NCBI RefSeq assembly: GCF_023343835.1
Contig: NC_064444.1
Coordinates: 18,451,219 to 18,515,218, forward strand
Reading direction: 5' to 3'
Origin: Lagopus muta
Taxonomy: Eukaryota > Chordata > Aves > Galliformes > Phasianidae
Length of the DNA: 64,000 nt
In this document: positions 1 through 64,000 of the stretch, piece after piece
Layout of the letters: the number at the start of each line of letters is the position of its first letter
How positions within the stretch are numbered: the first letter of the stretch is position 1
Translations under genes and position numbers: made by a program
The notes under the pieces: model-generated
Database searches by the model: none
What the model was told of the DNA's origin: nothing
Seen by the model: the letters and a program-made list of their open reading frames with translations, nothing else

Positions 1-960
1 AAAGGGTCACTTTTCACAGAGGTTTGTTACAGACCCGCAGAACTCCTGCAGGATGTGTGCTGGGACACGTGCTCAACATATTCATCAGAAACACAGAATA
101 GGAGGTGAACAGCAAAGTGACCAGGTTTGCTGATGCCACCAGGTTATTCAGGGTAGTAAGTAGAGGCTGACTACCAACAGGCAGAGAAGGACCTTGCAGG
201 AAAGATGAACTTCGGTTCAAATAAATATAAAACAATGCACATAGGCAAAAAAATGACAAGCTCAAGCTGACTGAGGGAGCAAGACAGAGAGAACAGACTA
301 AGCTGATGCTTTCATGGAATTACACCCAACATTTGAAAAGCAAATGAAATATTAGGAAATCTGTGCTAACAACATTCTGATCCCCATCCCAAAAAATAGA
401 ACTGAAAAAGGGCCATGAAATACAGAAGGATGACCAAAAGAGGACGAAGGAAATCAGGATATTTTGACTAGAGACAAAGGAGACAGCTGAGATCTACCAA
501 GAGGTCTGTATGACAGAAATCTACAGTCAAGGTGGCATAAGATTGCTCGCTCATTTCATCTTCAGTGTTAAGAGCAAGTATGTATCAGAAAAAAAAAAAA
601 AAGAAAAAAAAAAGCCAAAACTATCAGGTAGCAAAATTAACAAATGAAAGGAGCTGTTTTCCTACACAGCATGCAGAAAAGCCATGAAACTCCTTGCTCA
701 CAACGTGTTTATGATGACAGATGTACACAAGTCCAGGAAGTCAGAGCAAATCTATGGAAGTGAAGCCCATCAAGCACTACCAAATACAAAGATGCCAGGC
801 CTGGTAGGCCTCTAAGCTGTAAACTACAGAATGCGAGGGCATTTAGAGAAATATCACTTCATACTTGCTTCATTCTTATATTGTTGCATTCATTCCAAAA
901 TAATGACAGTTGAAGATGAGACAAGCAGGGCAATATGGGCCACCCTGCCTGTATGAGCCC
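1..960 (+). mobile_element. Old CR1-clade LINE (L3-like), 3' part
   Basis: Decayed non-LTR retrotransposon in the left flank of WDR59 exon 11. The order of short blocks follows the 3' end of L3-like CR1 elements of amniotes. There is a block about a spliced-off display at 100-170, a 'gaccaaaagaggacgaagg' region near 433, an 'agaggtctgtatgacag' block near 500, and an unusual tail near 860-960 ('cttcatacttg', 'agatgagacaagcag') like the L3 3' end. It is heavily diverged, with no usable ORF and an internal A-run at 588-612. The family match is from memory and no alignment was run. Confidence 0.6.
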
Positions 961-1235
961 TCTGCTCTGGCCCAGCAGAGCTAACCTAGCTTGCTTTAGC
1001 ACTTTGTAATTGCTGCCACCCAGCAGAACTCTGGAATTCCTCCTGCCTGCACCGGGCCAAGTGTCAATGGAAACAGGAGATGAAGCAGAGGGTGCAATTC
1101 CTGCATTTACCTGATACCTAGAATGCCAATAGTCTGGCAGCAACAGAGGTGGCATCTTCAGGGGCAACTGGGCAGTAACTGCTCTTCACCCTCCCCAAAG
1201 CCTTGCATGCTTACTGCTACATGACAAAGTGGCTT

Positions 1236-1265
1236 TACACACGCACACACACGCACACGCACACA
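1236..1265. repeat. (CA)n-type microsatellite
   Basis: Interrupted ACAC/ACGC dinucleotide run just left of WDR59 exon 11, inside the next WDR59 intron. Confidence 0.8.
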
Positions 1266-1453
1266 GGCCTCAGGACAGGCCTCCCTGGGGATGTTTCTCG
1301 TCACATTTGGACTGTAGCTGAAGGGGGAACTGAAGTAGCAGCCTGTTGCTGTGTCTGCAGCCTGAGGATACCAGAAGAGTGACTGGGAGCGTAACGAAAG
1401 GGAGGTGAACCCAGCCTGTAAGAAAACTGCCTGCAGTTCAGGTGTTTACGTAC

Positions 1454-4400
1454 CCTCTGCAGCTGAGAGTCAACCCGCCACATCCGCAGAGTCTGATCAC
1501 GGGACCACGTAACCAGCTGGTAGTCTTTAGAACCTAAAAAGGACAGAAACTTATAGACCCAACCGAAAACTGAGACCGTATCTCTGTGCTGCTTTAAGTG
1601 CAAACAGAAGCAAGCAAGCTGGCAGGGAGGTCGTGTGGATAAGGCACTACACTGAAAGGCAGAACTCACGAATCCTATGATTCCTATCCTGCTTCGAATG
1701 GACCTGGGCCTCCTCCTGCACCACAGTTACCATGCCTCTAAATAGGGTATAATTTACAAATGAAAATAAAAATAAAATACAAAATAAATATGATGAATGT
1801 GATACAGGTTTTCAAACTAGGAATGAACAAGATTGCCCATAAAGTTTATTGATGCAGAAGAAGTGATTTGAGAAGTACTTGAGAAATGGATTCATTTCTA
1901 CATTACTGCAAAGTTGAAACAGGTGATGAACTGAAAGGCATTTTAAGATGCAAACAGTTAAAAACATTCCTACGCTGCAGTAGCCTGGCCCTAGGCATCC
2001 TTTTCCTTCTGAAAGAGCTGCTGATGCCAAGACAAGTTCAGGTTGTAACCAAATACATCTAGACACATACTACTGAGCAGCAGATAAAGGTACCAGGCTA
2101 TTTATGTCCATTTGTAGGCCTTGTGATACAGTTTGAATTTCCCTTGTTAAACAGCTGCTGCTGTTTAGGAATTTGCTGCTGCACAACTGCTTTTGACACC
2201 CCTCTGTGGAGGCACAGTGGCTGTCTAAATACAGCACTGCAGACTCTGTGCAAGGAGATTTGTGCTATCTTGAGGCATCTTGGCTGTCTTTGCACTGAAG
2301 TGGACTGGGAATGCTCGTATGATTAATGTTCCTTGAGAAAAGCATGACTTCCAGCCTTGGTATGTATACATGAATTCAACTGAGACAGTGCAAGTGTGGT
2401 TCAGATCTGCTTGAACATTCACACAAGCTTTCTTAGACTGCACTTTCAGATCCTGTTCTATATTGCTCACATATACAGTTCTATATTGCTTGCCTCTTGT
2501 TCAAAGAAAAGCAAAAAAAAAAACAGAGAAAAGGTGACTTAATTGCATTGCCCCAGCAACCAGCAGCAGAATTGGATTAGAATTCGGGTCTCCTAAATCC
2601 AAGTCCAGCGCTCTGTCAGCTTCACCACCAGTAACTGGCAGATGCACAGGCTCCAAGGTCAGAGATTACAGTACTGAACATCCCTGGGAATGAGAGCAGG
2701 AGTCCCACAGCAGCCCTGAGAACCAGTGCAGGATTCCCATTCACTCACAGACAGCTATGCAGAGCAGAGATGAAACTGACTCCCAGCTCAACTGTGTGCC
2801 AGTAACACCTCCAGTCTGGAGGATCCCACCAGCTCTGTGTGCCTCTACACTGCAAAGCAGTACCATCAAAGCCAGGCATGTTCATTCTGTCGATGGTAGA
2901 TGAGGTTCTGGAATTTCCTATATTTAGCTGCCTACTCTGGAAAAGGCAGTCAGGATTGAACTCTGTCAGCAGCCCCCCCATCCCACGCTCTCCCTCTCCT
3001 GCCTTTGCCAGCATATGGAAAAGGAGGGAACATTGGTTCTGTGGTCACGCTGGAGGCTGCGACCCAGGCAGCAATGCAAGGGGTTAACTGGTTAGCCTGC
3101 AGCTCTGAGCAGGGGGAGGGTGCCTGCACTCATACACCCATCTAATAGTTTGCACAATTTATTCTGAAAGATGCATTTAAAAATAGACTCACAGGGGAGA
3201 GGAAGCAATTAGAGTCACCGCTGACCCACTCAGCATTCGCTGGATTTGCTTTGTTAGCATGGAAACAACAGGGCAATGCTTCTGAGGCCACTGCGATAAA
3301 GTGAGTGGAAAACAGCTGTAGCTTGGGGGGGGGGGAACAGCAGCAGACAGGGGCAGGAAAGCAAGCTGGAGCTGCTCCAAGGAAAGGCAAGAGTCAGAGG
3401 GTGACAACATGAGCATCGCAGCCAGGAGCCATGGAAAGCTGATGGCAGCAGGGCAGGAGAGAGAGCACTGAGCCCAGCCCTGATCTCACCTTCTTTCTGT
3501 TTCCTCCACTGAAACTCCAGCACCACGTCATCATGTCCCACAAAGGTATGAACAGGTGTGTTCAAGTCAAAGACATTCCAGAGAAGTAGGCTGTTCTCTC
3601 GTCGGAGCTGCGGAACCATCACTGTCACCAGCCCATTGCTGAAAGGCTTGAGAAAGAAACACCTTTTGGTTGAGGTACATTGCCCTGCTGTTAGCGTGCT
3701 CTGTAATTCGCACCTACTGCCATCATCCATAAGAACATGTTGATTTTAAATGAGCTCTGCACTAAGCAGAACCAGGCCTAAAGCAGAAGTGACAAGGCAA
3801 CTGCTGTGTAAAACTGGCATCTTAAGAGGGAAAAGATGTAATGTGCTTAGAGTCAACACAGCTCACTTAAGGTTAGCCACTTCTTTCTGCTGCTTTCTCA
3901 GTTATCCACTGTGAGGCTGGAGTGGTTTCAGCATCGACTTTTCACATGGGATCCTTACTGCAGTTTACCAATCACTGCAAGAATTGCTTCCAAGGGGGTG
4001 AGCCTTGGCAGCTACCCTCAGTCATGACTCTCAGAGGAACACTACAACCCGTTCTTACAGCCCCACGAGGGGATGTGGAAAAGGAACCAAAGCCTCAAGA
4101 GACAGTACTGACTTCAGGACATACTCAGATGTCCAGAGAAGAGAACAGGTATGACTAATCTGAAGAACCTTAGCTTCACACAGCTGTGTGTTTGCTCTAT
4201 CAAAAAGCACCACTTCTTGAATCTGACATGCTGTAAGAGCCCAGTGTGCCACAACTAGAGATCTGGGGAGCAGAGAAAGCCCTCAGACAGGGCAAACGTC
4301 TGTGCTACATGTACCAGTGCTGGACATGAGTGAAAAAACAGGACAGCGAGAGCAGCAGCTGCTTTCCAAGCCTCCTGCCCCCAGAGCCAATCACTCACAC

Positions 4401-7400
4401 CTGAGTTTCATCCCCAACAGGATGATGCCAAAGACTGGGATTTCACACTGCCAGTGATTTCTTCTCCTGAATGCCCCCATTGCAGACATCACTTTTCTAG
4501 GCCTTGTAAGCACCATAAGGGACTTTAAAATCAATTTAACATCAAGTAGAAGTGGCGAGAAGCACTGCAGCAGTTCTTTATTTAACATGCCTTCATGATT
4601 TTGCTCTCACAGCATAAGTGGGGCTGGTGGGTGTTTCTCACTCACCGTGTATCTCGCCTTCCAGACAGGAACCTGGCAGGGAAGGATATTGAGGTACTTC
4701 CGAGGCTGACGGTAATCCCAGAACTTTAAAAAGAAAAGAAAACAAAATAAACCAGACAAAACCATCAAGCAGAGGCACAAGTCAGCTGACCATACTTTTA
4801 AAGCTGCAGCTTTCCATGCTGTCATTAGATGTAACACAGTGAGAAATATGCCAGGGTGCACACAGCATCATTAGTAACCCCATTCATTAACAACAGAGAT
4901 GGCCCCAAAGGACAAATACCAAGTGATCAGCATCTGGCAGCAGCTCTTGGAAAACAAGTGATTTGTGGTCATGTCCACAGTGATCGCAGCTCGAGTAATT
5001 AGAGCATGGAGACAGGGAGGCTGCTTGGGCTTCCAGAGCCACGAGGTACCCTGAAGGTCTGGACTAACCCATGTGCCAGTCCAGACTGGAGGCAGGCCCA
5101 CCTTGTTGCTATTGCTAGTTCTGTAAAGAAGAATCTAACCTTTTGCTGTGATAGAATACACACCAATTGCATTCGCCTCAGAGCTTAGCTGAACATGAAT
5201 AAATTCCATTTGGCTGACATACCAAGCACGCTATTCCCCCTCAAGTAAGGCTCTGCAGTGCAATGCTTGCAGACATACTGATAACCCAATTTCACATGAG
5301 TTTGAGAACCCCAGGGGCTGGAGCATGGCTCCCACCAAGTTGCTGCAATCAGCTCGAGGCTGGCAACTCCACACTTTGGGAAGAGGCACTGCTGGCAAGC
5401 AACAGGCAGAGGCAGCTGTTTTCAGTTTCAAATCACTGCAGCTGTGTTAACTGTGGCACATGTGCATCCATCCTGCAATCATTTCTGTGTCTACTTTGTA
5501 AGCACACCCTTGGTTCAATACAAACAGGCTGCCAGAGAACAGACATAAGGATCCAGGATCCAGATCTTGCCAATGGCAAGCACTGCCCAGCGCATTATGA
5601 GAACAGGATCTGCTCCACCATCCTGATGCCTCCCAGGCAAAAGTCCCAGAAGCAATACTTACCCTGACAGAGTTGTCCTGGCTGGAAGTGGCCAGCGTGT
5701 ACTCATTGTCAGGATGCCAATCCAGACCATGGATTTTAGAGAGATGAGCTGCTAAGTATTCGACTGCAGTGCTGGGTTTCTGGAAGGAGAGACATTTTCT
5801 TTCTCAGCAAAGGACTTCCGAAATTTGGCCCAGTTCTCTGGCATAAAAAGCAATGCTTGAACAAGGGCAAGAGGTAGAACACCCTCCTGCCAAGAGAAGG
5901 TATTAGCTCAGTAAAACAGCTGGAAAGGAAGGAAAAGGGCTGTGAAAGGTGAGGTAAATTCCAGTCACCAAGTGCAGCCCTGCACCACACTTTCATGTTC
6001 AGTAAAACAGTTAAGTACTCTGAGATCAGCAGCAAAGTGTAAATGGGCATAATTAATGATCAGAGGGAAGGAACACCTCTCCTACCAAGGAAAGGTTGAG
6101 GAAACTGGTCTTGCTCAGTCTGGAGAAGAGAAGGTTCCAGGGAGACTTCATGGCAGCCTTCCAGTACTTAACAGGAACTTTAAGCAGGAGGGAGGATAAC
6201 TTTTTACATGGGCAGGTAGCAATAGGACTAGAGGGAATGTTTTTAAATTAGAAGAGGGGAGATTTAGGTCAGATGTTATGGGAAGATTCTTCACCCAGCG
6301 TCAAGTGAGACACTGACACAAGTTGCCCAGAGAAGCAGTGGATGCTCCATCCCTGAAGGCATTCAAGGCCGAGTTGGATAGGATCCTGGGCCTTGATCTG
6401 GTGGGTGGCAACCTGCCCATAGCAGGAGGTTGCAACTGGATGAGCTTTAAGGTCCCTTCAATCAAAACCATTTCTATGATTCTATGATAATTTCTGGGGA
6501 GGGATGTTATCAACGTTGTCTTCCGTCTTCTAGGTTCCAGACTCATCACCCCACAAAAGAGACTGCAGATAAAGCAGTATTTTTTTCCCCAGTATTTATC
6601 AGAAGGAAGTCTGCATATGGAAGGTGGGAGTCTGCACATGCACTTCAACAGACCCTCAACTCACCCTTTTGTCCCATATTCGGACATCCCCATCGTGGCT
6701 TGTTGCTAAACAGTTGGCATTCTTCTTGTTCCATTTGACCTGGGAAGCTCCAGCTGCAGCACAAACAAAGCAGGTCAAAATGAGCAATTAAGAAGTGGCA
6801 CAGCACACTCCTGACCCATTATTAGAGCTGCTCCTAGCACAAGAAAGGCAGTTCAGAGGAAAGGTACCCCAGAAGCCAGCAAGAAGCGTGGCATGAAAAT
6901 GAATAACTCCTGATTTCTCATCTTTGTGTTTGTGCCCTGAAGACACTGAAGCAAGGGTGTTCCAATTGCATGCTTGTTGTACCATGGGCTGCACTGGATT
7001 AAGCTCTCCATGCCCATTAGCCCACACAGAGCAACTTCCTCCAGATGAAAACTGCACATGCATTACTCCTCTCTCCAGACCCTTCCACTTTCATTCAAAC
7101 TACCTCCCAGTTCTCAGAGATGGATTCACCTGGCTCCCAACCACCCTCTGTACAACCAGATGCCACACAGGGCGTTAGTGATACTCATCTATTATTAAAG
7201 TAAAGATGTGGAAGACTGTAGTTCAGCCACACTGGGTGGACCAGAAGGCCAACCTAAGAAACTGTCAAAATACACCACAAATCAAAGACATAAGGTGGTA
7301 AAGAAACTGTGAGATGGTCTAGGCATCATGAGGGACTCAGCCAAGGACCTAAAATCAGAGGCTGGCTGGAAATTTCCAATACTAAACTTTGCTCAATGTG

Positions 7401-10400
7401 GATTGTTCAGACATGATAAGAAAAATACATGCTCTGTTCATCCTTTTCTGCCAATATTTTCCAAATATTTTAAGCCATCAGAAAGGTGGGGCCAATGAGA
7501 GATCTGAATGGATCTCATAGCCTGCTGCTACGCCTTCACAACCTACCTCCCGCTGCACAGTGAGCAGATTCATCCTGTCAGTCTGACAAAAAGCTAGTCC
7601 AGAGGTAAAGAGTTGCCAAGAAGCTGCCACTTGATTGAGTTGATCCACTCACTGAAGGGTTCACACAAATGTCTGGACTAGCACTAAACAAAATCAGACG
7701 TGGGAGGAAGGAGGCTCTCTGGGGAGCTGGGTACTGGGCTTGCTCAGCTGACCTATGAAACCTCACCCCAGGCACCAGAACAGAGTGCAGCCTGTCTCTG
7801 ATTCAGTATGATTTTTGCTGCTTCTCGCCAATCCAGAAAGGTTTCTGCACTGCTGTGGTCGAGAGGTTTCCCAGCTGGGAGGGATGGGGAGCCGCTGCAG
7901 ATGTGCAGCCAAAGGAGATCTAAGCAGAACACGAGATGCACGTGACGAGGACTGCTGCAGCACCAGGAACAGCAAGTCAGGAAAAGGACAAGTTTTGATT
8001 CTCATCTATACCTTGCTCCACTCCAACAGACTGCTGGTCAGGATGGACACAGCACTTGCCAGCAGGCAGCATCACAGGTGGCCAGACTGGGCACTGCTAA
8101 CAGCCATGACAGCTGCCCTTCCAGAGCAACTACAGCTCACAGAAAGCATCTTCACGTCGTCGCTGCAGCTCCCAGCACAATGAACGTGCTCCAGTGAAGC
8201 ACCCAGCCAGGGGCAGGCTGGGCAGCTGGCAGCATACCATACCACTGCCTGGAGCATGGTTTAGGTTCTCAATTCAATCAAACATAAAAGGAAAGGAGAA
8301 ATTGCAGACAAGCAGCACAGAGAAGACAAGCAGTGTGGTTAAGCAGGGTAGAAGCTGATCACATTCAGAAGGTACACGTGCTGTTTGACTGCCCTGCTGA
8401 AGGTTCTGGGTGCTTAATTTCATCAGTCTTTCACTCCAGCTTTTAAACAACCCCAATGAGTTCCTTTTCTCTTCCGTTTCCATGCCAAAAACCTCACAGC
8501 TCCAGCAGGCTGGCAGGCAGCAAAGGAATGCAGAAGCTCCTTTCACCCACCGCTAAAAAGCAGCAGCACAAGGAAATTTTTGCACTTCACCCTTATTTCA
8601 CATCCCTTCTGCATTCTGCTCCTCTAATAGGAGCTGTGAACTCCTCTTGGGCTGCTCCTACATAAGACAATCACCCATGGTGGCATTTCCACTATGTTTG
8701 GCCTCAGAGCATGGGAAAAAGGGAGAAATAACAGCAGAGGCACACAACACTGACCTCAGACATCACATATCCACAGCACACTTACCTACTGCAGAGAGCG
8801 AGACTGTAGGCTTCCTGGTGTCTCTGAAATACAACACAGATAAGGTGAGGACCCATGGCACAGCCTAGCAAGTCCAGCCTCCCCAGAGAGCTCCTCACTA
8901 TTCTAGGATTAATTTTATTGTTGCCTCTTGGAATTTAACGCATCTTAATGCTACTACGCTTACTTAAGTGGTAAATCTAGAACTGAGATATGCCACATTA
9001 AATGAAATAAACAAGGAGGTAACCAGCTGAAGGACATCAGCCATTATTGCCAAAAACCACAGCAGCACAGTTAGGCCCGAGGATGGAGACGTGGGAAGAG
9101 AAACACACGAACAGGGTGGCATGCTGCTACTGGGCAGGCAAAGGGAACACTGGGCTCACTGAGGTGTTGCTGCAGGAGGCAACAAAACAGCCTTTCCTAA
9201 AAGGAACAAACAGAACTGCTGAAAAACTCAGCAAAAGCTACTGCTGTGTTTGCCAGGCCCCAACACACCTTGATTGGAGGCAGATGGAGCAAGGACTGCA
9301 GAGCAAAGACTTCATGTCTGTGATACAGTAACAAAATTAATAGGAAATAAAGCCAGCTGCACAGACAGATCAATTTCTGCAGTAGTGTAAGCCAGTGCGG
9401 CACCATGACAACATGCAGCAGCTGGGACATGAATCGAGGCAATAATTCAACACCTGACATTGCTTATCAGGAAGTTACCTGCCCTTCCATGAAAAATACC
9501 ACTGGAAACAAGGAAAACTGCCTTCAGCTTGCTAGGCTGCTGTAAAGCAGAACATTGTCTGAAATGAACCGCACCTCTCTCACTCAGAATTTCTGTCTAA
9601 TCCAAAAGTCCTGCAGGGTTATCTCCCTAGGGCTTCATCAGAGACAGCTGCTTCACCAGGATGTTGCTTTGCTGGAGGCCAGCAGCCCTTGGATCTCACT
9701 GCCCCCGGGAAGCTGAGGCATTATTAGCACACGTGGGATGTAGAGGCTAGTCAGAAATCATCTGAGCAGGCATTTTTTGGACAACTGACACAAGCAAAGA
9801 CAAACTGCTGGAAGGGCACAATGGAGTTAAATCAAGGCTTCCAAAACAGCCTTCAGAGACCTTTTTTTTTGCTTGACACTAAGGTATTATGGCAGAAAAA
9901 ATACAACTGCCAGTTATTGTCTCGCTCTGTCTTTTAATTACACATTAATAATACATTGCCATTCTCAAGCACCATTTAACCAAGGATGTAAGTGCTTCAT
10001 AGGAGCTAAACAAGCCTCAGGGTACCCTGGTGCAGTGGGGTTATGTAATTATCCTTCTATTACAACTGTGCAAGGAAGGCAGAGAGGAACAAAGTGACTT
10101 GCCAGGGGTCATGAAGTGCTGCTGCATGGCCAGCAAGGCAATCCAGGAGTGCCAATGCCAGCTCCTTGTTTCTTAGGTACAGAAAATGAGGTTTTAACTC
10201 CAGTGGGTTTGGACAGATCTGTTACTGTGAAGTAACGCGTGATAGAAAGCGTCCGGAATCCAGGGAAGTCACAAACAAGAAAAGGTTCCTGACTACTGCT
10301 CCCACCACTGAGGGAGTGTCAGCCACAGCCACTGCATTTAGAGGAAAACAACTCTGGAACCATGAAATGATGCTCGTTCATCAAGCTGAAGGGAAAAAAA

Positions 10401-13400
10401 TGTTGAAGAAAATGTCTGGGTTTCAGGAAAAGCTTCCAAGGAAAGATATGTAGAAGTTAGGGAGAGAAGCCAATTGGTACTGCTGCCAATCAGCAGCATG
10501 CCTGTTGCTTAACCATCAGCTATGTGTTTCCCTCCATTGACTCTGAGCTGGCCTTAAAGCAGGGAAACAGAAGCCGTTCTTTGAGACTATGGGAAGTAGA
10601 TGCAGACCCTGCAAGCATGGCCAAAAGCAGGGCCCCTCAGCATGTGCAAGCTGCAAATCATGGAAGTGAGTCCAATGATTTCCCTGAAGTGCAGAAGCAT
10701 CTGGATTCTTACTTGATGTCCCAGATGTAGATGTATGTGTCAACAGAACTGGTGACCAGCAGGTCTGGTTCAAACACTGACCAGTCCAAGTCACTGCAAA
10801 CACAAAGACATCGTAAGTCAACAGAGAAAAGCATCGTTAGCAGCTGTGTCTTGCAAGCTCCAGTACATTTATTTGACAAACTCACAGCTACTCCATGACT
10901 TCTACTCAAACTTTTCAAGTAAAAAGCAAGATCTTAATCATTCCTCTAGGTAAATTCCAAGAAGCACTGAAATGCTTCTAAGTAAATTCCAGTGAAACAT
11001 CACCCTAGCACTGACTTTACAGCTGTCCTGTGTGCTCTCTTTCCTCCACAGGAAAAGGCACAGCACCTTAGTGAACTCCCGCTTATCACACATTCTTGGC
11101 ACCAACCCTTGGTTCTGGAAGGCCTCCCTGTTGGGCTCACCAGCTCACCTGGGATACAAAGAGCCTCCAGGCAGCCCAAACAACTGCCTTTTCAATTTGC
11201 TGCCATTACATCCTGAAGTCAGAAGCTGGAGTAAGACAACACCATTAAAGTGTGCCCTTACTACAGGCAGAGATCTCTATCTCTGAAGTACCACTAACTC
11301 ACTGAGAACTTCATCTTTGGGATTATTTGCTTTAATTCAGCTGCTACCACAGAGAAATGTGGCTGGGATTCAGTTTAATAAGCATGCTGCTGTTTCCCCA
11401 GTGATGGCTGTTGCTCATTACAGGGACTGCAGCCTCAGGCAATGACACTGGAGCTATCGAAGGCTGAGCTAATATACTGGGGAGAGCCACTTCACATCTG
11501 CCAGCTCCTCCAAATGGGAAAGTAAGATGGGGCAGGAGGGACAATGAATAAAAAGAAGCTCAGAGCAGAGCCCACAGTGTTCACTTGTTCCTCACCTGAT
11601 CACACGTGTGTGTCCTTGCAAGGATGTGCAAACTTCCCCATTACCTTCCTTCCACTTATACAGGTCAACTCGCTGGTTGCTCTGAAATACAAAGGGAGAA
11701 GTGAGACTGTGCCAGGCAAACAAGGCAGGACAGGAATCCACATGTCTTGACCAGGTTCCCTTCCCTTTGAATGTCCTGCTAGCAATCATTCCCACTGTGA
11801 GTAACAAAGCCCTTGCTTGACCTAAAGCAGAACAAAGATGAACATACAGGCTGCAAGGCCCCTCAAAAGCCTACACTATATCCACTTGAAATTGGAGATA
11901 AACAAGAACAGGAGAAAAATCTCACTGCAAAACAATTCCACAAACTGATATTCTCAGAACTTTTATTTCTTAACAACAAGCTGTAACTGCAGGCAACAGG
12001 CAGGCACTTTCTTCCTGCAGGAGCAGCCTGGCAGCCTGTTCCTGCTCACAACCAGTTCTCAGCAAGGGAGATGATGGATCACCACTGGTCCTCCTCAGCT
12101 CTCCCTCGATTCCCTTCTGCAACAATCAGGGCCGCTGCCAAATGAGAACAGCACAGTCTGATGGTTTCAGGGTCACCTCCTGAAGGGTACTTCCATTTTG
12201 CCAGGTCAGGGAAAACTAAAAGATGTAAGTGCTTACCACTAACTATAAACCACAGGAGGAAGCCTAATCAATCAATGACAGCGTTATTTAGGGTTTCTTT
12301 ACTTGTCCCAGGAATAAATCCTCCCCCAAACACAGCCACACCATTACTTGAAACTAGACATTGTACTTTAAGTTCATGTTCTGCCCAGGCCAGCTCTCAC
12401 TTTTCTGGGACAGAAATTGCCTTTCTGGGTGCATGCAGAGTACCGAGCACAGCGGGTCGTGAGCCATGACTGGAAATTCACAAAGAAAAGCCAAATCAGA
12501 AAATCCCTAGTTGGAAAGGACCCATAAGGACCACTGAGTCCAACTCCTGACTCCACACACAGAACCAAATAACAGGATTTTAACATTTCATCTGTGTTAG
12601 TCCCTCATTTCCAAGTGCACAGGCAGACAGAGGTAAAGATAGTACAGAAGAGACAAATCTTACATTTTGTGGCTTTTATTTCCTACCCCAAAGCTGTTTC
12701 TCAAGAGTTTGAACTAGCAGACAGATAAAACACTCCAGCCTTCCCTGAAATGGGAGGTCTCCTCCCAGATCAGCAATAATATAACTGCAGTTCTCTAATA
12801 GCTCACAGCAGGGCTACGGAGGAGCTTGGGGCAAGGAAAACTGCTTGCATGTTTCTCACTGAAAGAAAGACTGAAAGGGGTAGAGTGAATTTCAGTGGGA
12901 TTTGTCCAGGACTCCAGAGCTGATGCTACAAGATAAGAACGTCCAGAAGTTTCACAGGCTCTTAGTGGAATACCTCATGTAGGAAGTACTGCCTGTAGCA
13001 GCAGGCATGGCAGGATGACAGCTCCTCCCACCAGCAGCACTTTTATGAAAGTGCTTTCAAAAAAGTGCTTCTCGTGATAAGAATCAGCATATACTTCCAA
13101 CAATTTAATCACCCTCCTGTTCAAGCACTTGTGACCACACAAAAGGAGTAACGAGGATCTAGAATGGAAAACAATAGCATTTCTGAAACAATGGCTTAGA
13201 GTCCCCAAGAATGAGCCAGAGGGCAGACAGAGCCAAGCACAGCAAGAGGACCTGGTTCGGTTCTTCTGGAAATAAGTCAAAGAATGAGAAGCCCTCACCC
13301 ACTCACCAGGACAGGTTTCCCCTCTGACTGCACCACCTCCAATCAGCTGCACTGCAGACAGCATGTAGCTTTCCTCAAGCAGGAGGGAAGCCTTCTGCAC

Positions 13401-16400
13401 TCCCTTTCCACCCACAGTGATGCAGAGGTGCAGCACATGGCACACCTGAGCCGGCTCCATGTGGCAGCCTCAGCAGAGGACTCAGAGAGGACTGAAGGCC
13501 AGAAGCAGCACACAGCTGAATGCAAGCTAAGTTAGCCTTCCCAGTATCACTTCAGCCCTGTAGGTACAGGCTTATGCAAACACATCCACACCGCCTCCAG
13601 GCCTGACCTGGGACACAGACCTGACACCTTCCACTTCTAAACGAGGCAGGCTAAATTCTAGTCCTGGGACAAGGCCAGACTACATCAGGATCAAAAAGCC
13701 AGCTAAGTGCAAGACTGTTAAGGAAGTGATCCTGATCCAAAATGAGAAAGCTGTCTGGTGTTATCTTGGGGGTTTGGTATCCGATGTGCATCTGCTCCCA
13801 TTCACAGGAAGGTCCTGCTCATAAGCAATCACTGACTATTGCTCTGACAGGCTGTTTGAAAAGAAGCTTTCCTGCTCTACTCACAACCTGCACAAAGCAT
13901 TCCTTGTTTGGTTTTGCTTTTCATATGCCATATTCAGAAGCGGCACCAAAGGACACCGCCTGGCAAGGTTTGTTAGCCCTCCACTTAGAAGATGACAGCT
14001 GCTGAAGGTGCCTGAAAGATGTCAGTCATATACCAGAGCTGGGAGGAGAAAGACTGGGGGCCAGGGAATGTCAGAGGGCAAAGCAAAAAAGGTTGCTAAC
14101 TTGCAACACCGGCCCACTTTAAAGACCTCTTTAATTTCAATAATAGCTGGTCCCAGAAAGAGAAGGAACAAAAATCATCTTCAACTGAGTTTTCACAAAA
14201 TAACAGAAGAAACCTCCTTACTTTCTTGTTTCAGGACTCATCTATGAAAGCAGAAGCAACTCAGCAAACGTATCTCACCATGACAATAGGCTGCACCCAG
14301 CCAGTAGCCATCAGGCCCAGGACTGCAGCAAAGGTTGCTGCTGGCAGCTGAGCATGCTGCGTGAGCAAGCTACATAGCACCACTGATAGACATCAGAGCT
14401 AAGACCTGCACTCAAGCCTCAGATGGCCATTAGATGAGCACTGTTTAAACACGGCTTGCACCAGTGCTTCTTCACACCAGCTGATTTATTTCTCCACACG
14501 TTTAACAAAAAGCCCTTGCCTTTGGTCCCTAATTGTTACAGTGTTGAGCCAGTATTGACTTGTGCTATTTCCAGACTGCCTGGTGCACCGCAGCCCACCA
14601 GGAAGGCAGGGAGGCGAAAACAAAACAGCACAGAGCAAGAAATTCAATAAGCACACAAATCTCATAACAGAATGCAGGTTAGAAACAGAACAACCCCTCC
14701 CCCTTCCTTCCTTCCTTCCTTCCTTCCAGAACAGGACTATTTGGATGCCTGATTTATCTGGCAAGGTGCTTTATAAAACACAAGGAAGAAAAACTAGATT
14801 CAGCACTTAGTGACCAATCACTGAGAACCAGCAAGCCAAGCACCTCACCTCACTAGCCGTAAATCAGAATTAGGCCTTGGTCTTGCTACGGGACTTGCAG
14901 AGGCATGCCAACGTCAGCTCCACGCTGCCTTCCAAGCGTGCAGAATTCCACCCATAGAAAACCAGGGCACGGGATGAGCTCTACTGCTTTTAAAGTGAGT
15001 GGACTCACCGAAGCTGCAAAATAGTACGCGTAGCTGTCGTGTGGGTTCCACTGCACTGCCCCGATGTCCCACTTGCTCTGCCGGGAGATCTTCCGATGGC
15101 CCTCGGTTGGTGCATCCAGGTTGACTATGTAGAGGAAACGGCGGCTGCAAGGCACAGACACAGACAGGTGGCATGGCACAGGGCTGATCTCGAAAGCCCG
15201 AGCTCCCGAGGAGCTTACAGCCAAGCAGAGGAGCTTCACAAACACGTGAGAGCACCTTCCTAAGAACGCTACTTTTGATAACTATTCCAAACAGACAACA
15301 GTTAGAAAGAAATAAAACAAAAACACTGAAGATCTGTACATGCAATAGGCAGCTCAGACTACAGAAAACTTCAGCAAGCACAGGGAAACGGTGCGAAAGC
15401 ATACAGATACACTTTGCTGGACTAGAGCAGTAGCAGAGAGGAGGTGGCTGAGGCTGGGTGCACACAGCACTGGCTGCACAGGAGCCAGCTGCACCCTGGG
15501 GAGGCTGATCTGAACAAGAGTCAACAGCCCTAACAAGCGTGGCTGAGGGTTTTCACACTGCGATGTCTGGGGGCTTCTGCAGGCAGTACAAGCAGAACCA
15601 CACACAGCTAGCTCAGCTGCAGCAGTGTATGAATGTGGGTGGACGCAGCACTGAGCTGACCTGGTTATATTGCTGACCTGAGCCAACTCTATATGCAGAA
15701 GAGAGGTGTCTGCGTGCTGCTGAACCTGTGCTCTGCTTGCTGCTGGACATGGCCAACTCCCCGTAAGCTAGGTGAGACATTCCCTCCACAGTGTGATTCA
15801 TTTCTCAAACAAGATAAAGCTCCCAGAAATAACTGTGAGCTCGCTACTGGAAGGCCAGTACAAAAACATATGGAACTGTGTATAATTAACCACATCAGCA
15901 TCACGTGTGTCAGCTGTGTGGTGAGCGTACAGCTGCCCTGAGCACGGAGTTCTCCCAAGAGAAAGAACACAGAGAACACCTCTGTTGCCCTTCCGGAACC
16001 AAGTCCCCAGGGCAGGGGAAGAGTGAAGATGTTCCTATGCTCTGAGGCTCCTATGCACCTTTAAAAGAAAGGAGGCAAATCCTGAACAACTACTGGAGAA
16101 TTCTCAAAAGCAGCTGGTCCTGACAGTGAATAGCAGACAGACTGCCCTCAGCACACTGCCGGCCCAAATAAACTTTAAAGTGGGTGGGTGTGAGGAAGAA
16201 ATATGAAGTTAGGCCCAAACCAACTGCTCAGTTGCTGCTCCTGTGCACGCACAGCACGGACAAAGGGCCAGGGCACTGCATGGCACGGAGCTTCTATCAG
16301 CAGAGCCACAACCAACACAAAACACACGCAGTCCCTTGGTGTCCCCCTTGAATCCCATTGCAAGTCCTACAGCTGATTTATCAAAGGTAGAGAGACATAA

Positions 16401-19400
16401 GGCAAAGAGACTAGCATGCAGGAATACATTACTGTCAGATCAGCTCTGCTAATACCTCATGGATGGAGGCGACAACAGTGAAGTACGTAAAGAGAAACGG
16501 GAAAGCAGAGGGTAGAAAATAAGCCTGAGAAAACTAAGGCAGGGGGTGTTTGGCTCCTCACAAGCATCACCCTGCACTGAATCCATTAAAGTAACAGGTC
16601 AGTGACAGAGGAGCTTGGCTCCTCTCACTAAGCGCACTATGGGGGTCTTTGGGGCAAATTTCATCTTAAGCAAATGACAGTATTTATTTCAAACAGAACC
16701 CAAACAGTGCTTTCTCACGCTTCACCTCCCACAGAAGATTTGGGAAAGCATACATCAATAAAGCCATAGCAGCATTTGATTTTGTTGTTGCTCATGTCTG
16801 TAAACCGCGTCCCACTGGAAATGTTCCCCAGAATCCTCTTTGTGAAGCTCCTTGAACAGAATTCGGCTGCCCCTTTCCAAAACATTTTATCAGCCCTTCA
16901 GCTGAGGGTCAGCCCGAAGGTTGCTGATTTGGCTTGTGGAAGTGACTGTCACACATTTCTAATGGGGATTGTCACACTCACCCTGAGAGCACTGCATGCT
17001 GTCCCAGGCAGTCCACTGACATAGCAGTCGCCTGTTAAAGACAAACAGAGAACAAGACTGAATTACACCTGTCAGGTCGGCTTCTTAGTCAAACACACAG
17101 CTTTGGGGAGGAGCTCGGGAAAACCTGCCAGCTTATCTTCAAGGCATAAACTGCTCTAAGAGTCAAAACTGGTATATCTCCGGGGTGGCAGAAGTAACAG
17201 CCCTTAAAGGATCACGGATAGGTGACAGGATGCAACAGTTGATGTGGGGATGCAGGACAGACAGAGAAAAATATTCTTTTTTAGAGCAAATAGAAGACAA
17301 GACGTGGCAAACACCATTTCAGGCACTCGTTTCATTCCGACTGCTCTAGCAATCACTGCTGATTGAAAGGCATCAGCAATCTCACATAATCCTTATTAAT
17401 CAACCTCTGCTCCTGCTCAGGGGCTTTCTCAGCCTCTCTCCTGTCGCAGGGCCAGATTTAATTACATATGTACAGGGAGATAAAAGTGCAGCCATTTGCG
17501 TGTGGCTGGTCTCCAAACAAGGGACGGCTGAGAGGCATCAGAATTTACTCTTGTGTAGGAGGCTGAGAGAGAACTTAAGCACCACAAGGAGAAAAAACAA
17601 CAACAACAAAACCCAACCACCACAAAACAACTGTTTGAACGCCATCACCCCCCTCTGTTCAGAATGGAACTGGATGATGGAGATGAGCTCATTTACTTGC
17701 CAACAGAATAAAGGAAAATGTGACTTGAAAAGCCGTGCAGCTCGCCCCATAAACATAGATATGCCTTCAAAGCAGTTCTAAGCGTTCACAGCGCAAAAAC
17801 AGAACATGCCCCACATTCTTCAAGCTCACTGCTGTCGTCTTCAAAGCTAACTCTGAAGGCTGAGCACTGCTGCCGTTGGTGGCTCTGCCAAGTCCACTGA
17901 GCACAGATTCAGCCAGACTTTGGGATGTCCCACAGCTGTGCTTACAAACAGCACTGAAGTCAGGCAATAAGGCAGCCCCGCTCCATTGCGATCACAGCTG
18001 CCAGAGGATTAACCATCATAAAACCTGGTTTATCCAACCGTTCTGCAAACTGCCAGCCCAGCACAGGTGGAAGGCTGCATCACTTGCTTGCAAGTGCCTC
18101 AGCTGAGGGAGAGACAGCTGCACCGTGGGGCTGTTCTTCACTGGAGAGCAGAGCTGTACCTGCACCCCACCAGACAAGTTTCACTACCTTCATCGCCCTC
18201 GTAGGAAGCAAATCTAGTTTTCCAGCAAGGTTTTCCTCATCCTAAAACTGAGACTCAAAATGAGCAGGCAGTTTCTAAATCTCTAGACGGCAACAAGGTA
18301 ATTCCAGCTTCCTAGATTTCCCTTGCGAAACAACAACGTGGGTTATTAAATTTATTTTTAAAAAAATAATCACACAGGACAAGGAAGTTTTCCCAGATGT
18401 TGTGTATTTTTCTTGTGATGAATCAGAATGAGGATCACTGAACCCACTACTGGAACCAGAGCTTTCTCCCGTGATGAAGTGCCCGTCAGCTGCCATATTT
18501 CACACACATTTGGCCATCTTTCCCCAAACTGGAATAACACCAGTCAATTTAAAGTGAATGATGGCTTTGTATACAAGTTTATTTCTCTACTGCTGGCACC
18601 AGAATCTCATAAATCCTTATAAAGAGTTTTTAATAATGAACGTTGCTAAACTGTTTTTTTTCAGGCTCCAAATATCGTAAGACGTAATGACTAATTAGAA
18701 TGAAGTAAAAACCTTCATGTGTCAGGTTGCTACTATTTGGGTCACAAATAAAATCATTTTATGGCAAGATCTTCCCTACAACATTACAGTCTCTTATCCA
18801 AGCAACGGGGGAAAAAAGAAAAATAAAGCAGCTGTCAGATACATTTGATGTGCTTTGCATATTGACATGTCAGACTTCACAGCACAACTTCCCAGACAGG
18901 GGAAGCTGAAATGGAACAAACCAACCTGAAACTGTTGCTTTATCCTAAAACAAAATTGGACTAGCTAGAATTATAGTTTATGAGTAGCAGCTCTCTGAAT
19001 AAGCACATCTGAAAACCACCTCTGAGCCCACAGTGCAAGCAGCATCTCAGAATTTCAGAGATGTCACCTGTAGCCAACGCTGGCCCCAGGCTACCCTACC
19101 ATTTTCAGCAAAAAGTGTTGCTGGTTGGGTGCTGCAGCTTTCACACAACACTCTGGCATGGAAAATAAAGGTCACTTCTTGCATACATGTCACATCTTTG
19201 ACTCTTTGGTGTTGTGCCTGTTTCGTGGTAGGGATGTTGGAGACAGGATGGTCACCAGGCAGAGCTCAGGGTCTGTACAGAAGGTAACAGCTGAGGTGTT
19301 TCAATTTCTCAAGCTCAGGCTTCAGAGGGAAGAAAAAAAAAAAAAAAGTGCTCAAACCCAAATACATAGATAAGTTCATCCTGAAACCAGCAGCTGAGCA

Positions 19401-20894
19401 GCCCTGGACACTGCAGCTCTCTGGTTTCACATGAGAGCATAGGCGGGTCAGAAAGATCACGCCAGAGTAAACCAAAGTGACCAAAATACCAGCAGTTAGC
19501 CTCCCTGCTAATCATAGAATGACCTGGGTTGAAAAGACCCACAGCGCTCATCTGATTCCAACTCCCTGCTGTGTGCAGGTCACCAACCAGCAGCCCAGGC
19601 TGCCCAGAGCCACATCCAGCCTGGCCTTGAATGCCTGCAGGGATGGGGCATCCACAGCCTCCTTGGGCAACCTGTGCCAGTGCCTCACTGCCCTCTGGCT
19701 AAAAAAATTCCTCCTGATATTCAACCTAGAACTCCCCTGTCTCAGTTTAAAACCCTATTCCCCCTTGTCCTATCACTAAAGTATGCACCAGCAGCACAGC
19801 AAGACTGCAACCAACTGCTGCAGAGGGTTCAAACACCTGTTCTTCCCCACTCCCCTCCCACATGCAAGTCATTATGAACAAGCAACCAAACCATGAGGCA
19901 CATATCTCCTGAGCCAGATGTAATCTGAATCCCCTATTTGAGGGTAAGTACCTTCATATCTCAGCTTCCTGAAAGCAAATCCTCACCAACAGACAGGACA
20001 GCTTTACAGCATTTCATCCAAGAGGAAAACAAAAGCAATGTCAGGCTTTTCAGTGCAGAGCTGAGAAGCTCTGTTGGCTTACAGAAGGTAGACTGGGTAC
20101 AACGTGCAGGATGTAAGGGCCTGGCTGGGAATGGTGAGCACAGAACTGGCACTGATCTGGGACGTGAGTAAGAACAGAAGATGACTGCAGACTGGTTGTT
20201 TTCTGGGTTTCTTGAGCTCACCCACCAGGCTCAGCTCTGTGAGAGAAAGGGCAATGCCACAACAAAATGCTTTCCCACAGAACGGTTTCTAAGAGAGCAC
20301 ACAAGCAGAGCCTGAAGGGAGCGCTGCTACAGCCTGCAAACACAAAGCCAGAGCTGGCCTCTCTGCTATTTCAACCCTAACCAGCTATTCCTGCTGACCT
20401 CCCTACACCCAGCGACTCTATTGCAGCCAGCAAAGGAGCTGCGATGCTCTCAGAGGAGAAACAGGGAGAGGGGTGCGGGAAGTGGGAGCGCCTGCAGTAA
20501 GGCCCGGAGCAAAGCTAGAAAAAACGGACACGTTTAGAATCAATACTGGCAATAAAGCGCCTCACGGATTAATGCGCTTCCGCACGAACCGAACCGACGA
20601 CAGACACACCCCAAACCCACGAGGCGGTTCACTATCCCTACAGCCCGGCTCGCAGCCCCGCACTGCGCTCTCAGAGGGGGGCACAGCGAGCAGCCCGTAG
20701 CGGGCCCTCCTCAGCAACCCCGCGCCCGCAGCCCTTCGGCCCGGCCCCAGCCGCCAGGCACAGACCGCACGGCACAGACCGCACGGCACAGCCCTGGGGC
20801 CCGGCGGGGCGGGAGCTCGCGCTGCTCCTCAGGGCCCGACCTGGGCGTCGCGGAACTCCACCACCACATTCTCGCTGCTCCAGCGCGCCGCCAT
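1454..20894 (-). CDS. WDR59: WDR59, GATOR2 complex subunit; coding exons 1-11 (5' part of gene)
   Basis: WDR59 is a subunit of GATOR2 (with MIOS, WDR24, SEH1L and SEC13), which relays amino-acid sufficiency to mTORC1 at the lysosome. Exons (minus): 20841-20894, 16982-17031, 15009-15144, 11596-11681, 10713-10793, 8786-8823, 6665-6753, 5663-5779, 4646-4723, 3490-3646, 1454-1533. They total 966 nt, or residues 1-322, with GT/AG borders and matching phases throughout. The start reads MAARWSSENVVVEFRDAQ. WD-type blocks include SKWDIGAVQWNPHDS, DLLVTSSVDTYIYIWDIK, NCLATSHDGDVRIWDKR, LATSSQDNSV and YQLVTWSRDQTLRMWRV, which build the N-terminal beta-propeller. The RWD and C-terminal zinc/RING parts (the human protein is about 974 residues) must lie left of the window. 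Identity is secure from near-identity to the human protein as I recall it. Confidence 0.96.
2520..2640 (+). mobile_element. MIR-like SINE relic
   Basis: WDR59 intron. The segment carries 'attagaattcgggtctcct' followed by 'ccagcgctctgtcagctt', which resembles the 3' core of MIR/CORE-SINEs ('gaacccaggtctcctgact...ccagtgctctatccact'). It is short and diverged, so family assignment is tentative. Confidence 0.45.
6075..6490 (+). mobile_element. CR1 LINE, 5'-truncated 3' end
   Basis: WDR59 intron between exons 7 and 8. The segment shows the classical CR1 tail: 'ctggagaagagaaggttcc', 'ttgcccagagaagcagtgga', a 'taaggtccctt' block and the terminal 'ctatgattctatga' repeats at about 6472-6487. It is truncated at the 5' side, as usual for CR1, and has no intact ORF. 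Confidence 0.93.
9945..10175 (+). mobile_element. MIR SINE, nearly full length
   Basis: WDR59 intron 5. It has the run of features expected for a mammalian-wide/amniote MIR: 'caagcaccatttaacc', 'agtgcttcataggag', then 'aggcagagaggaacaaagtg' and 'acttgccaggggtcatgaag', ending 'caggagtgccaatgcc'. The last part corresponds to the conserved MIR core ('gaggcacagagaggttaagtgacttgcccaaggtcac'). Such ancient copies are rare and old in birds. Assignment is by eye. Confidence 0.65.
12505..12575 (-). mobile_element. CR1 fragment, short
   Basis: WDR59 intron. Reverse-strand CR1 tail piece with 'agttggaaaggacccataag' and 'actgagtccaactcctg'. Only the last ~70 bases are recognisable. Confidence 0.7.
14700..14728. 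repeat. (CTTC)n microsatellite
   Basis: Tandem CCTT units in the WDR59 intron between exons 3 and 4. Confidence 0.85.
17032..20840. other. WDR59 intron 1
   Basis: Non-coding stretch of 3.8 kb between WDR59 exons 2 and 1. Apart from the reverse-strand CR1 at 19505-19790 and an A-run at 19330-19346 I see no gene. The part at about 18300-18960 is distinctly AT-rich compared with the flanks. The segment at about 17330-17500 is also AT-richer and could be a regulatory element, but nothing in it is diagnostic. Confidence 0.6.
19505..19790 (-). mobile_element. CR1 LINE 3' end
   Basis: Reverse-strand CR1 in WDR59 intron 1. It begins with 'atcatagaatgacctgggtt' (the reverse complement of the 3' tail) and continues through 'cagcccaggctgcccagagc', 'gggcaacctgtgccagtgcc' and 'ccccttgtcctatcac'. 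5'-truncated. It looks relatively young because all consensus blocks are legible. Confidence 0.93.
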
Positions 20895-20964
20895 CTTAGG
20901 CCGCCCCAGCAACGCCCCGACGCCGGCCTCGGCGGGGCGGGAAATGAGGCGGGACCCGCGGGAC

Positions 20965-20974
20965 GCGCATGCGC
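20965..20974. promoter_or_regulatory. NRF1 binding motif
   Basis: Perfect palindromic GCGCATGCGC core between the divergent WDR59 and ZNRF1 starts. Confidence 0.7.
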
Positions 20975-21006
20975 GCCGCGCGCGCCCACCCGGCGCGGGG
21001 GCCGCT

Positions 21007-21018
21007 GGGATTTGTAGT
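21007..21018 (-). promoter_or_regulatory. ZNF143-type (SBS) motif
   Basis: GGGATTTGTAGT on the plus strand equals ACTACAAATCCC on the minus strand, close to the ACTACAATTCCC core known from ZNF143/THAP11 promoters. Confidence 0.55.
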
Positions 21019-21722
21019 CATTCAGCCCCCCTCTCCTCGCGCAGCCCCCGGCCCGGCACCGCAGGGAGGCGGTCGGGGTTCCGCGCGCACACCGGGACTC
21101 GCTCGGCGGCGTGCGCGGGGCCGGCGGGGCGCGGAGCCGCACCGCCCGAAGCGGCCGGGCCTTCTTGCCGCGCGAGGGGCAGGCCGTGCGGGACTTCGCG
21201 GCCCCGTGCGGGAGCAGCAGCGGCAGTATTGGCAGCTGCCGCCGCGTCCCCGCGCCGGCCGGCAGCAGCGCAGGGGTTAAGGGCGGCGGGCCGGGGGGGG
21301 GCCGGGGGCGGGAGCATGCGTGCTGCCGGCCTCCATTGTCTCCGGCGCGGCGCCCAGCAGCCAGGCGGCGGCCGGCAGCGAGGCTGGGCCCGGCGCAGCG
21401 CGCAGCCCCGCAGCCGCTGAGCCCCGCGGGAGGGGTCCGCCCGCCGCCCCCATGGGCCGCAGCTGATCGCCCGGCACGAGGGAGCCCCCCGCCCTTCCTC
21501 TCGGCCCCCCCCGGCTTCGGCGGTCTACGGCGGGCCCGGCGGGGGGAGGATGCCCGGGGCGGGGGTGGGTTTTCGCCCGTAGCTCCCCTCGCCCCCCCAC
21601 CCCCACCCCCCTCCCCTCCCCATCCCTTCCCCCGCTTCCTTCCGCCGCCTCTCGCCGCCCGGCGCGGCCCCGTTCCCCGCGGGGGGGGCTGCGGCTCGGC
21701 TCCCTCCGGCCCCGCGCTGCCC

Positions 21723-24700
21723 ATGGGGGGCAAGCAGAGCACGGCCGCCCGCTCGCGGGGCCCTTTCCCGGGGGTGTCGACGGATGACAGCGCCGTGCCG
21801 CCGCCGGGGGGGCCGCCCCCCTTCGGCCATTACCGGGCGGGCGGCGGCGGCGCCATGGGGCTGCGCAGCCGCTCCGTCAGCTCGGTGGCCGGCATGGGCA
21901 TGGACCCCGCGGCCGCCGGAGCCGTTCCCTTCGGGCTGTACGGCCGCGCGGCGGGGGAGGCCGAGCGGGCCCCGGGCGGCGGAGGGCCGGGGACCGACTC
22001 CACGTACGCCCATGGCAACGGTTACCAGGAGACGGGAGGCGGTCACCATAGAGACGGGATGCTCTACCTGGGCGCCCGGGCCTCGCTGGCCGATGCGCTG
22101 CCCCTGCACATCGCGCCGCGCTGGTTCAGCTCGCACAGCGGTGAGTGCCGGAGCCCCGGCCCCATTCCTGCCAACCCTCGGTTCTTCCCAGCTCCTCCTT
22201 TCCCTGATGTCGCTCGGCCCCTTAATGCAGGTTCCCACCTGCCCCGGATCCCCCCGGCTCTGGCTTCCCCCATTTCCTACTAGCCCCAATTTTCTCTGTC
22301 TTCCCACAGCCCCGGTTCCCCCCGTTCCCCTGGATCCCTACAGCTCTGGCTTCCACTTATTCTCCACTTCCCCTCCCTCCCTCCATCTGCTGCTTCTCTT
22401 CATCCCAGCTTCCCCCATTTTCCCCTAGCCCTATCCCCTGATTTCTCCCAGTTCCCCCCCCTTTCACCAATTCTCCCCAGCTCGCCCCCACCCCAGTTCC
22501 CCCTAGCCTTGGCTTCCCCCGCTTCCTGCTAACCCCAGTTTCCTCCTTCTTGCTCCACCCAGCTCTGGTTTCCCCCATTTTCCCCTTTCCCCTTCCCCTG
22601 ATTTCCCCCAGCTTTCCCCAGTTTCTCCTGGCCCCTTTCCCACGTCTCCCCCCATCTTCAGGTTCCCCAAAGCCTCAGCTGTCTCCATTTTCTCCCGGTC
22701 CCCTCCCCTGGTTCTCCCCTTATCTCCCCTTCCCCACGTTTTCCCCTGGCCCCTTCCCCTCACTCCCCCCAACTCCAGCTTTCTCCCAGTTTCCTTTGAC
22801 CTTTTTTCCTCGCTCTTCCCAGTGCCTGGTTGCCCCCAGCTTCCCCACTTGTGGCCCTTCTGCCCAGTAAAGAACGTGGGAAGGAGAGCTTCCCTGCTTT
22901 GCTCAACCCTAAACGATTCCCCCTCTGCTCCTGGGATTGGGGTTGGCACTGTGCGGTTGTGTCAAGGTCAAGGCAGGAATGAGTGGTGGGAGGAGGAGGC
23001 TTACTGCAGGGGAGATGTTCTGGCCCTAGGGATGTGCCATCCTCCCAGGACTTGAAGGGGGAAGCAGAGGAGGTTTGTGTGAGGATGCTGGGGCTCGAGC
23101 CCTGGGTCTTGAAGACTGGCTAGAGCTCCTCATGCTGCTTTTGGAACTGTGCAGGAGTGTCAGGAGGGACAGCAGTTCTCATGCCTCAGGTACTGGGAAA
23201 AGGCACTCCAAAATGAGACGTAGGAATTTTTCTCCTTTTTTTTTTTTTTCACCTGGTAAAGGGCCAGGGAGAGGCTGGAGCGGGCTTCCTTGTTCCAGCC
23301 AGCTGGCAGAGGAGGAACTGCCTGCCTCGTGGGGCTGGGGAGCCAGATGGGTGATCCCACAGGAAACGTGTGAGGCTGAGGGAGGGGTGGGATTGCCCCC
23401 CACTCACCCCCAGGGCTTGGACGATGGTGGGTGTCCCTGTGCCTGGGAAGAGCTGTGTGTGAGCAGGGCTGTGTCACTGACCCAGTTCTGGCTGGGCACA
23501 GGGAGCAAGGAGGGAGGTCCTCCTCTCCCTCCTGACTGGAGGGAAGTTATTTCAGGGATGTCTCCTTGCATTTCCTGGAACAGTGTGGGATTTCTCTCCC
23601 ACCCGGTCTCTTTACTGCCTTTTCATGTGTTCTCGACACATGGCGTGGTCTGGGAATTTCATAATATGTCTTGGGACAGTGCCTCATTTTCAGGAAGGCT
23701 TGAAGCTGAACTAGTGGATGAGAGCAAAGTGCCAAGCAAGGCCTCATGGGGCCTGTTTTCCTACATCCATCTTGGGCTTTTTCCCCTTGTCCAGGCTCTG
23801 GGGACTGCCTTTCTCAAAGCTGTGCAAAGCAGGATGCCCCAGGCACTGTTGATCCAGAGAGGCTGACAGCAGGGGTCTCAAGCCTGCGCGCTCCTGCAGA
23901 CTTTCTGCTTCTGTGACCTTGTTCTGCTGTGCAGCATCCTTTGGGCATTCTGAGTGAGGAGAGGGGCTCTGCTCCCTCCAGCCAAGCTTTTGGGTGAGCC
24001 TGGTGCTCCTGTATGGAGGTTGCACCGCAGGAACGCCTCGTCGCTGAGCTTTGTGTAGAGGTGGTTGCTCACAGCCTGCGACATTTCAGTGGTACTCCTC
24101 AAACTACATTGCCAAGAGGCAAAAAGCTGATGGTAAAAATAAGCCGACTGCAAAATGGAGTGAGCTGTTTGCAGCCCTGATGTGGATTGGTGCAATGATG
24201 GAGCCCACCACCCTTGGAGAATCACAGTGCCGGCGGTGGGAGCTGCTGTGAGAGCCGTGGGTCTCTCTGGTGCCTCTTTTGGGGCCCTCTGAGAGTGTTT
24301 GAGCTGCACTGAAGTGTGCACAGGCGGCAGTGAGAGCCGTTCGGTCTGTGCCAAAGCCTCTCCTGGTGGTGTCTCTTCCCTTTTGCTATTTATTTGCAAA
24401 AGGATGCTTAACAACTGTTTGGAAAACTTGTTGGAGCTTATGAAGCTTCTGTACTCTTCTGCTCAGTGTAAGAGGTTAATCTGGAGACTGTAAAGAGAGG
24501 GGAAGGAGGCCAGCTTAGGATAGCAGGAATGCCAGCAAACCTTCCATGATTGCAGCAGGGCAGGCTGGCAGCACGCGCTCCTTCCTTTCTTCCATCGACC
24601 TGCTCCACTCCATCAGCCCCAGAAAATGCTTAAACAGCAGCGTGCTGGTAAATGGAGAGGAGCTTTGATGTTGCTGCGCGTGACTCTCTCTGCTCAGTCC

Positions 24701-27700
24701 AAAGGATGTCTTGAGGGTGGGGATGAGGAGACCCATGGGCACAGCAGGCTGAAGCAGGAGGATACGTGCCTGGGGAGTGTCAGTGCAGCCCATTGCACAG
24801 TGTGGGTCTGGAGGGAGGCTCCTGGCCTCCTGCCTTTGCACAGGGAGGGGGTAGCAGGGCTGCAGACCTGGGTGCTGCCTGTGTCAGCACATGGGGAGGG
24901 CTCTCTCTTGGGCTTGTTGTTCCAGCAGTTTGGGGAAAGCACACCCTTTGGATCTCAGCAGGACAATGAGAAGCCTTGGGGGGGGGCAAGGGGCTGTTGC
25001 TGTGGCACAGTGCCTGCAATAGTGGATGCATGGGTGGGCTTGGCACCTCCTTGTTCTCTTTATCTGTGCTGCTGGGTCTGTGTCCCTCTGTCCCCCTCTC
25101 TGTGGAGACTGCACCTCCCTGGGTGTCTACCATTCAAGTGAGCTGCTCCAGATCGACCTGAAACTGCTCTGGGGTTTCTGCATCTGCGTGGGGTTTTGTG
25201 CCTTGCACTGTTGTAAGATGACAAAACAGCTTGTGCAACTTTGGAGCTCTCTCTTGGTTCCTGACCACCCTGTCCCTGCAGCTTTGTGATGGTGAGACCT
25301 TAGCGAAGCCCACACGGGGAGGAAGAATGCAGAAAAATGAGACGTGTGGCTCAACACCACATGTCTCTTGGGTTATGTGGTTCTCTTAGTATGCTCTTGT
25401 TACTCATCTTCATCAGAGGATCTCAGGGAGTTTGCAGAGGCTGTAAGTAGCTTAAAGTTTATCTGGAAATCCCTCTCATCGCCCAAAGCCCTTGAGTGTT
25501 GGAAGCTCCAGCAAATCCATATCTCCCTGTCAGCCAGCAAGCCCAGAGAAGTGCCTGGCTCATCCTTCTGTGCAGTGCAATCAGGGCTAGCACACCAACA
25601 AAGTAAGCAGTTTGTCCTGGATGCTGGGAGCAAAAAGGGGGTGAGTCTCCTCTGCTCAGTAGGGTGTTGCCTTCCAGCTGCTCTGCATCCTTTGCCAGGC
25701 AGGCCTGCAGCTGTGGATCGAGGAGGAAAGAAGCATTGGATCCAGCCCTGGGGAAAGGACTTGCTAGAGGAAGAGCTGAAGATGGATGGATGGAGGGATG
25801 CCCTGGCAAGTGGCACACCTCTGGTGCGTCCATGCTGATTGTCTTGCCAGTGCTTAACTACCCTAGCTCAGGATCTCTGTACACCAAAAAAGGAAAGCTG
25901 TATTCTAACTCGCTCATCAGCAAGCTGCTGGAGGGAGGCCGTGCTCAGCTACGGCTTTCCTGCCACCATCTCAAGAAGCGAGCACCGTGCAGGCTGCCCT
26001 TCACATCTGCAGAAACCTGCTGTGGCAAACCTGGTTTTGCCAGTGGAAATTTCCAGAGGAGGTGCTCCTCAGACTGTCTTCCTATTGCTTTGGTGCTGCT
26101 GTCTGTGTGGGAAGCAGTGCAGGAGCGGTCCCTACAGCCCCCCAGGCCAGCAGTATTCAGCAGGAGAGAGCTGGGGATGGGACAGCTCTGCTGGAAGAAA
26201 GAAACCCGGAATACCAGAAGGCAGGAAATTGAGGCATGGCTTTTATGCACGCTAGCAGCCTGGAGATGAAGATAAGTGTGTCAGTGTTGGCGTGGTGCGT
26301 GAGCAGCCGGCAGCAGTTGTTATCCCCCAGCTCCACAGCACGAGCCCTGCAGAGTCCCCTGGCTGCTGTGCCTGGGCACTGCTTACCATGCTGCTAGCAG
26401 GCTTGGCTGGGCTCATTCCCTCTAACCCTGCGTGTAAATCAGAGCAGGAGAGCTGCTTGCCCTCCCTCTTCTGTGTGTGTGCTCCAGAGATGCAGGAGCG
26501 ATGCTCTCGTGCTCTCAGGCTGACCCACTTCCAGCCAGGATTGTCTTCCTGGCCTGTGACGTAACTTTATCCCATACTCGTTTGTTTTGCTGACAGGTTT
26601 GTTCCAGCAAACAACCGTAAAGGCTTCTCTTAGTTATTAATGCACTGTTAGGGTTCCCCTCCGTCATCTGCCGATCGATTAACGTGGACATCTTTGGTAG
26701 AGGAGTGGGCCTGGGGACTGGCAGCCGGCCAGCAGGGCTTTGAGAATCACGGGAGGATGCTATTAAATGCTGGAAAAAAATTATCTGGGGAGAGGTTGTT
26801 TGAATAATAATTTAAAAAAAAAAAAAAGCAAAAAAAGAGCATTTTCCTTTCCAAGGTAATCTGCCGTGTGCCAAATCAGGCGGCACAGCTCATCAGTGAG
26901 CTCCCTGTGCCGGGGCACCCACTGCTGCTGGGTGCCTGCAGCATCTCACCCTGCTGCTGTGCTGAAAGCCCAGGTGAGCTGGAACCCTTGTGGAACAAAT
27001 GCAACCGGGCGTCCTCCTGATTCTCTCAAAAATAGAAATCTGTGAGAACCGATGAGCGATTCACAGCAGCGAATGTTCCTGCTGCAGGCAGCACCCAAGG
27101 AGGCCCTGAGCGCTGCAGAAGCCCCGCGGAGCTGCAGCTGCAGGAAGCTCTGTGCCTGGGGCCTCTCCTCGTGCTGCTGCACAGCATTTCCGTGGGCAGA
27201 GCCCAGCCACCCGTGTTTCCTGCCTGCAGGGAGGGGAGCGTTCCTTTCGCTGCATTTCAGCACTGGGTCAGGAGAACATTTGAGAGGTTCTGTTGGCTGC
27301 TGAGGCTTCAGCAGGGGCTGGGGCTTGGGGGCTGGCTCTCTGCTCCTTCCCCTCCTGCCCCTGGTGCTGTTGGGGTGGCTGTGGAACACCAGAGGGGGTG
27401 TTCCAGGCTGCTCCTGCAGCTGTGGGCCTCTCGCTCGCAGCGGAGGAGTGAGACCACGTGCTCTGCGCGGCGGCCTCGCAGGGGAGCAGTGGAAAGATTG
27501 ACCCTTCTGCTGATTTTAGCAGGAATTTCCAAGGGCTGAGCTTCCCATCCAGCTTGCTGAGGCCGTGCTGGTGACAGAGGGGCTGTCCCCTACCAGGCAT
27601 AGCAGTGGGACTGGGCCAACCCCTGCCAAGGCACCACAGCATGAGGAATTGAACCGAAGCGGCTCAGTGCCGTTTCCATCCCTGGCAGGAAGGCCGACGT

Positions 27701-30700
27701 GACAACAGTGGTATTTTTAGAGGCCCAGCTGCCTGCAAGGCACGAGGAGGAACGCAGCAGTGGGGGATTTGTAAAGGCTTCTGCCTGTGCCTCCAGCCTG
27801 CCCCTCTCACTGGGGTCTGGCACCTCCTCCCATGCGATCCCAAGCACTAAGCTGGTAGCAACCGTGTGCCCAGGGTTGGTTTGGATGAGTTTTGGGCCCC
27901 ACGGGTGGTGGGGAGCAGGGAGCAGCTCTCTGGGGGCTCAGGTTTGATGCCTGGGGGCTGGGAGGCAGCCAGGAAGTCCCATGTCCCCCATGGCTGTGTG
28001 CTTCTGGCGGCTCTGTGGGCTTAAGCCTGGAGAATTGCATTGGAGTCTGATACAGTAGGGCTTTGGGGGTGGGTTTTTGGAGGAGGCTATTGAGGGAAAA
28101 CCTGCATCTCTTGTGGTGATGGAGTAATTCATTTGGGAGCCTGGCTTTGCTGGTGATGGAGTTGCGTTTTGTTGGAGGTGTTGCAGTGGAGATCCAGCAT
28201 TCAGACCATCCATTGCAAGTCTCCGTACAGCTGTAGCTGGGGAGGATGAGGGAAGGCTGTCCTTATCCGCATGGCTTAAATTCCCGTCCGGAGGGAGGTG
28301 GAGCTGCCCTTCTGCCTTGGGTGCTGTGGGGAGCATTCTGTGGGGCACAGAAGTGGTGTCCTGGGTGCTGTGTGGCAGCTTGAGCCCATCGTTGCGTCCC
28401 AAGGTGATGCCTTGCTGGTGGTGCTCACAGGCAGCCCATCTCCTTCACATGTGAAATATTCTGGAGGCAAAAAGCAGTCTCTCGAGCTGGCCTTTGGATG
28501 CAGGACTCCTCTGCTTCGCGTTGCTGTTCTGGGGAATGCTAAAATTAGCTGTGTGCTATTCCTTAGGCAGCCTGTTCCCAGCACTGGGGGTGTTCCTGCG
28601 GTAGCACAGAGCTGACTGGGAGGCAGGGGGACTGCAGGCTGCGGTTCCAAGCCCATGCTGGAGGGAGCACAGCGTGCGGTGCAGGAAGGAGACACCACCT
28701 GTGACATCAGGGCTGATGTTCGGCAGGTGTGACTGCGGCCACAGAAGGGCTTCTGTGTGCACTGCCACCCAGCGTCTCTGCTGCATACCCCTCCTCCACC
28801 CCCCAGGAAGGTGGGATGCTTCCTTCCCACCCTGGCCCTGCCTTTCTGGCTTTCTGCACCTCCCCGTGGCCATGAATCAGGAGGAAGGATGCCTGCGTGG
28901 CCCCTAGGAACAAGGCCAGAGTGCTCGGCTCCTTCCTGCCTACGTGCCCCTGCTCACGTGCACCCCATGCTGCCACCCACACCACCATGGCAGTGTGGGC
29001 ACACAGCACCCCGTGTCCTGCGGGGCTGTGCTGGGTGGGCACTGAATCAGAGGCTTCTTTAGCTGCCTATCAGAGCAGTTTTGGCATTCGCTCGTTAGGC
29101 AGGAGCTGAACCAAGGGTGCTTTTCAGTTCTTTGGCTGTTCCCGTGTCACTTGGGAAGCTGTGGCTGGAGGCAGCCTGTAGGCCGGAGGCCAGTGGGGTG
29201 TCACATCTCCAGTGGGACCCAATAGTTCTCTCGTTTCTCCTGCCTGGCCACATCCTCACCTGATGCAGGGCAGCTCACTTTGATTGAAAATGTGCTTTTG
29301 CCCTCCCAGAGCTCTCGGATGATGTGGTGGTGCTTTTGGCACTGTCAGTGTTAACCATGGGGCTCTTTCGGTGCTTTTAGGACCTGCTGGAGGCTTCAGA
29401 GGTTCCCAGCTCTGCTCTGCCTGGCTCTCTAAAATTAACCATGTAACCTTCCTAAAAATACTCTGAGGGCACCAGACCCTGGAGGGCCACGAGTGCTGCT
29501 TGCTCATGGTTTCTAGAGCGAGCCATTGGAGGGATGAGGTCACCTGGCAACGCGTGCCTCGCAGCCCTGGAAAGCCCTTGTCTTCCTCAAAGCCTCCTGC
29601 AGGATGCCTTGTCCTCAGACCCCATGCTGATGGGGTGCAGGGGGATCCCATGGCAGGGTTGGTGCTGACAGCCCATCCTGCATCATAGGGGCCTCCCCTG
29701 AGCCTCCCGGTGGGAGGAATAGCTGAGCCCTTCCCCTGCTCTTTTTTGAGGTGTGTGGGAGGAGGACGGGAAGGGCTGCAGGAGGAGGAGAAGGAGGGAG
29801 GGAGGGAGGGAGCGAGCTGAATTTTCCATGAGCAGCTGTCTAAACGTCATCTCCTGTGTTGCTCGGGCTGGCGGCTCCGGCAGGATGGATTAACGAGGGT
29901 TTTGGGGAAAGCAGTAAATAGCACAGCCCTGCACGGGGGCCGGCTCTGAGCCCCAGCATCCACCTCAGCATCTGGAATGCAGGCGGATGCTCCAGCATGG
30001 CGACCCACGCAGAAATGTCCCCAATGGCTCCATCCACCTGCTTCCCAAAATGTCACCTGGCTCATGATGCCCCTCGCCCATGTTTGGGGCCAGCTGTCCA
30101 CCTCAGGGACCCCCGGGAGCATCGCCTCTGCCAGCTGCTCTCACCATGCCAAGCATTTGTGCCGACAGCTGGGGTGCAGCGCAGCCCCCCCCCCTGCAGC
30201 CTCATCGTGCTCCTTGCTCTGCTCCAGGCAGGGGGGATTCATGCCTTTTCATGATGCTTTTTGTGTTGTTTTTCTCCCCGTATCATAAAACGTAGAGCTA
30301 GGAATGTCCTTGGCCCAGCCCAGTGCCGCTCAGGGGCCTCTCCCTGGGGTTTATGCCCTACATTTGTGCAGCACCCCATGTCCTTGCCGTGGGGTCACAG
30401 TGGGAGGGCTGCGTGCCTCTCTTTGCCCTCCTCGCGTGTCTCAGAGGGTGCTGCTGGATCTGGGGCAGCCGTTGAAAATAGCACATCAAGCATGGAACAA
30501 AAAGGGGGGACCGCAGCTTTGGTGGTGCCTGTGCCAGTGCTGGAGAAAATGAGGTCTGACGGGGATGCGGCCCTTCCTGGCAGCTCGCTCCAGTTCAGGA
30601 GTCGCTGAGCAGAGCCGCCCGGGGACGTCACGGCTGACAATGGGGCTGGTGCAGGAGGGACGGGGCTGGCGGTGCCCGGTTCAGCCGGGGACGGGAGCGC

Positions 30701-32638
30701 ATCCCACACAGGGAGCGGGCTGGGAGGCTATCTGAGCCCTCGCTATAAATACACCAGCAGGGTAAACACTCAGGAGAGGAAAAAATGCTATTTAAGCCAA
30801 TGGGTGCTGCTGCCACGAGGTATGAATTGGTCAGGGGTAAATTTAGGCTGACGATGAGACGGCAGATTGCGATGGGCTCCTGGCTGCGGCCCATCCGGCT
30901 CTGACCTGGGATCCTGTGGGGAAGGGGGTGCAGTCCATGGCTCCCTCTGCCGCTACCAAGTGCTCGAGTATGAGGCATTCTCTGCCCCTCTGAGCTCCCT
31001 CCGTTCCAAGAACCCCAAAACCCCCCAGCCCCATCCGCTCGGTGGCAAACAGGAACTCAGCTTGTCCTCATTTGTGTACGCTCCCTTTCTTTCCTGTACA
31101 GGCTTTGCATATATATGAAAAAAGCTCTTAAGCGGCACTGCAGTCAAACCTGATCTGCTTTTAGAAGCCGGGTCCTTATGTTACCCTCGCCATCTCTGCA
31201 GGCAGGGATTGCTCGGCATTCTGGTGCAAACCCACGGCGATGGCTGCACGCCTTGGGCTACATCTGCTCAAACTCAGGGCTGAGCACGGAGTGCAGGAGC
31301 CCCGGGCACCTGCAGCTCTGTTGGGGTTCTGCTCCCGATCACAGCCGTGTTGCTCACAGCAGCGTGTGTGTGCCGTAAGGCAGAGTACCCACAGGGTGCT
31401 GAGCTGGGTCCTTGTGTTAGGAGGTGCCTCTGAGGAGCTGGAAGGATGCAGAACCGTGGTCTTGGTGAGCAGAGAAAGGGGACGGCATTGGAGTGGGCTT
31501 AGAGAGGGATGGGGGAGAGGGGTGAGCCATGCTGTCATTGAAACCAGAGCCCAGAGGACCCGGCGGAACTCAGGATGGTGTTGTGGGCCTTGGTGATGTG
31601 GAATGGCTGCAGGCGCTTCCTGGGTGGACAGAGCTGGCTGTCGTGGGGGGGAGACACGTCCCCGGGTGCTGCGTGATCCTCGCCCTTTAATGCCTGGGAG
31701 CAGCTGGGGCCACGTGTGCTGCACCCTGGCTGGCTCCCCTGCCCTCTGCGCAGGGCTGGGGGACGAGCGGCACGCCGGCTGGGTGGCTGTGCCTGTGCTG
31801 GCTCTGCAGAGCACCCAGCGCAGGATGAGCGTGCAGCCGGCAGGCGCAGCGTGGGGGCAGTGGCACCATGCAGGTGGGGGACCCTCCATGCTCCCTGGTA
31901 TGCAGTTGGGCTCTCCTTCCTCCCTCCTGGCTCAGGAGCTCTTCCCTCTGCTCTCCTTCCAGGTTTCAAGTGCCCCATTTGCTCCAAATCTGTGGCTTCT
32001 GACGAGATGGAAATGCACTTTATCATGTGTCTGAGCAAACCTCGCCTCTCCTACAACGGTAAGGGCTGGGGTGGGCACGGTGTCCTGCCAGCGTGGGGAC
32101 GCCGTGAGCGGGCAGGAGGTGCAGGCTGGGGCTGCAGCGTGCCAAAAGGGCTGCGCTCCAGCTGCTCACCATGTCCACCGCTTTTCCTTGGGAGCCTTCG
32201 TAGCACAGCTCTGTGCTGCTCACCACAGTGAGCGGTGCCCAGCGGGGCCGTGCTGTCCCGCTATCCTGCCCAGCAGGGGTGAGGGCAGGTGGGCTGAAGC
32301 CCAGCTTAGTGGGGAATGTGGGGCTGAGCCTTGCCCCAGGCAGGAACGCAAAGCCCCTGGGTCACCAGTGCTCTCTTCTCCTCTCCAGATGACGTGCTGA
32401 CCAAGGATGCCGGCGAGTGTGTGATCTGCCTGGAGGAGCTGCTGCAGGGGGACACGATAGCCAGGCTGCCCTGCCTCTGCATTTATCACAAAAGGTACGT
32501 GGCACAGGGAGCCGTGGTGGCCGGGAGGCAGGGGCAGCCCTGCACTCGGCACTGAAGCTGACCCGCTGTCTTCTCTCCAGCTGTATAGATTCCTGGTTTG
32601 AAGTGAACAGATCTTGCCCAGAGCATCCTTCTGATTGA
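21723..32638 (+). CDS. ZNRF1: ZNRF1, membrane-associated zinc/RING finger E3 ubiquitin ligase
   Basis: Coding exons 21723-22140, 31963-32058, 32389-32494 and 32581-32638 total 678 nt, or 225 residues (human 227). All borders are GT/AG and in phase. Residues 1-5 (MGGKQ) form an N-myristoylation signal that anchors the ligase to endosomal/plasma membranes. The middle has the HGNGYQETGGG and ALPLHIAPRWFSSHSG blocks. Exon 2 carries a zinc finger (FKCPICSKSVASDEMEMHF), and exons 3-4 carry the RING (CVICLEELL...CLCIYHKSCIDSWF...CPEHPSD). Family knowledge: ZNRF1 ubiquitylates AKT and other targets in axon degeneration and receptor traffic. Exon 4 continues past the stop to 32671, where a GTGAGC donor splices to a fifth, wholly untranslated exon from 32786. 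The upstream neighbour WDR59 shares its promoter. Confidence 0.97.
22170..22860 (+). repeat. Pyrimidine-rich degenerate tandem repeat in ZNRF1 intron 1
   Basis: About 690 bp of almost pure C/T on the plus strand, with recurring blocks such as 'cccccagtt', 'cctagccc', 'cagctttcccc' and 'ctggcccctttcccc'. Units are imperfect and unequal in length, so it is best described as a decayed minisatellite. It begins directly after the first-exon donor. Confidence 0.75.
29786..29812. repeat. (GGGA)n microsatellite
   Basis: Purine-rich GGAG/GGGA tandem in ZNRF1 intron 1. Confidence 0.8.
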
Positions 32639-33427
32639 CCTGCTGGGCGTGCTTGCTGACTTCTCTCTAAGGTGAGCCCACAGAGGGGTGGGGAGCGGGG
32701 GGTGAGAAGGGCTGAGCAGGGGTGTGGGTCTGAGCCGGCCGTGGGGCTGCGCTCGCTGTGCTGATGTGGCCTCATCTCTCCGCAGGGCACCTTGCTACCT
32801 GCTGTACCTCCTCTCCCCGTCCCTCCTGCCCCGCCTGGACTTTTGGGCTGACGTTCAATTCCTCACAGACGACAAAAACTCAAAAAAAAAAAACAAAAAC
32901 CAACCAACCAGAAACTTGAACCCACTCGGGACAACGGCGAATTTTTTTATTTTCTTATTTTTATTTTCCGTCTTTTTTTTTTTTTTTTTTTTAATTTAAA
33001 ATTAGGAAAAAACCAACCAACCAACCAACCAACCGCAACAGCAAACCTTGGAACATCCAGGAGAGACAGTGTGAGAAGAGCAAAGCGACCCGCTCTCCCT
33101 GCAGCCACGAGGAGGGATCCAGCACCGAGGGAGCCGCCGTCCTCGGCCCGACGCTGCCATGATGTTTGGCTTTTGTCCCCGCGCGGAGCGGCGCTGCCGG
33201 GGAAGCGGCCAAACGGAGCGCGCGGCACTTCTCACCGGCTCGCCTGGCGCCCGTGGGCTCCGCTCGGTTTTTGCACTGACTACACGGGAATTTCCTCCTC
33301 TCTCCCGTTCTCCCTTTTGGAGATCTCCAGCCCGGCCCCGGCAGCGTGTGATGGGGACTCTGCCCCACGCCGGGAGCGGGGCCGCCGCTCTGCCCCATAG
33401 CGGGGTCTGTCTTTCAAGTGTTTACAA

Positions 33428-33548
33428 TGAGAAAAAAGAAAAAAAAAAAAAAAAAAAAGGAACAAAAAACAAACAAAAAAAGAAACAAAAACAACAACAA
33501 CAAAAAAAAAAGAGAAAACCGACAAAACCGAGAAAAAAAAAAAATTAT
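33428..33548 (+). repeat. A-rich tract in ZNRF1 3' UTR
   Basis: About 120 bp composed almost wholly of A with scattered C and G, including an A-run of about 20. It lies between unique UTR sequences and has no flanking SINE/LINE body, so it looks like a grown simple repeat and not a retroposon tail. Confidence 0.8.
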
Positions 33549-33998
33549 TATTAAATGAAGCTTCGTGTTGACTGGCGTGTTCTTCGATTTGAGCTTCCCT
33601 GCCCCGGTGATGTTTACAGACTGGTCACTCTTTAACTCAGCTATAACCACTCAGAGACTGGACAGCCGCAGCATCCCCGCCCCCCCGCCGTTGCCAAAAC
33701 CTCCCTCCCTCCCATCGAACCCTTCGAGGAGGGGACCTGGGGGTCCTCCTTGGGCCCCGCCAGCGGCCGGCAGGTGAGGACCCCCTGTTTTATGGCCGTG
33801 CCCCCATCCCCGTCCCCTCCTGGCGCGGCGGGCGCATTGTCGTTGGTGAGACCTCCCCTGCCGGTGGCCGTGCCCCCGCGGGAAACGTTTCTGTATTTAT
33901 ATATTAAAAAAAAAATGGGGGGGGGGAAACGAGTTCAGAGCTTGGGGGAGCTTCCTTCATTAGTCAAGGTGTTTTGATATGGTATTAAAACAATGTTC

Positions 33999-34004
33999 AA
34001 TAAA
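33999..34004 (+). terminator. ZNRF1: ZNRF1 polyadenylation signal
   Basis: Canonical AATAAA at the end of the ZNRF1 3' UTR. Cleavage is expected some 10-30 bases downstream, inside the LDHD 3' end region. Confidence 0.8.
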
Positions 34005-34018
34005 ATATTCACTGTTAT

Positions 34019-34024
34019 TTTATT
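34019..34024 (-). terminator. LDHD: LDHD polyadenylation signal
   Basis: TTTATT on the plus strand is AATAAA on the minus strand, 128 bases past the LDHD stop codon. It is the only canonical signal close behind that stop. The expected cleavage site falls at about 33995-34010, overlapping the ZNRF1 signal. Confidence 0.75.
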
Positions 34025-34151
34025 TCACTGGCGTTCTTGGTGAAGCAGAGGACCTCTGAGGGGGGTACCGGCGCCCCCCCTCCCCCCCCCCAGATCCCCA
34101 AAAAGCAGGAGGACGGGTGGATGTGCTGTGCCTTGCTGCAGGCTGGGGTGC

Positions 34152-37100
34152 TCACAGCACCTTGCCGGGGTTCATCAGATGGAGGGGGTCCAGCGCGTCC
34201 TTGATGCGGCGCATGGCCGCCAGCCCCACGGCTCCCCGCTCCTCGCGCAGCAGCGCCCGCTTGCCCAGCCCCACGCCGTGCTCCCCAGTGCAGGTGCCGC
34301 CCGCAGCCAGCGCGCGCCTGGGGATGGGGACACGGCTGTCATCGTGGCGCCGTCCCAGGAGCCCCCTGCCCACCCGGTGCTGCAGCCCCACCTGCCCAAG
34401 CGCTCGGTGAAGTCGTGCACGCGCTGCGCCTCATCCGGGTCGTCGGCACGGAAGACGAGGATGCAGTGGAAATTCCCATCGCCCACGTGTCCCACCATGG
34501 GGCCTGTGGGTGACGGGGTGAGCGGGGCTTGGGGCACGGCACCCAGCAGGCGGTGGTGGCGGTGGGGCTCACCAGTGAGGCCGGAGTCCCGCAGGTCCCG
34601 CTGGGTCTCCAGCACGACGTCGGGCAGGCGGGAGATGGGCACACAGACATCGGTGGAGTAGCCCTGGGGGGGCACGGCTGGATGTGGTGCCGGGAACAGG
34701 CTCAGGGATGGGGACAAAGAGGGGACACGTTGCCAGACCTCACCTGGCAGCCGGGCCGCAGGGCCAGGGCTGCGAACCAGGCGCTGTGCCGTGCAGCCCA
34801 GAGCTGCTCACGCTCCTCCGGCGCCTGCGCCCAGGACAGGACAGAGCCACCATGCAGCTGCACCAGCTCCTCTGCGGTGGTGGGAGATGGTGACAGAGTG
34901 ATCACAGCAGCTGCCAGTCACCATCCTGCACCCAGGACCCCACTGTGTCCCCACCACGGGCAGTCCTCCCCAAGCCCAGTTCCCCCCCTTCCCCATTTCC
35001 ATTCCTACCCGCCTGCTGCTGCTGCTCAGCCAGGCTGCGCTGGGAGCCGTGCAGCTCCAGGAAGAGCATGGCCACCTCTGGAAGCTCCAGCCGACTGTAG
35101 CGGCTGCAGGCGCCCGCCATCACCTCGTCCAGGAGCTCTGCGGGGAGGAGGCAGCTGGGGACGCTGCTGAGGTTGTCCCGTTCCCATCCCCAGTCCCTCC
35201 CTGTCTTCATCCCCATCCCATCTCCACACTCCTTCCCATCCGTGTACTATCCCCATCCCGTTCCTGTCAGTGTAACCATCCTCATCCTATTCCTTTCCCA
35301 TTTGCATCCTTGCTACCTCCTTGTCCTGCAAATCTCACCTATGTCCCCATCCCTCACCATCTCCCAGTCCCGTGCCTATCCTCAGTGCATAGAATCATAG
35401 AATATTTTGTGTATGAAGGAACTTTAAAGGCCCTCTCTGCTCACACTCCCTGCACTGAGCAGGGACACCCACAGCTCCATCAGCGCTCAGTTCCCTGACC
35501 TTGGCTGTGTGCAGGGATGGGGCAGCACCAGCTCTGCGTGCAGCCTGAGCCTCACCACCCTGAGCGCGAAGGACTTCTTTCTCAGCTCCAATCTGAATTT
35601 CCCCTCTTAGTTAGCAGCCATTTCCCCTTGTCCTGTCACAACACTCCCCACTCAAGTCTTTGTCCCCTTCTTTCTTACAACCCCTTTAGATACTGAAAGG
35701 CCGCTATCAGGTCTCCCCATCCCCATCCTTGTTATCATCCCCCTCCCGTCCCCATCCCATCCCATTCTGTCTCCATCCCACCCCCACCCTCCCAGCAGCA
35801 CCCACCAATGCGCGCCACAGGCACAGCCGCCTGCAGCACCTGCACGGTGCAGCCCACAGCATCCCGCACGCTGGGGAAGGTGCAGACAGCGGAGAGCACA
35901 GCCTCAGGCAAGGGGTGCAGGCGCAGAGTCGCCTGCGTCAGGAAGCCCAGGGTGCCCTCGGATCCCACAAACAGGGAGGTCAGGTCGTAGCCAGCCGCGC
36001 TCTTCCTGTGCAGGGAGAGGTGAGCAGGTGCCGGGCACCCCGGCCCGTGGCCCCATTCCATCACCCCATACCTGGCGCTGCGCCCGGGCCCGGCGGTGTG
36101 CAGCAGGCTGCCGTCCGGCAGCACCACGCGCAGGTTGAGCACATTGGGCCGCATGGTGCCGTAGCGCACGGCGTTGGTGCCCGAGGCGCCCGTGGCCGCC
36201 ATGCCGCACAGCGAGGCGTCCGCCCCGGGGTCTGCGGTACAGCCGGGGGACCCGATGTGCCCAGGGGTCGGCAGCACCACCAGCACGTGGCACCCCTGGG
36301 GCCGGGAACACCTGGGACCCCCGCCACCCCCACCCTTGGGCACCCCCACCCTGTGCCTGCCCCTATTGCACCAAGCATTCCCCACAGCACCCAGCTCTGC
36401 AGGCACCCCCAGCATCCCTAGCAGCCCAGCCCTGCCAGCACACCTTGTCTCGTGGTACCGCTGGCCCCATGGGCACCTCCATCCACCCCTGTGCTCCCAG
36501 CACCCTTGGCCACATGGGAAACCCCGGTGCTCCCCATCAGCCCCAACCCTCCCAGTGCTCCCAGCAATACTGGCCCTGTGTGCCCACAATAAACAAAGTC
36601 CCCAAGCAGCTCCAGCCATCCCAGCCACTCCCAGCGCTTGCAGCACCTTTGGCTACATACACAACCCCAGTGCTCCTAGTTCTCTATGCGCTCCCAGCTC
36701 TTCCCAGCGGCCCCAGCCATCCCACTGCTCCCAGTGCTCCCAGCACCCCTGGCAACATGGACAACCCCAGTTCTTCCAGTCCTCCCAGCACTCCAAGATC
36801 TCCCCAGCCATCCCAGTGCCCTTGTCCCTGTGATATAGCTTCCCAGTGCTCCCAGTACCCTTAGCTACATGGAAAATGCCCATGCACCCAGTATCCCAAG
36901 ATCTCCCCAGCCACCCCAGTGCTCCCATCACCCTTGACCCTATGGAATATCCCAATGCTCCCAGTATTCCAGGTTCTCCCCAGACACCCCAGTACCCCCA
37001 GCACCCTTGCCCACGCGGGCAACCCCAGTGCTCCAAGTTCTCTGCATCCACCCCCAGCCCTCCCAGTGCTCCCAGCACCGCAGTCCCCGTGGGGAAGCTC

Positions 37101-37961
37101 TGGCATCCCAATGTACCCAGCGCTCCCTGCACCCTCAGCCACGTGGACAACTGCAGCGCCCCAAATTCTCCCCACATCCCCCACCATCCCATTGTTCCCA
37201 GCATTCCCAATGCTCCCAGCACCCTGGACCCCTCAATCCAGCCCCGAGTGTCACCCCACGCTGCCCAGCACCCCCAGTACCGACGGGGAACCAGAGCCCA
37301 GTGCCGCGCAGATGGGCATTGAGAGCCTTGCGGGTGACGCCGGGCTCCACCGCCACCGAGAAGTCCTCGACGCTCAGCTCCGAGATGGCGACCATGCGGC
37401 TCAAGTCGAAGCAGACGCCGCCCTGGCACAGCACAGCATGGCACGGGCAGCAGCGGGCGGTGGGGGTGTTGGGGGGGCTGGGGGCTGCGTACCTGCACGG
37501 CGTTGACACCGCCCTCCAGGCCAGTGCCAGTGCCGAAGGGCACCATGGGCACACGGTGCTGGTAGCAGATGGCCACCATCTCCTGTAGCTGCTCCACGTC
37601 TTGAGGCCACACCACGGCGTCGGGGGGTGCGCACCTGGTGTGGGGCACAGCTCTCATCGCCGGCCCCAAGGTGCAGCACGGCCCCACGGCGCTGCCCCCA
37701 GCCCCACCTGTGCATGGACTCATCGTGCCCGTGCTGCTGCCGCACCGCCTCCGCCACCGAGACATTGGGGTCCCCAGCCACGGAGCGCAGAGCCTGCAGC
37801 AGGCCAGGGGCCAGCGGGCGCTGTGGGAGGGGGTCTGGTCAGCACATGGTCAGGATCAGCGTGCGAGGGGACCCCTCGCAGCCCCCATCCCACCCCACCT
37901 GGCTGCAGCACCCGCGCCACCCCACGGCCCCCACCAGCCGCAGCGCGTGCTGCAGGGCCAT
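34152..37961 (-). CDS. LDHD: LDHD, mitochondrial D-lactate dehydrogenase (FAD)
   Basis: LDHD oxidises D-lactate and related D-2-hydroxyacids to 2-oxoacids, passing electrons on via FAD in mitochondria. Exons (minus): 37899-37961, 37708-37820, 37493-37634, 37281-37422, 36072-36231, 35806-36005, 35009-35137, 34744-34871, 34573-34663, 34392-34503, 34152-34317. They total 1446 nt, or 481 residues (human isoforms 484 and 507), with all phases matching. The start chosen is [11 protein letters not shown], an amphipathic, Arg-containing targeting-like peptide aligning with the human N-terminus up to the shared CCSQ/YCSQ exon end. An in-frame ATG 11 codons upstream is less likely. The FAD-binding PCMH domain contains [10 protein letters not shown] (about 92-101). 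The C-terminal FAD-oxidase domain contains [11 protein letters not shown] and [13 protein letters not shown] (435-446), with the metal/catalytic histidine at 440. Convergent with ZNRF1. Confidence 0.96.
35388..35720 (-). mobile_element. CR1 LINE 3' end in LDHD intron 6
   Basis: Reverse-strand CR1 starting 'catagaatcatagaatattt' and ending near 'aggccgctatcaggtctccc'. It shares long exact blocks with the plus-strand CR1 at 50735-50922 (for example the 'ctcagtgcagggctggga' neighbourhood), so both belong to one subfamily. The decayed LDHD copy at 43560-43820 lacks this insertion at the matching intron position. Confidence 0.93.
36240..37280. repeat. Degenerate minisatellite filling LDHD intron 4
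   Basis: Nearly the whole intron consists of imperfect copies of a C-rich unit with a recurring landmark 'agcacccttggccacatgg' followed by 'aaccccagtgctcc'. Landmarks sit near 36500, 36641, 36750, 36857, 36927, 36999, 37074 and 37128. The better-preserved units are thus about 70-75 bp long, with some longer or shorter ones. The repeat keeps a long open frame on both strands by composition alone. Confidence 0.8.
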
Positions 37962-38375
37962 GTTGGGCCTGGAGCCGTGCCCGGGGCTGCGCATGGCTGT
38001 GTGCTCCCCAGTCCCCTCCCGCCCAGCGTTAAGGTGGCTCCAGGCACTGAGACGCCTGCACGGCGTTATCTGACCGCAGCCACACGGCCCTGCCCTGCGT
38101 GTTGGGGTCAGAGAGCAGCGCAGCTCTCCTGGTGGGCCCCACACCATTGCAGCCAGCTGTCCGCACAGCAAGGAAGCCCACCGTCTCCTCTCACACAGTT
38201 GTCCCTGTGCTAAACCTGCTGTCCCCACACCCAGCCAGCAGAAGCCCCACATCCACCCAGGTGTCCCCACAGCTCCGTTGGTATCCCCATGTCCACCCAC
38301 ACGTCCTGCTCCTGGCCAGCCGTGCACAGCCCAGGGCTGCAGCAAGGACACAAAGACATGTTAGGGGAGAGGAAC

Positions 38376-38381
38376 TTTATT
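38376..38381 (-). terminator. Polyadenylation signal of the minus-strand CTRB gene
   Basis: AATAAA on the minus strand, 8 bases after the stop codon. This very short 3' UTR is identical in layout to the plus-strand copy. Confidence 0.85.
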
Positions 38382-38388
38382 CGGGGCC

Positions 38389-40141
38389 TCAGTTGGCCGC
38401 CATCACGGAGTCGATCCAATCGCGGAGCGCGGTGACACGCGTGTAGACACCAGGCACAGAGGTGGAGCAGGTGCTGCTGCCCCACGAGACGATGCCCACC
38501 AGCGTCCAGGCGCCGTCTTTCTGGCACACCAGCGGGCCTCCGGAGTCACCCTGTGGGCAGAGGGGTGAGGATGGGGGCACGGGGAGGCGGGGCTTTGGGA
38601 GTGCGCTTTGGGGCACGGGGCACCCACCGAGCAGGAGGAGGTTCCGTCAGCCCCGGCGCACACCATCATGTTGTAGATGCGTAAGCCCCAGTACTGCTTG
38701 CACTGAGTGTTGGTGAGTAGGGGAAGGGCCGCCTGCTGCAGGATGGCCGGCGTGTCCGCATCTGTCAGCGAGCGGGAGGCATCCGTCAGTGCCGGCTCAG
38801 CCCGGGGCCAGGGGTAGAGACGGGGAGGGGGCCGCGGTACCGTTGGAGTTGAGGACCCCCCAGCCCGTGGTGACGCAGCTCAGGCCCCCGGGGAAGTCGT
38901 CGGTGGCCTCGGGCAGGCAGACGGGCGACACGCGGGCGTTCAGCTGTGCTGGCGTGGCCAGCTTGATCAGCGCGATGTCGTTGCGGATGGTCAGCCAGCT
39001 GTAGCTGGGGTTCCGGAAGACCTGCGGCAGCGGCAGCACTGACAGCAGCTGCCCCCGAGTGGGGCACTGCGTGCTGGGGGTGCGTGGGGACGGGCAGGGG
39101 GCGGGAGCCGGCCTTGGCACCCACTGTGCTCACAGCTGCCCTGAGGGTGGGCACCACCAAGCCAGCGCTGGAGGGGACCCCAGGACCCAGGCAGGGATCC
39201 CATCAGCACTGGGACTGACGGGGGCCCGGTGGGCAGAGCTCCATCCTTGGGGAACCGGGGACGGCGCTGGGACCCAAAGCCGAGTACTACCAAGGGTCCA
39301 GAGGGACCCAGCACCACGATGAAGGACTCTGTGGGGACGCGAGCCCTGATACAAAGGGCAATGAGGACGACGAGGGGCCCCAACCCCGTAGACGCGGGGC
39401 GCCCATCCCCGCAGCGCTGCCGGCACTGAGCACAGAGCCCGCAGGCACGCGGCCCAAAGCTGGCAGTACCTTGGCGACGCCCAACCTCTGCTCGTCACTG
39501 GAGGACTCCTCCCGGTCGTACTCTCCCAGCACCACGGTGTCGGTGGTCCTGGGCAGGCAGGTGCTGAGCCCTGGGCGCACAGACAGCCCCGGTTCCGCGT
39601 CCGCCCCACGGCTGCCCCGCGCTTACCTGACCCCGCAGTGCGCGGCGGTGACCACCCATTCCTCGTTGATCAGCGACCCGCCGCAGAAGTGGAAGTTGCC
39701 GTAGCGCTGGAGAGAGCAGCCGTCAGCCCCACAATCACCCGGCCCCATCCCCATCCCCATCCCCATCCCCATCCCCATCCCCATCCCCATCCCCGTCCCC
39801 ATCCCCATCCCCATCCCCATCCCCGTCCCCATCCCCGTCCCTGTCGCCACCCATTCTGGTGGGCGCTCACCTGCAGGGACACCTGCCAGGGCCAGGACCC
39901 GGGCACCGCCGGCTCCCCGTTGACGATGCGGTTGAGGCCGCGGATGACGGGTGTGATGGCGGGCACACCGCAGCCTATGGGACGGGGACAAGCGTGGGGC
40001 CTCGGCCACCTCAGCCCCGCACCCCAAACCCAGCCCCCCACCCACCCGGCTCCCTGCCCTGCTCCACGCACTCGGCAATGAGCGGGCGGCACGGGCAGAG
40101 CCCGCCAGCACCAGGCAGCCCAGCAGCCACAACAGAGCCAT
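38389..40141 (-). CDS. CTRB: Chymotrypsinogen B, minus-strand copy (Gly226 type)
   Basis: Pancreatic serine protease zymogen (S1A family), secreted by acinar cells and activated by trypsin. Exons (minus): 40072-40141, 39871-39974, 39627-39706, 39470-39548, 38841-39021, 38628-38761, 38389-38550; 269 residues. A hydrophobic signal peptide ([18 protein letters not shown]...) precedes C25 (chymotrypsin Cys1), and activation follows R39 (GLNR/IVNG). The catalytic triad is H81 (TAAHC), D126 (NDIALIKL) and S219 (GDSGGP), that is 57/102/195 with offset 24. The S1 pocket is Ser189, Gly216 (SWGS) and Gly226 (codon at 38449-38451), so chymotrypsin-like. The exon 1 donor (gtgcgt) gives six extra residues before Cys1 compared with mammals; a weaker upstream GT would remove them. 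Divergent partner at 41348. One-to-one orthology with human CTRB1/CTRB2 cannot be set from sequence alone. Confidence 0.94.
39737..39845. repeat. (CCCATC)n hexamer repeat in CTRB intron 2, long copy
   Basis: Tandem CCCATC/CCCGTC units. This copy is 30 bp, or five hexamers, longer than the mirror copy at 41640-41718. Confidence 0.92.
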
Positions 40142-40197
40142 TGCCACTCACGGGAGACAGGCTGGGCACGGGCACAGCGCTTCTTATGGCCCCACGC

Positions 40198-40206
40198 TGA
40201 CCTTGT
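40198..40206 (-). promoter_or_regulatory. NR5A2 (LRH-1)-type motif upstream of minus CTRB
   Basis: ACAAGGTCA on the minus strand, 57 bases before the start codon. It fits the YCAAGGYCA half-site used by NR5A2, which is known to drive acinar digestive-enzyme genes together with PTF1. Mirror of the site at 41283. Confidence 0.5.
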
Positions 40207-40449
40207 GCCGTGACCTCCAGAGATAGCGCGGCACCGTGTGGGGCCGGCACCTGGCACCACGGCCATCATCCACCCCTGGGAACTGCCCAGACCGCTGGGA
40301 TGGGGACCAGCCGCTGCCAGGCGGCCTTCCTGGAAACGTCCCCAATGGGCACCGTGCCTGTGTGCACCCACTGCGTGCTGGGTGTGCCTGGCAGCGGGCT
40401 GCCTGTGCTGGAGGTGGGCCTGCTTCCATGCAGAGGGCTGCCGCAGCTG

Positions 40450-41039
40450 ATGGACTCTGTGCTGCTGGGCACCAGCTGTGTGATCTGGCTCTGTTTACTG
40501 CCACCGCAGTGAGAATGGTGTCCCTGGTGTTGCTGGGGACCGAGCCAGGATGTGAGCATGGTTCCAACGAATAGACTGCACTCTGGTGCAGTGAGTACTG
40601 GGCTCCCTCTGCATGTTGGGAAGCACTTCTGCATGGTGGGAGTGAGGGCACGGGTAGCTTGCTCAGTGCTGGGAGCAGGGACCATGGGGACACCTGGGCC
40701 AATGTTCTGATGCAGCAGCTGCTGGCCTGCACCTTGGGATGATGCTCAAGGCTCTGCTGGTCTGCCCTGGACTGAGCGTAGAACAGCTGGGACAGCTTTG
40801 GGATCCCATCACTGGTAGAGATCAGAAAGGAAGAACTCAGTCCGTGGGGTGCTGGGGACACCACAGAGACCCAAAACCAAGGATGAGGAGGACCAAGAGA
40901 ACCCTGGGAACGTGATCCCCACTGCGTGAGGGAAAAGTGATACCACAGGGCCCTGACTATCAGGACAAAATGCAGCAGGCTGAACTCCTGTGTCTGCCAA
41001 AGCACCATGCGGAGACCCAGCCCTACAGCAGCGGAAGCA
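40450..41039. other. Unique spacer between the CTRB inverted-repeat arms
   Basis: 590 bp without similarity between its two halves as far as I can see, and without any family-like reading frame. Together with the arm sequences on each side it forms the 1.2 kb intergenic region of the divergent CTRB pair, so it may hold a shared acinar enhancer. No specific element was identified. Confidence 0.6.
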
Positions 41040-41235
41040 CAGCTGCGGCAGCCCTCTGCATGGAAGCAGGCCCACCTCCAGCACAGGCAGCCCGCTGCTA
41101 GGCACACCCAGCACGCAGTGGGTGCACACAGGCACGGTGCCCATTGGGGACGTTTCCAGGAAGGCCGCCTGGCAGCGGCTGGTCCCCATCCCAGCGGTCT
41201 GCGCAGTTCCCAGGGGTGGATGATGGCCGTGGTGC

Positions 41236-41241
41236 CAGGTG
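41236..41241. promoter_or_regulatory. E-box (CAGGTG) in CTRB promoter
   Basis: A CAGGTG/CACCTG E-box about 110 bases upstream of the plus CTRB start, with a TTCCCA (RBPJ-like) hexamer some 28 bases further upstream. PTF1 binds an E-box plus an RBPJ-type box, but its normal spacing is shorter, so this is only suggestive. The mirror copy is present in the left arm. Confidence 0.35.
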
Positions 41242-41282
41242 CCGGCCCCACACGGTGCCGCGCTATCTCTGGAGGTCACGGC

Positions 41283-41291
41283 ACAAGGTCA
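41283..41291 (+). promoter_or_regulatory. NR5A2 (LRH-1)-type motif upstream of plus CTRB
   Basis: ACAAGGTCA, 57 bases before the start codon and just upstream of a CATAAGAAG stretch (about 41300) at TATA-box position. It is a good match to the acinar NR5A2 half-site. Confidence 0.5.
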
Positions 41292-41347
41292 GCGTGGGGC
41301 CATAAGAAGCGCTGTGCCCGTGCCCAGCCTGTCTCCCGCGAGTGGCA

Positions 41348-43070
41348 ATGGCTCTGTTGTGGCTGCTGGGCTGCCTGGTGCTGGCGGGCTCTGCCCGTGC
41401 CGCCCGCTCATTGCCGAGTGCGTGGAGCAGGGCAGGGAGCCGGGTGGGTGGGGGGCTGGGTTTGGGGTGCGGGGCTGAGGTGGCCGAGGCCCCACGCTTG
41501 TCCCCGTCCCATAGGCTGCGGTGTGCCCGCCATCACACCCGTCATCCGCGGCCTCAACCGCATCGTCAACGGGGAGCCGGCGGTGCCCGGGTCCTGGCCC
41601 TGGCAGGTGTCCCTGCAGGTGAGCGCCCACCAGAATGGGTGGCGACGGGGACGGGGATGGGGACGGGGATGGGGATGGGGATGGGGATGGGGACGGGGAT
41701 GGGGATGGGGATGGGGCCAGGCGATTGTGGGGCTGACGGCTGCTCTCTCCAGCGCTACGGCAACTTCCACTTCTGCGGCGGGTCGCTGATCAACGAGGAA
41801 TGGGTGGTCACCGCCGCGCACTGCGGGGTCAGGTAAGCGCGGGGCAGCCGTGGGGCGGACGCGGAACCGGGGCTGTCTGTGCGCCCAGGGCTCAGCACCT
41901 GCCTGCCCAGGACCACCGACACCGTGGTGCTGGGAGAGTACGACCGGGAGGAGTCCTCCAGTGACGAGCAGAGGTTGGGCGTCGCCAAGGTACTGCCAGC
42001 TTTGGGCCGCGTGCCTGCGGGCGCCGTGCTCAGTGCCGGCAGCATTGCGGGGATGGGCGCCCCGCGTCCACGGGGTTGGGGCCCCTCGTCGTTCTCATTG
42101 CCCTTTGTATCAGGGCTCACGTCCCCACAGAGTCCTTCATCGTGGTGCTGGGTCCCTCTGGACCCTTGGTAGTACTCGGCTTTGGGTCCCAGCGCCGTCC
42201 CCGGTTCCCCAAGGATGGAGCTCTGCCCACCGGGCCCCCGTCAGTCCCAGTGCTGATGGGATCCCTGCCTGGGTCCTGGGGTCCCCTCCAGCGCTGGCTT
42301 GGTGGTCCCCACCCTCAGGGCAGCTGTGAGCACAGTGGGTGCCAAGGCCGGCTCCCGCCCCCTGCCCGTCCCCACGCACCCCCAGCATGCAGTGCCCCAC
42401 TCGGGGGCAGCTGCTGTCAGTGCTGCCGCTGCCGCAGGTCTTCCGGAACCCCAGCTACAGCTGGCTGACCATCCGCAACGACATCGCGCTGATCAAGCTG
42501 GCCACGCCAGCACAGCTGAACGCCCGCGTGTCGCCCGTCTGCCTGCCCGAGGCCACCGACGACTTCCCCGGGGGCCTGAGCTGCGTCACCACGGGCTGGG
42601 GGGTCCTCAACTCCAACGGTACCGCGGCCCCCTCCCCGTCTCTACCCCCGGCCCTGGGCTGAGCCGGCACTGACGGATGCCTCCCGCTCGCTGACAGATG
42701 CGGACACGCCGGCCATCCTGCAGCAGGCGGCCCTTCCCCTGCTCACCAACACTCAGTGCAAGCAGTACTGGGGCTTACGCATCTACAACATGATGGTGTG
42801 CGCCGGGGCTGACGGAACCTCCTCCTGCTCGGTGGGTGCCCCGTGCCCCAAAGCGCACTCCCAAAGCCCCGCCTCCCCGTGCCCCCATCCTCACCCCTCT
42901 GCCCACAGGGTGACTCTGGAGGCCCGCTGGTGTGCCAGAAGGACGGCGCCTGGACGCTGGTGGGCATCGTCTCGTGGGGCAGCAGCACCTGCTCCACCTC
43001 TGTGCCCGCTGTCTACACGCGTGTCACCGCGCTCCGCGATTGGATCGACTCCGTGATGGCAGCCAACTGA
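41348..43070 (+). CDS. CTRB: Chymotrypsinogen B, plus-strand copy (Ala226 type)
   Basis: Second intact digestive chymotrypsinogen, head to head with the minus copy. Exons: 41348-41417, 41515-41618, 41753-41832, 41911-41989, 42438-42618, 42698-42831, 42909-43070; 810 nt, 269 residues, all phases closing. Layout is as in its partner: secretory signal, Cys1 at residue 25, activation after R39, triad H81/D126/S219, Ser189 equivalent at 213, Ser at 192 in place of the usual Met. The only protein difference I can find from the partner is residue 250 (chymotrypsin 226): Ala (GCT, 43008-43010) instead of Gly. In mammals Gly/Ala226 separates chymotrypsin A-like from B-like P1 preference, Ala disfavouring bulky Trp. 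The 3' UTR is tiny, with AATAAA 8 bases after the stop. Confidence 0.94.
41640..41718. repeat. (GGGGAT)n hexamer repeat in CTRB intron 2, short copy
   Basis: Mirror of the 39737-39845 tract but five units shorter. Confidence 0.92.
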
Positions 43071-43077
43071 GGCCCCG

Positions 43078-43083
43078 AATAAA
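43078..43083 (+). terminator. Polyadenylation signal of the plus-strand CTRB gene
   Basis: AATAAA 8 bases after the stop codon, the mirror image of 38376-38381. Confidence 0.85.
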
Positions 43084-43246
43084 GCCTCATTTCCCCGACA
43101 CGTCTTTGTTTTTGTGCTTCCAGGCGAGCAGCGCTGTGCTCCAAGCCCCTCGCGCAGGGCAGGGCCACTGAGCACGGGTTGGTGCTGGTGGCACAGGGAC
43201 ACACGTGCAGAACAGCGGGGCAGGCAGTGAGCAGCGCTGCTGTGCA

Positions 43247-44000
43247 GTGCGTGGAGCCACCTTAACGCCCAGTGGGAGGGAACAGCAAGGACACAGGGCC
43301 AGGCCCCACCGCTGTGTGCAGTGGGGCTGGTGGGGAATGTGGTACTGCAGCTGGGGGGGGATGGGCTGAGGGGCTTGAAGTGTCTGTGAGGGGCCCAGAG
43401 GGGTCACTGAGGGGTCCTCGGGGTTCCCAGCCCCAGGTGTGCCATGTGCTGGCAGTGCTGCTGATCCTGGGACACACGGGGTACCCTCATCCCATTGCAA
43501 ACAGACCCTGAGCAAATGCCCCACTGTGTGACACAGCTGCCATGGAAACATCTGGAATTGTACAAGGTTAGATGGGATGCGTGGAATACAAATGAGACGG
43601 TGATAGGAATGGCTACACAGACAGGGCCTGGGTGGAGATGGGACAGGGATGGGAGGGCTGGCAGGACAGGCCTGGGCAGAGGATGGGCAATTATTGTGTG
43701 GGGCCAGGGAAAGGACAGGATGGAAGAGAAAGGTAATGGTGACAGGGTGGACATGAGGACAGGAGATGGGGACACAGACGGGACAGCCCTGCAGGTCTTC
43801 TGGTTGCCTCATTCCTCCTAGCAGAGCTCCTGGGCGAGATGATGGTGGGCACCTGCATCCACTACAGCCAGCTGGAGCTCCCAGTGCAGCCTGGCTGAGC
43901 AGCAGGGATAGAGGTGGGGGAAGGGGGTGCATGGGATGGAGCTGGTGTCACACGGTGCTGTGGTCCCCACGGTGCAGGATGCAGCTGGCTCCTGGGTGAG
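43247..44000 (+). pseudogene. LDHD: Decayed inverted copy of LDHD segments
   Basis: Plus-strand remnants of LDHD in the order expected from an inverted duplication. 43247-43290 matches the LDHD 5' flank (38010-38045: 'ggagccaccttaacgc'). 43425-43500 matches the end of intron 4 ('gtgccacgtgctggtggtgc' there, 'gtgccatgtgctggcagtgc' here). About 43500-43563 is a degraded exon 5. 43570-43820 matches intron 6 without its CR1. 43822-43905 is a degraded exon 7 (AELL.E.M.GTC..YS.LELP). About 43905-43990 matches intron 7. Exons 1-4, most of the intron 4 minisatellite and exon 6 are missing, and the remaining exon pieces carry stops and frame changes. No function expected. Confidence 0.8.
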
Positions 44001-45080
44001 GAAGGTGACCAGCACTTGGGCACACAGGAACAGGGCTGGAGGTCACAGTGAGAGCTGAGGCAGGGAGCACATGAATAGGGCAGGGGGCTGGATGCACAGG
44101 GTCAGGTCTGTCCTGTGCACCAGGTACATGCTGGGGCACTGCAGCAGCCCTGAGAGCCCACACTCCAGCTCTGGGTGCCTGTGGCCCAAGGCTACCATGG
44201 TACCCACTGCCCTGGCACTGCCTCCCTCTGCACAGCGGCTTCATTGCAGCCCGGGTGTAGGTGCCAGATGAGCACAGCAAAGGTGGGTGGCTGTGGCTGT
44301 GCAGCACTGCAAATTCGCTGCTGCTTGTGCCCATGGCCAGTGCCACGTCCTGTTCCACATCAAGACGCTAAGAGCAAGCCCATGTTACTGCTCTACCATA
44401 AAGTGTGTGGCATCCCAGTCATGCTCCAGCACTGCTGCTTTTTGGGGACAGGACACCCCAGCTGCTCCCACAGGGTGCCTGCTCCCAGCACTGCACACAC
44501 AGCCAGGCACCAGGGGGATTTCTAGGCAAATCTTTATGCTGCTGTGGGACCAGGGGGCTGAGTTTTGGGGGCGGCTGCAACTCCACGGCTCCGGGAACCG
44601 GAGGAAGCTTCCCCAGTGTTCAAAAGGCACCAATGTCGGTTTGCATTTCAGTTACAGCCGGTACTGTGAAACCACCAAGACTTGAAACGCAAAGGTTCGA
44701 GCCCCTCATCCCCCCTGGCTGCCCCTCGCCCCCTCCCCCATCACTCAGGACAGCACTCTTCATCTCCCCGCTGCTGCTCCTTGGCCTGGTCTGTCTGTGC
44801 CACAGCACTACAACAGCTGGCTGATGTGCTGACAGAGCCCGCAGCGTCGTCCCAGGGCACTGGGGCAGCCCCACTGCCAGCCCCATCTCGACTGGAGCAG
44901 AGGAACGAACACAGAAGGGAGAGATTGCGCCCCTGGTACTGCGAGCATGGCTCTGAAACCAACGTCGAGAGGAAGAGGAGGGAAGGGGATGATGGCCCCA
45001 GCCCCTCAGCCCTGCGTGAGTCTCTGTGACAGCTCTGTTACGCCAGGCAGAGGGCCGCGGGGGGCAGCGGCACAGGGCCA
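44000..45080. other. Intergenic, and 3' UTR of BCAR1
   Basis: Between the LDHD remnant and the BCAR1 stop. I see no gene. The BCAR1 3' UTR must extend leftwards from 45080, but no canonical AATAAA on the minus strand is visible nearby. A CATAAA variant at 44533-44538 is a possible poly(A) signal. The stretch 44050-44270 may hold further diverged duplicate sequence, but I could not match it to an LDHD exon. Confidence 0.5.
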
Positions 45081-48000
45081 TCACATGGCGGCCAGCTGGC
45101 CCAGCACCATCCTGAACTGCTGCGTGCTGTTGGCGAGGTCCTTGACGCGCTCCACCATGTCCTTGGAGGCGGCAGGTGACGGGTAGTGCAGCGCGGCCGC
45201 TTTGGTGCTCACCACGATCTCCTTGAGCATCTCGCACAGGAGGTTGCTGTAGTGCGTCACCTTGTGCCGCACGTCCTGCGCCTTGGCCTGGCGGGACAGC
45301 GTGTCGCCGATGAAGACGAGCTTGTGGGCGCTGAGGATGATGAATTTGCTGTGGGCCACAAAGATTTTTGGGGGCTGGTTGGTGCTGACGGCGGTGAAGA
45401 AGGCGTCGATGGCGTTGGTGAGCGTGGTGAGGTTGGCCTCGCACTGCTCCAGGTAGAAGAGGAGCAGCTGGCGGTCGGCGGCACACAGGGCCCCCCCGCC
45501 CCGCGCAGGGCCGTAGTGCTGGGGAGGGCTCCAGTTGGACAGGTCATTGTCAATGGGCCGCGTCACCTCCTGCTCCAGACGCTCAAACTGCTTCAGCTGT
45601 GGGGAGACATGGCTGTGAGGATGGGCAGGGCGGCCTCTGAGCCCCACGGCAATGGCTGCGCCCCAGGGGATGCCGCACGGGACCAGTGCCCCAATCCCCT
45701 CTGGCATTGGAGAAGAGCCAGACGGTGCCACACAGAGCGATGGGGGACTCGCGGCCGTGGGCACACAGGGAGCAGGAGCCTAAACCTGCTGCCCTCCCCA
45801 CCTCGGGGTCCCCACTGAGCCGTGCCCGTTCCCCAGCCCCATTACCTGCTGGTGCTCCAGCTGGTCCTTGCTCTGCCGGATAATGTTGCCTTTCTCCAGC
45901 AGCTCTTTCTGCGTCTTCTCAAACTCCTCCTTGCCCTGAAAGTAAGGAAAAACCATGAGAAGGGGGCAAACCACAAACCCTGAGCGCCCAGCCCCACACC
46001 AGGACGCCCTCAGTTCCCAGGGCCGCAGCAGGAGGGGGAAAACAAGACCCAAGCGAGGAGACACAAAGCCCATCCGTGTCAGCCAGTGCCACAGGGTGCC
46101 CCCAGCCCGCGCCCACCTGGAGGTGCACGTAGTCGTAGTCCTCCATCCAGCCACTCTCGTGGTTCTCATACGGGCCCTCGGGTGACTCCTGTGCCAGCAG
46201 TTTGGGCGGGGAGGGCAGGGGCCGTGACTGGATGCTGCTGGCCTTGTCAGAGGGGTGTGCGGGCCCGTGGCCATTGCCCTCGGGCACCGGCTTTGTCCGT
46301 TTGAAGAGCAGAGAAGCATTGCCATGCAGGAAGGAGGCGAGCTGCTTGGTGTCGTCGGGCACGCCGCGCGAGTACATGACGAAGAGCTCCAAGTCGTCCG
46401 TGCCCGGCTTGCCGGCCACCAAGGCGCTAGGGGCCCAGTGGCACGCGTCCAGCGCTTGGCTGTGCCGCCCCAGGGCCTGGTAGACCTCCTCCATTTTCTG
46501 CAGCTGCTTGCTGAGCTTGGCGTACAGCGAGCGGTCCGAGGCCTGGGCGGCGTTGCCCACCGCCCCCCGGGCGAACTCCAGCAGCTCTCGGAGGGCCGCC
46601 TGCACACCCTCGGCCGCCCCACGGATGCCGGCAGCATTGGCCTCCATGTGCTCAGGGCTGCGCCAGTTGGTGCTGATGAAGGACATGAGGCAGGAGACGG
46701 CACCGCTGACGCCGAGCTGGAGCTTGGCCAGCATCTCCATAGCAGCGTCCAAGTCCATGGAGAACTCTCTGCCGGGCCCTTTGGCCGGCTCCTTCACGGG
46801 CACCGTGTCCAGTGAGGAGGTGGAGATGTTGCTGCGGGTGCTGCCCGTGCTGGAGGCCGAGAGACGCTTGGTGTCAGCCGCCTTGGCCTCGCGGTCCACC
46901 TGCGGCGGGACATCGTAGATGTACTCACCCTCCGTGTCCACCAAGCCCTTGCCGGGGCCGTGCAGGTCCCGCGGCACGTCGTACACCTCCTGCGAGGGGA
47001 AGGCTGACCCCCCCAGCTTCTTGAGGCTGGGAGGCACGTCGTAGATCTCGTGGGACAGCGAAGGCTCAGGGGCGGCTTTCCCGGCTGCTGGCGGCACGTC
47101 GTAGACATCCTCCGGCAGGAAGGGCTCCTGCTGGGTGAGCACCGCGGGGTGGTGGGGGGGCTCAAAGGCTTTCTGCTTGGCGAAGGCAGGGGGCACATCA
47201 TATGTCTCCTCCCGCACGGGGCCGTCCGGCACGTCCTTGCTGACGGAGGGCGGCACGTCGTATACCTGCAAGGGCACCGCCAAGCAGCATCAGTGCAGCT
47301 GGAGCCACTCGTGCACACCAGCCCCGCTCCCATGTGCCGCCGTGTGGCAGGGAGGCAGAGCTGTGCAGTGCCCAAGGGTCCGGCTGCACCCTGCTGCACG
47401 TAAGCACTGGCTCTGGGCACGCTGTGGGCACGTGGAAGGCGATGCGCTCGCCGCAGCCCAGCAGCACCCCCGCCCTCACGTGTCTCTTTTGGTGCACAAG
47501 TTTTCCCTGCAGAACTTACTGTTTGGTGCAAGTTCTTCTCCACGCTGGGGGGCACATCGTAGATCTCCTGCCCCGTGTCCTGCCCGTTGGGACCCTTGAC
47601 TGCCATGGGGGGGGTGTCATAGACCTGCCGGGAGGAGACAGGATGGCGTGTCAGGGGCAGGAGAGCAGCCCCAGCACCCAACGCAGCGGGGACCCCGGCA
47701 CTGCCCAGCACTGGGTGCCGCATCCCCACAGCCTGTCACCCCGTTGCCACCCCGCAGCCCCACAAGCCGCCCCACAAGCAGCCCCACTTTCTGTCTGACC
47801 TGGCTGGGCAGTGCACCGCGCACGGGTGGCACATCGTAGATCTCCTGGGAGCCCGAGGAGAGGAGGTGGCGGGGAAAATCGTATTCGTCTTGCTCGCCCT
47901 TGGGGGAGTCATAAATGTACGCCTGCCCCACGCGGGTGGGCAGCAACACCTAGGAGAGAGGAGAAGCGCTGAGCCCCGCACATCGCCCTGCTCTGCCCTC

Positions 48001-49994
48001 TCCGAGCCCATCCATCCCGGTGCCGGATGCGGAACGGCACGCTGCGATGGCCGGGCGGTGGGTGCCCACGCGAGGGCGCTCCCCGGCCAGCCTGCCGCTG
48101 TCACCGCGCTCAGTGCAGTGACGCCGGAGGGACGGAGATGAGATCACCGGTTATTTATAGCAGCGAGCCTCGGCTAGAGACAAAGCCCAGCCGGCACGGC
48201 CGCCCTGCGCAAATGGGAACGGCGACCTGGAGATTAATTTGGGTGCCGAGGGACCCGCCGATGCCCGGAGGATGTGCCCAGATCCCTGCCCGCATCTCGG
48301 TGCAACGTGGTGCGTGGCAGCCACAGGAGGTTGTGGGATGCTTTCAAGCAATGGGGTGCCCCGGCCACGAGGCACAGCGCTTGGTGGCCCCTTTTACTCG
48401 CTGGACTGGGGCCGTCTCCTCCCCCTCCTCCGAAAGCCCACACCACAGAACAGAGCCCGAGCAACTCCCAGCCACACAGCACCCACCACCACCGCACCCA
48501 AACCCCCGTCTCACCTTTCCCGAGGGCTTGGGCCCTTCCCAGCTCCTCGCATCCAAAGACGGGGGCACCTGGTAGATGTCTTGAGCCTGAGCCACCGAGG
48601 GAGGAACCTGGTATATATCCTGGGGGGGGCTGGCAGAGCCCACAGGGTATGCGTCCGCCGCTTGGCTCAGGGCTGGGGGCACCTGGTAGATCTCCTGCCC
48701 GGCGCTGGGGAAGGCGTGGGGCGGCGTCTGCTTCGGGTAGGCTGGAGGCTGCTTGGCCGGAGCCGGGGGAAATTGTCCGGTGGGCGCCGAGCCCGAGTAG
48801 AGGCCCTGCTGCCCCTTGCCGGGAGCCGGCATCAAGTAGACATTGTCCCCTTGGGGCACGTAGGAAGGGTGCATGGCGGTGTACTGCGAGGCGGGCGACA
48901 GCGGGCTGTACCCCCCTTGGTGGTGGTACGGCAACGTGGGCTGCGGCACCGGCGGCGCCTGGCCCTGCCCCGGCCCGGCCGCTTGCTGCTGTTGCTGCTG
49001 CTTCTTGTCGTACATCCCCACCAGGATCTTGAGGCGGTTCCCCGGCACGATGCCCTGGCGGCCGTGCAGGGAGCAGAGCCACCAGCCGTCCAGGCCCTGC
49101 GTGTTGCGCTCCAGCACCGTCATGATGTCGCCTTTGCGGAAGGAAAGCTCGTCCGGCGACTCGGCCACATTGTCGTACAGCGCCTTGGCCAGCACGTTCT
49201 GAGAGAGACCCCCGCGCCGGGGCGGGTCGGGAGTCATCCCGGCTCATAGGGCTGCCCGGCACCCGACGCGGCCCCGGCGCTCTTCCTCCTCGCTCCGGCT
49301 CAACCCATCCTTCCCGGAGGTGGTGCCGGGAAGGGGACGGACCCCCCGCGCCTCCCGGTTTCGGGGACCTCCTCTGCCTTTCCCTCCCCTTCCCGCCGGG
49401 GAGGAAGTGCCATGGAGGTGACTCAGCCCGCACAGAGAATTCCCCCCCGGCCGCCGGGCGGGCAGAGGGCACGCGTGTGTGTGCGTGTGGGGATGGGGGG
49501 GGCACGCGTGTGTGTCCGTGTGTCCGTGTGTCCGTGTGTCGGTGCCCGCTGCCGGCCCCTCCCGCCGGGGATGCCGCGGTGCCCCGTGCGGTTCTCCCTC
49601 CCTCGGTGCCCTCCTGCCGCCGTGCTCACGGCAGCGCTCCGCAGCCCCGCAATGGAAGCGTTCTCGGATCCCCGCCACCCGCAGCCGCGGGACGAGCCTT
49701 GCCCGGAGCGGACGGGCAGCACCGATCGCCACCGGCGGCGCTTCGCGGCACGCCGTCCCCGGGGCCGGAGGGGGGGCGGTGGCGGTGACGGCGGGGCCGC
49801 GATCCGCTCCCGGAGGCCCCGTCCGCTCCTTCCCCACCCGACGGCCTCCCCGCTCCCGGCGCTCGGGGTCCGGCCGCGCCGTTGCGAACGGAGCGGCGCC
49901 GATCGCCGCGCCTGGTCCGGTCCCCCGCCGCCCGGCCTCCCCCCGGCCCCCGCCGCCCGCCCCGCAAGGTGACCCCGCTCACCAGGTAGTTCAT
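45081..49994 (-). CDS. BCAR1: BCAR1 (p130Cas), adhesion docking protein
   Basis: Scaffold phosphorylated by Src/FAK at focal adhesions that recruits CRK. Exons (minus): 49983-49994, 48515-49198, 47800-47949, 47520-47624, 46117-47265, 45846-45935, 45081-45596; 2706 nt, 901 residues (human 870). The tiny first coding exon encodes MNYL. The SH3 domain spans about residues 4-64 (ALYDNVAESPDELSFRKGD...GWWLCSLHGRQGIVPGNRL). The substrate domain has at least 13 YxxP motifs (YQVP in exon 2; YDVP or YDTP in exons 3-5). A Ser-rich four-helix bundle follows. The Src-binding part has RPLPSPPK (665-672) and YDYVHL (694-699). The C-terminal FAT-like domain (LKQFERLEQEV...VLGQLAAM) lies in the last exon. 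Promoter in a CpG island. Confidence 0.97.
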
Positions 49995-50560
49995 CTTCGC
50001 CCGGCGGGCGCGGTCCCGCGGCGAGCGCGGCCCTACTGCGATGCGGAGAGCCGCGGCCTGCGGCGGGCAGCCGGCCGGGATGGCGGTGGCGGCGGCGGCG
50101 GCCGCGCCGGAGGGATCATTCCAGCGCCGTGCCAGCCCGGGCCCGCCGGCCCCGCCCCGCCCATGGGCTGCGCCGCACCGACGGGAGGCGGCGCTGCGGC
50201 GGGAGGGAGCGGGGCCGCGCCGGGGGCCGGGGGGGGGGGGGGGGGGGGGGCGGGCTCGGGGCCGGGGCCGGCGGTCCTATCGCCGTCCGTCGGGGCTTCC
50301 CTGCCCTTTTCGGGCTTTTCCTGCCCGTGGGAGGCACGAGGCCGCCCTGGGCGCTGCCCGTCGAGGCCGCGATGCTGCCCCGCAGCCGTCCGTCCCCTCG
50401 GGGGCGGCGGAGCTGCGGTCGCGTCCGCAGACCGCAGGCGGAACTCGGCGGCTTCCGCTCCGCGGTGACGGCGCGGGGCCGCAGCCGGGCACGGAGCTGC
50501 GCGGCTCCGAGGGTCGCCGACCGGCTGCCGTCCCGTCCCTGCGGGGAACGTCCCGTGCTG
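49200..50560. promoter_or_regulatory. CpG island at the BCAR1 5' end
   Basis: Very GC- and CpG-rich stretch covering BCAR1 exon 1, most of intron 1 and the upstream flank. No TATA box is apparent. It includes a (GTGTGTCC)n tandem at about 49506-49541 in intron 1 and a run of 22 G at 50229-50250 upstream of the start codon. Confidence 0.7.
50229..50250 (+). repeat. G22 homopolymer in the BCAR1 promoter
   Basis: An uninterrupted run of 22 guanines 235 bases upstream of the BCAR1 start codon (C-run on the coding strand), flanked by further short G-runs. Confidence 0.9.
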
Positions 50561-52464
50561 CTCCCAGCCCCGAGGGAATTCGGTGCCGAAAGGAAAACTG
50601 AAGGGAAATTCCACGTGGACCAATCGTGGGGAGGTGCTGCAGGAGCCCAGTTTTGTGTGCCGAAGGTATTGGGACAGGCTGTTCAGTGACAGCGCAGGAA
50701 GTGGTTTCAAACTAAGAGGAGAGATTCGGATTGGAGCTAAGGGCAGTGAGGCACAGGCTGCACACAGAGCTGGTGCTGCCCCATCCCTGCACACAGCCAA
50801 GGTCAGGGAGCTGAGCGCTGATGGAGCTGTGGGTGTCCCTGCTCAGTGCAGGGCTGGGAACAGACAGCCTTTAGGGTCCCTTCCAACTCAAACCTTTCTA
50901 CGATTCAATGATTCCATGACAGATCAGTGAGCCCAGCCCAGGACCGAGCAGAGGCACAGCTCTGTGGGACCGCTGTGATGGGAGGGGGCGGCACTGGGCC
51001 CTGCGTGGGGCTGGAGCTGCCCCAATGGGAGCAGGGGCCCTGCACGGAGCCCAGGCTTTTGGCTTCTGGCTTTTGGCCGCTTCCTCACGGCTCCGTCCTT
51101 CGGAAAGCTGCCTCCCTTCTCCCGGAGCAGCAATAGGATTACACGGGACTGAGTCTCCTAGCAATGAACGGATAAATAAATCCTGTAAGGCAGCCGGGGA
51201 TTTATTAGACTTCAATATTGGGGAAATAATGAGGACATTCCTCTTGGCTTGTAATATCACGGGACCCAACAGGATCACAACAGGGCTTTATCCCTGCGCC
51301 TTTCTGGGTGCTGGGCACACGTTCACCAGGGGCAGCGATGTTTTGTCAGGCTGCAGCCAGCCCTGCTCCTTCCCAAAGGGCTGCCCATGCCCTGGCACAG
51401 CCCACAGCTCGTCCTGGGAGAAAATAGCCACGTTCCCATTCTCTGCAGCCTGCGCAACGGGGAGCCGGGATGGATCCCACACGGGACCCCACAGCGGAGC
51501 CGTGGGGCGGGCGCACACAATGGCAGCCTTGTTTGGGGCCGAGCACAAGGGGCCGTTCAGCACTGCCCAAACAGCTCCCAGCCCACGGGGATGCGGCGGT
51601 CATTCGGGGGGAGTTCAGCTGGGGGCTCTGGGCCAGGCCCTCTGCGGGAGGGCAGGTGGTGGAAATAGCAAACGGAGTGCTTTTCTATTGCGTTTTATTC
51701 CCCCCCCCCTTTTTTTTTTTTTTTTTCTTTTTCTGATTCCTAAGCAGCCAAGCTGTGTTTTTTGCAGCCCTGTAAATCACTCCTCATCTTCAGGAAAGGG
51801 AGGCAAGAAACACATGATCCAAGCGAGGAAACATGCAGGACGCTGGGGAGAGCTGGCAGAGGACAGCAGAGCCGAGCCCTGTGCTGGAACTGGAGCTGCC
51901 ACCTCCCGCCAGCCCCCACCCTGCCTGGGGTGCAGCAGGGCTGGGACAGCACAGGGACGGCCTGGGATGGGCAGCAGAGCACAGCCATTCCCTACTGCTA
52001 TGGTGGAAGTGCTGGGAGGCGCAATGTCCGTCCCAGCAGCCCCACTTTGGTGCCGTCCCATTTCAGGCTCGTTGAAGCAGGTTGATACACCCTGCGTGTA
52101 ACGCGGCCAAGGGCTCCCCGAGCACGTGGTGTTTTGTTCATGTCCATCTCCAGCGCATCCCCAGCACAAGGGCTGACTCAGCAGCCAACACGTGAGCCCA
52201 GAGCTCAGCCCAGGCTCGGGGCTGAGGCACGGGGCCAAGGCCGGCAGCGAGGACGGGGCTGGTGCTGGTGTGGAACGGTGCAGATGGCCGTGGCTGCCCC
52301 TGCCCTGCAGCATCCCACGGGGACGGCCCAGGGAGCGGGGAGGACCACGGGCACGCGGACACCACGCAGGGATTCCCACAATTGTGGTCGCACGCTTGTA
52401 ACAGTGACCCTCAATTTCTCTGCCCTCTGCTTCCCAAAGCAACCAGGCTGTGAGCACACGCAGC
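50561..52464. other. Intergenic between BCAR1 and CFDP1
   Basis: No gene seen. It contains the plus-strand CR1 at 50735-50922, an AT-rich unique block at about 51130-51295 and a C/T homopolymer stretch at about 51700-51730. BCAR1 upstream sequence and CFDP1 downstream sequence share this interval because both genes read leftwards. Confidence 0.65.
50735..50922 (+). mobile_element. CR1 LINE 3' end
   Basis: Plus-strand, 5'-truncated CR1 ending 'tttctacgattcaatgattcc'. Its inner part mirrors the reverse-strand CR1 at 35388-35720, marking a common subfamily. Confidence 0.9.
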
Positions 52465-52479
52465 TCCAGGATGGAATAC

Positions 52480-52485
52480 TTTATT
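52480..52485 (-). terminator. CFDP1: CFDP1 polyadenylation signal
   Basis: AATAAA on the minus strand, about 560 bases past the CFDP1 stop codon. The 3' UTR thus spans about 52465-53042. Confidence 0.75.
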
Positions 52486-53042
52486 CACATGAACAGACCC
52501 TGGCCCGGCCTGCCTGCCGCAGCTGCTCTCAGCTCCTCGATGGAGCGAACAAGGGAGGATTTCTTCATCGGCTTGCTTCAAAACCCCCAGCACCATCAGA
52601 CCCCGCAGACAAGTGCAGACAGTTCGGCTTTGTCTGGGCAAGAGCGAGGAGGGGCAGGGGAGGCTGCAGAGCTGGCAGAGCGGGGAGCAGGGCTCCAGCC
52701 CCACAGCCTGTGCAGCAGCCACAAAGCCTTCCTGCAGCCCCTCTCACCACCGCACACGTCAGCAGAGCTGGATTGTGGTTTGCGTGCGAGCACGGCAGCA
52801 CCCAGCGGTGGCGAAGGATCGGTGCCACGGGGTCACTTCTATCACCTGCCGGGTGATGGGACCCTCACGGCACACCCTGCCCACAGACAAGCACCCTCCC
52901 CAAACATTACAGTAAAAGGAAAAACCTGCTGAGACGTGCAGGCTTGGGTAGAGAACAGTTTCCGTGCCCTGCGGCCAGGCAGGGGCTGGCGTCCCCCAGC
53001 TGGGGCACAGAGCCAGCGGGACCCCACGGCCACCCCCGGCCC

Positions 53043-55808
53043 TCACGGCTTCATCCTGCTCAGCCTGATGTCGCGCTCGATCTCAAACTGCCTGTGGTCC
53101 ACGCGCTCCAGGAACGCCTTCCTCTCGATGTACCTGCAGGGAGCAGAGCAGAGGTGGTGTGAGCAGCACCTGTGGCTGGGACAAGGGGACACAAAGGTAT
53201 GGGCAGAGGGAAGGGGTGCTTGCCTAAACCGTCCCGCTCTGTGCATCGGGCATCTGCAGATGCTAAGCACTGCAAGGAAGGAAGCGAGCACAAAAAGCAC
53301 CTTGCTGCTTGTTTATGCCATGCAGCTGAATTTTAATGCACTTTGCTGCAAACCCTTGCCACGGACAGCCCGGGGCTGTGCTACTAATTAACCTACAGAG
53401 GGAGCGAAATTGCAATTCAAAACAGGAGCAGTAATTGAATCATCACAATTGTTTTGCATTTGTTCTGCAGTGGAAAACACTCAGCTGTCACCACAAGGTC
53501 ATTGTGCTCAGGCCCAGCTCGGCACAAGGCACGCGAGCCGCTGTGCCCGGCTCGTCCTGCCTGCAAGCAAGACCAAGAGGAAGGATCGGCATGGCCGTGC
53601 CCTTCCATGGCTTCATCCCAATTTGTGTCGGCAGCTGAGCTCCCTGTGTCGGTCCCCACATTATCCCTGCCACCTCGTTTTCACATCTCAGCCCGCCTCG
53701 CGCTGACAGAAGTGGGTCAGCTCCTTGCTGCCATGCCCAGCTCAGTGTCAGGCAGGGTCCAGTGGAACACGTGCTGAGACCCCCACCCCACAGCGGCTCA
53801 GGAAAGGCAGTGAGGGAGTGCCGCTTCCCGTTGTCCCCACGAGTGACCCGTGCCTGGAGCAGGCCAGGAGAGGTGAGGGGAAGGAAGCTGGGGGGGGTTC
53901 CTTCGCAGATCACAATGTCACGCTGCCTGGGCGTGCGGTTTTCCTCCCCCTCCTTGGCTCAGCGCAGACCACAGGCACGGTCCATGGGGCTGCTGAGAGC
54001 AGAGCCCCCTCAGCAGGAGGCAGCCCCTAGGCAGAGGCTCACTCTGAGGCACCGATGCAGATCACAGGCCAGGAACAGCCAAAGCAGGAACCACAATGTC
54101 ATCCCAGGGCCGGAGAACAGCACCGTGGGGAACACAAAGGAGTAAATCATCAGCAGGCATGGAAAAGGGCAGCTTTGACGAACTGCAGGCAGAGGGGGTG
54201 CACCTTCTGGAAGAAGAGGCTGCCCCTGCTAATGAGGGTGCTGCGGGGCTTCCGCGGGTGCCTGCTGTCCCTGCCACTCTCCATCCATCACCAGGGTGAG
54301 CCCTCAGGTGCTGCCCGCTGGGCCTGCCCTACAAAGCTGGCCCCATTTGGAGGCTGCTGTACATTTCCATTTATAAAAGACATCAGAGTGACAGAGTGAC
54401 TGCCGCATCCCTTCCCAGCTCCAGTCCCTCCCTGCAGAACCAGGACAGGTCCCTGGGGTCTGACACAGCCTGGGTCCCCCTGCAGGGTAGAACGGGTCTG
54501 GGACAGAAGATACGAGGAGCAGAAAAGCAGAGACGAGGGCAGGTGGGTGCAGGCAGGGGACAGCAGGTGCCCCCCCGCACCGCGGGCAGCATCAACAGAA
54601 AGAAGGGGTGGTGGTGGCCGCCACACAGTGGGGACACGTGGTGTTCCAGCAGGGACACGGCGCTCTCCTCGCCAGGCAGATGCTCCCATCTGCAGGGCAA
54701 GGTGCGGAGCGGAGGCCCGCAGTGCCAGCAGAGAGGTGGTGCTGCGCTGGGTCGAAGGGTCAGAACCGCTCCTTGCGGTCTTCACAGATGTGTCAATGAT
54801 TGCTCGAGTGATCGCTGAAGGGGCAGAGGCTGTCAGCCTGCCTTCAGAAAGCAGCCGTTATAAAACACCGATCCCAAACCCAAACCCAAAGCTGCTGGAA
54901 TGCAGAAGCCCTGAGTTTTTCCTGCAGACAGAATAAAAGCACAGCTTACATAAAAATACACTTTACGAGCTGTCCACGAAAGCGCTTCAATCTTCCCAAG
55001 CTTAGCAAAGCACTTGCAGTGGAAATGCCACTTCTGATCTTATTATTGTTCCCTGCAGCGCATGTTATTAGCTTTCTGCTTTATTTACAGCATTGTCATT
55101 TGCATTTATGACATTTCCATTAACTTCATTGGCGTGAGCACTGCTTGGTGCACACAACCAATGCCCAGCTCTGCCTTAATCTGTAACGCACCTTGCCAGC
55201 TGCTCCGGGTTTGCATACGTTTAAATGCAGGAGGATGGCAGGCTGGTGCAGCTGGAGCATGCCATTGGAGGAGCGAGATGAAACCATACGTCCCCATTGG
55301 AGACTTGTTTTTTTTTAAAAACCAAACCAGGGCAAAGGCAATCGTGTTTCCTTGTGGAGCACTGCATTAGACCGGTTCGGGCCACCGGCAGGTGAGATAA
55401 GGAGCAGGCAGGCTGTGCGTCAGCTGGGCTGAGGTCACGAGGCTGTTAGCAGAGCGAGAGGTGTCTGCCCGTACCTGCCGCAGGCCTCGCCTGTCCTCCT
55501 GTAATACCTAAAGCAGCTTTATGTACCCTTAGAATAAATTCTTAAGAAATCCCACAGGTTTCCTGGACTCTCTGTGGCACACGATGGGCTACTGCACACG
55601 TAGGAGTGGTGGGAAACGCAGCTCTGCGATCGGATCCAGCCCCTCTTACCCGTCTTTCCCTCGGTTGTGGATTGCCAGCTCCTCCACAATGCCCTCCTCC
55701 TCCTTGAAGTTCTCCCAGTCCAGCTTGGACTTCTCCAGCGTGCTCATCTTCTGCTTTTTGGAGCCAATCTTCCCCAGGAGGCTGCTGATACCGCTCGGCC
55801 TCTTCACC
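53043..55808 (-). CDS. CFDP1: CFDP1, BCNT-domain chromatin protein; last two coding exons
   Basis: CFDP1 (craniofacial development protein 1) carries the conserved BCNT domain of the SRCAP/Swc5-type remodelling factors that handle H2A.Z. Exons (minus): 55650-55808 and 53043-53133, encoding the last 82 residues. The first is [50 protein letters not shown]; the second is [20 protein letters not shown] and DIRLSRMKP. This is nearly identical to the human C-terminus as I recall it (human 299 residues). Donor (gtaaga after 55650) and acceptors are canonical and the phases agree. The acidic N-terminal exons lie right of the window, consistent with the large introns of this gene. Neighbour BCAR1 is on the same strand, as in human. 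Confidence 0.96.
53134..55649. other. CFDP1 last intron
   Basis: 2.5 kb without recognised repeats or exons. Two AT-rich blocks, about 53310-53470 and 54850-55330, contrast with the GC-rich flanks and contain homeodomain-type cores (taattaac, ttaatgca, ttattag). They are candidate regulatory elements, not proven. Confidence 0.55.
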
Positions 55809-56574
55809 CTGCGGGAGACAAGGAGCAAACCGTGCTTCAAGACGGGGGGCCAGCAGCGAGCAGCGGGGCTGAGACACATCATGTGTGCACAGGGTGGCCT
55901 GGCTGGTGGCGAGCAGATGGCCAGCAGCCCCAGCAGCTCCAGGCAGGGAACCGCTGCCCGCAGAGCCTCCTCGGCCGCTGCCCTGGAAGCGCCGAGTTCA
56001 TTACACGCACATCTCAAGTGCTGGCTTTTTTGTCAAAGGGCTTTTTCATTTATCTTCTTAAGAGAACAGAGAGCTTTCAGGCCAAGGGAGATCATTAAAT
56101 CATCCAGCTTGACCCCTTGTATACACCAGGCCAAGCCATTCCACTGATCACCTCCGTGCTAAGCCCAGCTCTTTGTCTTTGGGTTAAAGTGTTGTTTTCT
56201 GGAAGGGATCCAGCCTCAGTGCGTCACCAGTGCTGACAGCACATCTAGGAATTAACCGTTTCGGCGTTAGGTTCCAACTCGACCTCAGCTAGCTTTAGTT
56301 TCTGGCTGCTGCCACTTAGACATCCTTTGGATTCCTTTGGATGCTGCTCTCATCAATCGTGCACTCACACACCTACGTCTGAATTTCATTTTGTTTTTGA
56401 CAAACAGCTGGAGCTCTTTGTAACCCCACTAAGACACGTGCTGTCCCAGCCCTACACCACTTCTAAGCTTCTGTCCCCCCACTTAACGCTCCAACCACCC
56501 GTAAGACAGGAGCACCAGAACCTGCCACCAGCAACAGCCCTCTGCATGCAAACCTGCTCCTGTCCCATCTCACA

Positions 56575-56745
56575 GGATCACAGAACGGTTGGGTTGGAAG
56601 GGACCTCAAAGACCCTTCATTTTCAATGCCCCGCTGCAGGCTGGCTGTCCCCACCAACTCAGGCAGCCCATGGCCTCGGGCAGCTCCACGGATGGGACAC
56701 TCAGCCCTCTCAGTGAGAAACATTCCCCATACAGCCTACATCCCA
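56575..56745 (-). mobile_element. CR1 fragment
   Basis: Reverse-strand CR1 tail beginning 'cacaggatcacagaacggtt' with 'gggttggaagggacctcaaa' and 'aggcagcccatggcctcggg' blocks. Confidence 0.88.
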
Positions 56746-57654
56746 TGGGCAGCCCCATCCCATGACACACCAGCTCGCCGCGCGCTGGGATCCCACACCA
56801 CTGCCAGCTCCCAGGACCACCTTTGTCCTTCCTCTCCTTGTTCATAGAGGGCTGAAATCCCACCCCGCGTGCCGGGGCCCCCGAAGCTCCGCTTTCTGCT
56901 GGGAAAGGCACACAGAGGACTGGGGTCAGCAGGTCGCTGCCGGGGGAAGACAATTCTCAAAGCTTGGAACCAGCAAAGCAAACTCGCATTAACCCCTTCT
57001 TAAACCAGCCTGGGAGAGTGGGGGGGGAACCAACATCCCGTCAACTCCTTGTTTACACACATTCCAGAGATAGCTCCACGTCTGCAAGGCCCGTGCCTCT
57101 GCAAAAAGCTGGAGAGGAAATGATTCTCGTTCCAGAGAAACGGGGGAATGTGGGGAGGGGGCCCAGGTGAGCGGCAGGCTGCTCCCCAGGCGGCAGCAGG
57201 CACGTCCTGCCCCCGCACAGCCGCTCTGTGGAAGGCATCCAGAGCTGTCCTTATCGCATCATTAGCGTGCTTTATGCTTCCATAATTTGCAGCCCTCCAA
57301 AGCAAAATAACTCCGCAGTTTACATGGAATTAAATCAAAGAAAATGACATCTTTGTGAGCCTCAGCCAGAAGATTCGCAGTGCAAGAACAGCTGGCCGCG
57401 GTCACTTGGGGCTGCAGCTTCCTCATGTAGGTACATGTGGGGGACAAGACCTTGAATTAAGGGAATCTCAGTAAGCTCTGGGCCTATGGGAAGAGGAGCA
57501 GGACTATCCCAGGGCCCGGCCCTCAAATTTCTTCCAGTCTGTGCACTGCAGGGGACTGTGCCTGCAGCCTGCAGGGACATGGGGCACAGCGGGGGCTCTC
57601 CTGTTCACCTTTCTCCCTGAACACCCCATTGAAATGTCCACGCCAACATGCAGT

Positions 57655-57812
57655 AACAGAATTGTGGAAATTAGGATGGTTCAGATGGAAAGGACCTCAG
57701 AGCCCACCCGGTTCTGTGGGCTGCGTGCCCCCCAGCTCAGGCTGCACAGGGCCCCATTGGGCACCTCCAGGGACGGGGCACCCACAACACCTTTGGGCAG
57801 CCCATACAACTT
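57655..57812 (-). mobile_element. CR1 fragment
   Basis: Reverse-strand CR1 tail: 'cagatggaaaggacctcaga', 'caggctgcacagggccccat' and 'tttgggcagcccatac' blocks. Confidence 0.85.
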
Positions 57813-59334
57813 CCCTGGGCAGCACAGCTTCATTCTCACACTGCCCCCATCCTCCCTTCCTCTGCAGAACACGATGGCTCCAAGGATCCTTATCTACAGG
57901 TCGCTGGGGGAAGAAACATGGTGCAAGAGAAGGCAGGCAAGGCCCAGGTCCCATGAATGGGATAAAAATGAAGAGGTTTGGTTCCTGCAGCCAGGACTGC
58001 ACACAAGCCTTGCACAACCACCAGCCCTACTATCAGATGAGCGCTCAGGTTGTGAGCAGAGGAGGTATGACAAACAAGAAGGCAAAACCAAACAAACATT
58101 GGGCAAGCATGCCTCGAGGGCTGCCCGCCGCCGACCAGGCGGTGTTTGTGTGCAGCAGCTCGCCATGCCCTGGGCCAGGAGCTGGCAGACTGATGGAGGT
58201 TATCTGAAGAGAATCCAAGGGACGGAGGACAAACGTCTGCCACACTTCGATACCTCAGATTGTTTCCAATATGTTGCAGAGGCACTGACTTGTGCAGTTA
58301 ATTAGCGCTGCGTGCAAGGCAGCAGGAACTGCCGTGGGGCTGTGGGTTTCAGCAAGTGGCTTAAGGATGCCCTGAGACAGATCCAAGGAAGCACTACATC
58401 TGATCCAACCTGCAATCCGGGCTGGCAGGCAGAAGGTGTGTAATGTGAGGTATTCCATAATGTGTTTCTCGGGGCAGACCTAACCTCTCAGATGTACTCA
58501 CCTTGATGCCCTCAGAGTGGGAGAAGCGAGGATGCAGGAATAGGGGCTGTGACCCCGGACACCTCAGAAATGCGTGGGAGCCTTCAGGCTGCAAACCACA
58601 GCATGCACTGGGACCACGTCCGGATGCCTTTGGGATGTCTGAGGTACAAGGCCACTGCTGCTCCCGAGACGCCGCGAGCTGCTGTCAGCACTGGGACGGG
58701 CTGCTTCTGCCCTGCAGCATGGCCTGAAGGACACGTGCAGGTCTGCTGCAGATTCCTCACTCAGCACTGAGCCTTTCATCACCCCAAATAAACCCAGCAG
58801 CGAACCTGGGGGTGGGAATTCCTACGCCCGTGCCAACATGAAGTAAATGAGAGACATTAAAGTCCAATTAAAAACTTGCTTGGCCTTAAATGCCTCATCT
58901 GTTTAAAAAGCAAGTAACGGGGCCTGATTAATTGCATTCAGTGCCAGCATGAGGAATTATTACCCTTTTTGCACTCATTAAGGGTATCTGCTGTGGCATC
59001 TTTAATCACCAAGGCATTTAAAAGAGAGAAAGTAATTTGCTAAGACATACTGGATCCTAGGGACGGGAACCAGGACAATTGCCTATTGAGGACACAGAGC
59101 CATGCTCTCACTTTCCACAATTAAAAAGTCCCTGAGCAATAGGAGAATGGGGTTCCCAGGGCCTGGTTCCAGCGAAGCGAGTCGGGCTGCTCTCCTCTCT
59201 GGGTGCTCTGATGCCAATCCCGCACACGCTGCAGGTTCTGGGACTCCATCAGCCTCCAACTCGTGCGAGTTTTCTTGTTATCGTTTTCCAGTAGCTATTC
59301 AGAACAGATCATTCCCTCACTTTCTGCAACAGCC

Positions 59335-59555
59335 TTTTATGTCTTTGAAAGCGTTTCACGCCTGCCTCGCTCAGCCTGCCCTTTCCTAGACTAAACAAGC
59401 CCCGTTCCTCCAAGCTTTCCTCATTCCTCACCACTTCCAGCCCTCTGACTGCACTCACTGCAGTGAGAAACGCAGTGTCCAAACCAGGGATGGGCTCCAG
59501 CTGCAGGGCTGCTGGCAGCAGCACCAGGAGGAACGCCTTGCATGCCTTGCACTGC
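59335..59555 (-). mobile_element. CR1 internal fragment
   Basis: Reverse-strand CR1 with 'tttcctagactaaacaagcc', 'tcctcaccacttccagccc' and 'gtgtccaaaccagggatggg' blocks, which correspond to the region some 300-500 bases before the CR1 3' end. More diverged than the other copies. Confidence 0.65.
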
Positions 59556-59757
59556 ACGCAGCTCCTTGCCCAGCCTGTGACGTGTGCTCTGTGCACAGCT
59601 CTGTGACACCGCTGACTCACGATGAGGCAGTGATTGAGGGAGATCTGTGCTTGCACTGCTGCTGCCAAGGTTATTCCTTCCTTGATGTGCACGGAGGATG
59701 CCTGCTGCCCAAAGGCAGAGCTTTGCACCATCCTTTGCTGTTCCTCCCATTTGCCTG

Positions 59758-59990
59758 CACGTTTCATGGAACCACCTGGATTGGGAAAGACCTTCGAGAT
59801 CTTGAAGGTTATCCAACATCAACCTGACCTACTAAGTCCGATCACAAAACCACGTCCCTTAGTGCCATGTCCATGTGCCTCTCAAACACCTCCAGGGCTT
59901 CCAATGCCTGACTCGCATCCTTCGACAGCCTGTCTCAGACATCTCTGCATACTGGCCTGTGCTGTTCACAATGCCCATCCCACAGCTACT
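59758..59990 (-). mobile_element. CR1 LINE 3' end
   Basis: Reverse-strand copy: 'ggattgggaaagaccttcga', 'tccaacatcaacctgacc', 'ccacgtcccttagtgccatg' and 'caaacacctccagggcttcc' blocks. Its 3' end points left. Confidence 0.85.
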
Positions 59991-60032
59991 GAGGAGAAAC
60001 ACCTGGAGAAGGACATCCTGTCTTTGTGAACA

Positions 60033-60185
60033 ACTGCCTTTGGGAAAGTGTTCCAGGCCGGGCTGGATGGGGCCTTGGGCAGCCTGATCTAATGCCTGAT
60101 TGGCAACGCTGCCCAGGACAGGGATTGAAACTAGATGATCTTTGAGGTCCCTTCCAACCCAAGCCATTCCATCAATCTATGAAGC
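60033..60185 (+). mobile_element. CR1 LINE 3' end
   Basis: Plus-strand copy with 'gggctggatggggccttggg', 'aactagatgatctttgaggt' and 'cccttccaacccaagccatt' blocks, ending about 60185. It lies back to back with the preceding reverse-strand copy. Confidence 0.9.
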
Positions 60186-63100
60186 ACCTCTGGAGACCAG
60201 ACGGCAACTGAGCAAGCACCAGTCAGCCAACGGAGAGTGATGGCTCAGATGGCAGAGTGAGCAATGACACCTTGCACTGTCCATCTCCAGGGAACGATGG
60301 GTGCTCTACTAAAGGAGCCAGGAGCGTTCCCTGCTCACCTTTTTGGAATCACAAGCCCTCTACTCTGTTTCTGCTGGTTCCCTGCGAGTATGCAGACTGC
60401 AAACCCTGCTGCTGCTGCTTGGACCCTGCTATGGTCAACAGCTTCTCTAGCAGAAAGGTCTTAATACATAAGAAGCAAATACTGAACACAAAATAGGATG
60501 GTACTGATGTTTAGCCAACAGCCTTCTTCTTAAGGAACATTTCTGGGACACAGCACAAGCAAACACACCTAAGAGCAGTCACTGATGCATACAAACCACG
60601 AGAGCAATGTTCTGCAAGCGCTCCAGGTTGTCATCACCAGCTGAGACCATTGCTTGTGGCTGGAGACGTCACCCCAAAGGCTCTGATGGGGGGATGTAGT
60701 GAGACTCTCCCAGCAGAGAGAAGAGCACAGAGGTTTGAAGATACTCCTATCTGTTCCTGCCACGAATGGCTGTGAAGCCAAACAGTATCCCTTAACAGCA
60801 GGAAATGGTTTTCATACAAACTAACCACAGCTGGGCAACTGATGCAGCCAGTAAATACCTTCATTTTAAGAAGTGGAAGATTCCTATCCACTGCAGCAGA
60901 CTGCCTGTCCCACTGTCCTCCCTTCAAATCAAGCCGTGCATTCTGCGAGCAGAGTGCTCAATCCCAGCAGTGTCCCAGCTGCTGAAACCTGCCTGGTGCC
61001 CTGCATGCTCACTGAGTGGAGAGCTGAGCATTCAACCAGGTGCTGCCAGCAAGGACACACTGACAGCTGTGCAGTCAAAGCACAGCCAAGACGACGTGGC
61101 ATGCAGAAGCCACAGTGATGCGACAGGCTAAGCACATGCTGGATGCTGCCTTGGTGAGGTGGCTGCAGGCACACTTGATGCTGGTGGTAACTGCAGCCAA
61201 AGATAATCAGTGGGGAATTGATGGTGTCACGTGGCACTCCCACCTCCCAGCAGCAGAGAGCTGCAGGCCCGTCCAAGGGCAATGCTCTGGAATGCTGACA
61301 ATGGGTTTATTGCTGGATTTATTATTAATCCAGCGTGGTGAATTTATGTGAAACTTCACAAGTGGCACAGCGCTGTTTTGCTAAGGCAGACCGCACCTCA
61401 CCTTCATGAAGGGAACACGCTCCCACATCAGCTCACGACCAGCAGAACCAAATGGGTTTCCATGCACACCAAGATCAGAGGACTGATGGATGCTGTGCCC
61501 CTCCGTGGGCACTCAAATCAGCACAGCACCTCCCTGGCAGACGCTGGGGCTGGAGGCTCCTTCCACAGTTTCTGGAGGACGCGTTCACCCCCAGGCCAGA
61601 ACCCAGGGGCTCTCTAGCTCAGCCAGCCCCTGCCCTGCAGGTCCCCTTATCGGCAGGAAGACCTCATTAGGGAAGGGACTGAGGCTTCCTGCTGAGGCCC
61701 GCAGCCTTTCTGTCGCTCGTGGCGCTGAGGCCACAGAGCTGGAGGAAGCACGGTGTTTTCCTTGGGCCTTCGAGACAAAGTTGCTACGAAGTTGTTGTCA
61801 ACAAGACAGGGCTGTGCTGATGGGGCTGGGCAGCATGGGCTGCGCACGGGCTGTCACCGCAGGACAGGGCACAGCAACACAAGGCCCCTCTGTACCAACG
61901 TCCCCGCAGCTGCCCCAGGCTGTACGGGCAGAGCAGAACCAAAACCCAGTGCCCTCCTCATCAGGGTGACGCTGGGGAGCCTGGAGCTGGCTCCTGTCCA
62001 GCACGCAGCACAGAGGGAGGCTGTTCCAGCAGCACGTTCCTCCAAGGCACTGCAGCGGGGCCAGCCAACGACGTTACAGCATCAACGGATGGAGCTCAAC
62101 AGGAGCCTAATTGAAAGAGCTGCGGCGTTCAGCTGACTCCTGATGCTATGAAGACGTTAAGGGCTCCAAGTCGGTGCTAAGCAGCCCTGTCTGACAGCTC
62201 CAGCACTCAGCTGATGGATGGGAACCCTCCCCTCAGGACTTGGTGGGCAGCCAGAGCCACAGCCCCGTCAGCACCATCACCAAGGCCAAGCGCTGGACAA
62301 GCTGTCCCTTCCCAGCTGGAGGCTGCAGCTTCCACCAGGGAGGTTCAGCAGCTCTCAGTGTGATACAGAGCAGACCTGCTCCTGCCATTGGAGACAGGCG
62401 CCTGGTTGGTCTGCACAGCGACGGGCTGTGAGCACTGACCTGGCCACGTAGTTGGCACGCAGGGACTGCAAACCCACCAGCACACACCTACCTGTGCCCT
62501 GCCCCATGGCACACACCTCTGCACGCTGACTGGTCCCTGAGCGCATTCTCCACGTGCAGAATTTACTGCACTGTGCAAAACCACAATGAAGCTGAGCTGA
62601 TCAGCTTACGGTAGCCAAGGGGAGGGAAGAGAAAGCTAAAGGCGGTCATTAAAACCTTTTCAGCTAAAACATCAGAACTCCCCAAACTGTTCTCACTTGA
62701 TCCTGCGAAGCACACCGGCACCCGTATTTAGGCACAGCAATAAGAGTGAATGGACGACTCTCAGCACCCGCAGCTCCCACGGCTGTGCTGAGCTCAGCGT
62801 GGAGGTTTCAAATAAAACAACCACGGCCTCAGCGCTGGGATCAAGCACAGACCGCTTTTTATCTTAAAAGGCATTTGTTTGAGAACATTCGGGGCTGCTG
62901 GAGCCGCCGGCCCTGACATTATTTCACCGTGAGACCTTAAAAACGTTGACATCTTCGAACCCAAAACAACGCACGGTCACCAAACCAGCCCTTAAAAAAG
63001 AACAGCCAGAAAATAACTGCTGGCGACGGGAGGAGGAATTCTGCCTCCCTTCAGAGGCCGGCTCCTTCCCCTTTGTCTAACAGCAAACCTTTTGTTCGGG

Positions 63101-64000
63101 CTCTCAGCGCAGCCCCGAGGTACGCAGGGAATGTCTCGCCGCGCTTTGATCGGCGCAGGGGCTGCTGCAGAACGCGCGGAGCAGTGCTGCTAATGGAATT
63201 GTTCCAGCCTAACGGGATTTCACTGAATGCGTGGGGACGGCGGAGCAGCCAGGGCTGCTGGCAGATTGCTCTTTATGGTGCCAGGCACTCCGACAGCCTG
63301 AGAAAAAACTGCCCCTACAGCCCTCCATCAACACGGGACCCCCAGAGTTCCGCACTCAGCCCCGTCAGCTTCCCACCGCAGCAGGCTTTGATCAAAACGG
63401 GGCGAGAAAGCCAGGACAGGAGCAAGGAGGGTCCTCCCCTCCCCCAGCAATTAATCCGACAGCTTCAAGCAAAGTCCCGATGAAAACAAATAGACCGCCT
63501 TCCACCCGCAAATGTTTGCAAAGCTCGGCAGCCTGGGACAGGGGAAAGTTCCCAGGAAATTAAAGGAGGGTGAGCAAGCGTCCAGGCTTTCTGGCACAAA
63601 CGTATCGCTGTAATGAGTAACCAGCCTGAGCCACCCAGGGCAGCAGTTGCTTTGCAGTGTCATGCAAGGAAATAAATAGCATGACTATCATATATTAACT
63701 TCCAGGGGAAAGGCAGTTCTGGCAGCACGTGGGCCTACGGGGGACCATAAACATTTGGGCACTGCTACGAGCAGCCATAAAACAAGAAATAGGACTCGAC
63801 CGTGTTTAATTGCTTTAGGGAAGGGCAGCATCACTGGTGCGTCTGTCAGGTACCTCCCCCCACAGTGCTGCTCCATCACAGACCCAGAGCTGGGCAAATG
63901 AGCCCATCAGGGCGGGCACTGCAGGGGCAAGGACTGGAGGGAAGTGCCCTAAGATGTTTGCTGTGTAGAAGCTCAAGTCCAACCCTCCGAAAGCAATGGG

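Follow-up and report, generated by a model that had tools for sequence, protein, structure and literature searches.

When two neighboring genes are kept almost identical by gene conversion, does the one residue at which their products differ persist because selection holds it, or because conversion seldom reaches it? This question is raised by a chymotrypsinogen gene pair of Lagopus muta, found within the window, i.e., the whole 64-kb stretch of DNA analyzed here. The two genes are divergently transcribed in a mirror-image layout, and both have GT/AG introns, an 810-bp CDS, and a 269-residue product.

38389..40141, minus strand: chymotrypsinogen gene with Gly226 (A-type), 7 exons, 5' to 3': 40141-40072, 39974-39871, 39706-39627, 39548-39470, 39021-38841, 38761-38628, 38550-38389
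38449..38451, minus strand: codon 250 of this gene, GGT = Gly, chymotrypsin residue 226 (from CDS translation and bovine alignment)
41348..43070, plus strand: chymotrypsinogen gene with Ala226 (B-type), 7 exons: 41348-41417, 41515-41618, 41753-41832, 41911-41989, 42438-42618, 42698-42831, 42909-43070
43008..43010, plus strand: codon 250 of this gene, GCT = Ala, chymotrypsin residue 226 (from CDS translation and bovine alignment)

The match to the trypsin-fold domain PF00089 (E 6.9e-72) identifies the product as a chymotrypsin of peptidase family S1A. It aligns gap-free over 245 residues with bovine chymotrypsinogen A (1acb_E, residues 1-245; E 1.8e-112), and His57, Asp102, and Ser195 are present together with Ser189; the motifs TAAHC, NDIAL, and SSCSGDSGG line up with their bovine counterparts. 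The aligned CDSs are identical at all but 6 of 810 bases, five of the substitutions being synonymous, and the sole protein difference in 269 residues is Gly versus Ala at precursor residue 250, which aligns with residue 226 of the bovine enzyme, a Gly. A preliminary description had claimed that the proteins are alike except at residue 250 and that this residue is chymotrypsin 226; the exon-by-exon comparison confirms the former, with no further amino acid change, and the gap-free alignment the latter. Since one gene encodes Gly226 and its partner Ala226, the two form an A-type/B-type pair. A DNA search of the 1.03-Gb assembly (165 contigs) with exon 7 finds both copies, each once, and no third, although a strongly diverged copy could escape such a search.

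Gly versus Ala at 226 is the main determinant of the A/B specificity difference according to PMC11937528 (source Hudaky et al. 1999), which also gives human CTRB1 as Gly226 and CTRB2 as Ala226, in agreement with the preliminary description. Human CTRB1/CTRB2 and bovine chymotrypsins A and B are in this respect like the window pair. However, the same text shows the human enzymes to differ at more sites, e.g., Asp236/Arg236, whereas 226 is the sole difference in the window pair. Among the literature matches listed, no title or abstract opening describes this chymotrypsinogen pair. Likewise, the literature search found no paper on LDHD/CTRB1/BCAR1 synteny, the words ‘CTRB’ and ‘chymotrypsin’ are absent from PMC2720389 on converted mammalian pairs, and passages of PMC11018521 and PMC10654233 add nothing on residue 226.

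The age of the pair can be read from its surroundings. The two genes are flanked by LDHD and a BCAR1-like gene, and a relic of LDHD lies beside the plus-strand (Ala226) gene.

34912..38132, minus strand: LDHD sequence and flank, matched in order by the relic
43120..44014, plus strand: inverted, decayed copy covering part of LDHD and of the interval between LDHD and the chymotrypsinogen gene
45081..47289, minus strand: BCAR1-like gene (CAS_C and Serine_rich domains), right neighbor, part examined

All five minus-strand matches between relic and LDHD at E 1e-3 or better fall in the same order, and the relic is 26.6% diverged from LDHD. The chymotrypsinogen arms, which stem from the same duplication, differ by 1.5%; hence the duplication is old and the pair has been homogenized, the mark of concerted evolution. 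Human CTRB2 (Ala) presumably lies on the LDHD side, and the window pair is arranged the opposite way. Rfam and tRNA scans of the 64-kb window gave 0 matches.

The homogenized tract consists of two arms and a spacer.

38350..40449, minus strand: left arm of the inverted repeat
40450..41039: spacer between the arms, 590 bp
41040..43109, plus strand: right arm of the inverted repeat

Substitutions separate the arms at 32 of 2070 aligned bases, in addition to a 30-bp difference in repeat length; the BLAST alignment counts 28 mismatches and 3 gap openings. The 6 CDS differences are unevenly spread, with 1 in the 648 bases of exons 1-6 and 5 in the 162 of exon 7, and synonymous differences number 1 over 164 synonymous sites and 4 over 41, respectively. 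Outside the CDS, differences are found at 3/308 bases upstream, 3/134 in intron 2, 9/448 in intron 4, 2/79 in intron 5, and 9/39 in the 3' flank. Seven of those in intron 4 cluster in 42023-42119, as densely as in exon 7. Around codon 226, 3 differences fall in the preceding 100 bases and 10 in the following 99, while the inner arm edge has no ramp (1 difference in its first 100 bases). The divergence around codon 226 is an edge ramp rising outward, not a peak centered on the codon.

In opsin duplicates, a short part of exon 5 stays functionally different in the face of conversion (PMC3924837), and the window pair would be like them in this. However, the opsins have a divergence peak with low values on both sides, whereas no two-sided peak at codon 226 is seen along the arms of the window, where the inner side alone has low divergence. 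The preliminary description had proposed a pair homogenized everywhere except the pocket, with selection holding the one difference against conversion. The decayed LDHD copy upholds the homogenization, and of an old duplicate; the restriction to the pocket holds at the protein level but fails for the DNA, where substitution density does not dip on both sides of the codon and exon 7 as a whole is raised. The claim of selection is not borne out by this pattern, given the edge ramp and an exon 7 that is less homogenized overall.

Among four Japanese quail chymotrypsin records (P0007, P0030, P0033, and P0037), P0007 with Thr226 and P0037 with Gly226 agree at all but 5 of 208 usable columns; the exceptions are 64, 65, 149, 224, and 226, of which 64 and 65 adjoin a masked segment. 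The quail thus resembles the window in having two 226 forms of the same family with few other usable differences. However, it has Thr in place of Ala, residue 224 also differs, and parts of its gene models look wrong. These are the only two cases of both forms within one species among the matches listed, a rarity that follows from taking one representative per 90% cluster. Both records of Pavo and both of Cariama have Ala226.

The tally across birds comprises 49 records recognized by name among the matches listed, the scored candidates being only those sharing most words with the query; Otus (Gly226) and Leptosomus (Asp at the 226 place, labeled low quality) stand outside it. Residue 226 is Gly in 29, Ala in 16, and Thr in 4, a repeated alternation whose states are scattered over the tree grouping these birds by lineage. 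The site has 12 Gly versus Ala/Thr changes, tied first (1 equal) of 157 variable sites, with the reservation that column 226 was kept out of tree building and such columns score higher for that reason; by full residue states it takes 14 steps, below sites 149 and 224 with 15 each. Shuffled states give a mean of 16.4 changes, and 12 or fewer occur in 15 of 1000 shuffles, so that related birds tend to share their state. Over the same 49 records, pocket residues 190, 191, 214, 216, 217, 220, and 228 are invariant and 189, 213, 215, 225, and 227 nearly so. A residue other than Met at 192 occurs in 9/16 Ala226 against 1/29 Gly226 records listed (Fisher p 1e-4, relatedness ignored), but the pairs test on the tree does not support this association (5 pairs on supported branches, median p 0.5), and it is therefore only a lead.

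Several explanations other than a selected A/B pair have to be weighed. If the duplication were young, the arms would be alike from recency and their few differences would be new mutations, as their low divergence might suggest; this is very improbable, as the co-duplicated LDHD sequence, with its ordered matches, contradicts it unless the relic is a separate, older event, and the quail also has both forms. Still less credible is an artefact in which Gly and Ala are alleles at one locus or a palindrome has been misassembled. Near-identical palindromes are difficult to assemble, but here the outer flanks differ (LDHD on one side, the relic and BCAR1 on the other), the copies are separated by substitutions and a length difference, and the assembly contains each gene once.

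A more serious competitor, though one we consider unlikely, is that the Gly/Ala difference is a neutral leftover: conversion would seldom extend into the final ~200 bp, leaving exon 7 and the 3' flank with more differences of every sort, and one of the few replacements among them happens to fall on a residue that tolerates Gly, Ala, and Thr. Synonymous divergence is indeed up across exon 7, increasing outward, and 226 changes often in birds, including those with one record known. In crude simulations of neutral conversion (8 settings, 32 arm differences assumed), 5 or more exon 7 differences arise in 1.6% to 21% of runs, or in 1.6-15% with 28 assumed; the upper value, reached where conversion is limited near exon 7, counts against selection, as does the missing codon-centered peak. 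However, the joint pattern of exon 7 and 3' flank appears in 0-5% of runs, the lone replacement in 269 codons is the published A/B determinant, its pocket neighbors are fixed in the birds listed, and the quail has a similar split, with Thr. Codon 226 lies where the tract frays at its outer margin, amid raised synonymous divergence; hence, the window alone is no proof of selection for two pockets, plausible as such selection is.

The explanation that we favor, and hold to be fairly probable, is an A/B pair from an old inverted duplication, homogenized by conversion, whose 226 difference is probably kept with the help of selection. The duplication also took in part of LDHD. Conversion acting between the two arms that face each other would then have produced near-identity from ~300 bp upstream through exon 6, while the 3' end of exon 7 may have escaped recent conversion, retaining one functional difference. 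Judging from the residue, Gly226 of the minus-strand gene should widen the S1 pocket so that Trp is accepted, and Ala226 of the plus-strand gene should narrow it, favoring Phe, Tyr, and Leu. Both genes are presumably expressed, and a need for both specificities would let selection help keep the difference. The intron 4 cluster, the Ala-only Pavo and Cariama, and the sharing of 226 states among relatives count against this explanation.

A wider reading is more tentative, and we place it somewhat short of probable: birds have kept an inverted A/B pair since before their main lineages split, conversion sparing the pocket residue, and the Gly gene of the grouse is a chimera. The body of that gene would come from the Ala gene, only the A-type end of exon 7 being its own; it carries Ser192, which other birds pair mostly with Ala226. 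If the reading is true, conversion repeatedly rewrites all but 226, and the pair acts like a single enzyme with two pockets.

Systems of the kind seen in the Lagopus muta pair are known, this one being unusually clean and amenable to testing. Since a single pocket residue sets its two natural enzymes apart, they allow the value of the A/B split to be tested free of any other change. With an old duplication that has its own clock in the LDHD relic, a homogenized tract, and a functional site near the tract end, the locus is a compact test of selection versus gene conversion, comparable across birds.

The chymotrypsinogen pair lies in the window (C15:18451219-18515218 of a 1.03-Gb, 165-contig assembly) in head-to-head orientation. 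The features are as follows.

38350-40449: left arm of an inverted repeat, carrying the minus gene
40141 down to 38389, minus strand: chymotrypsinogen gene, Gly226
590 bp: spacer separating the two arms
41040-43109: right arm of the inverted repeat, carrying the plus gene
41348-43070, plus strand: chymotrypsinogen gene, Ala226
42829-42831 (plus) and 38630-38628 (minus): codon of residue 192, Ser in both genes
43120-44014: decayed inverted partial copy of LDHD (the relic), between the plus gene and BCAR1

Each gene has 7 exons with GT/AG introns and an 810-bp coding sequence for a 269-residue product, and a DNA search of the whole assembly with exon 7 returned two matches, namely these two genes. 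White-tailed ptarmigan (98%) and sage-grouse (97%) supply the nearest proteins among the matches listed, and the mature Ala-copy protein differs from these at 3 and 6 of 245 residues, respectively.

The preliminary description held that the two proteins are identical save precursor residue 250, and the coding sequences indeed show no second amino-acid difference: at this residue the minus gene encodes Gly (GGT) and the plus gene Ala (GCT). The mature protein aligns with bovine chymotrypsinogen A, gap-free across all 245 residues, which fixes residue 250 as chymotrypsin position 226, as had been proposed; the bovine A enzyme has Gly there. According to one study, position 226 shapes the substrate pocket and is Gly in bovine A and human CTRB1 and Ala in bovine B and human CTRB2, of which CTRB1 is more robust at cleavage after Trp and CTRB2 cuts with higher efficiency after Phe, Tyr, and Leu (PMC11937528), in agreement with the earlier claim that it sets the A versus B acceptance of Trp and differs as Gly/Ala between the human enzymes. 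With the single Ala-to-Gly change, mouse CTRB1 showed a 4.1-fold drop in kcat/KM on a Phe substrate (PMC11937528). BPTI is reported to inhibit chymotrypsin A, not chymotrypsin B (PMC5325619), and a list of genes raised in the duodenum of chickens with high feed efficiency includes both CTRB1 and CTRB2 (PMC12523079).

The relic, which the preliminary description did not include, matches parts of the left flank between 38132 and 34912, inverted and collinear; all five minus-strand matches with E of at most 1e-3 follow the collinear order. This flank contains LDHD exons (FAD_binding_4 domain). We take the name LDHD from that domain and the position beside chymotrypsinogen and BCAR1. The best local score of the relic was 93, against a maximum of 42 among 60 control segments drawn from other parts of the window, and the first part of the right flank beat 500/500 shuffles under both scoring schemes, narrowly in one (49 versus a maximum of 45) and widely in the other (49.8 versus 24.5). 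The relic also reads into a stop at a place where the LDHD exon stays open. These results imply that a single inverted duplication once carried both chymotrypsinogen and part of LDHD; the duplication is old and was formerly larger than the present arms. The LDHD part has decayed to 26.6% divergence (190 differences in 714 aligned bases, in five blocks with slight right-side overlap), while the chymotrypsinogen arms have stayed at 1.5%, a similarity most naturally ascribed to gene conversion inside them.

The claim that the pair is homogenised everywhere except the pocket is accurate for the protein but not for the DNA, as the arms show 32 substitutions over 2070 aligned bases, besides 30 bp of repeat length in intron 2, and five of the six coding differences are synonymous. 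The length difference lies in a GGGGAT-type tandem repeat (41640-41716 / 39738-39852), longer by 30 bp in the minus gene. Exon 7 holds 5 coding differences in 162 bases and exons 1-6 hold 1 in 648 (Fisher p 0.0015); per synonymous site the counts are 4/41 and 1/164. Three of the five synonymous differences are CpG changes, and of the six only that at codon 226 is a transversion. Intron 4 differs at 9/448 bases; a cluster there (42023-42119, 7 differences in 97 bases) exceeds exon 7 in density and has no obvious function. The entire upstream flank differs at 3/308 bases, and the sequence 3' of the stop codon at 9/39. Around codon 226, there are 3 differences in the 100 bases before and 10 in the 99 after; hence divergence is not centred on the codon, and rather than the proposed dip in density everywhere but codon 226, differences increase outward across the end of exon 7.

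Across birds, position 226 is unusual. Among the matches listed, 49 bird records (one per 90% cluster, with badly predicted segments masked in 14 rows) comprise 29 with Gly, including one unreadable by pattern and scored by alignment, 16 with Ala, and 4 with Thr; in the same records residues 190, 191, 214, 216, 217, 220, and 228 are invariant and 189, 213, 215, 225, and 227 nearly so. In 108 other vertebrate proteins the residue is Gly in 88, Ala in 16, Ser in 1, and unreadable in 3. On a bird tree from which columns 192 and 224-229 were withheld (7/50 inner branches starred, 24 open), rows cluster by bird lineage and the state at 226, Gly versus Ala/Thr, switches 12 times, a number that just one further column among the 157 variable ones, residue 149, reaches; columns left out of the tree tend toward higher step counts, the left-out 224 and 229 scoring 9 and 7. 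With full residue states, 226 takes 14 steps, fewer than 149 and 224 (15 each). Random placement gave a mean of 16.4 changes, with no more than 12 in 15/1000 shuffles; relatives thus share the state to some degree. Ratites and tinamous (Rhea Ala; Apteryx, Crypturellus Gly), waterfowl (Anas Ala, Cygnus Thr; Oxyura, Mergus Gly), and cuckoos (Phaenicophaeus Ala, Cuculus Gly) are mixed, and galliforms and passerines each have Gly and non-Gly records; however, the two Pavo records and the two Cariama records all carry Ala, contrary to the pattern.

Two forms are also recorded within single species. Japanese quail has Thr226 (P0007) and Gly226 (P0037) records, which differ at residues 64, 65, 149, 224, and 226 over 208 usable columns, those at 64 and 65 adjoining a masked segment. 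P0007 differs from another quail record, P0033, at 89-93, 148, 149, 224, and 226 over 214 columns, where 89-93 has the appearance of a model error. Outside birds, the Ser226 and Gly226 records of the green turtle Chelonia mydas (P0143, P0170) hint at a similar pocket split.

Residue 192, presumably at the pocket entrance, is Met in 39/49 bird records, and Ser is common to both window copies and the ptarmigan, sage-grouse, and turkey records. Residues other than Met occur in 9/16 Ala226 and 1/29 Gly226 bird records. A Gly gene body overwritten from the Ala gene through the end of exon 6, with its own exon 7 end kept, would fit both the shared Ser and this association; as the pairs test on the bird tree was not significant and the count includes a low-quality-labelled Cariama record, it is a lead only.

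In the most likely mechanism, the arms would exchange sequence by conversion, so that promoter-proximal sequence and exons 1-6 stay alike, and the homogenised tract would stop in or slightly past exon 7 because the flanks there are too diverged. Residue 226 would fall within this tract-end zone, and it still differs between the two genes, Gly versus Ala. That selection holds this difference against conversion, as previously suggested, is plausible from the sequences. In its favour are the bird-wide alternation, the two forms in quail, and the sharpness of the inner arm edge, where the first 100 bases hold 1 difference. Against it, neutral conversion between the arms may also leave such differences: across 8 settings, simulations without selection gave at least five differences in exon 7 in 1.6-21% of runs, and the exon 7 and flank pattern jointly in 0-5%. 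Also against it, the published signature of selection in opsins is a divergence peak flanked by low divergence on both sides (PMC3924837), whereas in the arm comparison no such two-sided peak is present around codon 226.

The predicted output of the locus would be a Trp-accepting and a narrower-pocket chymotrypsin, proteins otherwise identical. The locus represents a familiar type of gene pair in exceptionally clean form, in which the A/B chymotrypsin difference is cut to one residue within an old, homogenised inverted duplication.
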